Below, piece after piece: positions 1-64,000 of a DNA stretch of 64,000 nucleotides (position 1 is its first letter; each line of letters starts with the position of its first letter). Both the position numbers and the translations under genes were made by a program. The stretch lies in the NCBI RefSeq assembly GCF_024347095.1, contig NZ_AP024903.1:186001-250000 (forward strand), written 5' to 3'. The notes beneath the pieces were generated by a model, which was not told the origin of the DNA, ran no database searches, and saw nothing but the letters and a program-made list of their open reading frames with translations. The DNA is from Vibrio rhizosphaerae. Lineage in GTDB: Bacteria; Pseudomonadota; Gammaproteobacteria; Enterobacterales; Vibrionaceae.

Positions 1-734
1 GTATTTCGGGTAAGTTTGGATTTAAAGATCCTCGAGTAACTAAGTTATTTGGTTTTTGGAATATTGCGCTTTCTCAAGTTGATGCTTCAATATATTATGT
101 CTTTGCGGTTAGAAATCCAATAAATGTAAGTGAATCTTTAAGAAAAAGAGATTTCATGAGCAAAGAGAAAAGCCTTCATTTATGGTTAGAATACGTTAAA
201 ACACCATTTTTCTATTTAAAAGAAGAGAATGAAAATAACTTTATCTTTGTAGATTATGAACTATTGATGAGTAATCCACTTGCGATTATAAATGATATAG
301 AAGTTAAATTTAATTTAATAAAAAATGAAAGTGACCTGAACTATTATACAAATCATTTTTTATCAAAAGATTTGAAACATCATGATATGGATATGAAAGG
401 ATTATCTGAGTTCATACCATCATACTTATTAGATTATTACTCTCATCTAAATAATAATAACAAAGTAGTTGATTTGATTAAGAAAACAGAAGAAAGTGAG
501 TTAAATTCCGCATATAAAGAATATTATCCTTTTTTTGATTATTCAAATGAGAACTATAGAGAAGATGTATCCAAGTTTGATGATCTGAGAATAGAATATG
601 AGAATCTAAAGAATAAAGCTGATTTAATTGCAAGTGAAAATAAACTTATTAAAAATTCAAGAACTTTTCGGCTCGTCAGATTTATTTCAAAAGTATTAGG
701 TAGAGAGATTGCTGAAAATGATTTTGATAGATAA
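1..734 (+). CDS. sulfotransferase family protein (5' end cut by window)
   Basis: The reading frame is open from base 3 to the stop at 734, so the gene begins left of the window and 243 residues are visible. Near the visible start is a KDPR motif, followed by a hydrophobic strand and AVRNPINVSES. That is the Arg and Ser (+8) arrangement of the 3'-phosphate binding loop in PAPS-dependent sulfotransferases. The N-terminal P-loop-like 5'-PSB motif is not visible because of the truncation. The last ~45 residues look coiled-coil (leucine, lysine and glutamate rich), common in bacterial glycan-modifying fusion proteins. The next gene overlaps its 3' end, so the two are co-transcribed. It probably sulfates a sugar of the surface glycan. 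The PAPS donor could come from the cysDNC operon at 21.5-27.3 kb. Specificity cannot be told. Confidence 0.72.
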   Translation, partial: ISGKFGFKDPRVTKLFGFWNIALSQVDASIYYVFAVRNPINVSESLRKRDFMSKEKSLHLWLEYVKTPFFYLKEENENNFIFVDYELLMSNPLAIINDIEVKFNLIKNESDLNYYTNHFLSKDLKHHDMDMKGLSEFIPSYLLDYYSHLNNNNKVVDLIKKTEESELNSAYKEYYPFFDYSNENYREDVSKFDDLRIEYENLKNKADLIASENKLIKNSRTFRLVRFISKVLGREIAENDFDR

Positions 735-1647
735 AGTTAAAAAGGAAAAATCATATAGTAAATTAGAAAATAAGGAAGTTGTTTCCTTTAACGATTCTAT
801 AAGTCAAAAAATAGCGATTTTTTCTATATATGTAACAAGAGAAGAACAAATTTCTTATCATGAGCGTATATATAAATGGCTAAAAGATAATAATTATTTA
901 GTTGTCCTTGTGCACCCTATATTTGAAGGCAGTAATAATCTTATAAGAGATTTTAAATTTAAAGAATCTTGTGATATTCTGATAAAAAGAAACAACTTTG
1001 GTTATGATTTCGGCTCTTATGCTGCTGGATTAATCTATATTATAGAAAAAGGATATTTTTCTTCTATAAGTAATATTTTATTTATTAATGATAGTATAAT
1101 AGGTCCCTTCGGTGACGCCTCAAAAATTAATGATAATGCCGAATTTTGGGCTAATACTGATAGTCATCAATTGAAATATCATTATCAAAGTTATCTATTT
1201 GGTTTTAAACTAACAAATAAAAGTAGAAGTGCACTTTTAAGTTTTTTCTTTGATCGTGGTGATATTTATACAAATGACAAGACGAAAGTTATAAAAAACT
1301 TTGAATTATCAATGTATGATTATTTTAGCAAGAAAAATTTAGAGTGTAATGTATGTTACCCTAAAGATGAACTGGCAATAAAATTCAAAAATAGAATTTT
1401 TGATAATTTAAGAACTCCCAAAATTTTGAGGAAAACCAAATATTACTTAGATGTTCTTATAAGAGAAGTCAATCCTACACATCATCTTTGGTTAGAACTT
1501 TTTGAATCTGGTTTTAAATTTATCAAAAAAGAATTAGTTAGAGATAACCCTACTAATTATCCATGCCTATATGAGAAGGTTGAATATGAATTAGATAAGA
1601 TAGGGTGTGTTATAGAATATAAAGAAATAATTAAAAATATAAAATAA
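718..1647 (+). CDS. RgpF-like (rhamnan synthesis F family) protein
   Basis: A 309-residue protein. The central region reads VVLVHPIFEG, NNFGYDFGSYAAGL and ILFINDSIIGPFGD. These are the hallmarks of the rhamnan synthesis protein F domain, which is found in rhamnose-polymer loci and often fused or adjacent to glycosyltransferases. No membrane segments are seen. I chose the ATG at 718, which has a GAGAGA stretch about 11 bases upstream. A TTG at 709 is possible but places that stretch too close. The gene overlaps the sulfotransferase by 17 bases. RgpF domains are thought to be glycosyltransferase-like, but the reaction here is unknown. Confidence 0.7.
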   Translation: MILIDKVKKEKSYSKLENKEVVSFNDSISQKIAIFSIYVTREEQISYHERIYKWLKDNNYLVVLVHPIFEGSNNLIRDFKFKESCDILIKRNNFGYDFGSYAAGLIYIIEKGYFSSISNILFINDSIIGPFGDASKINDNAEFWANTDSHQLKYHYQSYLFGFKLTNKSRSALLSFFFDRGDIYTNDKTKVIKNFELSMYDYFSKKNLECNVCYPKDELAIKFKNRIFDNLRTPKILRKTKYYLDVLIREVNPTHHLWLELFESGFKFIKKELVRDNPTNYPCLYEKVEYELDKIGCVIEYKEIIKNIK

Positions 1648-1670
1648 ACTCATCTATTTATTGTGTTATT

Positions 1671-2540
1671 ATGAAAATATCTGTTCTAATTTGTACATAT
1701 AATCCAAATCAGTATTTTGAAAATTTACTCGATAGTATTCTAAGACAATCAATTACTGTAGATAATATATACATTTATGATGATAGTATTGATGCTGTTA
1801 ATATAAACTATATAGAGAAAATAATAAAAAAATTGTCAGAGAAATACTCATTTAATAATATTGTACATAGGCATGGTACTCGAAAAGGCGTTGTTTCAAA
1901 TTTCCTTTATTCTATTTCTGAACTACATGATTACGATTGGCTATTCTTAGCGGATCAAGATGATATTTGGGAAGAGAATAAAGTTGAATTATATCTTGAG
2001 AGAATGGATGAATGTAACAATCCTGATGAGCCATGTATGATCTTTTCTGATTCTTTATTGATTGACGAACATAATAAATCTTTGGGGTATACACTATGTC
2101 AATTACAGAAATTTAGTAATAACTTTCTTCAAGATGACTCAATCCTATATAGGAATTGTGTACAAGGTGCTACTATTTGCATGAATTGTGCTTTATCTAA
2201 TGTAGTTAAAGAATCTTTAGCGAAAGTAAATATAGAAGATATCCTAATGCATGATTGGTGGATTTCATTATTTGCTAAATATGAAGGTAAATATCTATTT
2301 ATAGATAAGCCGATGCTGAGATATAGGCAACATAGTAGTAATATTGTAGGAGCGATTTCAAAGTTTGATCAGGTTTGTCGATTTGTTTCAAATCCTTTTT
2401 CTTTCCATGTCATGATGAAAAAAATAGTTAAACAAAAAAAAATATTTAACGCTATTATAAATATTAATAATAGAAATTTTATTTTTAACGAAGTTGGTAT
2501 TTTAAAAAAAATATTAATTAAATTATATGATAGAGACTGA
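1671..2540 (+). CDS. GT2 family glycosyltransferase
   Basis: A 289-residue GT-A fold enzyme. It begins MKISVLICTYNPNQYFENLL, the classic GT2 nucleotide-binding start. The nucleotide-sugar/metal motif appears as LADQDDIWEENK, and a DWWIS segment further on fits the acceptor/catalytic region. The DQDDIW signature is typical of the rhamnosyltransferase-like (WbbL/WfgS type) subgroup. It is cytoplasmic or peripheral to the inner membrane. Donor and acceptor sugars are not predictable. It lies in the same-strand run after the RgpF-like gene with a 23-base gap, and 9 bases separate it from the next gene. Confidence 0.85.
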   Translation: MKISVLICTYNPNQYFENLLDSILRQSITVDNIYIYDDSIDAVNINYIEKIIKKLSEKYSFNNIVHRHGTRKGVVSNFLYSISELHDYDWLFLADQDDIWEENKVELYLERMDECNNPDEPCMIFSDSLLIDEHNKSLGYTLCQLQKFSNNFLQDDSILYRNCVQGATICMNCALSNVVKESLAKVNIEDILMHDWWISLFAKYEGKYLFIDKPMLRYRQHSSNIVGAISKFDQVCRFVSNPFSFHVMMKKIVKQKKIFNAIININNRNFIFNEVGILKKILIKLYDRD

Positions 2541-2549
2541 TTATTTATT

Positions 2550-4082
2550 ATGGATATAAATAAAGATAGCATAATTAAAATATTTATAATTTCGTTTTTG
2601 TTTGTAATGTTATTGTTTTATTTTCAACATAATAAAGAATTCAGCCTTTGGGATGAAGGGTATCTTTGGTATGGTGCAAAGCAAACCTATTTGGGGCAAG
2701 TTCCATTAAGAGATTTTATGGCATATGATCCTGGACGATATTATTGGTCTGCTTTCTTCATGTATTTATTGGACAATACTGGATTAATAACGTTAAGGTT
2801 ATCTATTGCTGTATTTCAATTTTTTGGAATGTTCTGCTTTTTATTATTAATTTCAAAATCTAGACCTAATAAAAATACCGGCTTCTTATTCTTAATTGTT
2901 TCTGCAGTGATAGCATCTTTTTGGATGCACCCAAGACATAAAATTTTTGATGTTGTTTTGTCTATTTTTCTTGTAGCTAATTTGGTCTATTTATTAACTT
3001 CACCTCATATAAAAAAGATATTTATAAGTGGTATTTTTCTAGGACTGATAGCTTTTTTTGGTCGAAATCACGGTTTCTATGGATTAATAGCAAGTATTCT
3101 ATCTATTATTTGGGTCGCTATTATATATAAAGACGAATTTAATATAATCAAATCACTATTTATATTCGGCTTGGGAGTAATCGTTGGTTATTCTCCAATG
3201 ATTTTCATGATATTGTTTGTTTCTGATTTTTATAATGCATTCTGGGATAGTATTCTATTTTTAATTCAATTAGGACGGACAAATATACCTTTACCCATCC
3301 CGTGGATATGGACATTAAATCTTGGTAACTTGTCAGTAAGTGATTCTATTAGAGAAGTTTTTGTTAGTTTATTTCTTACAGGAATGATCCTTTATGGTAT
3401 TGGAGGGATTGTATATATAGTACTAGCAATAATAAAAAATAAGCCTGTTAAGCCATTTCTTGTTGCTACAGTATTACTTACAATACTTTATTGTCACTTT
3501 TATCTTTCTAGAGCGGATATTCCTCATTTAGCTCAAAGTATTTTTCCTTTCTTACTCGGTATTCTCTGCTATATCAATAGATTATCAGAAAGATTCAGGT
3601 GGATTTTAGTTGTAGTAGTCTGTGTTGTTAGTATCTGGATTATGTATAAGTACAAACCATATTGGCAATGCAAAGATGTATGCTCTAGTGTCAATATACA
3701 AGGTGATAACATTTATGTTAATAAATATGTTGCTAGTGATATATCCTTATTAAAAAAACTCAAAAAAAATTATTCTTCAGAAAGAGGAACTTCACTCATT
3801 GTTCCTTTCTGGCCTGGTGCCTACGCCTTGTTAGATCAAGTATCTCCTATTTGGGAAATATATTCATTATTTCCTCGTGATGCTGTATTTGAAAATAGAG
3901 AGATAGAAAAAATCAAAGCAAAAGATGTTGGTTTTGTTTTTATATATGATTATCCTTTGGATGGACAAGACAAATTCAGATTTAAAAACACACATCCATT
4001 ACTATATGATTATATAGTAAATAATTTTGAAGAAATAGATCATAGTGCTTATGAACATTATAGTATATTTAAACATAAATGA
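2550..4082 (+). CDS. GT-C type membrane glycosyltransferase-like protein
   Basis: A 510-residue protein with about ten or more hydrophobic segments. The first periplasmic loop carries WDEGYLWYG. The acidic DE pair in loop 1 is the expected catalytic signature of GT-C enzymes (ArnT/PMT/GT39-GT83 type), which use polyprenyl-phosphate sugars at the periplasmic face. A soluble C-terminal stretch of about 130 residues follows the last membrane segment, as in ArnT-like proteins. It probably adds a side sugar or substituent after flipping of a lipid-linked donor. The donor synthase could be the GtrB-like gene at 12.2 kb. The assignment rests on topology and the DE motif, not close similarity. Confidence 0.62.
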   Translation: MDINKDSIIKIFIISFLFVMLLFYFQHNKEFSLWDEGYLWYGAKQTYLGQVPLRDFMAYDPGRYYWSAFFMYLLDNTGLITLRLSIAVFQFFGMFCFLLLISKSRPNKNTGFLFLIVSAVIASFWMHPRHKIFDVVLSIFLVANLVYLLTSPHIKKIFISGIFLGLIAFFGRNHGFYGLIASILSIIWVAIIYKDEFNIIKSLFIFGLGVIVGYSPMIFMILFVSDFYNAFWDSILFLIQLGRTNIPLPIPWIWTLNLGNLSVSDSIREVFVSLFLTGMILYGIGGIVYIVLAIIKNKPVKPFLVATVLLTILYCHFYLSRADIPHLAQSIFPFLLGILCYINRLSERFRWILVVVVCVVSIWIMYKYKPYWQCKDVCSSVNIQGDNIYVNKYVASDISLLKKLKKNYSSERGTSLIVPFWPGAYALLDQVSPIWEIYSLFPRDAVFENREIEKIKAKDVGFVFIYDYPLDGQDKFRFKNTHPLLYDYIVNNFEEIDHSAYEHYSIFKHK

Positions 4083-4138
4083 TCTCCCTGCTTTAAATTA
4101 TGATCATGAGAGCTATTGTAAGGAATTTATAGATTTCT

Positions 4139-5221
4139 ATGAAATTTGATGAAATAATAAATATGAATCCATTTTTTACGCATATTGATAAAAAAATTAA
4201 TTTTCAATTTGATAAATTTATGGAGTTAACAGATTTTCACAAAAAACATTGCACTGAATATAGTAAAATTCTTCAGTCAATGCATTTTGATATACACTCT
4301 TGTAAATCTATCGAGCAGATTCCTTATATTCCGGTTCAATTATTTAAAGAATATGATCTTAAGAGTATTTCTGATGAGGATGTTTTTAAAGTTATGACCT
4401 CTTCAGGTACGACTGGTCAGAGAGTCTCTAAAATATTCCTAAATAAAGAAACTGCGTCTCAACAGACAAAGGTATTATCTGCTTCGGTTAATTCCTTTAT
4501 TGGGAAAAAAAGAATGCCAATGCTCATAATTGATTCTCCATCTGTATTGAGAGATAGAGCTAATTTTTCTGCTAGAGGTGCTGGGATATTAGGATTCTCT
4601 ATATTTGCTAGGGAAAAAGTCTTTGCATTGAATGATGATATGACATTGAATGTAGATGGCATTTTAAGTTTTCTGAGAAAGTATGAATCTACCCCTATTT
4701 TTCTGTTTGGGTTTACCTACATTATATGGTTACATTTTGTTAAGCAGTTAATCGATCTTCATATTGATATTGACTTATCCAAAGGAATATTATTTCACGG
4801 TGGAGGCTGGAAAAAATTAGTTGAGCACTCTGTGAGTGAAGAGCATTTTAGAGATATATTAAATAAAAATTTCTCCCTTAGAAATGTTCATAATTATTAT
4901 GGCATGGTTGAACAAACAGGTTCAATATTTATTGAATGTGAATATGGTCATATGCATACGTCTATTTTTAACGATGTTCTTGTTCGAAGTACTAGAGATC
5001 TTAGCGTATTACCTCCTCATCACAAAGGGATTATACAAGTTTTCTCCATTCTTCCCAGCTCCTACCCGGGCCATTCTCTGCTGACAGAGGATGAAGGAGA
5101 AATTATCGGCCTTGATGGGTGTCCTTGTGGTCGCACTGGTACTCACTTTAAAATTTATGGACGTCTTAAAAATGCAGAACTTAGAGGGTGTAGTGATACA
5201 TATGAAAAGCCTGAAAAATAA
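4139..5221 (+). CDS. LuxE-like acyl-protein synthetase (acyl-adenylating)
   Basis: A 360-residue protein close to LuxE in length. VMTSSGTTGQRVSKIFL near residues 85-100 is the phosphate-binding loop of the LuxE/PaaK branch of adenylate-forming enzymes, and NYYGMVEQTG later fits the acyl-adenylate motif. LuxE activates a carboxylic acid as acyl-AMP and passes it to LuxC. The next gene here is a LuxC homologue, so the pair should convert an acid to an aldehyde. No luxA or luxB is present, so this is not a bioluminescence operon. The closest parallel I know is the LuxC/LuxE-like RfbN in the V. cholerae O1 rfb locus, linked to tetronate synthesis. AAGGA lies about 14 bases upstream of the ATG. 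Confidence 0.82.
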   Translation: MKFDEIINMNPFFTHIDKKINFQFDKFMELTDFHKKHCTEYSKILQSMHFDIHSCKSIEQIPYIPVQLFKEYDLKSISDEDVFKVMTSSGTTGQRVSKIFLNKETASQQTKVLSASVNSFIGKKRMPMLIIDSPSVLRDRANFSARGAGILGFSIFAREKVFALNDDMTLNVDGILSFLRKYESTPIFLFGFTYIIWLHFVKQLIDLHIDIDLSKGILFHGGGWKKLVEHSVSEEHFRDILNKNFSLRNVHNYYGMVEQTGSIFIECEYGHMHTSIFNDVLVRSTRDLSVLPPHHKGIIQVFSILPSSYPGHSLLTEDEGEIIGLDGCPCGRTGTHFKIYGRLKNAELRGCSDTYEKPEK

Positions 5222-6413
5222 TGTGAATTTTAAAACAATCCCTTCTAACTTTGATGATGTTCTAAATCTTGCACCTCTTAATATATTTGATGACATTGTT
5301 TTAGATTTTTTCGATGAAATATCGAAGAATGTACTGAAATCAGTTGAGTCGAGAAGTTATCCTGATTTGGCATCATTTGCTTTTTTATGTAGAAAGAGAC
5401 ATCTGAATAAATTAAAGAATGACTATTCATCTCCTCATAAAGTAAAGCGGGTAGGGCGGGGTATCAGTCTACATTTTACTCCGTCTAATGTACCGTTGAA
5501 TTTTGCATATAGTTTACTCGCAGGACTTTTATCTGGAAATGTTTGTTTGATTCGAATGTCTTCTAGACGATTTGAACAAGCCGAATATTTGACTAAAATA
5601 GTAAAAGATATTTTAGATATAGGAAAGTTTAAAAAAATACAAAATTATGTTCATTTATTTAAATATGAACACAATAATGAAATAACAGAGTATTTAACTA
5701 GTTTATGTGATATTCGAGTTGTTTGGGGTAGTGATGATACAATTAAACTACTTCGTAGTTTCGCTCTTCAACCTAAAGCTTATGATATAACATTTTCTGA
5801 TCGTTATTCATTTTGTATTATGGATGCAATGGCTATTATAAGTGAAGAAAATGTTTCTAAATTAGCCAGTGATTTTTATAATGATACATTATTCTTTGAC
5901 CAAAATGCATGTACGTCTCCTAAGCTTATTTATTGGATTGGTTCTGAGGTACAAATTGATCAAGCTAAAGATAAGTTTTGGAAAACCTTTCATGAATATT
6001 GTGAAGCTAAGCAGTATATAAACCAGAACAATATGGTTGTTGAAAAACTTGTTAAACAGCATATGTGTGCTGTGGAATTAGACGGGTATTCTTATAATAC
6101 AACTGGCGTTTGTTTTAATCGCACTACAATCAAAAAAATTCCTGATAACTTCGAACATTTCACATCATCAGGTGGACTTTTTCTTGAGTATAGTAGCAAG
6201 GATTTCTCAGCATTGAATCAACATATTTCCCGTAAATTACAGACGATTACATACTTTGGTATTAGTTCTGATGAGTTATTCAATAACCTATCTACTCGTG
6301 TGACTTTAGGAGTGGATCGCATTGTTCCTGTTGGTCGGGCATCTGATTTTTCTCTAATTTGGGATGGTTATGACTTAATTCGGCAGATGAGTAAAACAAT
6401 AAGTATTCTATAG
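5202..6413 (+). CDS. LuxC-like acyl reductase
   Basis: About 403 residues. HFTPSNVPLNFAYSLLAGLL and NVCLIRMSSRR match the NADPH/substrate region of LuxC, and FFDQNACTSPKLIYW contains the catalytic cysteine (about residue 237) of the acyl-enzyme intermediate. LuxC reduces a thioester-bound acyl group to an aldehyde with NADPH. It overlaps the LuxE-like gene by 20 bases, so translation is probably coupled. The frame extends upstream to 5091, but that part overlaps luxE coding and looks unlike the family. ATG 5202 or GTG 5193 (AGAGGG 5 bases upstream) are the likely starts. In this operon it probably makes an aldehyde for sugar decoration. Confidence 0.82.
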   Translation: MKSLKNNVNFKTIPSNFDDVLNLAPLNIFDDIVLDFFDEISKNVLKSVESRSYPDLASFAFLCRKRHLNKLKNDYSSPHKVKRVGRGISLHFTPSNVPLNFAYSLLAGLLSGNVCLIRMSSRRFEQAEYLTKIVKDILDIGKFKKIQNYVHLFKYEHNNEITEYLTSLCDIRVVWGSDDTIKLLRSFALQPKAYDITFSDRYSFCIMDAMAIISEENVSKLASDFYNDTLFFDQNACTSPKLIYWIGSEVQIDQAKDKFWKTFHEYCEAKQYINQNNMVVEKLVKQHMCAVELDGYSYNTTGVCFNRTTIKKIPDNFEHFTSSGGLFLEYSSKDFSALNQHISRKLQTITYFGISSDELFNNLSTRVTLGVDRIVPVGRASDFSLIWDGYDLIRQMSKTISIL

Positions 6414-6424
6414 AGGGTGTTATC

Positions 6425-7150
6425 ATGGATGTTATAGATGCATATTGGGAACAGAGAAATCTCAATCTTAAAACGTATGAATTAATTTTTAATGATGCTG
6501 ATAATATTGAATTGTATGATGTTTGGTTCGACAGTGTTAAAAGTCATGCAGACTATATTGTTTCGAAAGTACCTGTTGGCCATCCTCAATTGTGCAATGA
6601 TCTTTTATCAAATGGTTTTTCCTTCATTGAAATGATTACTGTTGTGTCAGTTAATCAACTTCCAACGTTATCCAATATACAGCAGAGAATTATGAAAAAA
6701 ATCTCATATACTGAAATGACTGATGAGGATGTGGAAGTACTGTATTCAGAAATTAGAAAAGGACTTTTTAAAACAGATCGTATTGCTATGGAATCTGGAT
6801 TGGGTATCGAAAAGTCTATAAGACGCTATATAGGTTGGCTTTCTGATGAGAAGGCTAGGGGAGCTCGATTCTATCGAATTAATTTTAATGATGAGTATGC
6901 CGGTTTTTTCGTATTAGGAACGATGAAAAACAATAAAATGAGTTCTATATTAGCTGGCATATTTGAATCATATCAGAAATATGCAATAGGTTTTTTTATG
7001 AACTATTTGGCATATCAAGAGGCTTTCTCACAAGGCGCTAAGGCAGTTAAAACGTCTTTCTCGTCAAACAATAGAGGAGCGTCCTCTATACACTATAGTA
7101 TTGCATGTAACTTGCATGAACAATATTATGTCCTATCTAAAATGGTCTGA
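6425..7150 (+). CDS. GNAT-family acyltransferase, possibly WecD-like
   Basis: A 241-residue protein. Its C-terminal half has the order of a GNAT fold: FYRINFNDEYAGFFVLGTM (beta4-like), then a conserved small-residue region, then TSFSSNNRGASSIHYSIACNL, like the N-x-x-A-x-x-x-Y end of WecD (dTDP-Fuc4N acetyltransferase). The N-terminal half resembles the degenerate N-domain of WecD-type enzymes. With a WecE-type aminotransferase at 15.9 kb, it could transfer an acyl group to the 4-amino group of a dideoxy sugar. The acyl donor could be the ACP-bound product of the neighbouring genes rather than acetyl-CoA. That acyl identity is inference. Confidence 0.6.
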   Translation: MDVIDAYWEQRNLNLKTYELIFNDADNIELYDVWFDSVKSHADYIVSKVPVGHPQLCNDLLSNGFSFIEMITVVSVNQLPTLSNIQQRIMKKISYTEMTDEDVEVLYSEIRKGLFKTDRIAMESGLGIEKSIRRYIGWLSDEKARGARFYRINFNDEYAGFFVLGTMKNNKMSSILAGIFESYQKYAIGFFMNYLAYQEAFSQGAKAVKTSFSSNNRGASSIHYSIACNLHEQYYVLSKMV

Positions 7151-7208
7151 CTACCGATTGGTCGTAGGTCAATAGAAATAAAAACTTTAATATTCCAAAG
7201 GTAACTAT

Positions 7209-7445
7209 ATGTCTAATCAAGAAAAGTACGCTCAAGCATTTATTGATACATTCGGTATAACACAAGAAAACCTTGTTGGTTTGAAGTATCAAGACATCAA
7301 TGAATGGGATAGTGTTGGCCATATGAATCTCATGACGGTTTTAGAGGATGAATTTGATATTGAGATGGATATTGATGATATCACTGATTTTTCTAGCTAT
7401 GAGGAAGGACAGAAAATTCTTCAGAAATATGGTGTAGATTTTTAA
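7209..7445 (+). CDS. acyl carrier protein
   Basis: A 78-residue acidic protein. NEWDSVGHMNLMTVLEDEF carries the phosphopantetheine attachment serine (Ser35) in a DSV version of the DSL motif, followed by the helix-II pattern that binds partner enzymes. Dedicated ACPs in O-antigen loci carry special acyl groups; V. cholerae O1 RfbK is one example. It sits between the GNAT acyltransferase and a hotdog dehydratase, 2 bases before the latter. It therefore very likely tethers the intermediate handled by the LuxE, LuxC, dehydratase and ligase neighbours. A holo-ACP synthase is not in the window and would be supplied by the host. Confidence 0.88.
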   Translation: MSNQEKYAQAFIDTFGITQENLVGLKYQDINEWDSVGHMNLMTVLEDEFDIEMDIDDITDFSSYEEGQKILQKYGVDF

Positions 7446-7447
7446 TT

Positions 7448-7921
7448 ATGGGACAACAGCCATTAACATTTGATACCCCGGGTATACTCGCATCCCAGCA
7501 GAATCGTTATCCTCTTCTATTTGTTGATAAAATTATTGAAGCTGTCCCTGGTGTGTCTGCTGTGGGAGTGAAAAACTTCACTTATAATGAGTGGTTTTTC
7601 CCTGCTCATTACGAAGATGATCCAAATGTTCCTGGGTTTATACTCGTGGAGTGTTTGGTCCAAACTTTTATCATGACTTTCTTAAGTAAAGACGAGTATA
7701 AAGGTAGTAAAACTAACTTTCTCGATTTGGATGGCGTGAGATTCCGCCGAAAGGTTGTCCCTGGTGACACTCTAATAATTAATGCGACACTTGAGTCATT
7801 CCGGCGTGGTATCGCGAAAGGTGTTGCTGAAGGTACAGTAAATGGTGAGTTTGCTGTTTCAGCTAGATTTACTGTTTCCGTTCCTTCCGTCTTTGAGAAA
7901 TTCATCCCCAATAAGAAGTGA
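7448..7921 (+). CDS. FabZ-like hotdog 3-hydroxyacyl-ACP dehydratase
   Basis: A 157-residue single hotdog domain. NRYPLLFVDKIIEAVPG and NEWFFPAHYEDDPNVPGFILVECLVQ align with FabZ. The catalytic His (about 54) and Glu (about 68) are present at the expected spacing. FabZ enzymes dehydrate 3-hydroxyacyl-ACP, or hydrate enoyl-ACP in reverse. It directly follows the ACP gene with a 2-base gap. The usual GHFPG motif is altered to AHYEDD, so the substrate may not be a normal fatty acyl chain. It may instead act as a thioesterase-like or hydratase enzyme on the dedicated ACP. Confidence 0.78.
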   Translation: MGQQPLTFDTPGILASQQNRYPLLFVDKIIEAVPGVSAVGVKNFTYNEWFFPAHYEDDPNVPGFILVECLVQTFIMTFLSKDEYKGSKTNFLDLDGVRFRRKVVPGDTLIINATLESFRRGIAKGVAEGTVNGEFAVSARFTVSVPSVFEKFIPNKK

Positions 7922-7928
7922 GTCTACG

Positions 7929-9713
7929 ATGCGTGTAGCCGACTATATTTTTGATAAGCTTGCGTCTATTGGTGTTAAAACACCGTTTGTTGTCACGGGA
8001 CGAGGTGCCCTTTTCCTTGATGATGCAATAGCTAAGCGAGATGATTTTGAGCCTTGTTTTGTTCATCACGAGCAGAGTGCATCTTTTGCGGCTATTGCTG
8101 CAAGTGAGGTGACCGGTACGATAGGATGTGCTGTTGTTTCTACGGGGTGTGCATCAACGAATGCACTAACGGGTGTTTTGTCTGCATGGCAAGATGGAAT
8201 TCCAGCTATTTTTATCTCTGGTCAGAATTCACTTAATGAAACTACACGTTTTACTCAAAGTGGTATTCGAACATATGGCCAACAAGAAGCAGATATAATT
8301 GATATAGTTGGATCTATCACGAAATATTCGGTGATGATAACTGAACCAGATTCAATTAGATATGAGCTTGAAAAAGCACTATATCTTGCAGAAGAAGGTC
8401 GGAAAGGACCTGTGTGGATTGATGTCCCTCTTGATATCCAGAATATGAGAGTGGAACCTGATTTAATGATTGGGTACGAGCCATCAGAGAGTTTTATACA
8501 ACCATCAGAAAATGATATTAATACCATTGCAAGTGACTTAACTCATGCTGAAAGGCCAGTCATTATGATTGGTAGTGGGATTAAACATTCAAAGACGGCT
8601 AATGAACTAGCTCAATTTGCAGAAATCCATAAAATCCCGGTTGTTTATACATTTGCGGCTGCTGATGCTTATGGTACAAAGCAACCGATGTCGATAGGAT
8701 CGATTGGTTCTATGGGATGCTCCAGAGCTGGTGCTTTTGCTGTTCAAAATTCTGACTATCTACTTGTGCTTGGTTCTAGACTTACATCCATGACTACTGG
8801 GACTGATTATTGTAAATTTGGACGGAACGCAAAAATTGTTGTTGTCGATATCGATCGACAAGAGCATAACAAAGATGGTGTAAAAATAGATCAATTTGTA
8901 CACTCTGACTTGAAGCTATTCTTTCGAGCATTGGAAGGCGTTGAAATCAAGCCTAGTACAATGAGTCATCACTGGCTAGAAAAGTGTTTGCATTGGAAGA
9001 AGCTGTTTAAAAATACGCATAAAGTTAATACTCAGCAGGAGTGTGTTGACTTGTATGATTTAGCTGATTCTTTATCTGAGCAAATGCCCAAAGATGCTGT
9101 TTTTGTTTGTGATTCTGGATTTGCTGATGTCATTCTCCCAACTAATATAGATTTTGGAAAAGACCAGACTTGTGTTCATCCTGTGTCTCAGGGGGCTATG
9201 GGGTTTGCTGTTCCTGCTGCGTTAGGCATTGAAAAGTGCTCCAAAAGAGCAACTATTGTTGTCGTTGGCGATGGTTCCATTATGATGAATCTTCAAGAGC
9301 TTCAAACAATAGCAACAGAAAAATCCAATATTAAGATTTTTGTCATCAATAATAATGCATATGCAATTATTCGAAGAAGGCAGAAAGAGCTATTTAGAAA
9401 AAGAACAATTGGCACTGATTCTAGCAATGGTGTGACATGCCCTGAATTTAAAAATGTTGCAGAATGTTTTGGCTTGGACTACCACTTCATCGAGAAAACC
9501 TCTGATCTATCTCAAGGGATCCAGACAGTATTAAGTATGGAAGGACCTGTCTTGTGCGAGATTATGGGATTAGAAGATCAACAATATGTAGAAGTTGCTT
9601 ACGCAAAAACTGAATCCAAGAAATTCGTTAGGCGTCCGTTAGAGGATCAGTGGCCATTTTTGGATAGAGCGACTTTCTTAGAAGAGATGATTATTGATCC
9701 AATTGATCAATAA
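7929..9713 (+). CDS. ThDP-dependent enzyme, acetolactate synthase family
   Basis: 594 residues, the normal length for the acetolactate synthase/pyruvate decarboxylase superfamily. The N-domain has VHHEQSASFAAIAASEVTG with the ylide-forming Glu (about 48). The middle Rossmann-like domain spans about 190-330. The C-domain has the ThDP motif VVGDGSIMMNLQ ending in INNNAYA. The frame runs upstream to 7842, but the ATG at 7929 fits the family start (MRVADYIFDKL) and has AAGTGAG about 8 bases upstream. In polysaccharide loci such enzymes attach two-carbon units from pyruvate to keto-sugars (YerE in yersiniose synthesis) or ligate aldehydes. It lies between the ACP/dehydratase and the NeuB-like gene. 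Confidence 0.82.
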   Translation: MRVADYIFDKLASIGVKTPFVVTGRGALFLDDAIAKRDDFEPCFVHHEQSASFAAIAASEVTGTIGCAVVSTGCASTNALTGVLSAWQDGIPAIFISGQNSLNETTRFTQSGIRTYGQQEADIIDIVGSITKYSVMITEPDSIRYELEKALYLAEEGRKGPVWIDVPLDIQNMRVEPDLMIGYEPSESFIQPSENDINTIASDLTHAERPVIMIGSGIKHSKTANELAQFAEIHKIPVVYTFAAADAYGTKQPMSIGSIGSMGCSRAGAFAVQNSDYLLVLGSRLTSMTTGTDYCKFGRNAKIVVVDIDRQEHNKDGVKIDQFVHSDLKLFFRALEGVEIKPSTMSHHWLEKCLHWKKLFKNTHKVNTQQECVDLYDLADSLSEQMPKDAVFVCDSGFADVILPTNIDFGKDQTCVHPVSQGAMGFAVPAALGIEKCSKRATIVVVGDGSIMMNLQELQTIATEKSNIKIFVINNNAYAIIRRRQKELFRKRTIGTDSSNGVTCPEFKNVAECFGLDYHFIEKTSDLSQGIQTVLSMEGPVLCEIMGLEDQQYVEVAYAKTESKKFVRRPLEDQWPFLDRATFLEEMIIDPIDQ

Positions 9714-9729
9714 TATGAGGTAATTAGTT

Positions 9730-10764
9730 ATGTCTATCATTAAGTTAAATAATGAACGATTTATTGGAGGGCAACACGAACCTTATTTTGTTGCAGAACT
9801 AAACACCAGTCATTTTGGCGATGTTTCTATTGCTAAAGAAATGATTAATGCAGCGAAAGAGTGTGGCTGTGACTGTGTAAAGTTTCAGTCGTGGACAACA
9901 GATTCGTTATATTCGAAAACTTATTATGAGCATAATCCTATAGCTAAACGATTTGTAAAAAAGTACAGTTTATCAGAAAAAGACTTAAAAGATTTGGCTA
10001 TTTACTGTGATGATAAAGGAATTGGATTTTCCTCAACGCCTTATTCTTTAAGAGAAGCCGAGTTTCTGGTGAATGAGTGTAATCCTCATTTCCTAAAAAT
10101 TGCATCAATGGAGTTAAATAATAAACTTTTTTTGAGACAGCTTGGTAAGCTTGATACGGCAGTCGTTTTATCTACAGGGATGGGTGAGTTTAGTGAAATT
10201 GAATTTGCTGTGGACGAACTTATTGACGCAGGCGTTCAAAACTTATGTGTTCTACACTGTGTTTCAATCTATCCTGCAAAATCGGAAATGATTAATCTTA
10301 ATAATATCATTTCATTGAGGGAGCGGTTCCCGAGTTTATCCATAGGTTATTCCGATCATACTATTGGATGTGAAGTCGCATCTGCTTCAATTGCTCTTGG
10401 CGCTAGCTTGATAGAAAAGCATTTTACCTTAGATAACCAAAAAATAGGTATGGACAACCAGATGGCGACTATGCCTGAAGAAATGAAGTTACTGGTTGAA
10501 CAATGTAAGTCCGTTCATAAAGCGTTAGGTTCATACAAGCGTATCGTAACAGACGATGAGTATGAGCAGCGCAAAAATATGCGTCGTAGCGTTGTAGCTG
10601 CAAGAGATTTAGAAGAAGGGACAATATTAACAGAGTCCGATATTGTGCTGAAGCGACCAGGATATGGGATTCCAGCAGACACTTATGAGAGCGTTATTGG
10701 GAAAAGAATTACGAAAAAAGTTTTAGCAGATCATTTGATACTTCCTGAAACATTTAGCAAGTAG
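9730..10764 (+). CDS. NeuB/SpsE-like PEP-condensing synthase with SAF domain
   Basis: 344 residues, the usual NeuB length. The TIM-barrel motifs are in order: FVAELNTSHFGD, CDCVKFQSW, FSSTPYS, KIASMELNN, VLSTGMGEF, LHCVSIYPA, GYSDHTIG and EKHFTLD. The C-terminal antifreeze-like SAF domain runs from about residue 285 (RRSVVAARDLEEGTIL to VIGKRI). NeuB enzymes condense PEP with an aldose to give nine-carbon sialic, legionaminic or pseudaminic acids. No NeuA, NeuC, LegF or PseBCFGHI homologue is in the window. The substrate may therefore be a different aldehyde, possibly the LuxC product. The rest of a nonulosonate pathway could also lie left of the window. Confidence 0.85.
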   Translation: MSIIKLNNERFIGGQHEPYFVAELNTSHFGDVSIAKEMINAAKECGCDCVKFQSWTTDSLYSKTYYEHNPIAKRFVKKYSLSEKDLKDLAIYCDDKGIGFSSTPYSLREAEFLVNECNPHFLKIASMELNNKLFLRQLGKLDTAVVLSTGMGEFSEIEFAVDELIDAGVQNLCVLHCVSIYPAKSEMINLNNIISLRERFPSLSIGYSDHTIGCEVASASIALGASLIEKHFTLDNQKIGMDNQMATMPEEMKLLVEQCKSVHKALGSYKRIVTDDEYEQRKNMRRSVVAARDLEEGTILTESDIVLKRPGYGIPADTYESVIGKRITKKVLADHLILPETFSK

Positions 10765-10770
10765 GTTTTG

Positions 10771-12174
10771 ATGTTTTTATTTCCAGAGAGTAAATCAAAA
10801 ATTATTACTGAAGATGGGAATGAATTTTTATACTCTGATCTTATGAAATTAGGTAAAGAAATTCATGATTTAATTAATGAACCTACTTTAGTATTATGTC
10901 AGGTTGATAATACCCTAGGAGGATTGTTAGGGTATTTGACTTTTGCTTATGGAGTACATGTTCCTTTAATACTTGGTGTTGATATTCATGATTCTCATCT
11001 AGATGATATAATTAAAAAATATCAGCCAGAGTTTTGTTGGGTACCTGAACGATTAGTACCAGCTCTTTATAAGAACAAGGATATTGTTTTTTCTAAATAT
11101 GGTTATTGTCTTATTCGTTTAGGTAAGGAAAAGCATAAGAAATTACCAGAAGAACTCTGCTTACTTGCATCAACGTCTGGTTCTACCGGTAGCCCTAAAT
11201 TTGTTCGGCAATCAAGAAATAATATATTTTCTAATACTAAATCTATTACTGAATATTTGAATTTAAGTGAAGAAGATGTAGCAATAACGTCCTTACCAAT
11301 AACATATACATATGGTATGTCCATCATAAATTGTCAGATACTCTCTGGTGGAGATATTTTATTAACGAATAAATCTATTGTACAGAAAGAATTCTGGGAA
11401 CAATTTAGATGCTATAATATTTCTATATTAGCTGGTGTTCCTTATACATTTGAAATGATGGATCGCCTTCGTGTATTCCGGAACGACCTACCACATCTTA
11501 AGAAAATATTACAGGCCGGTGGTAAATTAAATGAACATCTCCAAAGCAAAATCGCTCAATATTGTGACGCAAATGGGAAAGATCTCTTTGTCATGTATGG
11601 ACAGACTGAAGCAACCACAAGAATGTCTTATCTTCCTCCTGAACACTGCTTAAGAAAAATTGGTAGTATTGGCATCGCGATTCCTGATGGTCGTTTTCAG
11701 ATAATAGACCACTCTGGTAATGTTATAGAGCGTGCAGGTGATTGTGGAGAGCTCGTTTATATAGGACATAATGTATGTCTTGGCTATGCTGAATGTAGAG
11801 AAGATTTATATCTCCCTAATCAATGGAATGGTTATTTGAAAACTGGAGATTTAGCCTGCTTTGATGAAGATAATTATTTTTATATTAAAGGACGTTTAAA
11901 AAGAATTTTAAAGCATTTTGGTTTACGTATTAACCTTGATGAGATTGAACATCTAATTCAAATGAGATTCACTTCTAATAAGCTAGCGTGTGTAGATTTT
12001 GATGACTTTTTAATTATATTCCATGAAGGTATAATCGAAAATGAAAAATTATTAAAATATCTATCAGAAGTTACAGACGTGAAACGTGCTGGTGTGAAAA
12101 TAATAGCTTTAGAGTCAATCCCAATACTTCCTAATGGGAAGGTAAACTATCAAAATCTTAGAACATTAGTTTAG
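10771..12174 (+). CDS. ANL-superfamily acyl-CoA/ACP ligase
   Basis: 467 residues. The adenylation motifs are clear: LLASTSGSTGSPKFV (A3), MYGQTEATTRM (A5), YLKTGDLACF (A7), KGRLKRILKHFGLRINLDEIE (A8) and PNGKVNY with the catalytic lysine (A10). It should activate a carboxylic acid as acyl-AMP and load CoA or the dedicated ACP. V. cholerae O1 RfbL is a comparable acyl ligase beside an ACP. The start is the ATG at 10771 with TAGG upstream; a TTG three bases earlier is less likely. It ends the acyl-chemistry block; the next gene is a polyprenyl-phosphate glycosyltransferase. Confidence 0.85.
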   Translation: MFLFPESKSKIITEDGNEFLYSDLMKLGKEIHDLINEPTLVLCQVDNTLGGLLGYLTFAYGVHVPLILGVDIHDSHLDDIIKKYQPEFCWVPERLVPALYKNKDIVFSKYGYCLIRLGKEKHKKLPEELCLLASTSGSTGSPKFVRQSRNNIFSNTKSITEYLNLSEEDVAITSLPITYTYGMSIINCQILSGGDILLTNKSIVQKEFWEQFRCYNISILAGVPYTFEMMDRLRVFRNDLPHLKKILQAGGKLNEHLQSKIAQYCDANGKDLFVMYGQTEATTRMSYLPPEHCLRKIGSIGIAIPDGRFQIIDHSGNVIERAGDCGELVYIGHNVCLGYAECREDLYLPNQWNGYLKTGDLACFDEDNYFYIKGRLKRILKHFGLRINLDEIEHLIQMRFTSNKLACVDFDDFLIIFHEGIIENEKLLKYLSEVTDVKRAGVKIIALESIPILPNGKVNYQNLRTLV

Positions 12175-12238
12175 TATAGAGATGATATGAGACATATTAT
12201 TTTTTATAATAATTATTTAGATGGAAAATTTATACCTA

Positions 12239-13213
12239 ATGAATATTAGTGTTATTATACCTGTATATGGTGCTCCAAATATTTTGGAAGAACTCGTATC
12301 CAGACTAAGCAAAGTATTAACTTCTATTACAACTGATTTTGAAATTATTCTTGTTAATGATGCTTGCCCTAAAGGCTCTTGGAGTGTTATATCAAATATT
12401 ATTAAACAAGGAAATCGTAATGTTGTTGGTATGAATCTTTCTCGGAATTTTGGTCAACATAGAGCTATTGCGGCTGGATTAAATTATTGTTCTGGTGATT
12501 ATGCGATTGTTATGGACTGTGATCTTCAAGATGTTCCGGAGGAGATACTAAAGTTAGTAGCGAAAGCACAAGAAGGATATGATGTTGTATTTGGAAGACG
12601 AGCTGTACGACAAGACTCTTTCTTTAAAAAATTCACTGCCAACTTGTACTATCGGTTATTTAACTACTTAACTGGATTTACGACAGACCCTGCGGTTGCT
12701 AATTTTAGTATTATATCTAGAAAGGTTATTGATAGTTACAATACAATGCCTGAACAAAATCGTCCTTATAGTTATTTTATTAGCTGGTTAGGGTTTAATC
12801 GGCAAGATATTGACATTCAACATTCTGCTAGACCAGAAGGAAAAAGTTCCTATACATTCAGTAAATTACTAGAATTTGCTATTGATAATATTATTTCAGA
12901 AACTAACAGACCATTAAAGATAGGAATAAAAATTGGATTTATTTTTTCTCTTCTATCCTTTCTATTTGGTGTTTTTCTCTGTATTAAATGGTATTTAGGT
13001 GATGTGGTAGAGGGGTGGACAAGTGTTGTCGTCTCTATATTTTTTACATCAGGTATGATAATGGCAAATTTTGGCTTACTTGGTCTTTATTTGGGTAAAA
13101 CATTTGATGAAACAAAAAGAAGGCCTCTATATATTATATCTGATATAGAGAGATCAAGCACAAATAATGCTGATAAAGAATTAAGCATTGATATTAATAC
13201 TGCCGGAAAATAA
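12239..13213 (+). CDS. polyprenyl-phosphate glycosyltransferase (GtrB/ArnC/DPM1-like)
   Basis: About 324 residues. NISVIIPVYG, ILVNDACPKGSW, NLSRNFGQHRAIAAGL and VMDCDLQDVPEEI are typical of the DPM1/GtrB/ArnC group, and two C-terminal membrane helices (about 230-310) anchor it. These enzymes move a sugar from a nucleotide donor to undecaprenyl phosphate on the cytoplasmic face. The next gene is a small SMR-like membrane protein and the one after that a GT-C protein. Together they form a complete donor synthase, flippase and periplasmic transferase set. ATG 12239 gives the family-like start; ATG 12221 adds six residues. Confidence 0.86.
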   Translation: MNISVIIPVYGAPNILEELVSRLSKVLTSITTDFEIILVNDACPKGSWSVISNIIKQGNRNVVGMNLSRNFGQHRAIAAGLNYCSGDYAIVMDCDLQDVPEEILKLVAKAQEGYDVVFGRRAVRQDSFFKKFTANLYYRLFNYLTGFTTDPAVANFSIISRKVIDSYNTMPEQNRPYSYFISWLGFNRQDIDIQHSARPEGKSSYTFSKLLEFAIDNIISETNRPLKIGIKIGFIFSLLSFLFGVFLCIKWYLGDVVEGWTSVVVSIFFTSGMIMANFGLLGLYLGKTFDETKRRPLYIISDIERSSTNNADKELSIDINTAGK

Positions 13214-13217
13214 TATA

Positions 13218-13592
13218 ATGGTAAAAATTTTTGATTATTTTTACATATTCGCAACGATTTTTTTCACTGTATATGGTCAACTTATATTAAAAGTTCGAAT
13301 ATCAAAGTATGGTGCACTTCCTGCTGATTTTTTTGAAAAACTGAAGTTCTTAATTTTATTACTATTTGATCCAGGTATCTTTTCTGGTTTTCTAGCGGCC
13401 TTCTTAGCATCCCTGGCATGGATGGCGACAATGACAAAATTTGACTTAAGCTATGCATATCCATTTATGAGTTTGAATTTTGTTATTGTTATTTTACTTA
13501 GTTACATTGTTCTTGATGAACCGATTTCTTTAAATAATGTTGTTGGGGTTGCACTTATCGTGATTGGAACTATTGTTGCTGCAAAAGGATAA
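13218..13592 (+). CDS. SMR/EmrE-like small membrane protein, putative lipid-linked sugar flippase
   Basis: 124 residues with four hydrophobic helices and a FDLSYAYPFMSLNFVIVIL segment. This is the pattern of the small multidrug resistance/EamA half-transporters, such as the ArnE and ArnF flippase subunits. The ATG at 13218 is chosen; a longer frame from 13188 lies inside the previous gene. It lies between a GtrB-like transferase and a GT-C enzyme, so it probably flips the undecaprenyl-phosphate sugar to the periplasm. ArnE/F work as a heterodimer, whereas here only one copy is seen, which suggests a homodimer. Confidence 0.7.
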   Translation: MVKIFDYFYIFATIFFTVYGQLILKVRISKYGALPADFFEKLKFLILLLFDPGIFSGFLAAFLASLAWMATMTKFDLSYAYPFMSLNFVIVILLSYIVLDEPISLNNVVGVALIVIGTIVAAKG

Positions 13593-13598
13593 ATATTT

Positions 13599-15908
13599 TT
13601 GTTATATAGTAATTTTAGGCTATTTCACTCTTTTAATATAAGTAAATATCGATATTGCTTATTACTGTTCACAATAATTTTTTTGATTTTTACAAGATAT
13701 TTTTGGCTAGATGGAGAGGTCATTTCTCCTCACTATCAAGCAGAAGAACTTGCCAGTAATACTCAAGTTATCAATTTAAAAGAGAATCGGAAGTTTAGTG
13801 ATTTTTCTAGTGTTTTTATCCCTGAAATAACTGGTTTTTTAAAAGGTAAACATTCTGGATGGTTAAGTCTATGGACAAATAAGAATGAACTGGGAAGACC
13901 TTTATACCATCTCTCCGGTTTTAGCCCTGCATATGTTCTAAGTTTAATTATTTCCAAATTCGTTGATAATGCATATATATATATAACAATATTGTCATTA
14001 TCTATTGCTTATTTATCTGGTATATTTATTCTTTTATTTTGTAGAGAATGTAATTTAGCTCCATTGTCGGGGCTAGTAGCTGCTGTTTGCTTAACTTTTT
14101 CTCCTCCCTTCATGTATTGGCTTACTTTCCCCATGTTTTTATCAGTATGGTGTTGGTCTGCTTGTATACTATGGGCAATTCAGCGCATCTATAAAAAGAG
14201 AGATGCTTGGGGATGGTTAGGGTTATCATTTGGGTGCTATAGCTTATTAATGACAGGATATCCTCAGCCGATAGTATTTCATATGTATTTGATTGGAGGC
14301 TATAGCACTTTATTAATGTATAAAATTTATCGAAAGTCCATTAAAGATTTTCGATTGACTTTTTATTGGGGCGGTTCTGCTATAATTGTTGGTGCTATTT
14401 GTGCTGCTCCTGTTTACTTAGATTTAGCATATAATTTATCGCAATCAGCTAGAGTCTCTCCTGACGTTTCTTTCTTTACCAAAACTTTACCTGATTTTCA
14501 TGGTGTTTGGGAATTCGTCAAATTCTTGATTCTTTCCTTCATACCAGAAATTTATGGGAACACTATTCAACTACCTTATCCTCTACATTATGATGGACTA
14601 AGTACCACATTATTTAGTTTGTTTATGTTGATTTTTTCTTGCATGTTTTCATTTAAATCTTTGAATGGTTATTCATATTATTGGTGGGCTTTTATTATTA
14701 TAGCCATCATGTTTACTTTTATACCATCGTTATATGTGTTAGGTGTTGATTTCCTAGGTTTTAATTTATCAAGGAGCAATCCTTTAGCTACGCTTCTTCT
14801 TCCTATTATAATTATTATGGCATTTAGTGTGGATGCACTGTTAAAATATAAAGATTTTAATAGAATAAAAAGAGCATTGTATGTTGCTGGGTCTATTTCA
14901 TTGCTTTTCTTATTTTTAGGTGTATTTTATGGTGTTCACTTATCGTTAAAGATATATTATACAAAAGTTATTTTTATGGCTCTTGTTATAATTTTTTCAA
15001 TGATTACCTTTCGTAGCTATAAAGAGTATTACACCTGCTCTATTACTGCCGTTTTGTTGATATTGGTGTTTATTTTTTCTCCTGCTAAAGTGTTTCATAA
15101 AAAGCTTGATGAAATTATTATGACATCTGATTTAATAAAAATAATTCAAAATAATATAGGAAATAGTAATCTGGCAATTATTTCTTCTAATGTTAATCTT
15201 TTACCACCAAATATTAATGTGATTGTAGGGATTAACTCTATTCATAGTTATAATAGTCTGTCTTCTGATAAGTATCATTATCTTATTAAAGAGTTAGGTG
15301 GAAGCTCAATTACTTATGGTAGAATAAATAAATTTATAAATCCTGATTATAGTAGTGACTATTTTTGGATGAGTAATATAGGAATGATTCTGAGTAGAGA
15401 TAAGTTAGATAGTCCGAATCTCAGCTATATTGATCACATGTCTGATTTATACGTCTATAAAGTTAATTCAGATTCAAGAATGGGACGTTCTATCCAAGTT
15501 ATAGTAGATAAAGATATTGTAATAACTGACAATGATGTTAGCATAACTCATTTAAAAGACTCTCATCATAAAATTTTCAAACCTAAAGTTCAGTTATTGT
15601 ATGATGATTTATTAGAATACAAAGTGGAAACATACAATGCAGAATCTATATTTATATTGAGCCAAAAATATCATCGAGACTGGGTTGCAGAGTTAAAAAC
15701 ATCTCAAGGTTGGTTACCAGCAAAGACATTGATTGTTAATCATGTTTTTCAAGGGGTACTAATTCCTAAGGGTGTGAAACAAATAAGACTTAAATTCAAG
15801 CCTTATGTGACTTATAGTTGGGTAGTACATGCCTTTTGGGGAGTACTGTTTCTGTTGTTGGTTTCATTATTGTTATATAAAAAATATTTTAGAGGAAGGC
15901 ATGGATAA
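13599..15908 (+). CDS. large multi-pass membrane protein, YfhO/GT-C-like
   Basis: A 769-residue protein. There are about 12 hydrophobic segments across residues 15-480, a soluble periplasmic-looking domain (about 490-730) and a final TM helix with a basic tail (YKKYFRGRHG). The layout matches YfhO and other GT-C glycosyltransferases that take polyprenyl-phosphate sugars outside the membrane. It follows the donor synthase and flippase genes, so it is the candidate transferase of that set. The best start visible is TTG at 13599. Its 3' end overlaps the aminotransferase by 8 bases. The sugar and acceptor are unknown. Confidence 0.6.
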   Translation: MLYSNFRLFHSFNISKYRYCLLLFTIIFLIFTRYFWLDGEVISPHYQAEELASNTQVINLKENRKFSDFSSVFIPEITGFLKGKHSGWLSLWTNKNELGRPLYHLSGFSPAYVLSLIISKFVDNAYIYITILSLSIAYLSGIFILLFCRECNLAPLSGLVAAVCLTFSPPFMYWLTFPMFLSVWCWSACILWAIQRIYKKRDAWGWLGLSFGCYSLLMTGYPQPIVFHMYLIGGYSTLLMYKIYRKSIKDFRLTFYWGGSAIIVGAICAAPVYLDLAYNLSQSARVSPDVSFFTKTLPDFHGVWEFVKFLILSFIPEIYGNTIQLPYPLHYDGLSTTLFSLFMLIFSCMFSFKSLNGYSYYWWAFIIIAIMFTFIPSLYVLGVDFLGFNLSRSNPLATLLLPIIIIMAFSVDALLKYKDFNRIKRALYVAGSISLLFLFLGVFYGVHLSLKIYYTKVIFMALVIIFSMITFRSYKEYYTCSITAVLLILVFIFSPAKVFHKKLDEIIMTSDLIKIIQNNIGNSNLAIISSNVNLLPPNINVIVGINSIHSYNSLSSDKYHYLIKELGGSSITYGRINKFINPDYSSDYFWMSNIGMILSRDKLDSPNLSYIDHMSDLYVYKVNSDSRMGRSIQVIVDKDIVITDNDVSITHLKDSHHKIFKPKVQLLYDDLLEYKVETYNAESIFILSQKYHRDWVAELKTSQGWLPAKTLIVNHVFQGVLIPKGVKQIRLKFKPYVTYSWVVHAFWGVLFLLLVSLLLYKKYFRGRHG

Positions 15909-17043
15909 ATCTAATAAAAATATACCATTTAACTGGCCATATATGACCGGGAAGGAGCTTTACTATATCTCTAATGCTCATTTTAACGGTGCATTAGCGG
16001 GTGATGGTCCATTTACAAAAAAATGTCATAGATGGCTTGAAGAACATACAACGTGTGAGAAAGCACTTCTAACACATTCATGTACAGCTTCTTTAGAGAT
16101 GACCGCTTTATTGTTAGATATACAGCCTGGTGATGAAATCATCATGCCTTCTTATACTTTTGTTTCTACTGCGAATGCTTTTGTTCTTCGAGGTGGTGTT
16201 CCTGTATTTGTTGATATTAGAAGCGATACATTAAATATTGATGAGATGCTAATTGAATCAGCAATTACTTCTAAGACAAAAGCAATTGTGGTTGTGCACT
16301 ATGCTGGTGTTGCTTGTGAAATGGACACTATCATGAATATCGCAAGAAAGCATAACTTGAAAGTAATTGAAGATGCAGCTCAGGGGGTCATGTCTAAGTA
16401 TAAGGGAAGGGCTCTTGGGAGTATTGGTGATTTAGGTGCTTATAGTTTTCATGAAACAAAAAATGTAATCTCCGGTGAAGGAGGCGCTTTGCTTATAAAT
16501 GACCCTGAGATGTCTCTCCAAGCTGAAATTATACGTGAAAAAGGGACAAATCGGAGTCAATTTTTTAGAGGTGAGGTAGATAAGTATACTTGGCAGCATA
16601 TCGGTTCCTCTTTTTTGCCTGGTGAAATCATTGCAGCTTTTCTTTGGGCACAGTTGGAAGAAGCTTTATCAATTACCCAGAATAGATTGTCTAGCTGGGA
16701 GCATTATCATAACTTGCTAGCACCTTATGAGAAACAAGGTCTCTTGAGACGTCCTATCATTCCTAATGAATGTGAGCATAATGCTCATATGTATTATATA
16801 TTGTTAAATGAAGATGTGGACCGGCAGTCGGTTTTAGATAGCTTTAGAAATCATGGCATTTCTGCTGTTTTTCATTATGTTCCTCTTCACTCTTCCCCTG
16901 CTGGTCAGAATTGTGGAACAACTTCTGGTTCTATGAATAATACAAACTCATTGTCAGAAAAGATCATTAGACTCCCATTATGGGTTGGTTTAACAACAGA
17001 GCAACAGGAGCGAGTGGTTTCTGTATTGGATAAATTTTCTTAA
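15901..17043 (+). CDS. wecE: WecE/RffA-like dTDP-4-amino-4,6-dideoxygalactose transaminase
   Basis: 380 residues (E. coli WecE is about 376). It is a DegT/DnrJ/EryC1 fold enzyme with PSYTFVSTANAFVLRG, IEDAAQGV and YSFHETKNVISGEGG, where Lys187 is the PLP Schiff-base lysine. WecE transfers an amino group from glutamate to dTDP-4-keto-6-deoxyglucose to give dTDP-Fuc4N. No rmlA or rmlB is in the window, so the substrate must come from elsewhere. With the GNAT gene at 6.4 kb this suggests an N-acylated 4-amino sugar. The ATG at 15901 has AGAGGAAGG immediately upstream, a clear ribosome site. It may instead be a second Fuc4N-type enzyme beside the one for enterobacterial common antigen. Confidence 0.82.
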   Translation: MDKSNKNIPFNWPYMTGKELYYISNAHFNGALAGDGPFTKKCHRWLEEHTTCEKALLTHSCTASLEMTALLLDIQPGDEIIMPSYTFVSTANAFVLRGGVPVFVDIRSDTLNIDEMLIESAITSKTKAIVVVHYAGVACEMDTIMNIARKHNLKVIEDAAQGVMSKYKGRALGSIGDLGAYSFHETKNVISGEGGALLINDPEMSLQAEIIREKGTNRSQFFRGEVDKYTWQHIGSSFLPGEIIAAFLWAQLEEALSITQNRLSSWEHYHNLLAPYEKQGLLRRPIIPNECEHNAHMYYILLNEDVDRQSVLDSFRNHGISAVFHYVPLHSSPAGQNCGTTSGSMNNTNSLSEKIIRLPLWVGLTTEQQERVVSVLDKFS

Positions 17044-17215
17044 AATTTCAGCCACAAAACTATCTTTATTCAATACATATCATTTTTGAAACAATTGTAC
17101 TATAAGAGCTATAGTTAAAAATATATCGAAATATTTCTATTAATAGGGGGAATTAGATTTTTGAAATTTTATATTTTCGATCTGATTTTTCCTATTATAT
17201 ACTATTGGTATTAGT

Positions 17216-17959
17216 TTAGATGAAGTGATATCTCATTAGACTGGAAATGTACCATATGAAATTTTTTGAGAAAATTTTTCTATTTTGATGAGCTGCATAA
17301 TGAATGGCTTTAACATCAGGATAATATAAAATTCTAAACTTATTCTTATTTGCACGAGTACAAATATCAACATCTTCAAAATACATAAAGTAATTTTCAT
17401 TAAAGCCATTTAAATGCTTATAACACTTGACTGTAAATAATAGAAATGAACCTGCAGCCCAATCAATACTTGTTGGTTGTTTTATTAATGACTTATCATA
17501 GTAATCATTTCTATTTATATTTAGAAGTGATTTTATTGGGTTCAAAAAACTTGGATACTTTCGAATAGAGTTATCATAAATAGTATAGTTTTTATCTTTG
17601 TACAAGTTAATTGTAGATATGTCACTTTTATACTGTTTGGCAAACTGAATCAAATTATCTAATGCCTCATTACTAATGCATACATCTGGGTTTAGGACTA
17701 AGAAAAAATCATCTATATTCATGTTCATTTGATTTGTAGCATAATAAAAAACCTCATTATTATTTGCACCAAAACCTTTGCATTCCCTTCCTTCTATTAG
17801 CTCAACATCTGAATTTACACAATATTCTTTCAGTGCTTGAGTCGAAGGAGTGTTAGATTTTAATATGACTTTATGATTTTTTGATAATTCCCCGAGGATA
17901 TTGTTGTCAATAATCATACTATCATGATTATGATTGATAACTGATATGTAGAGTGTCAT
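17216..17959 (-). CDS. GT2 family glycosyltransferase (WbbL-like)
   Basis: 247 residues. The N-terminus TLYISVINHNHD is a degenerate form of the GT2 start. FLVLNPDVCI supplies the metal-binding position, and DWAAGSFLLF with YFMYFEDVDICTRA is typical of WbbL/RfbF-type rhamnosyltransferases (a WxxG segment then the EDVDxxxR helix). It overlaps the start of the wbpM-like gene by 4 bases on the same strand and is probably transcribed with it. It converges with the aminotransferase gene. The gene is AT-rich like the block to its left, not like the wbpM gene it joins. Confidence 0.82.
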   Translation of the reverse strand: MTLYISVINHNHDSMIIDNNILGELSKNHKVILKSNTPSTQALKEYCVNSDVELIEGRECKGFGANNNEVFYYATNQMNMNIDDFFLVLNPDVCISNEALDNLIQFAKQYKSDISTINLYKDKNYTIYDNSIRKYPSFLNPIKSLLNINRNDYYDKSLIKQPTSIDWAAGSFLLFTVKCYKHLNGFNENYFMYFEDVDICTRANKNKFRILYYPDVKAIHYAAHQNRKIFSKNFIWYISSLMRYHFI

Positions 17960-19833
17960 GAGCGCGACTCATTTTTAGGGTTATAACCAGTAGGAGCTTC
18001 AAAAAGAATATTTTTAATGCAGTTAATATCAAAATTATGGCAACAAATATCAAGTGCATCGACTAATTTATTCATGTTTTCCCATGACAGCTTATTCTCA
18101 CTTGCTGTCATGATTTTTTTATGACTAGTTCCTTCAACATTTTCACCAATCAATAATTCTTCATATAATTTCTCACCGGGACGTAGTCCTGTAAAACGGA
18201 TTTCGATATCCCCTTCATCTACTTTCCCGTCGTAATATTCTTTCATTCCCATTAAGTGAATCATCCGTTTTGCCAGATCCAATATTTTTACTGGATCTCC
18301 CATATCTAATACAAACACTTGTCCATTGTGTCCCATAGCACTTGCCTGAATAACCAGCTGTGCAGCTTCAGGAATGAGCATGAAATAACGAATGATGTCT
18401 GGATGTGTCACTGTAACTGGTCCACCTTGACGGATTTGCTTTTTAAACAGGGGGACAACAGAGCCTGAAGAGCCCAATACATTGCCAAAGCGGACCATAG
18501 TAAATGTTGTATCTGTTTCTTTATCGGCAAGTGCTTGTAACACAAGCTCGGCCATTCTCTTGCTGGCTCCCATAATGTTGGTCGGGCGAACGGCTTTGTC
18601 GGTAGAGACTAATGTAAAGTTTTTTACACCAGCCTCAATTGCTGCATTTGCACAAGACAATGTGCCAAAGACATTATTACGAATTCCCTCGACAATATTA
18701 TTTTCAACAATCGGAACATGCTTGTAGGCTGCGGCATGATAAACCGTTTCTACATTGTGGGCCTGCATAAGCTTCAATACACGGTTTTGTCTTTGAACCG
18801 AGCCAAGTGCTGTTACAATTATTGTTTCTAGATTTTTTCGTGTTTTTACTGATTGTAGCTCTTGGTCAACTTTGTATAGGTTGTATTCATTGAGTTCGAA
18901 TAGGATTAATGTCGCTGGGTTTTGTGCCAAAATCTGTCGGCAGAGCTCTGAACCAATGGAACCACCGGCACCGGTAACCATCACACTTTTACCAGTGATA
19001 TTTTTAGACAATAACGTGGGGTCAGGGTCAACAGGTGCTCGTCCGAGCAAATCAAACAGATCCAGATCTCTGACGTCAGTTGCCCTTGCTTTACCGGTGG
19101 CAATATCCTCGACACTCGGTACGGACTGAACTTCAATCGGCCAGTGAGAGAGTTTTTCCAACAGCCGTAATCGTTCTCCTTTGCTGATATTATTGATCGC
19201 AAGTAGCAGTTTTATCGGTTGATAGAGAGACTTTAACCGTTCAAATTCATTGCTATGATGAACTCTGATACCAAACATAATTTGTCCGGTTTTAGTCGGA
19301 TCATCATCCAGTAAGATAACAGGATGATATTCATCACCCTGTATCAGGGCATAAGCCAGATCTCTGCCAGTTGCACCGGCACCATATATGAAGACATTTG
19401 GCTTATGTCGTTTGTAATCATAGTAATAAATCGTTCTGATCAGGATCCTGGGCCCTCCCAGAGTCAGAATGGCTAAACCAGCATAGATAAATGGGACACT
19501 TCTGGGAATGAATGCCTGAAAGAAAAAGCCACTGAGTGAGAGTGTGAGTGAAGACAGAAATACAGCTAAAAATATATGTCCGATTGCTGGAAGCATCATA
19601 TAGCGAAGCACAGCACGATACATCCCAAATCGAACGAAAGTGATTAAAGTGACAATGATTGTTGCTAAAACACAAAGTCCTTCCCTATATCCTAAAGTGA
19701 AATGAAAACCATCAAGACGTAGAACCATGGCAAACAATAATGATATCAGTACAGCAAAAATATCATAAAAAACACTAATGATACGTTTATTTCGGCGTTT
19801 GGTTTGGAATAGTAGTTGAATCGGAGTAAACAT
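17956..19833 (-). CDS. WbpM/CapD-type nucleoside-diphosphate sugar 4,6-dehydratase
   Basis: About 625 residues. Four N-terminal membrane helices (about 15-140) are followed by a CoA-binding-like Rossmann domain (YGAGATGRDLAYAL). The SDR domain then has MVTGAGGSIGSELC, STDKAVRPTNIMGASKRMAEL and RPGEKLYEE. The Met in MGASK replaces Tyr, the mark of the long WbpM/PglF class. These enzymes turn UDP-GlcNAc into UDP-4-keto-6-deoxy-GlcNAc. With the divergent reductase/epimerase and small phosphoglycosyltransferase, this fits a UDP-QuiNAc or FucNAc start module. I chose ATG 19833 because MFTPIQLLF matches family starts; the frame also has a TTG 15 bases upstream. Confidence 0.9.
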   Translation of the reverse strand: MFTPIQLLFQTKRRNKRIISVFYDIFAVLISLLFAMVLRLDGFHFTLGYREGLCVLATIIVTLITFVRFGMYRAVLRYMMLPAIGHIFLAVFLSSLTLSLSGFFFQAFIPRSVPFIYAGLAILTLGGPRILIRTIYYYDYKRHKPNVFIYGAGATGRDLAYALIQGDEYHPVILLDDDPTKTGQIMFGIRVHHSNEFERLKSLYQPIKLLLAINNISKGERLRLLEKLSHWPIEVQSVPSVEDIATGKARATDVRDLDLFDLLGRAPVDPDPTLLSKNITGKSVMVTGAGGSIGSELCRQILAQNPATLILFELNEYNLYKVDQELQSVKTRKNLETIIVTALGSVQRQNRVLKLMQAHNVETVYHAAAYKHVPIVENNIVEGIRNNVFGTLSCANAAIEAGVKNFTLVSTDKAVRPTNIMGASKRMAELVLQALADKETDTTFTMVRFGNVLGSSGSVVPLFKKQIRQGGPVTVTHPDIIRYFMLIPEAAQLVIQASAMGHNGQVFVLDMGDPVKILDLAKRMIHLMGMKEYYDGKVDEGDIEIRFTGLRPGEKLYEELLIGENVEGTSHKKIMTASENKLSWENMNKLVDALDICCHNFDINCIKNILFEAPTGYNPKNESRS

Positions 19834-20029
19834 TGCTTTTATGCCCAATTGATCTCATTAAGAGATGGAAGGTTTATGTCTTATTATCGGTTATATATTT
19901 TTGTTCTTGAGCACCGATAGTCTAGTTTAAGTCTTACACTTCATCTGGATCAATTGTAAACTTCAGATTATTGGTGGTTATCGGTGTTGTTAGGTTGCTT
20001 TTTGAGCATCTTGATGTTGTGGGAAATTG

Positions 20030-20980
20030 ATGAAAGTTTTAGTTACTGGTAGTTCTGGTTTTGTTGGAAGACGCGTCACACAAATGGCCTGTAATCAGGG
20101 CTGGGATGTTTTGACACATGGTAGAACAGCAGATCTTTCTCGGCAACCATCGATTGTTTGTGCATTAGAGTCGAATACCGATTGGTCGTCAGCTCTTATG
20201 GACGTTGACTGTGTGGTGCATTGTGCTGCCAGAGTGCACCAAATGAATGAATCTCCCGAAGAAGCGCAACATGCTTATCAGGATGCGAATGTACTTGGTA
20301 CACTCAATTTGGCGCGTCAGGCTGTCAACGCGGGTGTGAAACGATTTATTTTTATCAGTTCCATTAAGGTCAACGGTGAATGGACAAAAAACGGGCAACC
20401 TTTTTTGCCGACATTCGATGCGCAACCAGAAGACCCTTATGGAGTGAGCAAATATCAGGCAGAAGTCGGATTATGGCAATTAGCCGATGAGACAGGGCTG
20501 GAAGTTGTTGTGATTCGTCCGCCACTGGTTTACGGTCCGGGAGTCAAAGCGAATTTCTTGTCGATGATGAACTGGGTTTCTCGGTCCTTACCTCTGCCAT
20601 TCGGCGCGATTCCGGCCAAAAGGAGTCTGGTCTATCTGGATAATCTGGCTGATCTCATTATCACGTGTTGTACCCATCCGGTTGCTGCGGGAAACACATT
20701 TCTTGTTTCCGATGATCATGATATCTCAATTCCCCAGCTCTTACGCCTTTTAGCGAAAGTGATGAATGTGCCGTCTCGTTTGATACCAGTCCCCCCCCGG
20801 TTGCTATTATGGGGACTGTCGCTATTGGGTAAACGGGCGATTGGCCAGAGGTTATGTTATCCTCTGCAACTTGATATTCGTGCAACAAAAGAGAAGTTGG
20901 GTTGGTCCCCGCCAGTCTCACTGGAGGATGGTCTCAGACACACGGTTCTGGCATATCAACAGCAGAAAGAGCAACAATGA
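20030..20980 (+). CDS. NDP-sugar 4-reductase/epimerase (WbpV/WreQ-like SDR)
   Basis: 316 residues of an extended SDR. TGSSGFVGRRV binds NAD(P), FISSIKVNGE and PYGVSKYQAE give the Ser and Tyr-x3-Lys catalytic residues, and RPPLVYGPGVKANF is the substrate loop. This subgroup typically pairs with WbpM and a small sugar transferase, reducing UDP-4-keto-6-deoxy-GlcNAc to UDP-QuiNAc or UDP-FucNAc. ATG 20030 is chosen with GTGGG upstream. The stop overlaps the next ATG (ATGA), so translation is coupled. It is divergent from the wbpM-like gene across a 196-base gap. Epimerase versus reductase cannot be settled from sequence. Confidence 0.78.
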   Translation: MKVLVTGSSGFVGRRVTQMACNQGWDVLTHGRTADLSRQPSIVCALESNTDWSSALMDVDCVVHCAARVHQMNESPEEAQHAYQDANVLGTLNLARQAVNAGVKRFIFISSIKVNGEWTKNGQPFLPTFDAQPEDPYGVSKYQAEVGLWQLADETGLEVVVIRPPLVYGPGVKANFLSMMNWVSRSLPLPFGAIPAKRSLVYLDNLADLIITCCTHPVAAGNTFLVSDDHDISIPQLLRLLAKVMNVPSRLIPVPPRLLLWGLSLLGKRAIGQRLCYPLQLDIRATKEKLGWSPPVSLEDGLRHTVLAYQQQKEQQ

Positions 20981-21525
20981 TTAGATTACTGGATTTTGTT
21001 TTTGCATTACTGGGGCTTGTGACTTTGTGGCCGGTGATGTTGTGTGTTTGTATTTTGGGATATTTTGATACAAAGAGCCCCATTTTTACCCAAACCCGGG
21101 TCGGCCGGCGGCAAAAGCCATTTACCTTGATTAAGTTCAGAACGATGCCACCGAGTACTCAGTCTGTTGCGACACATCTGGTCGGTGCGACTTCTGTGAC
21201 AAAATTGGGGGCATTTTTAAGAAAAACCAAAATCGACGAGTTACCGCAACTGATCAATGTACTGAAAGGCGAGATGAGTTTAGTCGGGCCAAGACCTTGT
21301 TTGTTTAATCAGGAAGAGTTGATAGAAGCAAGAGAAAAACGGGGCGTTTTTGACGTGCTTCCCGGTATTACCGGATTGGCGCAAGTGAATGAGGTTGATA
21401 TGTCTACGCCTGAGCTGCTTGCTGAATTGGACCAGAAAATGGTTCAGACCATGACCATTCGCAACTATTTCGTTTATATTTTCCAGACCCTAGTGGGTAA
21501 AGGTTCAGGCGATCGGGTTAAGTAA
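20977..21525 (+). CDS. small polyprenyl-phosphate sugar-1-phosphate transferase (PglC/WreU-like)
   Basis: 182 residues. It has one N-terminal hydrophobic hairpin helix, then [41 protein letters not shown] and PRP. These are the conserved motifs of the monotopic phosphoglycosyltransferase core, with the catalytic Asp-Glu pair in IDELPQL. It starts assembly of a lipid-linked glycan by moving sugar-1-phosphate onto undecaprenyl phosphate. The upstream reductase suggests a QuiNAc or FucNAc-type sugar. It overlaps the previous gene by 4 bases. Its stop codon lies inside a long perfect palindrome. A second, long initiating transferase (WbaP) occurs at 50.9 kb. Confidence 0.87.
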   Translation: MIRLLDFVFALLGLVTLWPVMLCVCILGYFDTKSPIFTQTRVGRRQKPFTLIKFRTMPPSTQSVATHLVGATSVTKLGAFLRKTKIDELPQLINVLKGEMSLVGPRPCLFNQEELIEAREKRGVFDVLPGITGLAQVNEVDMSTPELLAELDQKMVQTMTIRNYFVYIFQTLVGKGSGDRVK

Positions 21526-21541
21526 GTACTTACTTAACCCG
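21514..21541. repeat. 28-bp perfect palindrome across stop codon
   Basis: The left arm CGGGTTAAGTAAGT is followed directly by its exact reverse complement, ending at 21541. The palindrome holds the TAA stop of the small sugar transferase and lies between two convergent genes (the cysN stop is at 21554). It has no U-tract on either side, so it is not a standard rho-independent terminator. It may act as an mRNA end stabiliser, a cruciform, or a protein site. Confidence 0.75.
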
Positions 21542-21553
21542 GTGTGTGCTTGC

Positions 21554-22963
21554 TTAAATTTTGATACAACCCCATTCGGGATAGTGCTTGCGAATGTAAG
21601 CGTTAAGATCTTTATCGGCCTGCGTATAAAACCGTATATCTTCTGTGGATTGGGGAGAGACGTTTTCGACCATTCCCGCTCCCACTGTGGCATTATTATG
21701 TCGGTCGATGATAATAAATGAACCCGTTTGAGGAAGAAGTTGGTATTTATCGATGGCGATACCCGTCGTCAACTTCACTGTTGCTAATGCAATCTCGTTG
21801 AGCTCCATAGATTCACTGTTTTCTGCGTGTTGTTCCAATGTGTTGACATCGATTTTATATGGGATTCCAGAGATTTTTCCTGTACAGGATTTGGTGGTAA
21901 ATTTGAATATATATTCCTTATGAGTTCTCAGTGGTGTCTCACTCATCCACACGACATTGGCATTAAACTGTTTTGTAATTGCAGGTCCATGGCCCGTATG
22001 CACCAACATATCACCACGGGAAATATCAATTTCATCTTCAAGAGTTAATGTTAATGCTTGCCCTGGTCGCGCTGATTCTAATTCCCCGTCATATGTGTAA
22101 ATTGATTTAATCCTAGAGGTTTTTCCAGATGGCAGAGTTGTGATTTCATCTCCAACTTGTAACAGTCCTGATGCTAGTGTGCCACAAAATCCTCGAAAAT
22201 TGAGATTAGCTCGATTTACATACTGAACTGGAAAGCGCATATGCTCCAAATCTTTATCTTGATCGATTTTTACCGTTTCCAATAACTTCATCAATGTTGC
22301 CCCGGGGTACCAGTCCATGTTTTGGCTGGGGACGACTACATTATCTCCAAGTAATGCAGAAATTGGGACAAAGCGGACATCATCAATGTTGAGGTGCTTA
22401 GCCATATCTCGATAATCAGTTTTTATTCTTTTATAAACCTCTTGATTATAGTCTATTAAGTCCATTTTATTTATAGCAACAATAACATGTTTAATACCTA
22501 ATAAACTGCATATATAACTGTGGCGACGAGTTTGGGTCTGAATGCCATGACGAGCATCTACCATGACAATTGCAAGAGCACATGTCGATGCGCCTGTAAC
22601 CATATTACGCGTATATTGCTCATGTCCAGGTGTGTCTGCGATGATAAATTTACGTTTATCGGTCGAAAAGTAACGATAAGCAACATCAATGGTGATGCCT
22701 TGTTCCCTTTCTGACTGGAGTCCATCAACCAGAAGTGCTAAATCAAATGATTGATCTGTTGTATTAAATTTCTGTGAATCTTTTTCAATGGCAGCCATCT
22801 GATCTTCATAGATAAGCTTACTGTCGTATAGCAGTCGGCCAATTAATGTCGATTTGCCGTCGTCGACATTACCACAAGTCAAAAAGCGTAACATGTCTTT
22901 GTTTTCGTGAACTTTAAGATAAGCTTCAATATCTTTTTCAATCAATTCCGATGAGTGCGCCAT
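21554..22963 (-). CDS. cysN: sulfate adenylyltransferase subunit 1 (GTPase)
   Basis: 469 residues. GNVDDGKSTLIGRLL is the G1 P-loop, DTPGHEQYTRNM is G3 and NKMDL is G4. ERE QGITIDVAYRYF is the GTPase switch region seen in CysN/NodQ. With CysD it forms ATP sulfurylase, making APS from sulfate and ATP driven by GTP hydrolysis. No APS kinase domain is fused; CysC is separate two genes upstream. It is the last gene of the operon, with AGAGGAAGAG before its ATG, and lies 43 bases after the DHH gene. It ends 28 bases from the convergent sugar transferase. Confidence 0.95.
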   Translation of the reverse strand: MAHSSELIEKDIEAYLKVHENKDMLRFLTCGNVDDGKSTLIGRLLYDSKLIYEDQMAAIEKDSQKFNTTDQSFDLALLVDGLQSEREQGITIDVAYRYFSTDKRKFIIADTPGHEQYTRNMVTGASTCALAIVMVDARHGIQTQTRRHSYICSLLGIKHVIVAINKMDLIDYNQEVYKRIKTDYRDMAKHLNIDDVRFVPISALLGDNVVVPSQNMDWYPGATLMKLLETVKIDQDKDLEHMRFPVQYVNRANLNFRGFCGTLASGLLQVGDEITTLPSGKTSRIKSIYTYDGELESARPGQALTLTLEDEIDISRGDMLVHTGHGPAITKQFNANVVWMSETPLRTHKEYIFKFTTKSCTGKISGIPYKIDVNTLEQHAENSESMELNEIALATVKLTTGIAIDKYQLLPQTGSFIIIDRHNNATVGAGMVENVSPQSTEDIRFYTQADKDLNAYIRKHYPEWGCIKI

Positions 22964-23005
22964 CGTCTCTTCCTCTTTATCAAACTATTCAGCAATAGTT
23001 TTGAT

Positions 23006-23974
23006 TCAATTCTGTTGGTAATAATGGGTAAGCACATCGATAAAGTGCATTTTCTCATCCAGAGGAAGCGCATTAATTCCAGCAGCAGCCTTCCTTCCTC
23101 CTCCTGTGGCAAATTGACAGCATACCTCATCAGCCCCCATCCGGTTTCTCAATGGCGCTCGAACACTGACAGTATAATTTTTTTGGTTTTCATTGAGAGT
23201 CAGTACCGCATGGGCCAGTTTTGGCGACTGGTTAGTTAGCTCATTGCTGAAAACACCACTGATACGGCGGGCCCAAGCTTCACTCGGTAGTTCAAATACT
23301 CGACAAACCATATTTTCTGCGACTGGTGTTATACCTGTAATTTTGGAATTATCGTATGCATAGCCCTTTTGTAACTGATAATAGGGGGATTTGGGATCTT
23401 CCCTAAGCATGAACGGATCCGGATAATTTAGTAACTGCTGGAAAAGCTTTGTTGGGGGAATATGCAAATCATCAAGACTTGCACCATAACTGTTATAGTT
23501 GATGAGTGTTCCCAGTTCACAAAGATAATTCGTGTCTTCTTGATTTAAACCTGCGTTTTCCGCGATGGATTGTGCACGTTGATGAAGATTATCCCCAAAA
23601 GTGGCTGCAATAGCCCACGTGACGAATTGACCATTTAACCTTTGATTGATGAGTAGACTGGTACAGACCTCGGAATCAAGATTAATGAGTGTTTCTAAGT
23701 ATGGTGATTGAGGTATTTCACCACAGCGGTGATGGTCGCAATAAAATACGTTTATTCCCTGATTGAGTAACTTTTGTAATGGCGCGGTGTTTTTTTCCAT
23801 GGATATATCAAGTGCTGTTACGGATGTTGCATCACCAGCTGTCACAACATGATTGAGTAACTTGATATCTCTTTTTACGCCAGTAATTAACTGACTTTGC
23901 TTAGGGGTTGCAAGGCGTAGTTGTAGCAGGGCGATAATGCCGTCGGCATCCCCGTTAAATATGTCATAATGCAT
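23006..23974 (-). CDS. DHH-family phosphoesterase
   Basis: 322 residues. The DHH motifs are in order: FNGDADG (Asp9, Asp11), ALDIS (Asp56), CDHH (Asp80-His82) and INLD (Asp100). A C-terminal DHHA1-like GGGRKAAAGI nucleotide-binding loop follows. DHH/DHHA1 enzymes hydrolyse short oligoribonucleotides or 3'-phosphoadenosine-5'-phosphate (pAp), as NrnA does. It lies 2 bases after cysC and before cysN. Because PAPS-dependent sulfotransferases release pAp, a role in pAp removal is attractive, replacing or helping CysQ. That role is inferred from context only. The cluster position is unlike usual cysDNC operons. Confidence 0.75.
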   Translation of the reverse strand: MHYDIFNGDADGIIALLQLRLATPKQSQLITGVKRDIKLLNHVVTAGDATSVTALDISMEKNTAPLQKLLNQGINVFYCDHHRCGEIPQSPYLETLINLDSEVCTSLLINQRLNGQFVTWAIAATFGDNLHQRAQSIAENAGLNQEDTNYLCELGTLINYNSYGASLDDLHIPPTKLFQQLLNYPDPFMLREDPKSPYYQLQKGYAYDNSKITGITPVAENMVCRVFELPSEAWARRISGVFSNELTNQSPKLAHAVLTLNENQKNYTVSVRAPLRNRMGADEVCCQFATGGGRKAAAGINALPLDEKMHFIDVLTHYYQQN

Positions 23975-23976
23975 TA

Positions 23977-24615
23977 TTACTCTCCTTCGAGGTAACCGAG
24001 TTGTTGCAGCTTTTCGATAATTTCCTCAGCACAGGCTTCAATTGATTTTTTTTCTGTTTTGATATGAATTTCTGGATGAAGCGGTGGCTGGTACTCAGAA
24101 TCGATACCCGTAAAGTTTTTGATAACACCAGTACGAGCTTTTTTGTAGAGGCTTTTCGGATCTCTGGCTTCACAGACTGTCAGTGGGGTATCAATGTAAA
24201 TTTCCAGAAATTGTGTTTCTGGAAACAGTGCTCTGACTTGTTGGCGCTCTGTGGCAAATGGAGAAATAAATGCGGTCAGTACAATCAAGCCTGAGTCAAC
24301 AAACAATCTTGCTACTTCACCAATACGACGGATGTTTTCTACCCGATCAGTATCGTTAAAACTTAAATCTTTGTTCAGTCCGTGGCGTATATTATCGCCA
24401 TCGAGCAGGTAACTATGCTTTCCTTGCTGAAACAAGCGTACTTCTACTGCATTTGCAATGCTTGACTTCCCTGAACCACTTAATCCGGTAAACCATAGTA
24501 CGACAGGCTTTTGATTTTTCTGCTTAATGCGATCCGATTGTGTTATCGATGAACAATGCCACACGACATTATGATATACATCATGTTGCTCTTGATGTTT
24601 ACCAGAAGAACTCAT
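23977..24615 (-). CDS. cysC: adenylylsulfate (APS) kinase
   Basis: 212 residues. [18 protein letters not shown] is the P-loop. [30 protein letters not shown] and [13 protein letters not shown] are conserved CysC segments. [26 protein letters not shown] is the lid/substrate region. It phosphorylates APS to PAPS, the donor used by sulfotransferases as well as in cysteine synthesis. Its ATG overlaps the cysD stop by one base and the DHH gene follows after 2 bases, so the genes are translationally coupled. Confidence 0.95.
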
Positions 24616-25529
24616 CAGAAGTATCCTTCACGTTTTTTCTTTTCCATTGAGCCTGAGCTGTCATGATCAATAGCTCTCCCTTGCCTTTCTGAAGTCGTTG
24701 TTAAAAGCATCTCCTGAATAATATCAGGAAGCGTGGTTGCTTTGGATTCGATCGCTCCAGTGAGGGGGTAGCAGCCTAATGTTCTGAAGCGTACCATTTT
24801 TTCTTCTATTACTTCTCCTTCCTTTAACGCCATACGTTCATCATCAACCATAATTAACATGCCATCCCGTTCAACGACCGGCCGTTTTTGCGCGAAATAA
24901 AGACTGGGAATTTCAATTTGTTCCAGATATATATATTGCCAGATATCTAGTTCTGTCCAATTCGATAAGGGAAATACACGAATACTCTCCCCTTTATTTA
25001 TCCGGCCGTTGTAGATATTCCACAATTCTGGGCGCTGGTTTTTCGGATCCCAATGGTGGTGTTCATCCCGAAATGAATAGACACGTTCTTTCGCTCTGGA
25101 TTTTTCTTCGTCGCGTCGGGCTCCTCCAAACGCGGCATCGAAGTTGTATTTATCGAGTGCCTGTTTTAATCCTTGGGTTTTCATGATGTCGGTATGCTTC
25201 GAGCTCCCGTGGATAAAAGGGTTGATTTTGATGGCTAACCCTTCAGGATTTTGATGGACAATCAATTTCATGCCAAGTTTATTTGCCATGTAGTCACGGA
25301 ACTGGATCATTTCCTTAAATTTCCATGTTGTATCAACATGCATCAGAGGGAAAGGCGGAACCGCTGGGGAAAATGCTTTCTGGGCAAGATGCAGCATGAC
25401 GGAAGAGTCTTTACCGACGGAATACAGCATTACAGGATTATCAAATTCAGCTGCGACTTCTCGCATGATATGTATTGATTCAGCTTCTAGCTGTTTCAAA
25501 TGGGTCATACGTTCAGGAGAAAGTGTCAT
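24615..25529 (-). CDS. cysD: sulfate adenylyltransferase subunit 2
   Basis: 304 residues. [16 protein letters not shown] is the PP-loop (SGGKDS-like) of the ATP pyrophosphatase fold. [16 protein letters not shown] and [15 protein letters not shown] are diagnostic of CysD. It pairs with CysN to form APS. It follows the SLC13 permease gene by 33 bases and overlaps cysC by one base. In E. coli the order is cysD-cysN-cysC; here the order is permease-cysD-cysC-DHH-cysN. This suggests a rearranged, possibly second, set dedicated to this locus. Confidence 0.95.
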
Positions 25530-25562
25530 TTCTATGTCCCTTGATAAAATGAATAGGCATAA

Positions 25563-27293
25563 CTACAAATAAAAAATTGTAATACATCCGATGACAACAA
25601 CGCCATACATGAGACTGACCGGCAAGCCCATACGAACAAAATCGACGAGCCGGTATTGCCCGGCACTGTAAACCATAAGGTTCGTTTGATAGCTGTAAGG
25701 ACTGATAAAACTAGCACTAGCGCCAAAAGCAACTGCCAAGATGTATGCTTTGGGGTCAACGCCCATGTTGGTTGCAAGACCATATGCTATTGGAAAGCTC
25801 AAAGCTGCTGCAGCATTGTTCGTTATTAATTCTGTTAAAATCCAAGTGATTCCATAGATTAGCAGTAATCCGATGAAAGGGGTAAAAATCGAGTGGTGCT
25901 TTTGTACCCACAAACCTAATTCGAGAAAATCAGCGGACTGGCTGATTGTCTGAGAAAGAAGGATAGCTGTTGCAATAATCAGCCAGATGTTTTTGGGGAA
26001 TCTCTGTATGATTTCGTTTGGATTCAAGCATCCACAGAAAAGTAACAAACTCAGGAAGATAAGCAAGCTTTTGAATAAAGAAACGATACCAATTGCAGCG
26101 AGAGTGATAGCTGTAATAAATCCAATAATTGTTAATTTCTCTTGCTTTCCATGCAAGTACTGTTCGGTTGTTACACCACTTACCTGATAGAAATTCTTAC
26201 TAATATTCCGACGCGACTTGAAGTCATCGCCAATTGCTAGAATTAGATAATCCCCAGAGTGAAGTGAGACATCACCTAACTTTCCTGAGAGTTTCTCACC
26301 GTCTCTGCGAATGCCAACAACTGCGGCATCAAATAAGGCTCTAAACCCAACTTCCTTCAGGTTTTGTCCAACTAATATACTATCCGGACGGATAATGACT
26401 TCAGTTAAATTATCCAACGGTAGACCATTCTGGTCGGCAAAGGAGCTAAGACCATCAAATTGTGTCAGTTGAGTGACTTTTTTAATATCACCACTAAATA
26501 TAAGACGGTCTCCAGATTCAATGATTTCATGTGGAGCGACTGGTGAGATCAGTCTGTTTCTCCGTAGAATCTCTACTAAAAATAGTGACTCCAAATTGCG
26601 TAATCCATTTTTCTCAATGGATTTTCCGATGAGGTGGGAATCCGGATGAACAGAAATATCAATAAAATAGTCTGACGCTATGGTGTGATAGGCCGCTTTT
26701 TCGGGGAGCCAGCGAGAACATAACAACAGGGTGAAGCCACATGATAAAACGAGAACACTGCTTACCAGTGTAAAATCAAAGAAACCTAGCCCGGGGAGAC
26801 CTTGATCGATAACCATACTATTTACAATTAAGTTAGTTGAAGTGCCAATCAGGGTGAGAGTTCCGCCTAGAATTGCTGAATATGACAATGGAATTAACAG
26901 TTTGCTAGCCATGTGATGAGGGTTATTACGAATCGGAGACAGCATCGTTGACACGACTGCAGTGTTATTGAGAAATGCTGAAGAAATCGTTGTAACTACA
27001 TATAATCTAAACCAAGTGACGTAATACCCAGGTTTGATGACATAATTTGCGATAACTCTAAGTATCTTGGTCTTTTCCAAAGCAAGGGAACAGAGTATTA
27101 AGAGGATTAGAGTTAGTAGGCCTGGATTAGCAAAGCTGGCGATGACTTGCTCACTGGAAACCAAATTGCTTGTATATAAGAACAGAAGTAACGCACCAAA
27201 AACTCGCTCAGGATATAATTGGTAGCGGATTAAGCCAAGGATGGTCAGAAAAAATGCTATCAATACTATGGTCGAACTATTTATGAGTAACAT
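25563..27293 (-). CDS. SLC13-family permease with TrkA-C domains, probable sulfate importer
   Basis: 576 residues. About 11-12 hydrophobic segments are split by a soluble stretch (about 195-370) that contains two TrkA-C/RCK_C-like regions: LIGKSIEKNGLRNLESLFLVEI and LVGQNLKEVGFRALF. Glycine- and asparagine-rich helices such as FLNNTAVVSTML and ELITNNAAAALSFPI are the paired SNT motifs of divalent anion/Na+ symporters. V. cholerae has a related SLC13 permease gene beside its cysDNC genes. As the first gene of the operon it probably brings in sulfate. Confidence 0.85.
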   Translation of the reverse strand: MLLINSSTIVLIAFFLTILGLIRYQLYPERVFGALLLFLYTSNLVSSEQVIASFANPGLLTLILLILCSLALEKTKILRVIANYVIKPGYYVTWFRLYVVTTISSAFLNNTAVVSTMLSPIRNNPHHMASKLLIPLSYSAILGGTLTLIGTSTNLIVNSMVIDQGLPGLGFFDFTLVSSVLVLSCGFTLLLCSRWLPEKAAYHTIASDYFIDISVHPDSHLIGKSIEKNGLRNLESLFLVEILRRNRLISPVAPHEIIESGDRLIFSGDIKKVTQLTQFDGLSSFADQNGLPLDNLTEVIIRPDSILVGQNLKEVGFRALFDAAVVGIRRDGEKLSGKLGDVSLHSGDYLILAIGDDFKSRRNISKNFYQVSGVTTEQYLHGKQEKLTIIGFITAITLAAIGIVSLFKSLLIFLSLLLFCGCLNPNEIIQRFPKNIWLIIATAILLSQTISQSADFLELGLWVQKHHSIFTPFIGLLLIYGITWILTELITNNAAAALSFPIAYGLATNMGVDPKAYILAVAFGASASFISPYSYQTNLMVYSAGQYRLVDFVRMGLPVSLMYGVVVIGCITIFYL

Positions 27294-27316
27294 GGTTTCT
27301 GAGTCTTCATCGGAGT

Positions 27317-27334
27317 GAACTCTGTTGAGAGTTC
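27317..27334 (-). promoter_or_regulatory. hairpin in the leader of the sulfate/PAPS operon
   Basis: The 7-bp arms GAACTCT and AGAGTTC with a 4-base loop sit 24-41 bases upstream of the SLC13 permease start codon. On the minus strand this would lie in the mRNA leader, close to the ribosome site. No U-tract follows. A role in controlling translation is possible but unproven. I do not see a clear promoter in 27294-27553. The best -35/-10 like pair is TTGGTT and TAGATA with an 18-base spacer, and it is weak. Confidence 0.35.
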
Positions 27335-27553
27335 TATCGTATCTATCAATGTGAATTCATTTCAACCAAACAGAAATGAGATAAACATATTATCTATATA
27401 TCAGTTAGTTATATACTGAGACCTTTCGTTTGTCTACCTACTATCAATTCTGTTGAGGTGGAAAAATAAACATTTTCTTTCATTAAGATGATAAATCTCG
27501 TAATAGTCTATCTTATCCAACCTCAAACTGAAATTTTTTTGATTAAGGTTACA

Positions 27554-29764
27554 TTACTCTGTAATCGATCGTGTAAACCAAGGTGAGCGAGCATCGGTCA
27601 TGTTGTAAAGCTCGTACTGCCGATTGAGTTTTTGTCCCCCGTCTCGCATCAGTGGTAACCAAGAAATATTGGCACGATTGACACTTGGCTTAATTGTCAT
27701 CAGGTCGAGTGGAATCGAAATATAAACGCCTTTGGTAAAGCTCCCTTCTCCATATTCTGACGCTGATAGGTTGGTTTTCGCGGCAAATACGCCGGCAATG
27801 ACACCACTATCAAACTGTTTTGAGAAATCAACCGTAACCCCTTTATCTTCGGTGAGGTACTGACCCGCGCTGATCTTGAGTAAAGTATTATTGAAGAGCG
27901 ACCAAAATTTCGGTTGCCAGTAAAGTGTCGCGTGGCCGGTAAACGTCCCCGTTTGAACACGGTAGTAACGGGAGGTTTGCGGATCAAAGTGTCTTTCGTC
28001 TTTATAAAGACCCAACACACTATCCGGATCGCGCTGTTTGACATAATTCCCGTCGATACCGAAAGCCCAATTTCTATTAAGCGGACGATAGATGATTTCA
28101 CCACCGGCGCCGGCAAACATCGATTCCAGATAACCGCCATAGGCTTGTCCGTAGATGTTATCTCCATAATGATCAAGGTACGTGAGTTGAAGACTGTCCA
28201 TACGGAAAGTGTGATCATAATATTGGCGTGCCAGCGTTCTGACCCTTTTTAAATCAGTCCCATCAGGCGGCACGGTGTACTTATATTGATCATAGTTATC
28301 CGTGATATTGCCGTATAAACTGCTGGAGAGAATGAAATGCTGTCCCATCCGATAGCTACTATTGGCTTTTACCCCAATGGCATAGAGGTAGAAATTCTCA
28401 GACCCGCCGAAAGATTGTTGTAAGGCCGGGGTGAAACCAAATTGCCAGCTTTTGGCACTTTGGGCCTTCAATTCCCCGGAGATAACAGAGGGCTCACCCG
28501 TTGTTTTCGCATCATCAAAATCAGCCCCGGGATAATCATTCTTGGCGACGCGCTCAAATGCATAAGCGTTGATTTGTGTTTCTGTGAGAGGTTGCCCATT
28601 CGCCGTCTCAACTATTTTATAGGTATCGGCATCGAGACCAGTGTTGGCGAGCAGTAATGCAGCACGTTCTTCTGCCTCTTTTTTATGGCGATATTTTTGC
28701 TGAGTCCCGGTGAGTGTCACGGTCTTGCTCTCTTGATCTTGCCGGAATGATACTTGTTGGTAACCTGCAATTTTTTGCATATCAGCGACGAGTTGTTGCC
28801 ATTGTTCTTCTGACAGCGTGCTTTTCTTCGGTTGCGGGTGGTAATCCGGACGAGGTTCATCAATCCAGACGGGTCTCAGGCTAGCAAGGTTGGTATTGAG
28901 TGAGATACCGGCGGTGAACGTGTTACCCCGTTCATAGCTCAGCCTTAAACGCGCCCAATCCGTGAGTGAATACACCAGACCGACGTTCCACGGTGTGGAA
29001 ACATGCATGGGTTTCTTGCCCTGAGTAACGGGGAAATCACTTTGATAGTCATTCCCGTCATATTCCAGTTTTAAGACCAGTGGTTCGAACGGGGTCTGAT
29101 ACTCGATCCCACCATAGACTGAAGTACATCCGGTAAACATATTTCCAAGAGAAATACTGCCAGCGGAGCTCTGATAGCCGGTGCTTCTGCCGCAGTCGGA
29201 AGAGGTCTGGTGATCACCGGAGAGGTTTCCCCGGTTACCGATATAACCCCAACCAATACCAAGGGTAAAATCGAGTGGGCCGAACTGTTTGTTGGCCACG
29301 ATAAACTCACCGTCAAAGAGTCCCGTACCACCAATATCTCTAAATCCGACAGAAATTTGGGGCAGCCAAAAATTTTCATCCACAAGGCTCAGTTTTACAT
29401 CGGCTGATTTGTCGGTATATTTTGTATCACCACTAAAGGATGCATCGTTGCTATAAAGCAAATCATGGATCTGGGTGTAGCGGATAGTCGTTTCCAGCCA
29501 AGGGAATAACTGTAGAGACAAAGAGTAGTATATATAGTCATCATTGTTGGTGGCATTCAGTTCAAGTGCTCCTTCGGGCATCATTCTGCCACTCGGCATC
29601 TGAATTAATCCCACACCGCCAAAATCGGATTGGGAGTGGGTTAGTGATGGTGGGCTAAACTCGTCTGAATAGGCGTTTAGCGAATTCAGGCCAAAGACAA
29701 TCGTCGCTATCGTCATGGATGCATAGGGTGGCCAGTTTAAAGCACCGGATAAATGTTTCATCAT
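27554..29764 (-). CDS. yjbH: YjbH/GfcD-like outer membrane capsule protein
   Basis: 736 residues with an N-terminal signal-like segment ending near NAYSDEF. The body is rich in alternating aromatic and polar strands typical of a beta-barrel (FWLPQISVGFRDIGGTGLFDGEF, and TWRxRLSYERG-like repeats), and a soluble insert lies near residues 310-420. This is the YjbH domain family that works with YjbF and YjbG in exopolysaccharide or group 4 capsule secretion. There is no lipobox cysteine. It overlaps yjbG by 4 bases and ends the minus-strand operon. Confidence 0.85.
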   Translation of the reverse strand: MMKHLSGALNWPPYASMTIATIVFGLNSLNAYSDEFSPPSLTHSQSDFGGVGLIQMPSGRMMPEGALELNATNNDDYIYYSLSLQLFPWLETTIRYTQIHDLLYSNDASFSGDTKYTDKSADVKLSLVDENFWLPQISVGFRDIGGTGLFDGEFIVANKQFGPLDFTLGIGWGYIGNRGNLSGDHQTSSDCGRSTGYQSSAGSISLGNMFTGCTSVYGGIEYQTPFEPLVLKLEYDGNDYQSDFPVTQGKKPMHVSTPWNVGLVYSLTDWARLRLSYERGNTFTAGISLNTNLASLRPVWIDEPRPDYHPQPKKSTLSEEQWQQLVADMQKIAGYQQVSFRQDQESKTVTLTGTQQKYRHKKEAEERAALLLANTGLDADTYKIVETANGQPLTETQINAYAFERVAKNDYPGADFDDAKTTGEPSVISGELKAQSAKSWQFGFTPALQQSFGGSENFYLYAIGVKANSSYRMGQHFILSSSLYGNITDNYDQYKYTVPPDGTDLKRVRTLARQYYDHTFRMDSLQLTYLDHYGDNIYGQAYGGYLESMFAGAGGEIIYRPLNRNWAFGIDGNYVKQRDPDSVLGLYKDERHFDPQTSRYYRVQTGTFTGHATLYWQPKFWSLFNNTLLKISAGQYLTEDKGVTVDFSKQFDSGVIAGVFAAKTNLSASEYGEGSFTKGVYISIPLDLMTIKPSVNRANISWLPLMRDGGQKLNRQYELYNMTDARSPWFTRSITE

Positions 29765-30546
29765 GGCAATCTGTTTCTTAGTAGCTCGACAACAAGGTCG
29801 TTAGGATTTTGGAGGCGATCATTTGGATAAATGACAGGGAGTTCTTCTACCGGAAGAGGGACATAAACAATCGCCCCCGGGGCGATTTCTGAAAAAGAGT
29901 AGTTCCAGTATCCCGTCTGGTGTTGTTCGACCTTACCATCGGGTTGGATCACCGTGACTTTCGAAATGGTGTTATCAAATAGCCCGGCTGTTTGCGCATA
30001 GCTTCCCGCATCCAGACGAGGCTGCCACGTTTGTTTTCCCGGTTTTGTAACGCCACCTAAAACCAGCACATCTTTAGGCGTGTATTTTAGCGTCATGAGC
30101 CAGTTACCGGTCAGTTTAGGATTCAGTGGCAGACTGAGGCGGGTTGCATCTGGATCAATCGTGTGAAAAATTCGCTTCGCATAGTGTAGTGATTCGAGTG
30201 AGTTTCTGAGCTGTGACCAATAGAACCAAGAACCATGATATCGTTTACTGGCAATGGCTTGCTGCTTTGCGATGACGCCGAAAACTTGTTGTTTTAACTT
30301 TAATTCGACATTGATGTCATATATGCCGGATGTGAACCAGTCGATCTTACGCCTATCTGCGTCCGTTTTATTCAGCGCCTGTAATACAACCTCATCGAGC
30401 CGAGGGCGATGATTGTAGGTGAGATGGCGTTGTGGTGATGATTCAAAATGAATCTCTACATCAGTCGATGATGCAGCAAATGAAACGGATCCCACGCCAG
30501 TGCTGATGCATAAGGTTAAATAAACGATGACTTTCCATGACTTCAT
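29761..30546 (-). CDS. yjbG: GfcC/YjbG capsule biosynthesis protein
   Basis: 261 residues with a signal peptide ending SVSFA-ASS. A SLBB-like core near 135-215 (DVLVLGGVTKPGKQTWQPRLDAGSYA) and the closing ELLRN segment match GfcC. Crystal studies of E. coli GfcC describe a periplasmic protein with ubiquitin-like beta-grasp domains, related to the SLBB regions of Wza. It overlaps both neighbours by 4 bases (ATGA junctions), so yjbF-yjbG-yjbH form one translational unit. It probably supports polysaccharide passage through the periplasm. Confidence 0.85.
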   Translation of the reverse strand: MKSWKVIVYLTLCISTGVGSVSFAASSTDVEIHFESSPQRHLTYNHRPRLDEVVLQALNKTDADRRKIDWFTSGIYDINVELKLKQQVFGVIAKQQAIASKRYHGSWFYWSQLRNSLESLHYAKRIFHTIDPDATRLSLPLNPKLTGNWLMTLKYTPKDVLVLGGVTKPGKQTWQPRLDAGSYAQTAGLFDNTISKVTVIQPDGKVEQHQTGYWNYSFSEIAPGAIVYVPLPVEELPVIYPNDRLQNPNDLVVELLRNRLP

Positions 30547-31253
30547 CCGCGATTGTCTCCCACATAACGCTTGCCGAGAGAAAGGGTTAATCTTTCTGAC
30601 CCCGGAAAAATGTACTGCTCACTTGCAATCACTTCACCCGATTGGGGATTGAGCCAATAGTGATTCTGATATTGTTGTTTTATCTGTGGAATCTCGACCT
30701 GTTCAATAACATGAAGCAGGGCTTGAGTTCCATTGGGCAAGTGCTTGTTTTCTATATCTTCTAGCGTAAATGTAGATAGCGCCTGATAATGGGTGTGATA
30801 TCCAGGAGACCAAGTTATTTTGTATTTCCAAGAATGAGGAGTTGTGTCTTTCTGGAGCCCCAGTACCAGTGGATCAATATTTGCTGACTCAAGGTGAATG
30901 AGGTTGCCCTCTTTTAAATTGACGGTTTTAATCACCCGACCTGCTTGTGTCACCAACATTTCTCGGTTTGCTGACAGCCACTTTAAATTGGCCGGATGCT
31001 CTGGTGAATTGGTTGGTTCTGCCCATGTGAGTATCATCAGGGCTAATGGGTTTTCTCCCATCCTGACATATAAACTTGCGTAAGGCAGTTCCTCAACTTT
31101 GTCTGGTGAAATGGCATGATTATCCGGTCCCCAAAAAGCCGACTGAATCGTCTCAGACAAGTCCTGAGCATTTTGGGAGCATCCGCCAATTAATAAGAGC
31201 AATGGTATGAAAAATAAGTAACAGTAATGAGAAAAACGAAAAAATTTTGTCAT
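30543..31253 (-). CDS. yjbF: GfcB/YjbF-like capsule lipoprotein
   Basis: 236 residues from ATG 31253. LLLLIGGCSQNAQ is a clear lipobox with the lipidated Cys near residue 25. The rest is a beta-rich periplasmic domain (SLYVRMGENPLALMILTWAEP) typical of YjbF/GfcB. A longer frame starts with a TTG at 31283, but ATG 31253 gives a normal signal length. It lies after a terminator-like hairpin that separates it from yjbE, and overlaps yjbG by 4 bases. Confidence 0.83.
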   Translation of the reverse strand: MTKFFRFSHYCYLFFIPLLLLIGGCSQNAQDLSETIQSAFWGPDNHAISPDKVEELPYASLYVRMGENPLALMILTWAEPTNSPEHPANLKWLSANREMLVTQAGRVIKTVNLKEGNLIHLESANIDPLVLGLQKDTTPHSWKYKITWSPGYHTHYQALSTFTLEDIENKHLPNGTQALLHVIEQVEIPQIKQQYQNHYWLNPQSGEVIASEQYIFPGSERLTLSLGKRYVGDNRG

Positions 31254-31276
31254 AGAGGCATAATTAAACGAAATAA

Positions 31277-31303
31277 ACAACAACCGCCCAAGACGGCTGT
31301 TGT
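31277..31303 (-). terminator. terminator-like hairpin between yjbE and yjbF
   Basis: The arms are about 10 bp (plus-strand ACAACAACCG and CGGCTGTTGT, one G-T/mismatch position) around a 7-base loop. On the minus strand it is followed by TTTATTT. It lies 35 bases after the yjbE stop and 24 bases before the yjbF ATG. It would let most transcripts stop after yjbE, giving more YjbE than YjbFGH. The T-run is short, so it is probably partial. Confidence 0.55.
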
Positions 31304-31337
31304 TTTTATTACATTAACAAACAATCAATAACTACTG

Positions 31338-31643
31338 TTACTGAGCTGAAGTCACTGTTGTTGTTGCAGTGGTGTCATTGGAAGCACTAACCGCGACAGC
31401 TGTCGCTGCAACGATCGCTGCAGTTGCTGCTGCAATAGTTGCGCTTATTCCACCAACGGCTGCACCAGTCGCTGCCGCAACACTACCAGCGGCACCAGCA
31501 CCAGCACCAGCGGCACCTGCGCCTGCAGCACCGGCTCCGCCAGTCCCCCCTGCACTACCGGAAACAACTCCGGCAGCCGGGCCAGCATATGCAATACCAC
31601 TGAAAGCAAACATTGCCAGTAAAGTAATTGCAGTTTTTTTCAT
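31338..31643 (-). CDS. yjbE: YjbE-like small secreted Ala/Gly-rich protein
   Basis: 101 residues. The signal peptide MKKTAITLLAMFAFSGIAYA is followed by a very Gly/Ala-rich mature part with GAG/GAA repeats, a hydrophobic AAAT-rich section and a Thr/Ser tail. YjbE proteins have this composition; no function is known beyond co-regulation with exopolysaccharide export. TAGGAG is 8 bases upstream of ATG, a strong ribosome site. It is first in the yjbEFGH operon and probably highly expressed. Confidence 0.75.
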   Translation of the reverse strand: MKKTAITLLAMFAFSGIAYAGPAAGVVSGSAGGTGGAGAAGAGAAGAGAGAAGSVAAATGAAVGGISATIAAATAAIVAATAVAVSASNDTTATTTVTSAQ

Positions 31644-32492
31644 ATTTATCTCCTAGGAAATAACGTTAACATCGATGTTGCTCACAAAATAAACAAGAGC
31701 TTATTAAACATAATACATTTTTGAAGGTTATGTAAACATGCTGTGTGAAATTATTGACTTATATGAAGTTGTTATAAAAAATTCATAATTTTTTCTTGAG
31801 AGATTTAACAATGCATCCGGTTGTATTATATCGTCTTTAAATAAACTTGATTGCGAGTCTCGTTATCCATTTATCTGATTGTTTTATAATGTTTTCCAGT
31901 GTATGCATATATTTATGTGCATTGATGAAGTTGGGATTTCAAATTTGATTTTATTCTCGAATCAAAATAAATCCAGACGAATTTTTAGGTGGCTTTTATT
32001 TATATTTATATTATTGTAACTATAAGTGCATAAAAGATATCTATTTTTATGGGATTTTTGTGGTGAGACGTGTGGTGCGAAGGCAGAAGTGAATTTTATA
32101 TACAAATCGTATCATTCATCATTTGCCAAATTGAACTTTCTCTACTAATACTATGAAATACAGGTAAAAAATATCTGGTCTTTTCCCAGATAGTTCTTGG
32201 TTTTTTATTTATATGATTACCTTTTTGTTGTGTCTAATCGATGAGAATCTCAGATATATATATGGCATGTTGAGATTTTTAAACTATGATTTTTATGAAA
32301 ATTTTTTAATGTTGATTTCGTTAAAATAAATTATAGAACCGGCGTACAGTATATTTTTTTGCGAACTTGATACAGACAACGTGTTTTGATCACAAGGATG
32401 AGCTCTGAGCATGCTTTCTGGGAAGCTGACCCAAGGGCGGTAGCGTGCTTGATGACCCCTTTTTCTTCTAATTAGCGTCAGTTTATTGTGGT
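31644..32492. other. 849-bp divergent regulatory region between yjbE and wzi
   Basis: No convincing gene is present; the region is very AT-rich. It must hold the promoters for the minus-strand yjb operon and the plus-strand wzi operon. It includes a weak hairpin (TATCTGG/CCAGATA, 32172-32192), the symmetric site TGAGAATCTCA (32242-32252) repeated in part as TGAGATT at 32271, and the JUMPstart/ops element near the wzi start. The length suggests binding sites for several regulators, but I cannot identify any by motif. Confidence 0.6.
32399..32447 (+). promoter_or_regulatory. JUMPstart element with ops (RfaH recruitment site)
   Basis: GGCGGTAGCGTG at 32436-32447 is an exact match to the core ops element found upstream of O-antigen, capsule and haemolysin operons. 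The preceding bases (GAGCTCTGAGC and AAGCTGACCCAAG) resemble the longer JUMPstart consensus. RNA polymerase pauses at ops and recruits RfaH, which then suppresses termination over long operons. It lies 45 bases before the wzi start and should control the + strand locus to at least wbaP. Confidence 0.9.
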
Positions 32493-33872
32493 GTGAGTAC
32501 AATCTTGGCTAAAAATATAATTCTAAGATTTTTTTCATTTTATCTTATTGGTTTTCCGTTGCTTTTTCCTTTGAAAATTGAAGCCGCGCCTTGGTTATCC
32601 ATGGATGATGCCTATCTTAAGTCTGATCTACAGATGCTGGCGGATGCCGGTCTTATCTCTGTACCTATCAATTCCTACCCAATACGCTGGTCTCGCCTTG
32701 ATACCGATCTACAGCTGATGCATATGATTCAGCTCCCCGCACCGCTTGAGCAAGCCTATCAACATCTAAGCTATGCATTAAATCAAGACACCTTAGGGAA
32801 TAGCAGAAAGCATGTCTCTATGGGGTATGCTCACGCGCCTCGGGACGACAGGAGTTTTGCTGCGCCGCTAACGACACACTGGCAGGTGAAATCGAGTTAT
32901 GAGCTTGTAGAGAGTGAATATGCTTTTCGTGTCGCAGCCAACTATCAACGTTCACCGGATAAGTTCGGTCGTGAAGATACCGACTATGGGTTTGATGATA
33001 GTTATATCGCCGTCAATTGGGGAAATCTGGGCGCAACTTTTGGCAGTCTGCAACATTGGTGGGGGCCGACTTCGATTTACAATTTGGCTTGGGGGCATAC
33101 GCGTCGCACTGTGCCCGGTTTTAGCCTGGCTTATGATGGCTATGACTGGCCGATACTCGGTAGCTGGCATGTTGAAAGTTTCTGGGGGTTTAATGAGACG
33201 CCAAACCGGAATGATAAGCAGTGGTCGAATCGGTTTGAGTTTAGTCCTGCCAATCGCTTGAATATTGGTTTGGTTTATCAGAAGTGGTTTGATAAACCCG
33301 ACTGGGATGGATATTTGACGGGCTCAGTTCAACCACAGGATGGTGAACAGGAGCAATATAGTGTCGATATCCGTCTGAGTTTACCTGTCTTGAATGTGGG
33401 AACCGTCTTGACTCAGAGTATTTATGCGCAGGGAGCCAGTTTAGTCAATGACCGATCACTGGGGTCCTTGATCATTGGCTGGCAAAGCCAGTTTGATCTT
33501 GGTGGACAGTCGTTGCGTTGGGTTGCCGAGGTCAAGCGGTTAACTGATGAAGCCAAGCAACAGTGGCAAAACATGTTGTCTGATCGTAAGACAATGGTTG
33601 GGCAACATGACTACCAGTCAATCAGTGGGATGGATGGCGGAGAAGCAAAATCATTGAAACTACTCTGGATCACGCCTGATAGCTGGGAATGGACATTGCA
33701 AGGACAGAGTTATCAGCAGACAGATGATGAAACACTGAAAAAATTAACGGCCTATGTGCGTCTGCCGCTGGCAAATAGTCGCCTGACATTAGGCTCTGAT
33801 TTCATGCCTGATACAAAAAATAATCAAACCGATAAATGGAATTACTGGGTTAACTGGGATTTTCGTTTTTAA
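32493..33872 (+). CDS. wzi: Wzi-like outer membrane capsule assembly protein
   Basis: 459 residues. A hydrophobic signal (FFSFYLIGFPLLFPLKIEA) precedes APWLSMDDAYLKSDLQMLADAGLI, the conserved N-terminal helix region of Wzi. The rest is a beta-barrel pattern ending in WVNWDFRF with a C-terminal aromatic. Wzi is an outer membrane lectin that anchors capsule at the cell surface. The start is probably GTG 32493; a TTG at 32505 is also possible. It is the first gene after the ops element. Confidence 0.85.
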   Translation: MSTILAKNIILRFFSFYLIGFPLLFPLKIEAAPWLSMDDAYLKSDLQMLADAGLISVPINSYPIRWSRLDTDLQLMHMIQLPAPLEQAYQHLSYALNQDTLGNSRKHVSMGYAHAPRDDRSFAAPLTTHWQVKSSYELVESEYAFRVAANYQRSPDKFGREDTDYGFDDSYIAVNWGNLGATFGSLQHWWGPTSIYNLAWGHTRRTVPGFSLAYDGYDWPILGSWHVESFWGFNETPNRNDKQWSNRFEFSPANRLNIGLVYQKWFDKPDWDGYLTGSVQPQDGEQEQYSVDIRLSLPVLNVGTVLTQSIYAQGASLVNDRSLGSLIIGWQSQFDLGGQSLRWVAEVKRLTDEAKQQWQNMLSDRKTMVGQHDYQSISGMDGGEAKSLKLLWITPDSWEWTLQGQSYQQTDDETLKKLTAYVRLPLANSRLTLGSDFMPDTKNNQTDKWNYWVNWDFRF

Positions 33873-33902
33873 TCGATTCACTATCAATTGTTTGGACATT
33901 GG

Positions 33903-36566
33903 ATGAACTTGATGAGATATATTCTATTCAGATTAGTTATAGTTTTTTTTGTTTTCTTTAGTAGTTTTTCTTCTTGGTCTGCCAATTTCACCGCATCACA
34001 ACTCGCCCAATTTAAGCAGTTATCACCAGCGCAACAGCAGGCATTAGCGCAGCAATATGGCGTTGATCTGTCAATTTTGGCGGGCTCGGGTAAGGCTGAA
34101 GACACCTCTAAGCCTGTCCAGACAATACAGCCGAGAGATGTTGATAAAAAACAAAAAACAGAGGATGACACTCAAACAGTTAACACAGAACAAGGCAATG
34201 AATCTGAACAATTAGTTGACTTTGGTTATGATTTATTCTCAGGCCAGCCTTCAAGTTATACGCCTGTTGATGACTTACCTGTTCCGAATAATTATCTGAT
34301 TGCCGCCGGTGACGAAATTAATGTGCAACTGTTCGGCAGCCAGAATAATAGTTATAGCCTGAGTGTTTCACGGGATGGTTCTATTCAGTTTCCCGAATTA
34401 GGGCCGATTCATGTGGCTGGGCAAACTTTTAGTGAGCTAAAAGCGAATCTTACAGAACGCATTAATAAACAGATACTCGGTGCTGAAGTATCCATCTCTC
34501 TTGGTTCTTTGCGCATGATGCAAGTGTATGTTGCCGGCGATGTTTATCAGCCGGGGGCCTATAACATTCCGAGTTTGGCAACTGTGACTCAGGCACTGAT
34601 TGCTGCTGGTGGATTTAGCAAAAGTGGTTCGTTGCGAAATATCACCGTTCGTCGAGAGAATAAAGTAATAGCCCGGTTGGACTTATATAATTTGCTTTTG
34701 AAAGGCAATAATCTGAATGATATTCGTCTACAGTCGGGTGATACTGTATTTGTTGCCGCCAAAGGGCCTTCCGTCAGTATTCAGGGAGAAATCCGTCGCC
34801 CTGCTGTTTATGAAATTAAATCGGGAACCACGATCGAGCAGCTTGTGAAGCTTGCCGGAGGGAGTAAGGCCAGCGCCTATTTACCCCAGCTTCAGGTTAA
34901 GCGCTACCAGAGTAATGGCATCCATATTCATACACTTGATCTAACCAAAGATAAGTCATTCACCCTACAAGATGGTGACGATATTACGGTTAATCCAGTC
35001 AGTGATGCATTAAAAAATGCAGTGATTGTCAGAGGTGCAGCGATTCGGCAGGGAGCGTATGCCTATTCTCAGGGAATGAAAGTGTCGGGTTTATTCTCCT
35101 CAGCGGATGATCTGGCACCGAATGCTGATCTGGATTATGCAATCATTGTGCGCGAAACCGGGCGTAAACATAACATCAAAGTTTTACAATTTAGTTTGAA
35201 TAATGCCATCAATATTGCTAATTCAGCGGATGATCTTGTATTGCAGCCCAATGATCAATTATTTGTTTTTGCTACTGATATCTCCTTGAATCAATGGAAG
35301 ACTGAATCAGTACAACAACCACCGGCAACATCCGAGGATTTATTTTCTCATGCTGAAAAACAGAAGACGCTGCAGCGTCCCAAAAAGCGGGATGCATTAA
35401 CCGGAATTGAACTGGTTGATAGTGAAAAGCCGAAATTAGTCATACAGGATCGAGATAAAAGTCAGCAGGAAATGAAAAACAGTGATCCTGCATCTCGTTC
35501 GCGGTTATTAGATCCCCTAATTACCCGGTTACAACTACAAGCAGTCAATGGTCAAAGAGCGAAAATCTATGAGATCAGTGGTGCGGTTCGTTATCCGGGC
35601 GTATATCCGTTGGTTGAAGGCGGCAGCCTAAAAGATGCGATTGCTGCTGCGGGTGGGTTACTGGAGTCTGCGGCTAAAGATGAGGCGGAATTGTCCCGGG
35701 TTGTTCCTATGCCCGGCACGATTGCGATTCATCACCAGACATTTGATTTAATAAAAGCGTTGACCAATCCCAATGATAATTTTCTGCTCGAATCTAAAGA
35801 TCGGATCGTTGTACAACGCAAAACAAACTGGAAGACGAACAATATTGTCGAGATTCAGGGAGAAGTAATGCATCCCGGAAGTTATACGATTAATCAAGGT
35901 GAAACAATCAGCGATTTAGTGCAACGTGCGGGAGGGCTTTCCCAGTTTGCCTATCCGCAGGGTGCTGTCTTTAGCCGCGAGGTTCTCCGTTTACAAGAAG
36001 AGCAGCGGATGAAAATGGTCACCAATAATCTCCGCCAAGAGATCGCTTCACTGACACTCCGACGTCAAAGTAGTGCTGCAACGTATACCTCATCTCCGAC
36101 AGAAGCGATGAAAGTTGTCGATGATCTGTTAGATATTCCAGCTGTTGGCCGGTTAGTGATTGACTTGCCTAATATTCTTTTAGGCAACGCCCAAGATGAT
36201 GTCATGCTTGAAGATGGCGACAAGCTGTATATTCCGCCACGAAGAAATACCATTTCTGTTCTTGGTCAGGTTCAAATCGCCAGTAATTTCACATTCAAAC
36301 CCGGCATGTCCGTCGAGAAATACATTAACTTAGCAGGCGGGGAGAAAAAGCAGGCGGATACTGACCGTGTTTATGTGATTCGGGCCAATGGTGCAGTGAT
36401 GCTACCCAATCAGTCTCACTGGTTTGTCCGCTCAGAGAAATCTTTAGAGCCCGGTGACACCATTGTTGTTCCGATTGATACAGATTACCTGGACGGTTTG
36501 AGTACGTTTAGCACTGCAACACAAATGATGTATCAGATAGGTGTTGCATGGAATGCAATTAAATAA
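33903..36566 (+). CDS. large Wza-type polysaccharide export protein with about six SLBB domains
   Basis: About 887 residues. A signal peptide (about 1-27) ends SSWSA-NF with no lipobox cysteine. A Poly_export domain lies near 130-205 (NNYLIAAGDEINVQLFGS). SLBB repeats follow: VAGDVYQPGAYN, IQGEIRRPAVYE, VRGAAIRQGAYA, ISGAVRYPGVYP, IQGEVMHPGSYT and VLGQVQIASNFT. E. coli Wza has only three such repeats and is a lipoprotein of about 380 residues. This belongs to the long OPX group found with YjbH-type partners. ATG 33903 or 33912 are both plausible; the frame also opens with a TTG at 33888. Confidence 0.87.
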   Translation: MNLMRYILFRLVIVFFVFFSSFSSWSANFTASQLAQFKQLSPAQQQALAQQYGVDLSILAGSGKAEDTSKPVQTIQPRDVDKKQKTEDDTQTVNTEQGNESEQLVDFGYDLFSGQPSSYTPVDDLPVPNNYLIAAGDEINVQLFGSQNNSYSLSVSRDGSIQFPELGPIHVAGQTFSELKANLTERINKQILGAEVSISLGSLRMMQVYVAGDVYQPGAYNIPSLATVTQALIAAGGFSKSGSLRNITVRRENKVIARLDLYNLLLKGNNLNDIRLQSGDTVFVAAKGPSVSIQGEIRRPAVYEIKSGTTIEQLVKLAGGSKASAYLPQLQVKRYQSNGIHIHTLDLTKDKSFTLQDGDDITVNPVSDALKNAVIVRGAAIRQGAYAYSQGMKVSGLFSSADDLAPNADLDYAIIVRETGRKHNIKVLQFSLNNAINIANSADDLVLQPNDQLFVFATDISLNQWKTESVQQPPATSEDLFSHAEKQKTLQRPKKRDALTGIELVDSEKPKLVIQDRDKSQQEMKNSDPASRSRLLDPLITRLQLQAVNGQRAKIYEISGAVRYPGVYPLVEGGSLKDAIAAAGGLLESAAKDEAELSRVVPMPGTIAIHHQTFDLIKALTNPNDNFLLESKDRIVVQRKTNWKTNNIVEIQGEVMHPGSYTINQGETISDLVQRAGGLSQFAYPQGAVFSREVLRLQEEQRMKMVTNNLRQEIASLTLRRQSSAATYTSSPTEAMKVVDDLLDIPAVGRLVIDLPNILLGNAQDDVMLEDGDKLYIPPRRNTISVLGQVQIASNFTFKPGMSVEKYINLAGGEKKQADTDRVYVIRANGAVMLPNQSHWFVRSEKSLEPGDTIVVPIDTDYLDGLSTFSTATQMMYQIGVAWNAIK

Positions 36567-36606
36567 CAATTTCTCTAGCTCACAATAACTTAGGAATTAA
36601 TTGATA

Positions 36607-37575
36607 ATGAGTGAAATGGAAGATAAAGCATTCAATACGAATTCTGCCCCGTTCTACTATTCCGTCCCTCGGATTACTGATAATGAAATTGATTTACGGG
36701 CGATATTCTCTGCACTTTGGGCTGGTAAATGGTGGATAGTGCTGTTTATGCTCTTCTCTGCTCTTTTGGGAGGGAGCTATATTTTATTCTCACATAAGAT
36801 ATATGAATCTCAAGTGCTTGTTGCACCGATTCCTGATGAACAACAGATGGGAATGGCATCGGTATTAAATAGTCAATTTGGTGGATTGGCCTCATTAGCA
36901 GGAATAAATCTAGGGAAAGGGAATGCAGATAAGACTATTTTAGCCCTTCAGGTGCTGCAATCACGAAAGTTTATTGGTGGCTTTATTCAGCGTCATAATC
37001 TTATGGTACCCGTGATGGCAATCAACGGGTGGGATAAAGATTCCGGTGAGTTTTATTTTAAAACCAATATTTATGATCCTGAAAACAAACGATGGCTTAT
37101 TGAGGATGGTGAATCTCTTGAGCCAACAATTTTAGAAGCGACACAGCACTTCTTAAAGAAAATCATGACTGTAGACCTGGACTCTAACACCGGCATGGTA
37201 ACTGTGACGGTCCGTTTTTATTCTCCGCATATAGCCCAACGTTGGGCGACATGGTTAATTGCTGATTTAAATGATGAAATTCGCCAGCAAGATATGCTAG
37301 AGGCACAGAGTCGAATTGCGTATTTAAATAATCAGTTGAATCAGACCAGTCTTGCTGATAGCAGAAATATGCTTTATCAATTGATTGAACAACAAACCAA
37401 AACCTTAATGCTGACAAAGGTTAGTAAAGAATATGTATTTAAAACGGTTGACCCGGCAGTTGTAGACATTGACGAAATCAGGCCTAAAAAAATAATTGTG
37501 ATAATTGCATCAGTAATATTGGGTCTTTTCTTAGGAATGTCATTTATATTTATAAGACATCAAACAAGAAAGTAA
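36607..37575 (+). CDS. wzz: Wzz-type polysaccharide chain-length regulator
   Basis: About 322 residues. A soluble N-terminal tail is followed by a TM helix (KWWIVLFMLFSALLGGSYILF), a periplasmic domain with IYESQVLVAPIPDEQQ and coiled-coil-prone stretches, and a C-terminal TM with a Pro/Gly-rich approach (EIRPKKIIVIIASVILGLFLG). There is no fused tyrosine kinase domain and no separate Wzc/Wzb pair in the window, so chain length is set by a Wzz-like, not Wzc-like, protein. TTG 36601 has AGGA 5 bases upstream and could be the true start instead of ATG 36607. Confidence 0.85.
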   Translation: MSEMEDKAFNTNSAPFYYSVPRITDNEIDLRAIFSALWAGKWWIVLFMLFSALLGGSYILFSHKIYESQVLVAPIPDEQQMGMASVLNSQFGGLASLAGINLGKGNADKTILALQVLQSRKFIGGFIQRHNLMVPVMAINGWDKDSGEFYFKTNIYDPENKRWLIEDGESLEPTILEATQHFLKKIMTVDLDSNTGMVTVTVRFYSPHIAQRWATWLIADLNDEIRQQDMLEAQSRIAYLNNQLNQTSLADSRNMLYQLIEQQTKTLMLTKVSKEYVFKTVDPAVVDIDEIRPKKIIVIIASVILGLFLGMSFIFIRHQTRK

Positions 37576-37744
37576 CTTAAAAATTATACTATATTTATTA
37601 TATGCAAAATTATATTTCTGCTGATAAATGCATCTATATATTTATAAGTGCATTTGTATCAACGTGAGATAAATAAATTATTTTATACAAATTACCTACT
37701 ATTCATGGAATAGAAATTTATAAATTCGACTAATTGGAGTCAGT

Positions 37745-39265
37745 ATGGTAGATGTTTTATTGATAAATCCCAGTTCATCAGCTCATGTATATCAGGATCT
37801 GGCAAAAACATATTCTGCGATTGAGCCACCGACATGGGCGCTTTTATTAGCGGAGTCATGTCGTGCCAAAGGCTTTGATGTCGGTATTCTTGACAGTGAT
37901 GCAGAACGACTTGATATTCAGTCTTCGGTAAAACGAGTCACTGAGTCAGAAGCAAGATTGGTTGTCTTTGTTGTCTATGGCCAAAATCCTAATTCCGGAA
38001 CAACCAATATGATTGGTGCTTTAGCTCTGGCTGAAGCCTTAAAAGAATCGGGACTGAAGGCAAAAATAGCCTTTGTCGGTTCCCATACCAGTGCGCTGCC
38101 TAAAGACGTCTTATCTTATGATTGTGTTGATATTGTTTTACTCAATGAAGGTGTATATGCCCTGCACAATTTGTTAGCCGGCAATCTGGATTCAGATCTA
38201 ATCAATGTCCGGGGGATTGGATATAAACCAAATATTTCGGGCAAACCGGTATTGAATCCACCGGAAAAAGTGGTTCCTCAAGAGAGGATGGATCAAGATA
38301 TGCCGGGGTATGCGTGGGACTTACTCCCCTATCGTGAATATCCGCTTGATCTGTATCGTGCTCATTTCTGGCATGCAGACTTCGATCATGAGAAAAGGAC
38401 GCCTTTTGCTGCGATATATACAGCGCTTGGCTGCAATTTTGCGTGCAATTTTTGCATGATCAATATTGTGAATCGAATGGATAACGGGGATGAAGTGAGT
38501 GCTGCTGATTCACGGGGTATGCGTTTTTGGAGTACCGAATGGGTGATTCGGGAAATGAGAAAGCTGTCAGATATGGGAGTGAAAACACTGCGTATCAGTG
38601 ATGAGATGTTTTTTCTCAACCGGAAACATTACCACCCGATTCTAGAACGCTGTATCGAAGAGAAGTTTGATTTTAACATGTGGGCATATGCGCGTGTTGA
38701 TACGATTCGGGAAAGAGAACTCGAACTCTTTAAACAGGCTGGCGTCAATTGGCTGGCTCTTGGGGTTGAGTCTGGTAATCAGGTCGTTCGCCAACAAGTA
38801 TCTAAAGGCACATTTCGGGATGTCAACATTCGTAAAATATGCCAAATGATCCAATCATATGACATTAAAATTATCAGTAATTTTATTTTCGGTTTCCCGG
38901 AAGATACGCTGGAAACTATGCAGGATACACTAGATTTAGCCATTGAATTGAATACTGAAATGGCCAATATGTATCCATGTCAGGCATTGCCGGGTAGCCC
39001 TATTTACTTTGAAGCAAAGCGAAATAATTGGAAATTGCCAGAGACCTATGATGGTTACGCTTTTCTTTCATATCATAGTACGCCATTACCTACCCGTCAT
39101 GTAAGTGCAGCCGAAGTTCTTAAATTCAGAGATTATGCTTGGCAGACATATTTCTCCAATCCTGATTATTTAAATATGATCGAGAAAAAGCTGGGGATTA
39201 AAGAGCGTAATAATATTGAAAATATGGCGAAAATAAAGTTAAAACGCCGGATTTTGGGTGACTGA
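37745..39265 (+). CDS. B12-binding domain radical SAM protein
   Basis: 506 residues. The N-terminal ~150 residues form a Rossmann-like cobalamin-binding domain (EPPTWALLLAESCRAKGFDVGILD, AFVGSHTSALP), without the classic DxHxxG motif. The radical SAM core has C230-x3-C234-x2-C237 (GCNFACNFC) for the 4Fe-4S cluster. FGFPEDTLETM is a typical late-core motif. Such proteins include class B C-methyltransferases and ring-rearranging enzymes that act on unactivated carbons. It begins a block with GDP-heptose genes and has GGAGT 5 bases before ATG. A sugar-modifying role is inferred from context. Confidence 0.8.
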   Translation: MVDVLLINPSSSAHVYQDLAKTYSAIEPPTWALLLAESCRAKGFDVGILDSDAERLDIQSSVKRVTESEARLVVFVVYGQNPNSGTTNMIGALALAEALKESGLKAKIAFVGSHTSALPKDVLSYDCVDIVLLNEGVYALHNLLAGNLDSDLINVRGIGYKPNISGKPVLNPPEKVVPQERMDQDMPGYAWDLLPYREYPLDLYRAHFWHADFDHEKRTPFAAIYTALGCNFACNFCMINIVNRMDNGDEVSAADSRGMRFWSTEWVIREMRKLSDMGVKTLRISDEMFFLNRKHYHPILERCIEEKFDFNMWAYARVDTIRERELELFKQAGVNWLALGVESGNQVVRQQVSKGTFRDVNIRKICQMIQSYDIKIISNFIFGFPEDTLETMQDTLDLAIELNTEMANMYPCQALPGSPIYFEAKRNNWKLPETYDGYAFLSYHSTPLPTRHVSAAEVLKFRDYAWQTYFSNPDYLNMIEKKLGIKERNNIENMAKIKLKRRILGD

Positions 39266-39344
39266 TTGTTATTTTTGATAAGGGTTAATTTTTACAATTA
39301 ATTCGTTTCATATATGGATAACAGGCTTCAATAGAGGGATTGAA

Positions 39345-40334
39345 ATGATTATTACGAAAACGCCGTTCAGAATTTCTTTTTTTGGTGGGGGCACTGATTT
39401 CCCTGACTGGTACAGACAATATGGTGGTAATGTGCTCTCAACATCAATTGATAAATATTGCTATATAACTTGTCGTCATCTGCCCCCCTTCTTTGAGCAT
39501 AAACACAGAATCGTTTATTCACTGATTGAAAATATAAAAGACGCATCAGAAATCAAACATCCAGCGGTGAAAGGGATCTTTGATTATTTAGATATTCAAG
39601 ATGGTTTAGAGATCCATCATGATGGCGATTTACCAGCCCGTTCAGGGCTTGGTTCCAGTTCTTCCTTTACTGCTGGCTTATATCTCGCTGTCAAAAGCTT
39701 ATCCGGTGAAATGATTGATAAGTACAATCTTTCTAAAGAAGTGATTCATATCGAACAAAATGTTATCCATGATGTGGTTGGTTCTCAGGATCAGATTGCT
39801 ACCGTTTACGGTGGGTTGAATCGGATCGATTTTATGACTAATGATGATTTTTCTGTTTCTCCGGTGATTATCCCTGAAGAACGGAAGAGAGAACTCAATG
39901 ACCATTTGATGTTGTTTTTTACTGGTGTAACTCGTTTCTCTTCTGATATCACTGGTAACCAGATTCAGAATATTAATAAGAGAGAACAAGAACTCAAAGC
40001 CATGCAGGATATGGTACCTGAAGCGATTAATATTCTTTCAAATTCTAATACTTCCATACTCGAATTTGGCAAACTATTACATGAAAGCTGGAGTTATAAA
40101 AAACAACTTTCTGAGAAAATATCAAATAGTACGATCGATGAAATATACCAAGCAGCAAGAGAGTTAGGTGCTGAAGGCGGTAAAGTTCTTGGTGCTGGTG
40201 GCGGGGGATTTGTTCTTATATTTGCTAAGCCAGAAATACAGCCAAAAATATTAGAAAGGTTGTCTCATCTTATTTGTGTACCATTTAAATTTGAAGATAG
40301 TGGTGCCAGTGTTGCTTATTATAAAAGTGAGTGA
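39345..40334 (+). CDS. hddA: D-glycero-D-manno-heptose 7-phosphate kinase (GHMP family)
   Basis: 329 residues. TPFRISFFGGGTDFPDWYRQYGG is the HddA-type N-terminal signature, LPARSGLGSSSSFTAGL is the GHMP ATP-binding loop, and GAEGGKVLGAGGGGFVLIF is motif 3. The enzyme phosphorylates D-glycero-D-manno-heptose 7-phosphate at C1. HddC-like (44.3 kb) and GmhA-like (45.0 kb) partners complete most of the GDP-heptose route. The phosphatase GmhB is absent and presumably supplied by the LPS core pathway. Confidence 0.85.
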   Translation: MIITKTPFRISFFGGGTDFPDWYRQYGGNVLSTSIDKYCYITCRHLPPFFEHKHRIVYSLIENIKDASEIKHPAVKGIFDYLDIQDGLEIHHDGDLPARSGLGSSSSFTAGLYLAVKSLSGEMIDKYNLSKEVIHIEQNVIHDVVGSQDQIATVYGGLNRIDFMTNDDFSVSPVIIPEERKRELNDHLMLFFTGVTRFSSDITGNQIQNINKREQELKAMQDMVPEAINILSNSNTSILEFGKLLHESWSYKKQLSEKISNSTIDEIYQAARELGAEGGKVLGAGGGGFVLIFAKPEIQPKILERLSHLICVPFKFEDSGASVAYYKSE

Positions 40335-40336
40335 GC

Positions 40337-41284
40337 ATGCATAAAAATACAAAAATATATATTGCCGGCCATCAAGGATTAATTGGGTCTGCTATCTATT
40401 CAGAGTGTTATTCTCGTGGCTATCGAAACCTTGTTATCAAAGAACACCGGGAACTAGATTTAAAAGATAATCATGCTGTAGAGGCGTTTTTCGAAAACAA
40501 CAGACCGGATTATGTGTTTCTTGCCGCAGGCAAAGTCGGTGGCATTATTCAAAATCAGGAAACACCTGCCGATTTTTTAACTGAAAACTTAAAGATACAA
40601 CTCAATGTGATTGAAAGTGCTCAAAAATTCTCAGTTAAGAAACTTATCTTATTTGGTTCCTCATGTATGTATCCGCGAGAATGTCTGCAGGCGATGTCTG
40701 AAGACATGATATTGACAGCAAAACCAGAGCCCACCAGTTTGCCTTATGCAATGGCAAAGTTAGCAGGCTTACAGTTATGTGATGCATTTAATCGCCAGTA
40801 TGGCTCGCAGTTTATTTCGGTGATTCCAAATAGTGTTTTTGGGCCTTTTGATAACTTTGATCCGAAATCGGGTCATGTTCTGTCTGCTTTGATTCGCCGC
40901 TTTCATGAAGCAAAGAAGCAACAGTTACCTTATGTTGAGTTATGGGGAACTGGAGCGCCGCGCAGGGAGTTTGTATTTTCATCCGATGTAGCAAAAGCTG
41001 TTCTGACGATCATGGAATCGGATACCGAACAACTTCAATCACCCCTCAACATCAGCAGTGGTGATGAGTATTCAATCAAAGAGCTTGCTGAAATGATTCA
41101 GGTGATTGTTGGTTATGACGGTGAAATTCGATGGGATACATCAAAGCCTGACGGTGCACCGAGAAAATTACTCGACAGTACAAGATTACGAAGTCTCGGC
41201 TGGCAACCAGAGACCTCATTTCTCGATGGTCTGAAAGAAACATACCGTTGGTATAAGGAGAGTTATTCAGATGCCTCACATTAG
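40337..41284 (+). CDS. Fcl/WcaG-like GDP-sugar epimerase/reductase
   Basis: 315 residues of an extended SDR. IYIAGHQGLIGSAI binds NADP(H), GKVGGI, FGSSCMYPRECLQ and LPYAMAKLAG match GDP-L-fucose synthase (Ser, Tyr-x3-Lys), and PNSVFGPFDNFDPKSGHVLSALI is the substrate loop. Fcl carries out 3,5-epimerisation and 4-reduction of GDP-4-keto-6-deoxymannose. In this locus the likely substrate is a GDP-heptose derivative, or a product of the 3-dehydratase, as ColC does for colitose. ATG 40337 lies 2 bases after the hddA stop. Confidence 0.8.
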   Translation: MHKNTKIYIAGHQGLIGSAIYSECYSRGYRNLVIKEHRELDLKDNHAVEAFFENNRPDYVFLAAGKVGGIIQNQETPADFLTENLKIQLNVIESAQKFSVKKLILFGSSCMYPRECLQAMSEDMILTAKPEPTSLPYAMAKLAGLQLCDAFNRQYGSQFISVIPNSVFGPFDNFDPKSGHVLSALIRRFHEAKKQQLPYVELWGTGAPRREFVFSSDVAKAVLTIMESDTEQLQSPLNISSGDEYSIKELAEMIQVIVGYDGEIRWDTSKPDGAPRKLLDSTRLRSLGWQPETSFLDGLKETYRWYKESYSDASH

Positions 41285-42098
41285 TACCAATGTAGATTTA
41301 GAAGAGCAAGCGCGTTGGGTATGGCGAGAAACATTAGCCATTAATCGACGTGCACCTGAAACAAGAATTGCCTCTTCTCTGTCTCCCGTAGAAATCTTCG
41401 TTGCTTTGTATTACGGCAACGTTCTCAATTTTAATCCGGCCCAGCCCCTTGATGATGAGCGAGATCGCTGCATTATCAGTAAAGGGCATGGTTCTATCTG
41501 TATGTATCCGATACTGGCCGATCTTGGTTTTTTTGCTCGGGAAGAGCTGCAACGAGTCTGTTGTCAGGGGGGATTTCTTGGGGGAATTCCTGACCCGGTG
41601 ATACCGGGATATGAAACAGTTAATGGCTCTCTTGGGCATGGTCTCGGTGTTGCTTCCGGTATGGCTGTTGGCCTCAAAACAAAACAAAAAACACAACAGG
41701 TGTTTGTGATTACCGGTGATGGCGAGCTACATGAAGGCGCATGTTGGGAAGCGATTATGTTTGCAGCACAACACCGTCTGGATAACCTGAATTTAATTGT
41801 CGATAACAATGCAATCAGTATGTTGGGTTATACCGATGATATTGTGTCTCACCGCAATCTTTGTGAAAAATTACAATCCTTTGGTTGGGATGCGCGAGTG
41901 GTGGATGGCCACGATGTCAATTTATTGAGAGAGCAACTGGCTGAGTTGAAAACGACACATCAGGAACGACCAAAAGCGCTGATATGTAACACGATTAAAG
42001 GAAGAGGTGTTCCTAATTTAGAGAATAAGGAGCTGTCTCATATTCTTGGTGTAAATCCAGACGTTATAGATAACTTGATAGAGTCATCATATGAATAA
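41271..42098 (+). CDS. transketolase-like N-terminal (ThDP-binding) subunit
   Basis: 275 residues. SKGHGSICMYPILADLG, VNGSLGHGLGVASGMAVGLK and VITGDGELHEGACWEA are the ThDP motif and substrate segments of the transketolase N-domain, closing with NTIKGRGV. The second half of the enzyme is encoded by the next, overlapping gene. Split transketolases in polysaccharide loci are thought to transfer two-carbon ketol units to keto-sugars, giving branched-chain sugars. It overlaps the Fcl-like gene by 14 bases and the C-subunit gene by 8. Confidence 0.85.
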   Translation: MPHISTNVDLEEQARWVWRETLAINRRAPETRIASSLSPVEIFVALYYGNVLNFNPAQPLDDERDRCIISKGHGSICMYPILADLGFFAREELQRVCCQGGFLGGIPDPVIPGYETVNGSLGHGLGVASGMAVGLKTKQKTQQVFVITGDGELHEGACWEAIMFAAQHRLDNLNLIVDNNAISMLGYTDDIVSHRNLCEKLQSFGWDARVVDGHDVNLLREQLAELKTTHQERPKALICNTIKGRGVPNLENKELSHILGVNPDVIDNLIESSYE

Positions 42099-43077
42099 TA
42101 AACCTATTGCAATGCGGGATGCATTGCTGGAAAAAATATGGCACTCAATGAAGGATGACCCTTCAATATTTTTCGTGACTGCCGATTTTGGTTCTCCGGT
42201 ATTAGATAAAATCAGGGCTGACTTTCCTGAGCGGTTTAAAAATGTCGGTATTGCTGAACAGAATTTAGTTAATGTTGCATCCGGGCTTGCGTTGGAAGGA
42301 TTTAAAGTTTTTGCCTATGCCATCGCACCATTTATTACGATGCGTTGTTATGAGCAATTGCGGGTGTGTCTGGCTCTATTATCCAAAGTTAGAAAAATTA
42401 ATGTCAATCTCATCGGTGTTGGTGCCGGGTATAGCTACGTTGTCTCAGGACCAACTCATCAGTGCTATGAGGATTTGACCTTGGTTCGTTCTCTTGCCAA
42501 CTTCCAGTTACTCTCTCCAAGTGATCACCTTCTATCTTCAGAAATATTTTCAAAATGTATCAATGTTGATAAACCTAAGTACATTCGTCTTGATGCTCAG
42601 GTGTTACCTCAAATCTATGAAAATCAATCTATTGACCTAGATAAAGGGTTTAATTGTTTGACATCTCAAGGCGATGTGACACTTGTTGCGACGGGGTATA
42701 TGGTTCATACCGCTTTGACGGTTGCACAACGGTTTGAAGAAATCGGTGTTTCAGTCGCTGTTATTGATCTGTTTGATATTCAGGATTGTGATGAGTCTTC
42801 TCTGGTGCAACGCCTTCATCAGAGTAAGGTGGTTGTCTCGATGGAAGAGGGGTTCCGCGGTCGTGGGGGGATAGATGCCCGTCTCGGAGAATTGCTCCGA
42901 ACGCACCGTATGAAGCAGCCTTTCCTCGGTATTGGTGTCGAACCGGATTATCGTTTTGAGTTGGGTAAACGTGACGAATTACATGAACAGGTTGGTATTG
43001 GGACGGAATCTGTTTTTTGTCAGATACAAAACTTTCTTAAAATAAATATGGAACCTAGAGATATCGCTCATGATTAA
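42091..43077 (+). CDS. transketolase-like C-terminal subunit
   Basis: 328 residues. KNVGIAEQNLVNVASGLALEGFKVFAYAIAPFITMRCYEQLR contains the pyrimidine-binding Glu and ThDP-contact residues. A C-terminal regulatory-type domain follows (VTLVATGYMVHTALTVAQRF, VVSMEEGFRGRGGIDARL). Together with the preceding subunit it makes a complete transketolase-type enzyme. The next gene overlaps by 8 bases, so the 3-dehydratase is translationally linked to it, a pairing that suggests successive action on one sugar nucleotide. Confidence 0.85.
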   Translation: MNNKPIAMRDALLEKIWHSMKDDPSIFFVTADFGSPVLDKIRADFPERFKNVGIAEQNLVNVASGLALEGFKVFAYAIAPFITMRCYEQLRVCLALLSKVRKINVNLIGVGAGYSYVVSGPTHQCYEDLTLVRSLANFQLLSPSDHLLSSEIFSKCINVDKPKYIRLDAQVLPQIYENQSIDLDKGFNCLTSQGDVTLVATGYMVHTALTVAQRFEEIGVSVAVIDLFDIQDCDESSLVQRLHQSKVVVSMEEGFRGRGGIDARLGELLRTHRMKQPFLGIGVEPDYRFELGKRDELHEQVGIGTESVFCQIQNFLKINMEPRDIAHD

Positions 43078-44242
43078 ATTTCCTCTGATGAGAAATAATA
43101 TTCTTCGAGAAGACTTAGAACCGGTGATTCAACTATTACAGGAAGATAATCCAATTTTAACTAATGGGCCTCGGTGTCGTGAATTTGAAGCCGCCTGGTC
43201 CGAATGGCTAGGTGTTAAATACTCGGTGTTTGTTAGTTCCGGTTCGTCAGCCAATTTGCTGTCTATGGCTGTTCTGAAAATTCGTTACCCTGAAGGTGGT
43301 GAAGTGATTGTGCCGCCTTTAACATGGATTTCTGACGTCGCGTCTGTGCTTCATTGTGGTTTTACCCCTGTCTTTGCAGATATTAACCCTCAAACGTTAG
43401 GGATGGATACCCATCAAATTATCGATAAGATTACCGATAAAACTAGAGCCGTATTTTTATCGCATATTCAGGGCTTCAATGGACTGACCGATGAGCTTTT
43501 ACATGAGCTGAAGCGCCGTCATATCCCCTTGATTGAAGATGTTTGTGAATCTCACGGTGCAACCCATAACGGTCAGAGAGTTGGTAGTTTCGGTGATATG
43601 TCGAATTTCTCATTCTATTATGCCCATCACATGAGCACGATAGAAGGCGGTATGATCTGTACCAATGATTACGAAACTTACCAACAGTTACGGATGTTAC
43701 GTGGCCATGGGATGGTCAGAGAGTCAACAGAGCAGAGCCTGAAGGATGAATTTATTCTTAATTATCCGGAACTGAATAAAGACTTCATCTTTGCATACCC
43801 AGCCTATAACGTAAGAAACAATGAGATTGGTGGGATTCTCGGACTGAGTCAGCTCAAGCGTTTAGATGACAATGTCAGGATTAGAACTGAGAATCAAACT
43901 CGTTTTTTTGAAAATTTAGATAGTTCTAAATACAGAAATGATTTCAATTTCGAAGGTTCAAGCAACTACGCTTTTAATGTGGTGTTGAAAGAGAAAGATG
44001 ATGCCTTGGTCGCAAGAGTCGAAAAAAGATTGCAAGCCGAAGGTATTGAGTATCGGCGTGGGAGTGCCGGGGGCGGAAACCAACTTCGTCAGCCTTATTT
44101 AAGAGGTGTCGTTCCTGAGCATTTGTACGAACAATATCCGCAAACCGAACATATTCATTTTTATGGATTTTATATTGGTAATTTCCCGGATCTGCAAGAG
44201 GATGAAATCGACTATATATGTAAAGTGTTGAATGAAGCCTAG
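43070..44242 (+). CDS. ColD-like GDP-keto-sugar 3-dehydratase (His in place of PLP lysine)
   Basis: 390 residues of DegT fold, close to ColD (about 388). The PLP-lysine motif SFxxxK is replaced by SFYYAHHMSTIEGG, with His186 at the lysine position. This matches ColD, where His188 acts in a PMP-dependent C3 dehydration of GDP-4-keto-6-deoxymannose, and not the aminotransferase class. FVSSGSSANLLSM, PPLTWISDV and IEDVCESHGA are conserved. It probably removes a hydroxyl from a GDP-heptose-derived 4-keto sugar. No ColB-like or Gmd gene is present. The WecE-like homologue at 15.9 kb keeps its Lys187, so the contrast is clear. Confidence 0.8.
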   Translation: MIKFPLMRNNILREDLEPVIQLLQEDNPILTNGPRCREFEAAWSEWLGVKYSVFVSSGSSANLLSMAVLKIRYPEGGEVIVPPLTWISDVASVLHCGFTPVFADINPQTLGMDTHQIIDKITDKTRAVFLSHIQGFNGLTDELLHELKRRHIPLIEDVCESHGATHNGQRVGSFGDMSNFSFYYAHHMSTIEGGMICTNDYETYQQLRMLRGHGMVRESTEQSLKDEFILNYPELNKDFIFAYPAYNVRNNEIGGILGLSQLKRLDDNVRIRTENQTRFFENLDSSKYRNDFNFEGSSNYAFNVVLKEKDDALVARVEKRLQAEGIEYRRGSAGGGNQLRQPYLRGVVPEHLYEQYPQTEHIHFYGFYIGNFPDLQEDEIDYICKVLNEA

Positions 44243-44280
44243 AGACACTTCATCCACATGTATGACAGGGAGTTCATCTG

Positions 44281-45000
44281 ATGATAACGGCGATCATTTT
44301 GGCTGGCGGGCTCGGTACACGTCTTCGTGAAGTTGTGTCTGACCGCCCCAAGCCAATGGCGTTAATTTCTGGAAAACCATTTTTAGAATATTTATTAGAT
44401 TATTGGATGAATCAAGGTGTGAGCCGATTCATTCTATCTGTCGGTTATAAATCTTCGATGATCCAAGAATATTTTGGTACCCGCTATCGAGGCAGTGAAA
44501 TCTCATATGCTGTCGAGCCCTCTCCTCTGGGGACCGGTGGTGGGGTTCTGCTGGCGATTTCAAAATTACAAAATATGGATGAGCCATTTTTGTTACTCAA
44601 TGGTGATACATTTTTTGCGATTGAGCTTGATAAACTCGTTCACTTCCATAAACAAATGCAATCTGACTGTTCCTTTTCGCTTTTCCGGGCCGATGAAGCA
44701 CAACGGTATATGGGAATAGATATCAATCCATCCGGAAAAATAAAAGCATTGAATGCTGAGAAAGGGAAAGCCGGAGAGCTGGCGAATGGTGGTGTTTATT
44801 TAATCAACCCATCCATTATGCATCGATACTATTCAGATAGTTCCGGGCAAGTGTTATCGCTTGAATCTGATATTTTCTATCAGCTCCTGGCACATGGTGA
44901 GGATATCTATGGCCTTGAATTTGATTCTTGTTTCATTGATATCGGTTTGCCTTATGACTATGCCAGAGCACCAACAATTATCGGCTTAGAAAAGGTTTAG
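44281..45000 (+). CDS. hddC: D-glycero-D-manno-heptose 1-phosphate guanylyltransferase-like
   Basis: 239 residues. ILAGGLGTRLREVVSDRPKPMA is the nucleotidyltransferase signature in the HddC form, LLLNGDTFFAI binds the metal and nucleotide, and DIGLPYDYARA is the C-terminal acidic motif. It would make GDP-D-glycero-alpha-D-manno-heptose from the HddA product. It is 38 bases after the 3-dehydratase gene and 3 bases before gmhA. Specificity for GTP is inferred from the HddA partner rather than seen. Confidence 0.83.
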   Translation: MITAIILAGGLGTRLREVVSDRPKPMALISGKPFLEYLLDYWMNQGVSRFILSVGYKSSMIQEYFGTRYRGSEISYAVEPSPLGTGGGVLLAISKLQNMDEPFLLLNGDTFFAIELDKLVHFHKQMQSDCSFSLFRADEAQRYMGIDINPSGKIKALNAEKGKAGELANGGVYLINPSIMHRYYSDSSGQVLSLESDIFYQLLAHGEDIYGLEFDSCFIDIGLPYDYARAPTIIGLEKV

Positions 45001-45003
45001 AGA

Positions 45004-45588
45004 ATGCAAGTCACCAGTATATTAACTCGAAATTTAGAAAGATCGATCGCTGCAAAGCAGGAAATGCTCAAGGATCATGCTCAAAATGAGATTTTTTCAA
45101 TCGCAGTCAATAAGGTGATCGAGTGCTATAAGCAAGGGGGGCGGTTGTACATTGCCGGAAATGGCGGCTCTGCTGCTGATGCACAACACTTGGCAGCAGA
45201 ATTTGTGAGTAAACTCGCCTGTGATCGTGCTCCGCTTCCGGCTGAAGCTTTGACCGTTGATAGTTCAATCTTGACGGCTATCGGTAATGATTACGGCTAT
45301 GAACACACATTTTCTCGCCAGTTGTTGGGTAAAGTGACGGAGAACGATATCTTTCTTGGTATTACAACGTCCGGTAACTCTGAAAATATCCTCAATGCGC
45401 TGAGCGCATGTCAATCACGCCATATTCCATCCCTCGTATTTACTGGCCATGATGGCGGAAAGGCTAAAGAGCTCGCTGACTATTGCATTATTGCGCCGGG
45501 CATTACGACCGCAGCGATTCAGGAGCTTCATATCGTTTTGGCTCACACTTTATGTGAGTGTGTAGAAATCGCACTCTTCAAAGAATAA
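45004..45588 (+). CDS. gmhA: sedoheptulose 7-phosphate isomerase-like (GmhA)
   Basis: 194 residues of a SIS domain. LYIAGNGGSAADAQHLAAEFVSK is the diagnostic GmhA motif. ITTSGNSENILNAL and IQELHIVLAHTLCECVE contribute the sugar phosphate site and the catalytic Glu/His. It makes D-glycero-D-manno-heptose 7-phosphate, the first step of heptose supply. A housekeeping gmhA for LPS core should exist elsewhere, so this is probably a locus-specific copy. There is a 3-base gap after hddC. Confidence 0.9.
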   Translation: MQVTSILTRNLERSIAAKQEMLKDHAQNEIFSIAVNKVIECYKQGGRLYIAGNGGSAADAQHLAAEFVSKLACDRAPLPAEALTVDSSILTAIGNDYGYEHTFSRQLLGKVTENDIFLGITTSGNSENILNALSACQSRHIPSLVFTGHDGGKAKELADYCIIAPGITTAAIQELHIVLAHTLCECVEIALFKE

Positions 45589-45611
45589 TCTTCAATAATT
45601 AGGAGTAATTC

Positions 45612-46550
45612 ATGTCTTTTAATATTTTAGTGACCGGTGGTGCCGGATATCTTGGATCAACTCTGGTGCCTGACTTGCTGAACTTGGGGCATAAAGTCAC
45701 CGTGGTTGATAACTTTATGTTTCATCAATCGAGCTTAAATCACGTTTGTTACCATGAAAATTTTGACATCGTACGGGGTGATGTGCGTGTAAAAGATACA
45801 ATTGCACCATTAATACGTAAAGCGGATATCATTATCCCGCTTGCTGCATATGTTGGTGCACCTTTATGTGCCAGAGATCCGATTGGCGCAGAAACCACAA
45901 ATCATGATGCGATTTCACTGATGTTGGATCTTGTTTCTAAAGATCAGCGTATTTTGATGCCGACGACCAATAGTGCGTATGGTTCAGGAGATAAGGACAA
46001 CTATTGTACTGAGGAATCAGAACTTCGTCCGATTTCAAAATATGCGATTGACAAAGTCGCTGTTGAAAAGGAACTCATGGAACATGAGAACGCCATTAGC
46101 TTCCGTCTGGCGACTGTTTTTGGTATGTCGCCGAGAATGCGTATTGACTTACTGGTGAATGATTTCACTTATCGGGCGGTGAATGATAAAGCTGTTGTGC
46201 TGTTTGAGAGCCATTTCAAACGAAATTATATTCATGTTCGGGATATTTCACGTGTCTTCCAGCACGGTATCAATAACTTTGAAGAAATGCGTGGTGAGAT
46301 CTTTAATGTCGGACTGAGTGAAGCCAATGTTTCCAAAAAAGAGTTGTGTCAGATTATCCAGCGACATGTCGATGGATTTAATTTTATTGAAGCTGAACTA
46401 GGTAAAGATCCGGATCAACGAAATTATATTGTATCGAATGAAAAAATTGAGGCCACAGGGTACAAACCTCAATTTTCTCTTGATTATGGAATTCAAGAGT
46501 TGATCAAAGGGTATACCATGCTTAAAAATAGTAAATACGGAAATATTTAA
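45612..46550 (+). CDS. NAD-dependent SDR epimerase/dehydratase
   Basis: 312 residues. TGGAGYLGSTLVPDLL binds NAD, LAAYVGAPLCARDP and TTNSAYG are the Ser/Thr region, and SKYAIDKVAVEKEL gives Tyr-x3-Lys. This type is common next to heptose genes, and could supply the 4-keto intermediate needed by the ColD-like dehydratase, which lacks a Gmd in this window. Alternatively it is an epimerase or a final reductase. AGGAG lies upstream of ATG, and a strong terminator-like hairpin follows the gene. Confidence 0.72.
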   Translation: MSFNILVTGGAGYLGSTLVPDLLNLGHKVTVVDNFMFHQSSLNHVCYHENFDIVRGDVRVKDTIAPLIRKADIIIPLAAYVGAPLCARDPIGAETTNHDAISLMLDLVSKDQRILMPTTNSAYGSGDKDNYCTEESELRPISKYAIDKVAVEKELMEHENAISFRLATVFGMSPRMRIDLLVNDFTYRAVNDKAVVLFESHFKRNYIHVRDISRVFQHGINNFEEMRGEIFNVGLSEANVSKKELCQIIQRHVDGFNFIEAELGKDPDQRNYIVSNEKIEATGYKPQFSLDYGIQELIKGYTMLKNSKYGNI

Positions 46551-46579
46551 TCATATAGTCGTAATTTTTAATTTCTATG

Positions 46580-46619
46580 AAAAGCATTAGCACATAAAGA
46601 TACATGGCTAATGCTTTTT
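46580..46619 (+). terminator. rho-independent terminator-like hairpin inside the RfaH-type locus
   Basis: Arms AAAAGCATTAGC and GCTAATGCTTTT pair perfectly over 12 bp around a 15-base loop, and TTTTT ends the second arm. It lies between the SDR gene (ends 46550) and a glycosyltransferase (starts 46680). Because the operon begins with ops, RfaH could allow read-through; without it, expression of the downstream wzx, wzy and wbaP genes would fall. Confidence 0.7.
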
Positions 46620-46679
46620 GTAACATGCTTGGTTTATCACAATTATGCCTATTTTATTATTATTTTAATTTGGTGATAT

Positions 46680-47522
46680 ATGAACGAAAATAAGACTTAT
46701 AAAACATATGATGATTATTTAAATATGAACGGTATCAAAAAAGGCGGTCAGTATTTAAATGGTAAGCATAAAAATAAAGATATGCCATTAGTTTCAATTA
46801 TCACAATTTGTCGAAATGCAAGTTTAACACTCGAGAAAACAATCGAGTCCGTCATCGAACAAACCTATCCGAATATCGAATATCTTATTATAGACGGAGA
46901 CTCTACAGACGGAACTTTAGACATTATCAAACATCATGAAGATTGTATTGATTTGTGGATATCTGAACCTGATGATGGTGCGACTGATGCAATCAACAAA
47001 GGTTTTACAATTTGCAGCGGAGAATTCATATTCTTACTGAACGCAGATGACTATATTACATCTGACTTTATATCGAATGCTGTTGAAAGTTTCGATGAGG
47101 ATTGTGACTTTGTTTTCGGTGACTGTCTGATTGGTAATTTTGGTGGTGATTATAGCAGGCGATTACAAGGTGATAAAAACTATATCAAAAAAATTGCGTA
47201 TACTATGCCCAGAATAAACCAGCCGACAATTGTATTTAAGAAGCAGTGTTTAGATACCGTTGGCCTTTATGATACAGCTAAAAAAGTTGCACCAGATTAT
47301 GATTGGCTTGTAAGAGGATATGTAAAAAATATTACCGGTAAGTATACAGATAAACTTGTGACTTACTTTGCCTTAGATGGTAATTCTGATAAGTATTACT
47401 ACAAAGGTTTATCTGAAGTCAGGGAGTCTTCACTTCGATATGCTGGTTCAATATTTATGACTAATTTTTATTTTATAGTCCGGTCTATTAAAAGAATGAT
47501 TAAGAGATATGTTCTCATATGA
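46680..47522 (+). CDS. GT2 family glycosyltransferase
   Basis: 280 residues. A ~35-residue N-terminal tail precedes PLVSIITICRNASLTLEKTI, the GT2 start. LIIDGDSTDGTLDII and FLLNADDYITSDFI are the nucleotide and metal (DxD-like) segments, and DYDWLVRG fits the acceptor helix. The family includes WcaA/WbbD-type enzymes in capsule loci. A hydrophobic C-terminal segment may tether it to the membrane. It overlaps the next gene (wzx) by 4 bases. Confidence 0.87.
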   Translation: MNENKTYKTYDDYLNMNGIKKGGQYLNGKHKNKDMPLVSIITICRNASLTLEKTIESVIEQTYPNIEYLIIDGDSTDGTLDIIKHHEDCIDLWISEPDDGATDAINKGFTICSGEFIFLLNADDYITSDFISNAVESFDEDCDFVFGDCLIGNFGGDYSRRLQGDKNYIKKIAYTMPRINQPTIVFKKQCLDTVGLYDTAKKVAPDYDWLVRGYVKNITGKYTDKLVTYFALDGNSDKYYYKGLSEVRESSLRYAGSIFMTNFYFIVRSIKRMIKRYVLI

Positions 47523-48790
47523 ATTCAAAAGTAATATCAATGTCAGCAGTACAATTTTTTCTGATACTGCTTCCAATGTCAGTGAATGTATACTTGCTTA
47601 AAACGGTTTCTTTTGAATTATACGGTAAGTTTATATTCTTCCTTTCATTGTTTAATTTTCTCTCTATTCTCACCAACTCTGGGGTGGCGAATGATTCTCT
47701 TAGGGATTTATCCAGTGCATTTAATCGATATATAGATAAGTTTGAAAGTGAAGAATTCAATAAAAAAATGAGTGAATATATAGGCATTAAATTGTTCTAC
47801 TTGACTCTCTCATTTTTACTATGTTTTCTTCTTTCTTTCTTTGATGTATTTCATGAGCCTTTATTCTATTGTTTATTCATTTATCTTGTTTATTTCTGCC
47901 TGGATTTTTTTATTTTTTACCAAATTATTAATAAGATGATTCATTATGTATTTGTTATGATATCTTCTTTCTCAATAAGTATCTTATCGTTATTTTATTT
48001 TATTCATGGTGACAAAGATATATACTATGTTTCTTTTGTTGTGACTCTGCCGTTTATCTGTTTGAACTTTATTCTTTTACTGTATAACCTCTATGTATTG
48101 AATTTTCGCATCAATATTAATATGGGATCTTTTGTTCAAAAAGTTAAAAATAATTACAGATTAATGTTTACTAATATAACCAGTGCTTTGGTAACAAAAG
48201 GTATTTACTTATTTATCGGGAGTGCGTTAGGTGTCAGAGAAGTTGCAATATACTCTGTATTAGATCAAATATGTAGAGCACCACTAATATTTATTAATCG
48301 ACTAAGTACTCTCTACACGCCAAAAATTGTTCAGGTTATATCTCAAAATAATAAGTTCATGTTACAAGGTGTTTTTTCAAAAGTGTTTTTTAGAATATTA
48401 ATATTGTCATTATCTGTCTGTGTGTTCTTAGCTGTTTCAAGTAAAATTATCTTACCATTCTTGATCGATGAACAATATCTGTCCTTTGAGGAAATAATAC
48501 CATTATTTTTGTTAATGCTAATGATTATACCATCTATATCTTTGAGCTCTTTATGTGCAATGCAATATTATCTAAATATGAAGAATGACTTGATTATCTA
48601 CAGATACTCTATTGCATTATTAATTTTAGGGCTTCCTTTTATTGTTATATGTGCTTCATTGTTTAATTTATCTGGTTTGATCTTATCTTATGTATTTGTT
48701 GAGCTATTAGCTTTGTTATATTTCTTATGGTATCTTGATTTTAATCCATTGCAGGTTTGCTATGTCAATTTCGCCAATAAAGGAAAGTAG
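47519..48790 (+). CDS. wzx: Wzx-type oligosaccharide flippase
   Basis: 423 residues with about 12 hydrophobic segments. GKFIFFLSLFNFLSILTNSGVANDSLRDL is typical of the MOP/Wzx N-terminus. It would flip the undecaprenyl-linked repeat unit into the periplasm. It overlaps the previous GT2 by 4 bases and the wzy-like gene by 29. It is the only clear MOP-type flippase in the window, so any flippase for the left locus is outside the window or of the small SMR type. Confidence 0.82.
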   Translation: MNSKVISMSAVQFFLILLPMSVNVYLLKTVSFELYGKFIFFLSLFNFLSILTNSGVANDSLRDLSSAFNRYIDKFESEEFNKKMSEYIGIKLFYLTLSFLLCFLLSFFDVFHEPLFYCLFIYLVYFCLDFFIFYQIINKMIHYVFVMISSFSISILSLFYFIHGDKDIYYVSFVVTLPFICLNFILLLYNLYVLNFRININMGSFVQKVKNNYRLMFTNITSALVTKGIYLFIGSALGVREVAIYSVLDQICRAPLIFINRLSTLYTPKIVQVISQNNKFMLQGVFSKVFFRILILSLSVCVFLAVSSKIILPFLIDEQYLSFEEIIPLFLLMLMIIPSISLSSLCAMQYYLNMKNDLIIYRYSIALLILGLPFIVICASLFNLSGLILSYVFVELLALLYFLWYLDFNPLQVCYVNFANKGK

Positions 48791-49937
48791 TTTATTTGTC
48801 TCGTTACTTCTGTTTTCTATATTTTTTCAATTTAATTTCTATGAATTACCGAATGGTTCCACTGTAAAATTTTATCATATTCTTATTCCTATTATTTCCA
48901 TATTGATTTTTATCAGGAGTCGTTTTTTTATACTAAGAAATGATGTTGCTCTTTTTATACTAGTGGCTGTTCTGGTTAATATATATAAAATTTATGTCTG
49001 GGGTGGTGGTTTTATAATATTCCAAGCATTATATTGCTTGCTCATTTATTATATAGCATCGGATGTCGGGATTAGAATTGATGCAAAAAAACTTTATGTA
49101 TTGTTAAAGAGAATATTATTTATTTTTATATTAGCAATATTAATAAAAGATCTTATCTTTATTGATGAGCTTTCTCGGGTGTATGCGACGAATCAGCAAT
49201 CACTGATTGATGTTTACTTTTTTATTGGTGGTGGACATAATATAGAAGTCACCTATTTATCATTGCTTACGATATTTTTCATTTATGAACGTAGAGTTTT
49301 TTATTTTTCTGTAGGGATTATATTTATTTTATCTCTGATCTATCTTTCTCGTATTGGGATTATTGAAGTCGCCTTTCTTATCTATACGAGAATTTCATTG
49401 TTCTTCAGTAGAAAGAAAAATATTCTAATATCATTTTTAATGATGTGCTTTGTGATTTTGATTATTTCAATTTTTAATAATGTTACTATTATTCATCGGA
49501 TGTTACATGCATTTGATGAATTAGAAGTGACGACCAATGGCAGAGGTATGCTTTGGCTTGCTGCATTTGAACTATTAAAGACAAACTTGACTGGATATGG
49601 TATCGGTAATGCAGTTATTTTTGCAAGAGAATTAATTGGGATTAATTTTATTGAAAATAATTTTCATAATATATATTTACAATATTTTTTGGACATGGGG
49701 TTAGTTCCTTTACTTCTATATTTATATATTTTATTGAATAGATTTTTTAGAGACTATATTGTTGAGTTTAGAGGGTTTTTAATTATTTTCTTTATTGTTT
49801 CTTTATTTCAGTTTACAGGATATGACATTATATTTTGGTTTTTCTTGGGTATTGGTGACGGACTTTATTATCAAAAAAGATTTCAATATATTGAGACAGT
49901 TTTAGGAGAAGAAAAATATGGCTGTAATACCTGTTAG
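48762..49937 (+). CDS. wzy: Wzy-type polysaccharide polymerase (O-antigen ligase/polymerase-like)
   Basis: About 391 residues with around 10-11 membrane segments and a large periplasmic loop near VTTNGRGMLWLAAFELLKTNLTGYGIGNA. The NGR-G-LW pattern and its loop position are typical of Wzy/WaaL proteins. It polymerises lipid-linked repeats in the periplasm. Position after wzx and before a GT2 supports this. ATG 48762 has CAGG about 6 bases upstream; a longer frame from 48735 lies in the wzx gene. Confidence 0.78.
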   Translation: MSISPIKESSLFVSLLLFSIFFQFNFYELPNGSTVKFYHILIPIISILIFIRSRFFILRNDVALFILVAVLVNIYKIYVWGGGFIIFQALYCLLIYYIASDVGIRIDAKKLYVLLKRILFIFILAILIKDLIFIDELSRVYATNQQSLIDVYFFIGGGHNIEVTYLSLLTIFFIYERRVFYFSVGIIFILSLIYLSRIGIIEVAFLIYTRISLFFSRKKNILISFLMMCFVILIISIFNNVTIIHRMLHAFDELEVTTNGRGMLWLAAFELLKTNLTGYGIGNAVIFARELIGINFIENNFHNIYLQYFLDMGLVPLLLYLYILLNRFFRDYIVEFRGFLIIFFIVSLFQFTGYDIIFWFFLGIGDGLYYQKRFQYIETVLGEEKYGCNTC

Positions 49938-50742
49938 TGTATTAATGTCAACATATAAAGGGAACAAGGCTAAATATCTTGATGAGTCTTTAAAAAGCCT
50001 GGCTGAACAATCCTATATTGCAGATGAGATTATTCTTATTGTAGATGGTGAGATTGATGCGGAACAACAGTTGGTTATATCGAGATTTAATTATAAAGGT
50101 AACTTTAAAGTCTATTATTTAAAAGAAAATCACGGTTTGGCTTACTGTATGAATTTAGCAATCCAATATAGTTCTAATGATATACTGGCTAGAATGGATG
50201 CGGATGATTTATCCAATAGTGAGCGTCTTGAAAGTCAATATAAAAAAATAATTTCATTAGAAGATGAAAATTATGTTATTTGTTCTTGGGCATCAGATTT
50301 TTCGGATGAGTGTTCTGATTTAGGTAGCATTAAAAAAACTCCTGAAGGCCACAGTCAGATTAAAAAAGCTATACCTTATAGAAACGTTATAGTCCACCCT
50401 AGTATTATGTTTTATAAGAAGGTTGTTGATGTCCATGGTGGATATAACCAAGCTGTTGGACTGTTAGAGGATTATGAACTTCACTTAAGGTTAATTGCAT
50501 CGGGAGTTAAATATTATGCTATACAAAAACCGCTTATTCAAGTTAGAACATCTCATGAGCAATACGATCGACGTGGTGGCTTAAAATATCTTATTAATGA
50601 GTATAAGTTTAGACTTTTTTGTTATAGAAAGAAATATATTAGTTTCTATCAACTCATGATGTCATGTTTTATATATTCCTTTCTGCGTTTGTCTCCTGTC
50701 GTATTAAGAAAATCTATGTACAAGTTAGTGAGAGAAAGTTAG
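49918..50742 (+). CDS. GT2 family glycosyltransferase
   Basis: 274 residues. IPVSVLMSTYKGNKAKYLDESL opens a GT2 domain, ILIVDGEIDAEQ and LARMDADDLSNSERL form the nucleotide and metal site, and LLEDYELHLRLIASG is the catalytic-base helix. The AmsE/WcaA subgroup of capsule loci looks like this. It overlaps wzy by 20 bases. About 150 bases with no gene follow before the wbaP gene; they are AT-rich and could hold an extra promoter. Confidence 0.86.
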   Translation: MAVIPVSVLMSTYKGNKAKYLDESLKSLAEQSYIADEIILIVDGEIDAEQQLVISRFNYKGNFKVYYLKENHGLAYCMNLAIQYSSNDILARMDADDLSNSERLESQYKKIISLEDENYVICSWASDFSDECSDLGSIKKTPEGHSQIKKAIPYRNVIVHPSIMFYKKVVDVHGGYNQAVGLLEDYELHLRLIASGVKYYAIQKPLIQVRTSHEQYDRRGGLKYLINEYKFRLFCYRKKYISFYQLMMSCFIYSFLRLSPVVLRKSMYKLVRES

Positions 50743-50894
50743 TGACAATATTGTCTTTAAATAAGTTGTTTCAATATTTGAATTATTTGTCTTCAAAGTG
50801 AGAATGAAGATAAAAAAATCCAACATGATATTTGATCTTATTATGTTTTGTTTCTATATAAATTAATGTGAATCACATATAGTTAGGTGCAATC

Positions 50895-52340
50895 ATGACC
50901 CAATTAACATACGGAAATAGTGATAGGGTAGATAGAGTAGTCCATTATTCACCGATGATAAATAAGATGGCTCTTGTTTTTTTTGATTGTCTGTCTTTTA
51001 TGCTTTCTATTCTCATTTCATTGGTCTATGTAAAAGGATATGAGTCTTTTTCTTTACATGAGGATATAAAAGGCCAAATATTGACACTCATCGTTTCCGG
51101 GATCGCTTCTATCGTATGGTTATGGGGAAGTAAGCGTCATTATAGTTATCGCAAGCCTTTTTGGGATGAGTTGAGAGATATATTGTTCATCTTATTATTT
51201 ATGGCACTAGTGTCGATTTCTGTTCATGCCGCATTTGAATATAATTATTCTACCGATATGTGGTGGTTAACATGGGCTGCTGTTATGGTCCTGCTTCCGT
51301 TACTCCGTAGCTTCGCAAAAGCGTTATTGAATAAATTAGACTTTTGGAAAGTTCCCTGTGTGATCATCGGTGAAGTTGAAGATGCAGAGAGTGTCTATTG
51401 TGCTCTCCAAAGTGAGCCTTCAACTGGTTTTGATGTGCTTGCGATTGTTGTCCCGACTGAAGGACATACAAGTTCTCGTTTTGGTATTCCTTGTCTCAGC
51501 CGCACAGAATTCTTTAACCGGGTTGATGAGTTTCACAAAGTGTTTATTGCTCTGCAGCGAGAAGAAGCTGAATTACGGGAGTTTTGGATCAGAGAGTCAA
51601 TGAAAAGGCAACTTTTAGATATCTCGATTGTACCAGCCCTACGTGGTATTCCGCTTTATGGCACGGATATATCTCATTTTTTTAGTCATGAAGTGATGAT
51701 GTTGCGATTGAAAAATAATCTGCCCCGTAAATCCTCACGCTTGATTAAACGCTTATTCGATATTGTTGGTTCTGCAACATTACTGGTATTACTTGCACCA
51801 TTTTTCTTATTTATCGCTTGGCGAGTCTCGCGTGACGGTGGTTCCGCGACTTATGGACATGAACGTATCGGCCTCAACGGTAAAAAATTCAACTGCCTGA
51901 AGTTCCGCTCGATGGTGATGAATTCTCAAGAGTTGTTGGATGAGCTTCTGGCAACGGATCCGGAGGCTAAAGCTGAATGGGAGCAATGGTTTAAATTGAA
52001 AAACGATCCGCGGATTACTTCGATTGGCCGCTTCTTGCGTGAAACAAGTCTGGATGAATTACCACAGCTGTGGAATGTGCTGAAAGGTGAAATGAGTCTG
52101 GTCGGTCCAAGACCGATTGTCGACGAAGAATTGGAACGTTATGGGGATGATGTCGACTATTACCTGTGTGCGAAGCCCGGGATTTCAGGGCTTTGGCAAG
52201 TCAGCGGCCGTAGCGACATCGATTATAACACCCGTGTTTATCTGGATTCTTGGTATGTCAAAAACTGGTCACTTTGGAATGACATCGTGATTTTATTTAA
52301 GACCGTGAATGTTGTCGTTCGACGTACCGGGGCCTATTAA
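50895..52340 (+). CDS. wbaP: WbaP-type undecaprenyl-phosphate sugar-1-phosphate transferase
   Basis: 481 residues. It has four to five N-terminal TM helices, a CoA-binding-like cytoplasmic domain ([13 protein letters not shown]) and the catalytic PGT core: [51 protein letters not shown] and GPRP. The C-terminus has [15 protein letters not shown]. WbaP starts group 1-like capsules or O-antigens with Gal-1-P or Glc-1-P. It is the second initiating transferase in the window, so the right-hand locus can begin its own glycan. Confidence 0.9.
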
Positions 52341-52392
52341 CGACTTCAGGCCGCAAATCATTCTCTCCAGACTCAGAGGTTGGGATGAGGTG

Positions 52393-52980
52393 CTAAAGAC
52401 TCACCCCAATGTTTGAGACCCGCTCTTCTCTCAGTTCATCTCTGAGGGATTTTATCAATTCAATATCCCGCTCTTCGGCTTCTTTCAATGCTCTGAAGAT
52501 CGCCCATTGCACATCCCATTCCGCACAAACCGCTTCGTTTTGCTTTTGATTTTCGTTGGTGATTGATAAATCCGTTTGCGCTTCTTCCAGCTGGACGACC
52601 GTATTCACAGAAATGGTACTGACTTGCTGGAGTGCTTCAGCGAGTTGGTCTTTGTCTAACAGACTATGCAGGAGCGTTGCCAGTGCTTCGCAGGCATCAA
52701 TTGCCGGATAAATCGCATAGATATCGAATGCATCCTGAGATGGTATCAATGCTTCCAGTTTTTCGAGTTGACGCTCGAAGTCTATCTTGGCGCTTTTGAC
52801 GGTGAGAGACTCCCACACGGTATCCAAAATCTGCCGGTAAGTGGTATGAGGTGCAAATTCAGTATGCTTGCAGAACATCGCATAGTTAGGGTACATCCGT
52901 TCACACAGGCAAGCCGTAAACGTGATTTGTTGCCAAGGGTGAAGCTTCTGAAGACGTAACTGAACAGGGTTTTGTAGCAT
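52393..52980 (-). CDS. yjaG: DUF416 family protein (YjaG)
   Basis: 195 residues. LRLQKLHPWQQITFTACLCERMYPNYAMF and DAFDIYAIYPAIDACEALATL match YjaG closely, ending ERDIELIKSLRDELREE. The function is unknown; a regulatory or DNA-associated role has been suggested by its neighbour hupA. In E. coli yjaG sits directly upstream of hupA. Here it converges with wbaP across a short gap that carries a 10-bp hairpin without T-run (52380-52409). Confidence 0.88.
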   Translation of the reverse strand: MLQNPVQLRLQKLHPWQQITFTACLCERMYPNYAMFCKHTEFAPHTTYRQILDTVWESLTVKSAKIDFERQLEKLEALIPSQDAFDIYAIYPAIDACEALATLLHSLLDKDQLAEALQQVSTISVNTVVQLEEAQTDLSITNENQKQNEAVCAEWDVQWAIFRALKEAEERDIELIKSLRDELREERVSNIGVSL

Positions 52981-53209
52981 GTTGACGGGTGCTCCGAAAT
53001 AAGACTCCGGCAGTGTACTTGATAATGCATGTGCAGGCTAGCCTGAGCCTGACATACTTTACAACTCTCCTTTCATGGACATACATGATATTTGGCTGTG
53101 GCGACTCGTTTGAGTCTGGTTTCCGGAATCAAGATTTTTGTGAGAGTCGGCTGGTTCGATCATGTATGATGAATCTCTCTGAAATCATCACCAGGCAGTG
53201 GAAGCGCAC

Positions 53210-54127
53210 ATGACACATCATCTTTATCTGCATACCGGACAGGATGAGACCTACCGAACTCTGATTGAAGAAAAACAGATACCTGAATTACGGTTCACGC
53301 AACACAAACAAGATGCAACCATTGTACTGGCCGCTCCGCCGCTGGTTGCCCCGGTAATCGATGATTTTCCCGCGCTGCGCTGGTTACAGTCGACATTTGC
53401 AGGGGTTGACTCGCTTGTTCAAGCTGGCAGACGACAGGATTACCTCCTGACGAATGTCAAAGGGATTTTTGGTCAGTCAATTACCGAGTATGTGCTCGGT
53501 TATATGATTGCACACTATCGACATTTTAACGGCTATCGGCAGCAGCAACAGCAGCAATCTTGGCAGCCACATCTGTATCAATCGTTGACCGGAAAGACGA
53601 TGGTGATTCTCGGTACCGGTAATATTGCTTCCTTTCTTGCGCAGGCAGCCCGACATATGGGACTTATCGTTATTGGCGTCAACCGAACCGGCAAGTACCC
53701 GAAACAGCGTCTGTTTCATGATGTCTATGCAATTGATGATATCGAGAAAGCATTGGCGGTGGCCGATGTGGTCGTCAGTACTTTACCGAATACGCCGTCG
53801 ACTGAATCTTTGCTCGACCTGAATATACTGAACAACTGTCATCAGGCATTATTATTCAATGTCGGGCGTGGCAATACGCTGAAAGAGGATGATTTGATTA
53901 CCGCAATCGAGGCCGGAGCGATACAGCATGCGTTTCTGGATGTTTTTGTCACAGAGCCGCTGCCTTCGTCTCATCCGTTCTGGTCACATCCACAAATCAC
54001 GTTAACCCCCCATATTGCAGCCATCAGTTTTCCTGAACAGATTGTCGATATTTTTATGGAAAACTTAGTGTTATGGCAGCAAGGAAAAACTTTAAAATAT
54101 GTCATCGATTTTAATCAAGGTTACTGA
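53210..54127 (+). CDS. D-2-hydroxyacid dehydrogenase (GhrA-like)
   Basis: 305 residues. The Rossmann fold begins LTGKTMVILGTGNIASFLAQAARHMGL. LFNVGRGNTLKEDDL has the catalytic Arg, VTEPLPSSHPFW the Glu, and LTPHIAAISFP the catalytic His. The family reduces glyoxylate or hydroxypyruvate, or oxidises D-2-hydroxy acids with NAD(P)H. Start ATG 53210 is preferred over an in-frame GTG at 53198. A UDG-like gene follows 14 bases later and is probably co-transcribed. The ~230 bases upstream (52981-53209) hold no clear gene. Confidence 0.88.
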   Translation: MTHHLYLHTGQDETYRTLIEEKQIPELRFTQHKQDATIVLAAPPLVAPVIDDFPALRWLQSTFAGVDSLVQAGRRQDYLLTNVKGIFGQSITEYVLGYMIAHYRHFNGYRQQQQQQSWQPHLYQSLTGKTMVILGTGNIASFLAQAARHMGLIVIGVNRTGKYPKQRLFHDVYAIDDIEKALAVADVVVSTLPNTPSTESLLDLNILNNCHQALLFNVGRGNTLKEDDLITAIEAGAIQHAFLDVFVTEPLPSSHPFWSHPQITLTPHIAAISFPEQIVDIFMENLVLWQQGKTLKYVIDFNQGY

Positions 54128-54141
54128 AGAGAAGGTGACGG

Positions 54142-54717
54142 ATGCTAGAGACCCTGTTACAGCAAATCAGTCAGTGCCGACTTTGTGAGCCTGAGTTACC
54201 ATTGGGCGCGAATCCGGTCATTCGTGCCCATCGTGATGCCCGGATTCTTATTATCGGACAAGCCCCCGGTGTTCGGGTGCATCAGACATCTATTCCGTGG
54301 AATGATCCCAGCGGTGACCGGCTCAGAACTTGGCTGGACATTGATCGGGATACTTTTTACGATGCGCAGAAAATCGCTATTATGCCGATGGGACTGTGTT
54401 ATCCGGGCAAGGGGCGTTCCGGTGATTTACCGCCACGAAAGGAATGTGCACCACAGTGGCATCAACATGTTTTGGATGAGTTACCCAATATCGCGCTGAC
54501 GTTATTAATCGGTCAGTATGCCCAGAATTACTATCTATCGAATAAACCTAAAACATTGACTGAGACGGTACGAAACTGGTCTCACTGGCTTCCTGATATG
54601 GTCCCGTTACCCCATCCTTCGCCAAGAAATACCTTATGGTTAAAAAAGCATCCATGGTTTGAAAATGACGTCGTTCCTTTCATAAGAGAGCAAGTTCATA
54701 CTTTGCTGAAAAAATGA
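54142..54717 (+). CDS. uracil-DNA glycosylase family protein
   Basis: 191 residues. ILIIGQAPGVRVHQTSIPWNDPSGDRLRTWLDI carries the GQAPG water-activating loop of the UDG superfamily, and LPHPSPRNTLW is the second (HPSxRN) motif. Four Cys near the start are few and not spaced for a clear Fe-S cluster, so it is not a family 4 enzyme for certain. It probably has a DNA repair or nucleic-acid role. It sits between the dehydrogenase and hupA. AAGGTG lies before ATG. Confidence 0.82.
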   Translation: MLETLLQQISQCRLCEPELPLGANPVIRAHRDARILIIGQAPGVRVHQTSIPWNDPSGDRLRTWLDIDRDTFYDAQKIAIMPMGLCYPGKGRSGDLPPRKECAPQWHQHVLDELPNIALTLLIGQYAQNYYLSNKPKTLTETVRNWSHWLPDMVPLPHPSPRNTLWLKKHPWFENDVVPFIREQVHTLLKK

Positions 54718-54954
54718 ACGTTATTTTCGGCTGATATAGCGGAACAAACACTTGTCAGACCTGATTTTTCGGGCTTGCAATACAGATTTCAGCAGTAAAA
54801 TGTCATCACGAAACCATGAAAATTGTGAGTTGTTGCTCAGTTTGTAGTTAAATTTTCACCAAATAAGCAAAAGAACATCGACAAACCTTTGCCAGACGGG
54901 GGCTTTATGCTTTAGAGTTGATTAGGTTTGATAACATATTAGAAGGGAAACCGA

Positions 54955-55227
54955 ATGAACAAGACCCAATTAATCGACTTTATTGCAGAAAAAGCAGATC
55001 TCTCGAAAGCGCAAGCAAAGTCTGCTCTAGAAGCGACTCTAGGTGCAGTTGAAGAGGCACTCAAATCAGGTGACCAAGTTCAACTAATTGGTTTTGGTAC
55101 ATTTAAAGTCAATCATCGTGCGGCACGTACTGGACGTAATCCAAAAACTGGTGCTGAAATCCAAATCGCTGCAGCAAACGTTCCTGCATTCGTTGCCGGA
55201 AAAGCACTGAAAGAATCAGTAAATTAA
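54955..55227 (+). CDS. hupA: DNA-binding protein HU-alpha
   Basis: 90 residues, the exact length of [24 protein letters not shown] opens the helical dimer body. [21 protein letters not shown] is the DNA-binding arm and [17 protein letters not shown] the C-terminal helix. It bends and compacts DNA. AGAAGGGAAA precedes the ATG, a strong ribosome site. A standard terminator follows at 55236. The 237-base region upstream is likely to contain its promoter, but I do not see a convincing -35/-10 pair (TTGCAA and TAAAAT at 54775-54801 have only a 15-base spacer). Confidence 0.97.
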
Positions 55228-55235
55228 TTTATACT

Positions 55236-55275
55236 CTACGCCAAGGCAGTTTTGTGTTCTTGGCGTAGTTTTTTT
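55236..55275 (+). terminator. rho-independent terminator of hupA
   Basis: Arms CTACGCCAAG and CTTGGCGTAG pair over 10 bp around a 13-base loop, then seven Ts end directly before the yjaH ATG at 55276. This is a strong terminator for the highly expressed hupA. Its position leaves almost no room for a separate ribosome site for the next gene. Confidence 0.88.
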
Positions 55276-55980
55276 ATGAAAAAGATTTTTATTTCCTGTC
55301 TCCTTTCCGGGCTCATGCTCGGCTGTTCCTCCTCTCAGCAATCGACATCTTTGCCATTAGAAAATTATTCCGGTGGTGAACGAATGGGCGATGCCACGAG
55401 TCTGTATTGGTATACCGAAGAATCTAATCACCCCTATGCTGCCGATGACTATATTCAATCCCGCCATGATGGTTGGTATCGAACCAGCTACCGTTGGGAG
55501 AATAGTGTGTTAAAAGAGCTTGTCCGTGAAGGTGAACAACTTTCCGGGTCGGCAGGGAAACAAATTATGGTCCCTTTTCAGGTACATGTCCGTTTTGATA
55601 AAAATGGTGATGCCGTTTATCAGCAGTACCGGGTCAATCATAAAGTCTTTCCGTTAACTTCAGAAACGCTGGAACATTATAAATCTCAGGCCGGAGCGAT
55701 TGTTGATACGGTCAAAAAACAGGACAAACAAGATCAGCGGCTCATTCAGGGCGTTTGGGATGGCGAAACGTTTGAGACTTGTAGCGGGCAAGAATATGAG
55801 AAAGTGGAGTTTAATAAGACGCTGCCTAGCTTTGTGATTCAACGGCTGTCCAGTCTGGATAACTATATGGCATTTCTGGGGAATATCAGAAATGGCCGGG
55901 TCTATATTCAAGAGTTACTCGTGCTTGCTGATGATGGACATGAGTGTATTTCTCGCCCCAATCTGATTGAAAAAGACTAG
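55276..55980 (+). CDS. yjaH: DUF1481 lipoprotein (YjaH)
   Basis: 234 residues. MKKIFISCLLSGLMLGCSSS is a lipoprotein signal with the lipobox LMLGC, so it is probably attached to a membrane facing the periplasm. The body resembles the DUF1481 family (FQVHVRFDKNGDAVYQQYRVN). It follows hupA as in E. coli. An upstream extension to GTG 55252 is not used. The ATG follows the T-run of the hupA terminator directly, with no Shine-Dalgarno sequence, so translation is expected to be low or to depend on upstream read-through. Confidence 0.85.
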   Translation: MKKIFISCLLSGLMLGCSSSQQSTSLPLENYSGGERMGDATSLYWYTEESNHPYAADDYIQSRHDGWYRTSYRWENSVLKELVREGEQLSGSAGKQIMVPFQVHVRFDKNGDAVYQQYRVNHKVFPLTSETLEHYKSQAGAIVDTVKKQDKQDQRLIQGVWDGETFETCSGQEYEKVEFNKTLPSFVIQRLSSLDNYMAFLGNIRNGRVYIQELLVLADDGHECISRPNLIEKD

Positions 55981-56032
55981 TATTCCGGTTGATTAATTTG
56001 CGTGTGAGTTCTGTCTGCGTCGCTGATATTGA

Positions 56033-56060
56033 AAAACAGGCGGAGGATCCCGCCTGTTTT
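56033..56060. terminator. bidirectional terminator between yjaH and the pectin lyase gene
   Basis: Arms AAAACAGGCGG and CCGCCTGTTTT pair perfectly over 11 bp around a 6-base loop. Ts follow on the plus strand (GTTTTA) and a five-T run follows on the minus strand. It lies between two convergent genes and would stop both transcripts. Confidence 0.9.
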
Positions 56061-56094
56061 AGCTGAATGGAATGCCACATTCATTAATTGTTAC

Positions 56095-57741
56095 CTAATT
56101 AATGTTACCTTGCGGGCCAAAGTTGAAACTACGTAGCGTTGCAGTGCTGACCGGTTGAGTTGCCCGAACACCCGCTCGCCAGCTGCTATTCGCGTTGACG
56201 GCATTCATGACATTTCCGCTGAGAGCAAAATTACGTTGTCCGTTCTCATCGTAGTTTTCTATGCAGGCTCGACCCAATACATTCAAACAACTTGAATTGG
56301 ACTGTCCCAGAGTTGAACTGAGTGGTGCAAATAAAGTCCCGGATTTGACAGAACTAATGGGAGAGAAATTATTACCACGCGTATAATAGTTGCCTTCCAT
56401 AATGATATAAGTCGCATCGCCTTGTAATCCGCCGCCATAGTTACCATCGAAGTAATTGTTCACCATATGCATCATTCCCCCGTCAACTTTAGGCGAGCGT
56501 CCTGAGGTATTCTTAATACGGTTGTTTGCCACGGTAATCGTCTGATTTTCGCCAAGGAACAGCATGGTCCAGTAATGTTTGGCATTACAGTAGTGCCCGT
56601 AATCAGTGGTCCCATCAAGATAATTATTTGAAATCGTCACTTGCTTGGCCGTTCCCCATCCGGTCACCAGCATCTGGCGTCCGATACGGGCAATATAGTT
56701 ATGGTCGATCCAGATACGGCTGGCATTATCGATTGAGATAGCATCTCCGCCCCATACGATCCCGTCATTGATGTCGGTAATTGAGAGATTACGAATGATG
56801 ATATTCGAAACCCCGTCTCGGATGTAAAAGCCTTTGCCCTTAATACCCGAACGAGCGCCAATTCCAATAATGGTTTTGTTCGAACCGACGCGCATAGGTT
56901 CAGTTCCGGCGGTGTCATAGGTAATGTTATAAGTACTGCGGCCATCACAGTAGCCCAAGCGATCAAGAATCTTTTCTTGTTTGCCATTATAGCGACAGTT
57001 GTTTTCAGAATAGGTACAGGCGGCTGTTGTTGTTCTGTTGCCGCGGAAATCGATGATGCCATTGACCCGGATAATTCTGGCTTGATTACCGCGAATCGCG
57101 TTTTCAAGCTGGCTGGGTGTTGAAACCGTCACAACCTGACCTCCCGCACCTCCGGTTGTGCCAGTCGCAAAACCAAATGGTGTGTTGGTGGTATTGGTTG
57201 AGCCGGAAGAGGATGAGGATGATGGGAATTTCCAGCGCTGATTATCGGCACCGGTCCAAGTGTACTGGACAACCGGTGAACCATTGGCTTTTCTGGCACC
57301 ATACACATCAATGGCGAGACCGTTGTATTTAGAAATAATGGCATATTGACCATTGCCCTGATCACTGATATTCCAAGCTTGATTCTCGTCACCGTTACAT
57401 TGCCATTGCTGTAAATTCGTGCTGGGTTCGGCAGACTTATTGGTGACATCAATACACTGACCGCTGCCTCTGTTCTTGATGGTGGCCCAGTTACCCGCGT
57501 CGAGACTGACTTGCCATTTTTGGTAGTCGGACCCGTTACAGTTCTGAATCTGCAATTGAGCTCCGGCGCTGTTCGAGAAACCACTCACTCCCAAACATAA
57601 ACCGGAGTTGACATCCATGATCGGAGATATCGTGCCATTAGGAACCGTCGCCGCAGTTGCGGATAGAGGGAACCCGAGAGGCAGTAAGGTGACAAAAAGT
57701 AGTCCAGCAAGGGGAGAACTTAGAGTTTTAATCTGTTGCAT
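56095..57741 (-). CDS. secreted CBM13-pectin/pectate lyase (PL1)
   Basis: 548 residues from ATG 57741, which has AAGGA 10 bases upstream. A signal peptide of about 31 residues ends SATAA. A ricin-type CBM13 (about 32-170) has three QxW-type repeats (QKW, QAW, QRW). A Ser/Thr linker leads to a right-handed beta-helix PL1 domain: MRVGSNKTIIGIGARSGIKG, WGGDAISIDNASRIWIDHNYI and NTSGRSPKVD, with Arg as the likely base. It cleaves pectin or polygalacturonate, i.e. plant or algal cell-wall sugar. The ORF extends upstream to 57780. It suggests life on plant or algal matter. Confidence 0.88.
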   Translation of the reverse strand: MQQIKTLSSPLAGLLFVTLLPLGFPLSATAATVPNGTISPIMDVNSGLCLGVSGFSNSAGAQLQIQNCNGSDYQKWQVSLDAGNWATIKNRGSGQCIDVTNKSAEPSTNLQQWQCNGDENQAWNISDQGNGQYAIISKYNGLAIDVYGARKANGSPVVQYTWTGADNQRWKFPSSSSSSGSTNTTNTPFGFATGTTGGAGGQVVTVSTPSQLENAIRGNQARIIRVNGIIDFRGNRTTTAACTYSENNCRYNGKQEKILDRLGYCDGRSTYNITYDTAGTEPMRVGSNKTIIGIGARSGIKGKGFYIRDGVSNIIIRNLSITDINDGIVWGGDAISIDNASRIWIDHNYIARIGRQMLVTGWGTAKQVTISNNYLDGTTDYGHYCNAKHYWTMLFLGENQTITVANNRIKNTSGRSPKVDGGMMHMVNNYFDGNYGGGLQGDATYIIMEGNYYTRGNNFSPISSVKSGTLFAPLSSTLGQSNSSCLNVLGRACIENYDENGQRNFALSGNVMNAVNANSSWRAGVRATQPVSTATLRSFNFGPQGNIN

Positions 57742-58152
57742 CGTTCTGAAATCCTTCTCTGTTGATATCGATTGAACCATTCCATCAAACCACGAATTGA
57801 GATGAATACAGCTGGTTGAGAGCCCACAGGACGCTCACCATGGGGGATGTGATCAGCGAGTGGGCTATAAATTGTTGTGTCTAGAAAATAATCGACATTG
57901 TGGTTGAAAAGTAGTCATAACTGCCGAGAAAGCCATCGAATGATTCAAGGTGTGAATTCACATAGTAAATAGTGACATTATGCTTGATAGAATTATTTTT
58001 ATAATATGATGTTTTATTTTTTTTAAAACAATAATGTGTGCCGAACGAAGTTGGCGATGAGCGTGGTATGCGTCACTGGTGATGCGGCGCATGGCTTTAA
58101 AGGTTTTTTCAGTCGCTGTGTTCTGGCCGGTACACTGACGGCGCTCTCGGAG
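57742..58152. other. 411-bp upstream region of the pectin lyase gene
   Basis: This region contains no gene. It carries the promoter for the minus-strand lyase gene and follows the 3' end of the MocR gene. A KdgR-like box is at 58000-58018, and a perfect 12-bp palindrome TGTGAATTCACA is at 57951-57962. The AT-rich block around 57990-58030 could include a promoter (TTGTTT to CATATT on the minus strand, 17-base spacer), but this is weak. Confidence 0.6.
58000..58018 (-). promoter_or_regulatory. KdgR-like operator upstream of the pectin lyase
   Basis: On the minus strand the 19-mer AATAAAACATCATATTATA matches 17 of 19 positions of the KdgR consensus as I recall it (AATRAAAYNYYRTTTYATT). It is about 260 bases upstream of the lyase ATG. 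In pectinolytic enterobacteria KdgR represses pectin genes until KDG appears. The AT-rich setting makes chance matches easier, so confidence is moderate. Confidence 0.45.
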
Positions 58153-59496
58153 TCAAACCTGAAAGGGCAGCGTGCTTGTTGTACAGGTATCGATTAAGGC
58201 TTTTAACTGATGTAGTCCTTCCCGGAAACGCGCTTCTGAGTGAATTGACATCAGCGACAGACGGATATGATTGGTGGGCTGACGGACAGCAAAATAACTA
58301 CCGCTACTGACTAAGAGATGCCGCTTGGCTGCTTCCAGGGTAAAGCGTTCTGGTTGCCAGTGCGGTGGCAGTTTCAACCAGATATGGTAACCAGACAAGT
58401 GTGGTGTTTCCGGACCGATAATTTCCTGAACGATCTGTTGGCGCTGTTGGGCAAGTTGTTGTTGGCGCTGAGCCAATTCAAAAGCCATACCGGATGAGAC
58501 TAACTCAGATGCCACCTCATAGTTAAAGGGCGAAGAAAGCCAGATATTTGCGCGGATATGGGCATTGATGGTGCTGACCTGCCCATCCGGTGCCTTGATA
58601 AACCCGCACCGTAAGGCCGGACTGATGGCTTTGGATAAACTGGTGACGTGGAATCCCTGTTCAGGAAGCCAGTTACAAATGGCTGGAATGGGCTCGGCAT
58701 TGAGAAAGCCATAAATGTCATCTTCAATGAGCCAAGTCTGCGAATCGCGGATCAGTTGGGCAATGATCTCTCGTCGTGCCGCAGGCATACTGACGCCGGT
58801 AGGGTTTTGGTGTGACGGTACGACAACCACGAGTTTGGGCTTTGCGGTTTGCAGCACTTGCTGCAAACTATCGGGTGTGATGCCATGTGCATCCATCTCG
58901 ATCCCGACCACTTCCCGTCGCATCAGACTGGCGATGGCAAGAATTCCCGGATACGTCAGTGACTCAACTGCAATGGTATCTCCCGGTTTGGTCAGAGCTT
59001 CGATCAGCAAGGCCAGCGCATTTTGGGCGCCATCGGTTAAGAGTGTATTCTCCAGCGTTCCTCCGGCGAGCCCGTAGCGGGCAGCCCATTCCACACCGAC
59101 TTGCCGGTGCTGCTGGTGGCCCGAATACTCGGCATAGCCAATCAGTTGCGGGGTGATTTGGGTTGCCGCTTTTTGAAATGCATTTTGCAGGGCAACGATG
59201 TTATGGCTCAGGCAGGGCTGAAGAATCGAAAAATTGAATTCAGTTTCATCTTCCGAGGCATGAATCACCCGAGATAAATGAGATTCACCGCAGACAAAAG
59301 TGCCGCGGCCAACAAAAGACTCGACACGATTTTGCTCGGCCAATAACTTATAAGCCTTTGCAACGGTCACTGGTGTGGTATTCAGCTCATCGGCCAGTAC
59401 CCTGTGAGGGGGAAGTTGCGAATTGGGTGGATAATAGCCCTCGGTGATTCTTGAGATAATCGTCTGGGCTATCTGTTTAAACTTGGCCTCACTCAC
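58153..59496 (-). CDS. MocR-type GntR/aminotransferase fusion regulator
   Basis: 447 residues. The N-terminal GntR winged helix has HRVLADELNTTPVTVAKAYKLLAEQNRVESFVGRGTFV (about 28-66). The larger C-terminal fold is aminotransferase class I with the PLP lysine in TSLSKAISPALRCGF. MocR proteins sense PLP-linked amino compounds and regulate adjacent genes such as PdxR targets. The start is GTG 59496 with TAGGT upstream. It is divergent from ompR and on the same strand as the lyase, but the target is not evident from the sequence. Confidence 0.87.
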   Translation of the reverse strand: MSEAKFKQIAQTIISRITEGYYPPNSQLPPHRVLADELNTTPVTVAKAYKLLAEQNRVESFVGRGTFVCGESHLSRVIHASEDETEFNFSILQPCLSHNIVALQNAFQKAATQITPQLIGYAEYSGHQQHRQVGVEWAARYGLAGGTLENTLLTDGAQNALALLIEALTKPGDTIAVESLTYPGILAIASLMRREVVGIEMDAHGITPDSLQQVLQTAKPKLVVVVPSHQNPTGVSMPAARREIIAQLIRDSQTWLIEDDIYGFLNAEPIPAICNWLPEQGFHVTSLSKAISPALRCGFIKAPDGQVSTINAHIRANIWLSSPFNYEVASELVSSGMAFELAQRQQQLAQQRQQIVQEIIGPETPHLSGYHIWLKLPPHWQPERFTLEAAKRHLLVSSGSYFAVRQPTNHIRLSLMSIHSEARFREGLHQLKALIDTCTTSTLPFQV

Positions 59497-59671
59497 AACG
59501 TACCTATTTTCTATGCTTAGTTTCTGTGGCTTAGTGTACTGGACTCTTCGGGGGATGAAAATATGATGCGTGTTGATAAGACATAAACGTTAACAATTCT
59601 TTTCGGCCTTCGTCGAGAAATGGTGATACATTAAAATCAGAGGAATCGTATCAGATGAACCGAGGTGATGC

Positions 59672-60391
59672 GTGCAGGAAAGTGAAAAGATTTTAGTCGT
59701 CGATGATGATGCCCGGCTTCGTTCGTTGCTGGAGCGTTATCTTTCAGATCAGGGTTATCATGTCCGGAGTGTTGCCAATAGTGAGCAAATGGATCGCTTG
59801 TTGGCCCGTGAGAATTTTCATCTCATGGTGTTGGATCTGATGTTGCCCGGGGAAGATGGATTATCGATATGTCGTCGTCTGCGTGAATCGAATAATCAGT
59901 TACCTATATTGATGCTGACGGCAAAAGGGGATGAAGAAGATCGGATCACCGGTCTGGAACAAGGTGCCGATGATTATCTGCCCAAGCCATTCAATCCCCG
60001 TGAGTTACTGGCACGGATCAAAGCGGTTTTACGCCGTCAGGTCAATGAACTGCCCGGTGCACCGAGTGCTGAAGAAACCCTCATTGAATTCGGTGAGTTC
60101 CGGCTCAATCTTGGGACACGGGAGATGTTCCGCGGGGATGAGGTGATGCCACTGACTTCCGGTGAATTTGCAGTTCTGAAAGTCTTGGTATCCAACCCGC
60201 GTGAGCCCATGTCGCGCGACAAACTGATGAATATGGCAAGAGGGCGAGAATATTCCGCAATGGAGCGTTCTATCGATGTGCAAATTTCCCGTTTGCGTCG
60301 AATGCTTGAAATTGATCCGGCAAAACCCCGTTATATTCAGACCGTCTGGGGATTAGGATATGTTTTTGTTCCCGATGGCCGGCTCAATTAA
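59672..60391 (+). CDS. ompR: osmolarity response regulator OmpR
   Basis: 239 residues. The receiver domain has the acidic cluster VDDDAR, phospho-acceptor Asp55 in VLDLMLPGED, and Lys in YLPKPFNP. The DNA-binding winged helix (about 135-235) ends VWGLGYVFVPDG. The sequence is very close to OmpR of enterobacteria. The start is GTG 59672. It pairs with EnvZ downstream (100-base gap). The gap carries an exact 15-bp tandem repeat, unusual for this operon. Confidence 0.96.
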   Translation: MQESEKILVVDDDARLRSLLERYLSDQGYHVRSVANSEQMDRLLARENFHLMVLDLMLPGEDGLSICRRLRESNNQLPILMLTAKGDEEDRITGLEQGADDYLPKPFNPRELLARIKAVLRRQVNELPGAPSAEETLIEFGEFRLNLGTREMFRGDEVMPLTSGEFAVLKVLVSNPREPMSRDKLMNMARGREYSAMERSIDVQISRLRRMLEIDPAKPRYIQTVWGLGYVFVPDGRLN

Positions 60392-60432
60392 CCCTCTCAG
60401 CGTTAACCCTCTCAGCGTTAACCCTCTCAACG
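60388..60432. repeat. three tandem 15-bp copies at the ompR stop codon
   Basis: The unit TTAACCCTCTCAGCG occurs twice exactly (60388-60402 and 60403-60417) and once with a single change (60418-60432). The first copy includes the ompR TAA stop. Each copy contains TAA in the same phase, so slippage by one unit would not change OmpR. It probably arose by replication slippage. Confidence 0.9.
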
Positions 60433-60491
60433 CGATTTTTTACATCGGTTCGTCATTGATTTTGGCGAGCCGATGATGCAGGAGTCCCATA

Positions 60492-61811
60492 ATGCGTGCC
60501 CGCAGCGCTTTTAGCCAAACCATTTTACTCTTTCTCGTCTTATTGGTTGCCAACCAGCTTTACTCTTACTACGCCGTTTTCCATTATGCGTTGCTGCCTA
60601 GCTTGCAGCAGTTTAATAAGATTTTAAGTCATGAAATCCACTTGATGTTAGATGATACGATGGATGAGCATCATGGTATCCCGTTGAATGCCCCGATGCG
60701 CCGTCAGGTGTTGGAGAAGTTGGGGGTAACCATTCATCCGTTGCACAGTCAGGCAGGCACGACTTATCAGCAAGCAACGTCGATTGATCTGATGAGTGAA
60801 CAAATGAGCAAGGAGCTTGGCTCTCCGACTGATGTCCGAATGTCTCTTGAGGAAAAAAGTTATGTGCTGTGGATGAGAATCGATGCATTACCGGACGTTC
60901 TGCTGCGGATCCCACTCTCAGAATTACAAGAAGACGATTTCTTACCGTTGTTTTGGAATAGTTTGATGATGGCTTGCTTTATTCTGTTTGGCGGCTGGCT
61001 GTTCATCCGCTGGCAAAATCGCCCGTTGATTCGCTTAGAAAAAGCGGCGAAAGCCGTCGGAAAAGGAGAGATTCCGCCCCCGCTCGAAGCGAAAGGTTCC
61101 TCTGAAATCCGTTCAGTGACTTATGCTTTCAATCAGATGTCGAAAGGTATTCAGGCGCTGGAAGAAGACCGGGCGCTGTTGATGGCTGGGATTAGCCATG
61201 ATTTACGCACGCCATTGACGCGTATTCGTTTGGCAACCGAGATGATGTCTGCCGATGATCGCTATCTGGCCGAAGGCATTATCAGCGATACTGAAGAGTG
61301 TAATGAAATTATCAGTCAGTTTATGGACTATCTGAAACCGGTCAATGCACAGACATTCCGGCCTGTCGAAATAAATGACTTGATACTCGAAGTGGCCCGT
61401 TCCGGAGAGCGAACGGTGGCGGTAGAAACAGAACTTGCGACGGGATTGAAACCTGCGTTTGGGCATGCGATTGCAATCAAGCGTGCCCTGACGAACTTGA
61501 TTGTCAATGCCAGCCGTTATGGGCACGGTTGGATCAAAGTGAGCTCCGGCATGACGGCTGATAACCGATTAGTGTGGATCTGCGTGGAAGATAATGGTCC
61601 CGGTATTATAGAGGCGCAAATGGAAAAAGTATTTGAACCGTTTACCCGGGGAGATGCCGCGCGGGGCAGTGAAGGCTCCGGGCTTGGTTTGGCCATTGTG
61701 AAACGGATTGTTAGTCAGCATCAAGGACGAGTATCGATGAATAATCGTTCGGATGGCGGGCTGAAGGTGCAGATCAGCTTCCCGGTAAGCGGGAAGCTGA
61801 AACATACCTGA
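60492..61811 (+). CDS. envZ: osmosensor histidine kinase EnvZ
   Basis: 439 residues. One N-terminal TM ([20 protein letters not shown]), a periplasmic domain of about 120 residues, a second TM ([17 protein letters not shown]), a HAMP region and the DHp helix [19 protein letters not shown] with His236. The ATPase lobe has [12 protein letters not shown] (N box), VEDNGPGI (G1) and GSGLGLAIV (G2). It phosphorylates OmpR. The gene's last codons form a 10-bp perfect GC-rich stem (61775-61799) facing the convergent efflux pump gene. Confidence 0.95.
61775..61799. other. GC-rich hairpin in the last codons of envZ
   Basis: Arms CAGCTTCCCG and CGGGAAGCTG pair perfectly over 10 bp around a 5-base loop, ending 10 bases before the envZ stop. 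No U-tract follows on either strand. It may protect the 3' end or slow transcription between the convergent envZ and emrB-like genes, which are only 15 bases apart. Confidence 0.6.
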
Positions 61812-61826
61812 TAGGCTCTGTGACGC

Positions 61827-63326
61827 TTAGGCTTCTTTCACCGCTTTGCGGGTCAAGAAGATCAGTGGCACTAAAGCCGCAAACAGCAGGGTCAGAATCG
61901 AAAACAGATCGATGGTTGACATCATAAACGACTGAGAGGTGATGATGCCATTCCACTGTGCCAGAAAGCTCACCGGGTCGCCGTGCTGTAACGATGGCGC
62001 AATTTGTGGGTTATAAGGTGAGATTTGCTCGGCCATGATGGAATGGTGTACACCGGCATTTCTCGACCAAATCCAACTGGTGAGTGATGATGCGAAGCTC
62101 GCACCGATCGTGCGGATAAATGTGGACAGGGAAGTTGCATCCGCAATTTCCGGTCCATGCAGGTCGGAGAGCAAAATCGTCGTCATCGGCATAAAGAACA
62201 GCGAAATACCGATCCCCATGAATAACTGGACTAATGCAATGGTGGCAAAGTCCACATCACTGTTAAACCGAGCCCGGGCATAGCAACTCAGACCGATGAC
62301 TACAAAGGATAATGAAGCCAGTTTACGCATGTCGAGGTGGCTGCCGAAGCGCCCCAGAATCGGTGTCATGAAGAGTGGAATGATACCCATGGGTGCAGCT
62401 GCCAGCCCGGCCCAGAGTGCGGTGTAGTCCATCTGGCTTTGTAACCACTGTGGCAAGATCAGATTGATACTGAAAAAGCCGGCAAACCCTAAGGTCAGGA
62501 TGATTGTTCCGATACAGAAATTGCGATTGGCAAACAGACGCAAATTAATGATTGGATTTTCATCGGTCAATTCCCAAATCACCATAAAAATCAGCATGAT
62601 CACTGAGAAAACAGCGCCGCCGACAATCCAGTTATTGGCGAACCAGTCCAGCTCATTCCCTTTATCGAGCACAATTTGCAGCGCGCCAACTCCTAAAGCC
62701 ATGGTCGCTAAACCAACGATGTCCAGTTTGGTTTTCATGGGTTGATGCGGGCGATCTTTCAATTGACTGAGAATGACTGTGACCGAAAATATACCAATCG
62801 GAATATTAATGAAGAAAATCCAGGGCCAGCTATAGTCATAGGTTAACCAGCCTCCGAGAATCGGCCCGACTATCGGACCAACCACGGCAACCATCCCGAT
62901 CAGCGCCAGTGCCATACTGCGTTTTTCTTTCGGGAATACTGACATCAGCAGTACCTGACTCATCGGGAACAGCGGCGCAGCCGCAAGCCCCTGCAGGGTC
63001 CGGAAGATAACCAGTTCGCCCATGGTCTGGGAGATGCCACAAAGAAATGATGTCACACTGAAAGCAATGAGTGCACCGACATAAAGATGCACTTCACCGA
63101 TACGGCGGCTTAACCAAGCTGTAATCGGCAAGCCGATAGCATTACTGACGGTAAATGACGTAATGACCCATGTGCCCTGATTGAGGCTGACGCCCATATT
63201 TCCCGCGATTGTCGGCAATGATACGTTCGCAATTGTGGTATCCAGCACTTGCATGAATACACCCAGCGCGATTGCGAACACACACAGTGCCATATTGGCG
63301 GGCTGAAATTCCTGAGATTGACTCAT
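61827..63326 (-). CDS. emrB: EmrB/QacA-type (DHA2) multidrug efflux permease
   Basis: 499 residues with about 14 TM helices. QVLDTTIANVSLPTIAGNMG is the DHA2 motif in TM1 (motif D1), SRRIGEVHLYVGAL is motif A, and GPIVGPILGGWLTYDYSWPWIFFINIPIG is motif C. It pumps hydrophobic drugs or ions across the inner membrane by proton antiport. The adjacent HlyD-type adaptor lies upstream in the same operon with a 17-base gap. An outer membrane TolC-type partner is expected elsewhere. Confidence 0.9.
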   Translation of the reverse strand: MSQSQEFQPANMALCVFAIALGVFMQVLDTTIANVSLPTIAGNMGVSLNQGTWVITSFTVSNAIGLPITAWLSRRIGEVHLYVGALIAFSVTSFLCGISQTMGELVIFRTLQGLAAAPLFPMSQVLLMSVFPKEKRSMALALIGMVAVVGPIVGPILGGWLTYDYSWPWIFFINIPIGIFSVTVILSQLKDRPHQPMKTKLDIVGLATMALGVGALQIVLDKGNELDWFANNWIVGGAVFSVIMLIFMVIWELTDENPIINLRLFANRNFCIGTIILTLGFAGFFSINLILPQWLQSQMDYTALWAGLAAAPMGIIPLFMTPILGRFGSHLDMRKLASLSFVVIGLSCYARARFNSDVDFATIALVQLFMGIGISLFFMPMTTILLSDLHGPEIADATSLSTFIRTIGASFASSLTSWIWSRNAGVHHSIMAEQISPYNPQIAPSLQHGDPVSFLAQWNGIITSQSFMMSTIDLFSILTLLFAALVPLIFLTRKAVKEA

Positions 63327-63343
63327 TTCGTCACCTCACCTGC

Positions 63344-64000
63344 TTACTGATTCGCGATGAATGGTTTGGTCGCAATATCATTTTCGGTAATGATCTGGTC
63401 GATCAGCTGATCAACACCCTTTAGGGACTGGTTATAGACGTTGGTCTGATAACGCGGTTTTTCCGGGGTGCTTTGTGAGAGTAACTGTCCGTTGGTATCC
63501 GAGATATCCACATTAACCTTCATCGATAAACCAATTCTGAGTGGGTGTTTCTGTACATCTTGTTCATCCAACTGGATACGAACAGGCAGACGCTGGACAA
63601 CTTTGATCCAGTTACCAGTGGCATTCTGTGCGGGCAGAATCGAAAAAGCGCTGCCTGTTCCAATCCCCAGACTTTCGACAGTACCATGAAATACCACATC
63701 ATCACCGTACAGATCAGATGTCAGAACAACCGGTTGTCCGATACGCATATCCGTCAACTGCGTTTCTTTGAAATTGGCATCAACCCAGACGCTCTCTAAA
63801 GGAACGACAGCCATCAAAATGGAGCTTTGATTGATCCGTTGTCCGACTTGTACATTACGTCGTGCAATATAACCTGAAACCGGAGCAACCAGCTGAGTCC
63901 GCTGCTCTTCCAGATAGGTTTGTTTCACTTTTGCAATGGCAGTCTTGACTAAAGGATGAGTTTCTACCGTGGTATTGTGGATCATCGCCTGCTGAGATTT
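63344..64000 (-). CDS. emrA: EmrA-type membrane fusion protein (5' end cut by window)
   Basis: The frame is open to base 64000; the visible part is 218 residues, so about 160-180 N-terminal residues (TM anchor and first coiled coil) are outside the window. The visible part begins in the coiled coil (KSQQAMIHNTTVETHPLVKTAIAKVKQTYLEEQRTQ), then shows the lipoyl half LVAPVSGYIARRNVQVGQRI and the beta-barrel domain. SVWVDANFKETQLTDMRIGQPV is the EmrA signature. It bridges EmrB to TolC in the periplasm. Confidence 0.88.
   Translation of the reverse strand, partial: KSQQAMIHNTTVETHPLVKTAIAKVKQTYLEEQRTQLVAPVSGYIARRNVQVGQRINQSSILMAVVPLESVWVDANFKETQLTDMRIGQPVVLTSDLYGDDVVFHGTVESLGIGTGSAFSILPAQNATGNWIKVVQRLPVRIQLDEQDVQKHPLRIGLSMKVNVDISDTNGQLLSQSTPEKPRYQTNVYNQSLKGVDQLIDQIITENDIATKPFIANQ

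What the first reader, a model, noticed from the sequence alone, without database searches (positions are those of the whole stretch)
4139..12174. LuxC/LuxE-ACP-ThDP-NeuB-ligase run: a possible novel sugar-acyl or branched-acid pathway
Eight adjacent genes encode a LuxE-like ligase, a LuxC-like acyl reductase with its catalytic Cys, a GNAT acyltransferase, an ACP, a hotdog dehydratase, a ThDP carboligase, a NeuB-like PEP-condensing enzyme with SAF domain, and an ANL acyl ligase. The V. cholerae O1 rfbKLMNO genes (ACP, acyl ligase, LuxC/LuxE-like, acyltransferase) make the tetronate side group, so the base set is known. The ThDP, NeuB and hotdog genes are additional. LuxC makes an aldehyde, and aldehydes are natural substrates of ThDP and NeuB chemistry. 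I infer that an ACP-bound acid is reduced to an aldehyde, then joined to a pyruvate or PEP unit, and the product acylates a 4-amino sugar. No CMP-sialate genes are in the window, so a standard sialic acid route is not complete here.
Basis: partly seen in the sequence, partly recalled or inferred. Interest (0 to 1): 0.9.

Follow-up and report, generated by a model that had tools for sequence, protein, structure and literature searches.

The report
PEP-and-thiamine route to sugar acyl group
A run of genes in a surface-sugar locus, found again in many unrelated bacteria, appears to build an unknown acid side group from an aldehyde with two enzymes normally used to make special sugars, and then to hang it on an amino sugar of the cell coat.

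Summary

The ThDP enzyme is YerE/JanthE-like, but that family's CDP-sugar genes are missing and residues typical of its CDP-sugar branch are changed. The NeuB-like enzyme is no sialic acid synthase in context: no CMP-sialate synthetase was recognised in the genome, and a congener carries this NeuB beside a Leg/Neu-type locus with its own NeuB. In LuxE/LuxC loci NeuB (19) and pyruvate aldolases (7) never co-occur (0 of 27), as if both supply a 4-hydroxy-2-oxo acid to the ThDP enzyme.

Product, ThDP acceptor and step order are unproven.

The parts
4139..5221 (+). LuxE-like acid-activating protein acylase
   Evidence: PF04443 E 3.7e-47; C-terminal Cys (C351) is Cys in 19 of 19 same-kind loci aligned; its role is recalled
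5202..6413 (+). LuxC-like acyl reductase (ORF opens at 5091; start at 5202 likelier, not certain)
   Evidence: PF05893 E 1.6e-32; Cys C274 in 19 of 19
6425..7150 (+). WecD-like GNAT, likely dTDP-Fuc4N N-acyltransferase
7209..7445 (+). acyl carrier protein
   Evidence: weak PF00550; DS motif in 23 of 23 same-kind loci aligned
7448..7921 (+). FabZ-like hotdog dehydratase
   Evidence: FabA-like 9.1e-18, FabZ NF000582 110.2 vs cut-off 113; His54/Glu68 in 20 of 20
7929..9713 (+). ThDP carboligase, YerE/JanthE-like, in the clade that holds the LuxE/LuxC-associated enzymes
   Evidence: nearest solved chains 8rph (321 bits) and 5ahk (234) ahead of plant acetolactate synthase (184); clade support 100, quick tree; residue signature
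9730..10764 (+). NeuB-like PEP-condensing synthase with SAF domain
   Evidence: PF03102 9e-72; below NeuB and PseI equivalog cut-offs; own clade 96/99; residues conserved
10768..12174 (+). ANL acyl-ACP ligase
   Evidence: PF00501 2.1e-34; C-terminal Lys K458 in 19 of 19; that it loads the ACP is inferred
12221..13213 (+). family 2 glycosyltransferase, candidate for moving the acylated sugar
   Evidence: PF00535 3.8e-26; role inferred from position
15829..17043 (+). WecE, dTDP-4-amino-4,6-dideoxygalactose transaminase (true start probably inside the ORF)
   Evidence: NF008687 621 bits vs cut-off 375

Best explanation
The genes make an unusual, C-C-extended hydroxy or keto acyl group and place it on the 4-amine of dTDP-Fuc4N for the O-antigen. 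LuxE activates a carboxylic acid and LuxC reduces it to an aldehyde. NeuB condenses the aldehyde with PEP to a 4-hydroxy-2-oxo acid. The YerE/JanthE-like ThDP enzyme decarboxylates this acid and adds the resulting acyl unit to a carbonyl that is not a CDP-keto-sugar. The ANL ligase loads the acid product on the ACP and FabZ removes water. The WecD-like GNAT transfers the acyl to dTDP-Fuc4N (made by RmlA, RmlB and WecE), and the sugar is built into a Wzm/Wzt-exported polysaccharide. Shown: gene set, conservation, conserved catalytic residues, WecE identity, WecD fold, no recognised CMP-sialate or CDP-glucose-dehydratase route. Inferred: all substrates, the order of ANL/FabZ relative to NeuB/ThDP, and the ThDP acceptor.
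For: WecE over cut-off in the window and in six more loci (L006; L007, L012, L014, L019, L038). GNAT folds as WecD. GNAT is present in 9 of 11 loci with a WecE-type transaminase and 0 of 6 with another type only (assigned by me; L023, L033, L035 and L039 count as WecE-type by 50-63% identity alone; Fisher p 0.0023, or 0.007 without near-copies). A WecF-family gene is adjacent in L006 and L019. NeuB 19 / aldolase 7 / both 0 / neither 1 of 27 LuxE/LuxC loci. The aldolase representatives best match 4-hydroxy-2-oxovalerate aldolase, below its cut-off, or HpcH/HpaI. ErwE, a YerE-like enzyme, prefers 4-hydroxy-2-oxo acids as donors (PMC12247030, passages). All 19 LuxE/LuxC loci with NeuB also have ACP, ANL and ThDP. 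ThDP is directly followed by NeuB in all 24 loci. L134: presumed ACP, ANL, iron ADH, LuxE-LuxC fusion, an aldehyde-using family in the same slot.
Against: No product is known. This NeuB keeps an Arg and an Asp that I recall from the ManNAc pocket (R309 in 22 of 22, D242 in 22 of 23), so its substrate may be more sugar-like than a plain aldehyde. No ketoreductase is in the window's set, although FabG-like genes are near in some relatives. FabZ is missing in 4 of the 23 tabulated loci with this NeuB: three have a FabG-like gene nearby, the fourth (L038) starts inside the ThDP gene. L020 has ACP-FabZ-ThDP-NeuB but no LuxE/LuxC in about 17 kb; L021 has ACP-FabZ-ThDP followed by an ORF that is not NeuB. 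GNAT also occurs in five loci where no transaminase was seen (L025, L030, L031, L032, L036; L030 is short). Loci were mostly found through the ThDP gene and are not phylogenetically independent.
Confidence: 0.6

Rival explanations
1. The acyl group is the NeuB product itself (a 3-deoxy-2-oxo acid) or a simple acid, and the ThDP enzyme uses pyruvate to add only an acetyl unit; NeuB and ThDP act in parallel rather than in series.
For: YerE itself uses pyruvate (PMC12247030, passages); the ANL ligase could load any acid.
Against: ThDP is directly followed by NeuB in all 24 loci, and NeuB and pyruvate aldolases exclude each other in LuxE/LuxC loci, which fits a donor relay better.
Confidence: 0.2
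2. It is a branched-chain or higher-carbon sugar pathway: the ThDP enzyme adds a chain to dTDP-4-keto-6-deoxyglucose, as YerE does to a CDP-keto-sugar.
For: Closest solved relatives are YerE-like enzymes; an rmlB is encoded nearby; many more distant relatives sit with RfbF/G/H.
Against: RfbH-type gene (300 bits or more) in 1 of 27 LuxE/LuxC loci versus 33 of 55 others; CDP-glucose dehydratase (150 bits or more) in 2 of 27. The CDP-sugar branch has Asp, Arg, Tyr, Lys at four of five mapped positions in 32, 32, 33 and 34 of 34 rows; the window has Gln, Met, Thr, Glu; the fifth position does not separate the branches. It does not explain ACP, ANL, GNAT and WecE.
Confidence: 0.12
3. It is part of a nonulosonic (sialic-type) acid pathway.
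For: NeuB family with a conserved active site.
Against: Single NeuB and no third CTP_transf_3 protein in the genome; none at all in G742, which may be incomplete. In L133 a separate NeuB over cut-off (497.9 vs 399.65), NeuC and LegC family stand beside this set. The window NeuB is under both cut-offs.
Confidence: 0.04

Closest known systems
ACP - ligase - LuxE - LuxC sugar-acyl modules (Aeromonas fgi group II, Enterobacteriaceae flagellin islands; V. cholerae O1 tetronate genes, recalled)
   Same: ACP, AMP-dependent ligase, LuxE and LuxC together in a glycan locus (PMC7874193 and PMC4875605, passages)
   Different: Those have FabG, or (V. cholerae, recalled) an alcohol dehydrogenase; here NeuB, a YerE-like ThDP enzyme and FabZ. 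'acetolactate' has 0 occurrences in the text of the first paper and 'thiamine' 0 in the second.
YerE-like ThDP carboligases (YerE, ErwE, JanthE)
   Same: Nearest solved relatives; donor use of 4-hydroxy-2-oxo acids known for ErwE (PMC12247030, passages)
   Different: Separate clade, no CDP-glucose dehydratase in the genome over cut-off, different residues at mapped JanthE hot spots
WecE / WecD / WecF of enterobacterial common antigen
   Same: WecE over cut-off, WecD fold, WecF-family gene adjacent in two relatives
   Different: WecD uses acetyl-CoA (recalled); here an ACP and a dedicated acyl gene set sit beside it; 13% identity to WecD over the structural alignment
NeuB / PseI nonulosonic acid synthases
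   Same: Family, SAF domain, PEP and metal residues
   Different: Own clade, under both equivalog cut-offs, no CMP-sugar partner recognised
F. psychrophilum 3,5-dihydroxyhexanoyl Qui2NAc4N genes
   Same: A dedicated ACP and acyltransferase are predicted to decorate a 4-amino sugar (PMC6519341, passages)
   Different: There ketoacyl-ACP synthases and a reductase are predicted to build the chain; no PEP or ThDP enzyme in the passages seen

Membership tests
N-acetylneuraminate synthase (TIGR03569) / pseudaminic acid synthase (TIGR03586) | scores over the curated equivalog cut-off | tested here: not met
   300.6 vs 399.65 and 237.6 vs 340.25
N-acetylneuraminate synthase / PseI | PEP and metal-binding residues of the NeuB active site | tested here: met
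   E23, K51, Q53, K123, Y181, H210, H231 invariant in 23 of 23 loci; roles recalled from N. meningitidis NeuB, positions from the alignment
N-acetylneuraminate synthase / PseI | CMP-nonulosonate synthetase in the genome | tested here: not met
   only two CTP_transf_3 hits, read by size as KdsB and GlmU
YerE-like ThDP carboligase | closest solved relatives are YerE-like; catalytic Glu and GDG motif | tested here: met
   That 8rph is JanthE and 5ahk the P. protegens YerE is recalled; the listing names neither
YerE-like ThDP carboligase | CDP-glucose dehydratase in the genome, to make the keto-sugar acceptor | tested here: not met
   0 of 7 hits over cut-off; RfbH was not searched genome-wide
Acetohydroxyacid synthase | over TIGR00118 cut-off and second Arg of the RFDDR motif | tested here: not met
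   303 vs 538.35; Met in that column, while two other ThDP proteins of the genome keep RFDDR; role of the Arg recalled
WecE (NF008687) | over equivalog cut-off | tested here: met
   621 vs 375
WecD | best structural match to TDP-fucosamine acetyltransferase over its whole length | tested here: met
WecD | recognised by a sequence family model | tested here: not met
   no NCBIfam hit for the window GNAT at 1e-3
Bioluminescence LuxE / LuxC | over NF052244 / NF052251 cut-offs | tested here: not met
   65.7 vs 550 and 66.4 vs 750; Pfam family membership met
ACP-ligase-LuxE-LuxC sugar-acyl module | the four genes together in a glycan locus | tested here: met
   ACP by motif and position
V. cholerae O1 tetronate operon | orthology to rfbKLMNO including the alcohol dehydrogenase | not tested
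   V. cholerae genes were not fetched; no alcohol dehydrogenase family among the hits of the eight genes (for two genes only the best 25 NCBIfam rows were shown)

The most novel reading that the evidence does not exclude
A widespread, patchily distributed pathway builds sugar-decorating acyl chains by a chemistry not used by fatty acid or polyketide synthases: an acid is reduced to an aldehyde, extended with PEP by a repurposed relative of sialic acid synthase, then joined to a second carbonyl by a repurposed YerE-type ThDP enzyme, and only then handed to an ACP. At least two versions exist, one with NeuB and one with a pyruvate aldolase, mostly with a transketolase-like pair.
Probability: 0.5. 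Interest if true: 0.85.

Novelty: new variant of a known kind. Interest (0 to 1): 0.72.

Why it matters
If right, a branch of the NeuB family does something other than make sialic-type sugars, so 'sialic acid synthase' labels on it are wrong (relatives here are labelled N-acetylneuraminate synthase or SpsE). It would give YerE-type ThDP enzymes a role outside branched sugars, a possible new source of tertiary-alcohol or hydroxyketone acids, and a directly testable chemical structure in a cultured strain, V. sinaloensis DSM 21326.

Tried and rejected
NeuB as query in genome contigs found nothing, probably because of the exact-word patterns; the ThDP query worked. Plasmid records: 102 with a NeuB match, all under 60% identity, best of the 15 listed 36.6%. 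A sequence profile of the GNAT against PDB gave only weak GNAT hits; the fold was needed. A second candidate WecF (L018 8327-9361) showed no similarity to the WecF-family gene of L006. A literal sialic acid route, a CDP-branched sugar and an ordinary acetolactate synthase were considered and rejected for the reasons in rivals and membership. In the Yersinia ruckeri review 'LuxC' is a reporter operon (passages). The ORF after ThDP in L021 has no PDB match and by eye looks like a glycosyltransferase.

Paper searches showed no description of this gene set. In 36, 37, 41 and 47 every paper found was listed; in some only 10 of 251, 10 of 17, 8 of 15 and 8 of 652. Most subscription papers and preprints are not held.

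Results against my reading: L020 lacks LuxE/LuxC and L021 lacks NeuB; L039 has neither NeuB nor aldolase (11 kb contig); outside LuxE/LuxC loci NeuB-type and aldolase-type genes do co-occur (L044, L076). L123 and L124 carry both NeuB and a transketolase-like gene, so the two versions are not cleanly separate. Two WecE-type loci lack the GNAT (L023; L038, whose contig starts inside the ThDP gene), and five GNAT loci show no transaminase.
Full report
WHAT IS THERE. The window lies at G000:C1:186001-250000 of a 4.56 Mb genome in two contigs. Eight + strand genes run from 4139 to 12174: LuxE, LuxC, a GNAT, an ACP, a FabZ-like hotdog, a ThDP enzyme, a NeuB-SAF protein and an ANL ligase. Homology suggests starts at 7929 for the ThDP enzyme and, less surely, 5202 for LuxC. 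Just left are genes read as rmlB, rmlA, rmlD, rmlC, wzm and a wzt with the Wzt_C domain. To the right are a family 2 glycosyltransferase, an EamA-like piece, a large protein without a Pfam hit and a DegT aminotransferase. That aminotransferase is WecE, the dTDP-Fuc4N transaminase, at 621 bits against a cut-off of 375.

NO SIALIC ACID ROUTE. The genome has one NeuB. CTP_transf_3 gives two hits, which by length and score I take for KdsB and GlmU. V. sinaloensis (G737) also has one NeuB and one CTP_transf_3 hit. The Lentisphaeria genome G742 has this NeuB plus a weak second hit and no CTP_transf_3 hit, though it may be incomplete. In L133, a congener found through LuxE, the set ACP-FabZ-ThDP-NeuB-MBL-ANL-LuxE-LuxC lies beside a Leg/Neu-type locus: its own NeuB (497.9 against 399.65), NeuC (475.6 against 235.9), LegC family (532.1 against 420), NeuD family (187.9 against 160.8) and a PseF-like protein below its cut-off. 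The two NeuB types therefore most likely do different jobs. In a tree this NeuB clade (support 96/99) excludes the N. meningitidis NeuB, the 8h2c PseI and the NeuB-like proteins of CDP-sugar loci (its 'para' rows L100, L102-L106, L109 and L110 are the same proteins fetched twice). The residues of the PEP and metal site are intact in 23 of 23 loci, and a pocket Arg and Asp are also kept.

THE CLUSTER IS CONSERVED. This NeuB follows ThDP in 21 of the 80 (L006-L020, L022-L025, L029, L038). L123 and L124 came from NeuB searches and L133 from LuxE, giving 24 loci; L011 and L017 have identical ThDP and NeuB rows and count separately here. ACP, ANL, LuxE, LuxC, ThDP and NeuB are all present in 20 of the 24, FabZ too in 17, and a GNAT hit as well in six (L006, L007, L012, L014, L019, L025). 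The four without LuxE/LuxC are L011, L016 and L022 (short or cut contigs) and L020, a real exception. L021 has ACP-FabZ-ThDP but its next ORF is not NeuB. Tree labels give nine phyla: Pseudomonadota, Bacillota, Verrucomicrobiota, Lentisphaerota, Thermodesulfobacteriota, Elusimicrobiota, Melainabacteria, Campylobacterota and Bacteroidota; several records are MAGs. The cluster is rare and patchy: a NeuB at E 1e-90 or better in 2 of 394 genomes of the order, at 1e-85 in 1 of 398 of the phylum and 2 of 391 of another class; LuxE at 1e-40 in 7 of 196 genomes of the genus, three at 55% identity or more. These figures include the query or centre genome, and the G1164 hit is, by contig number and position, the V. 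sinaloensis place.

THE CARBON-CARBON ENZYMES. The ThDP protein's nearest solved relatives are 8rph (321 bits) and 5ahk (234), ahead of acetolactate synthase (184); I identify these as JanthE and a Pseudomonas YerE from recall. YerE-like enzymes join 2-oxo acids to keto-sugars, and ErwE prefers 4-hydroxy-2-oxo acids as donors (PMC12247030, passages; PMC12188165, first of three parts read). In the tree a clade of 37 rows (SH-aLRT 100) holds the window and every LuxE/LuxC locus that entered the tree (27 rows with LuxE/LuxC, 10 without it in the stretch held; L029 was dropped); the other 45 locus rows, 34 of them with CDP-sugar genes, lie apart (quick method, long reference branches). RfbH-type genes are in 33 of 55 loci without LuxE/LuxC but 1 of 27 with it; NCBIfam confirms RfbF, RfbG and RfbH in representatives. 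At JanthE hot spots V121, P293, Y297 and K567 the CDP-sugar rows have Asp (32 of 34), Arg (32), Tyr (33) and Lys (34). The 23 NeuB-branch rows have mainly Gln (17), Met (12), no majority, and His (13); the window has Gln, Met, Thr and Glu. The fifth position, Y268, does not separate them. So the acceptor has probably changed. The genome holds two other ThDP proteins with the RFDDR motif of acetohydroxyacid synthases, so this one is probably not needed for that step.

WHY NeuB FITS. In 27 LuxE/LuxC loci NeuB (19) and pyruvate aldolases (7) exclude each other (0 with both, 1 with neither; Fisher p 9e-6, not corrected for kinship). The aldolase of L033 best matches 4-hydroxy-2-oxovalerate aldolase (85.6 bits, cut-off 229), that of L026 HpcH/HpaI. 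A different NeuB-like family and similar aldolases also accompany YerE-like enzymes in CDP-sugar loci, where both can occur together (L044, L076). The simplest reading is that NeuB, like the aldolase, supplies a 4-hydroxy-2-oxo acid for the ThDP enzyme. In L134, a congener with a nonulosonic-type locus, a 77-aa ORF (presumed ACP, no family hit), an ANL ligase, an iron alcohol dehydrogenase (below all cut-offs) and a LuxE-LuxC fusion stand in a row, with no such ThDP or NeuB; I examined one of four 33-34% LuxE loci. In Aeromonas a 3-oxoacyl-ACP reductase is in that module (PMC7874193, passages). So LuxC's aldehyde is either reduced or, here, extended.

MECHANISM AND LIMITS. Proposed: R-COOH to R-CHO (LuxE, LuxC); plus PEP to R-CHOH-CH2-CO-COOH (NeuB); minus CO2 and onto a second carbonyl (ThDP); loading (ANL, ACP); dehydration (FabZ); transfer to dTDP-Fuc4N (GNAT); glycosyl transfer and Wzm/Wzt export. 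Every substrate is inferred. FabZ is absent in L022, L123 and L124, which have FabG-like genes, and L123 and L124 mix NeuB with a transketolase-like gene.

NOVELTY. LuxE/LuxC/ACP/ligase sets in glycan loci, YerE-like enzymes and the Wec pathway are known. The combination, and the separate clades of NeuB and ThDP enzymes serving it, I did not find in the listings of the searches made.

Noticed in passing
L026-L028, L030-L037, L039: A sister cluster, mostly in Clostridia, pairs the ThDP clade with a pyruvate aldolase (10 of 12 loci), a split transketolase (10 of 12) and LuxE/LuxC (8 of 12), with NeuB in 0 of 12; some contigs are cut.
   Followed up: partly
L056, L058, L059, L071, L076, L082, L085: A second, distant NeuB-like family (about 25% identity) lies near YerE-like ThDP genes, mostly with CDP-sugar genes; the SAF-domain Arg column reads Ile in seven of the eight rows compared outside the window's kind, though several alignments end close to it.
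   Followed up: partly
L134:9191-11674: LuxE and LuxC fused in one 827-aa protein beside a nonulosonic-type locus and an iron alcohol dehydrogenase in a congener.
   Followed up: partly
L029:9250-17169: The cluster looks decayed in a Symbiopectobacterium: ThDP and LuxE match in two pieces each and the ligase match is cut short.
   Followed up: no
window:27554-52340: A second surface-polysaccharide locus to the right: YjbH, a five-SLBB Poly_export protein, a B12/radical-SAM protein, Wzx- and Wzy-like genes in a low-GC stretch (46-50 kb).
   Followed up: partly
window:13599-15908 and 2550-4082: Two large, hydrophobic proteins without a Pfam hit flank the operon and may act on the glycan.
   Followed up: no
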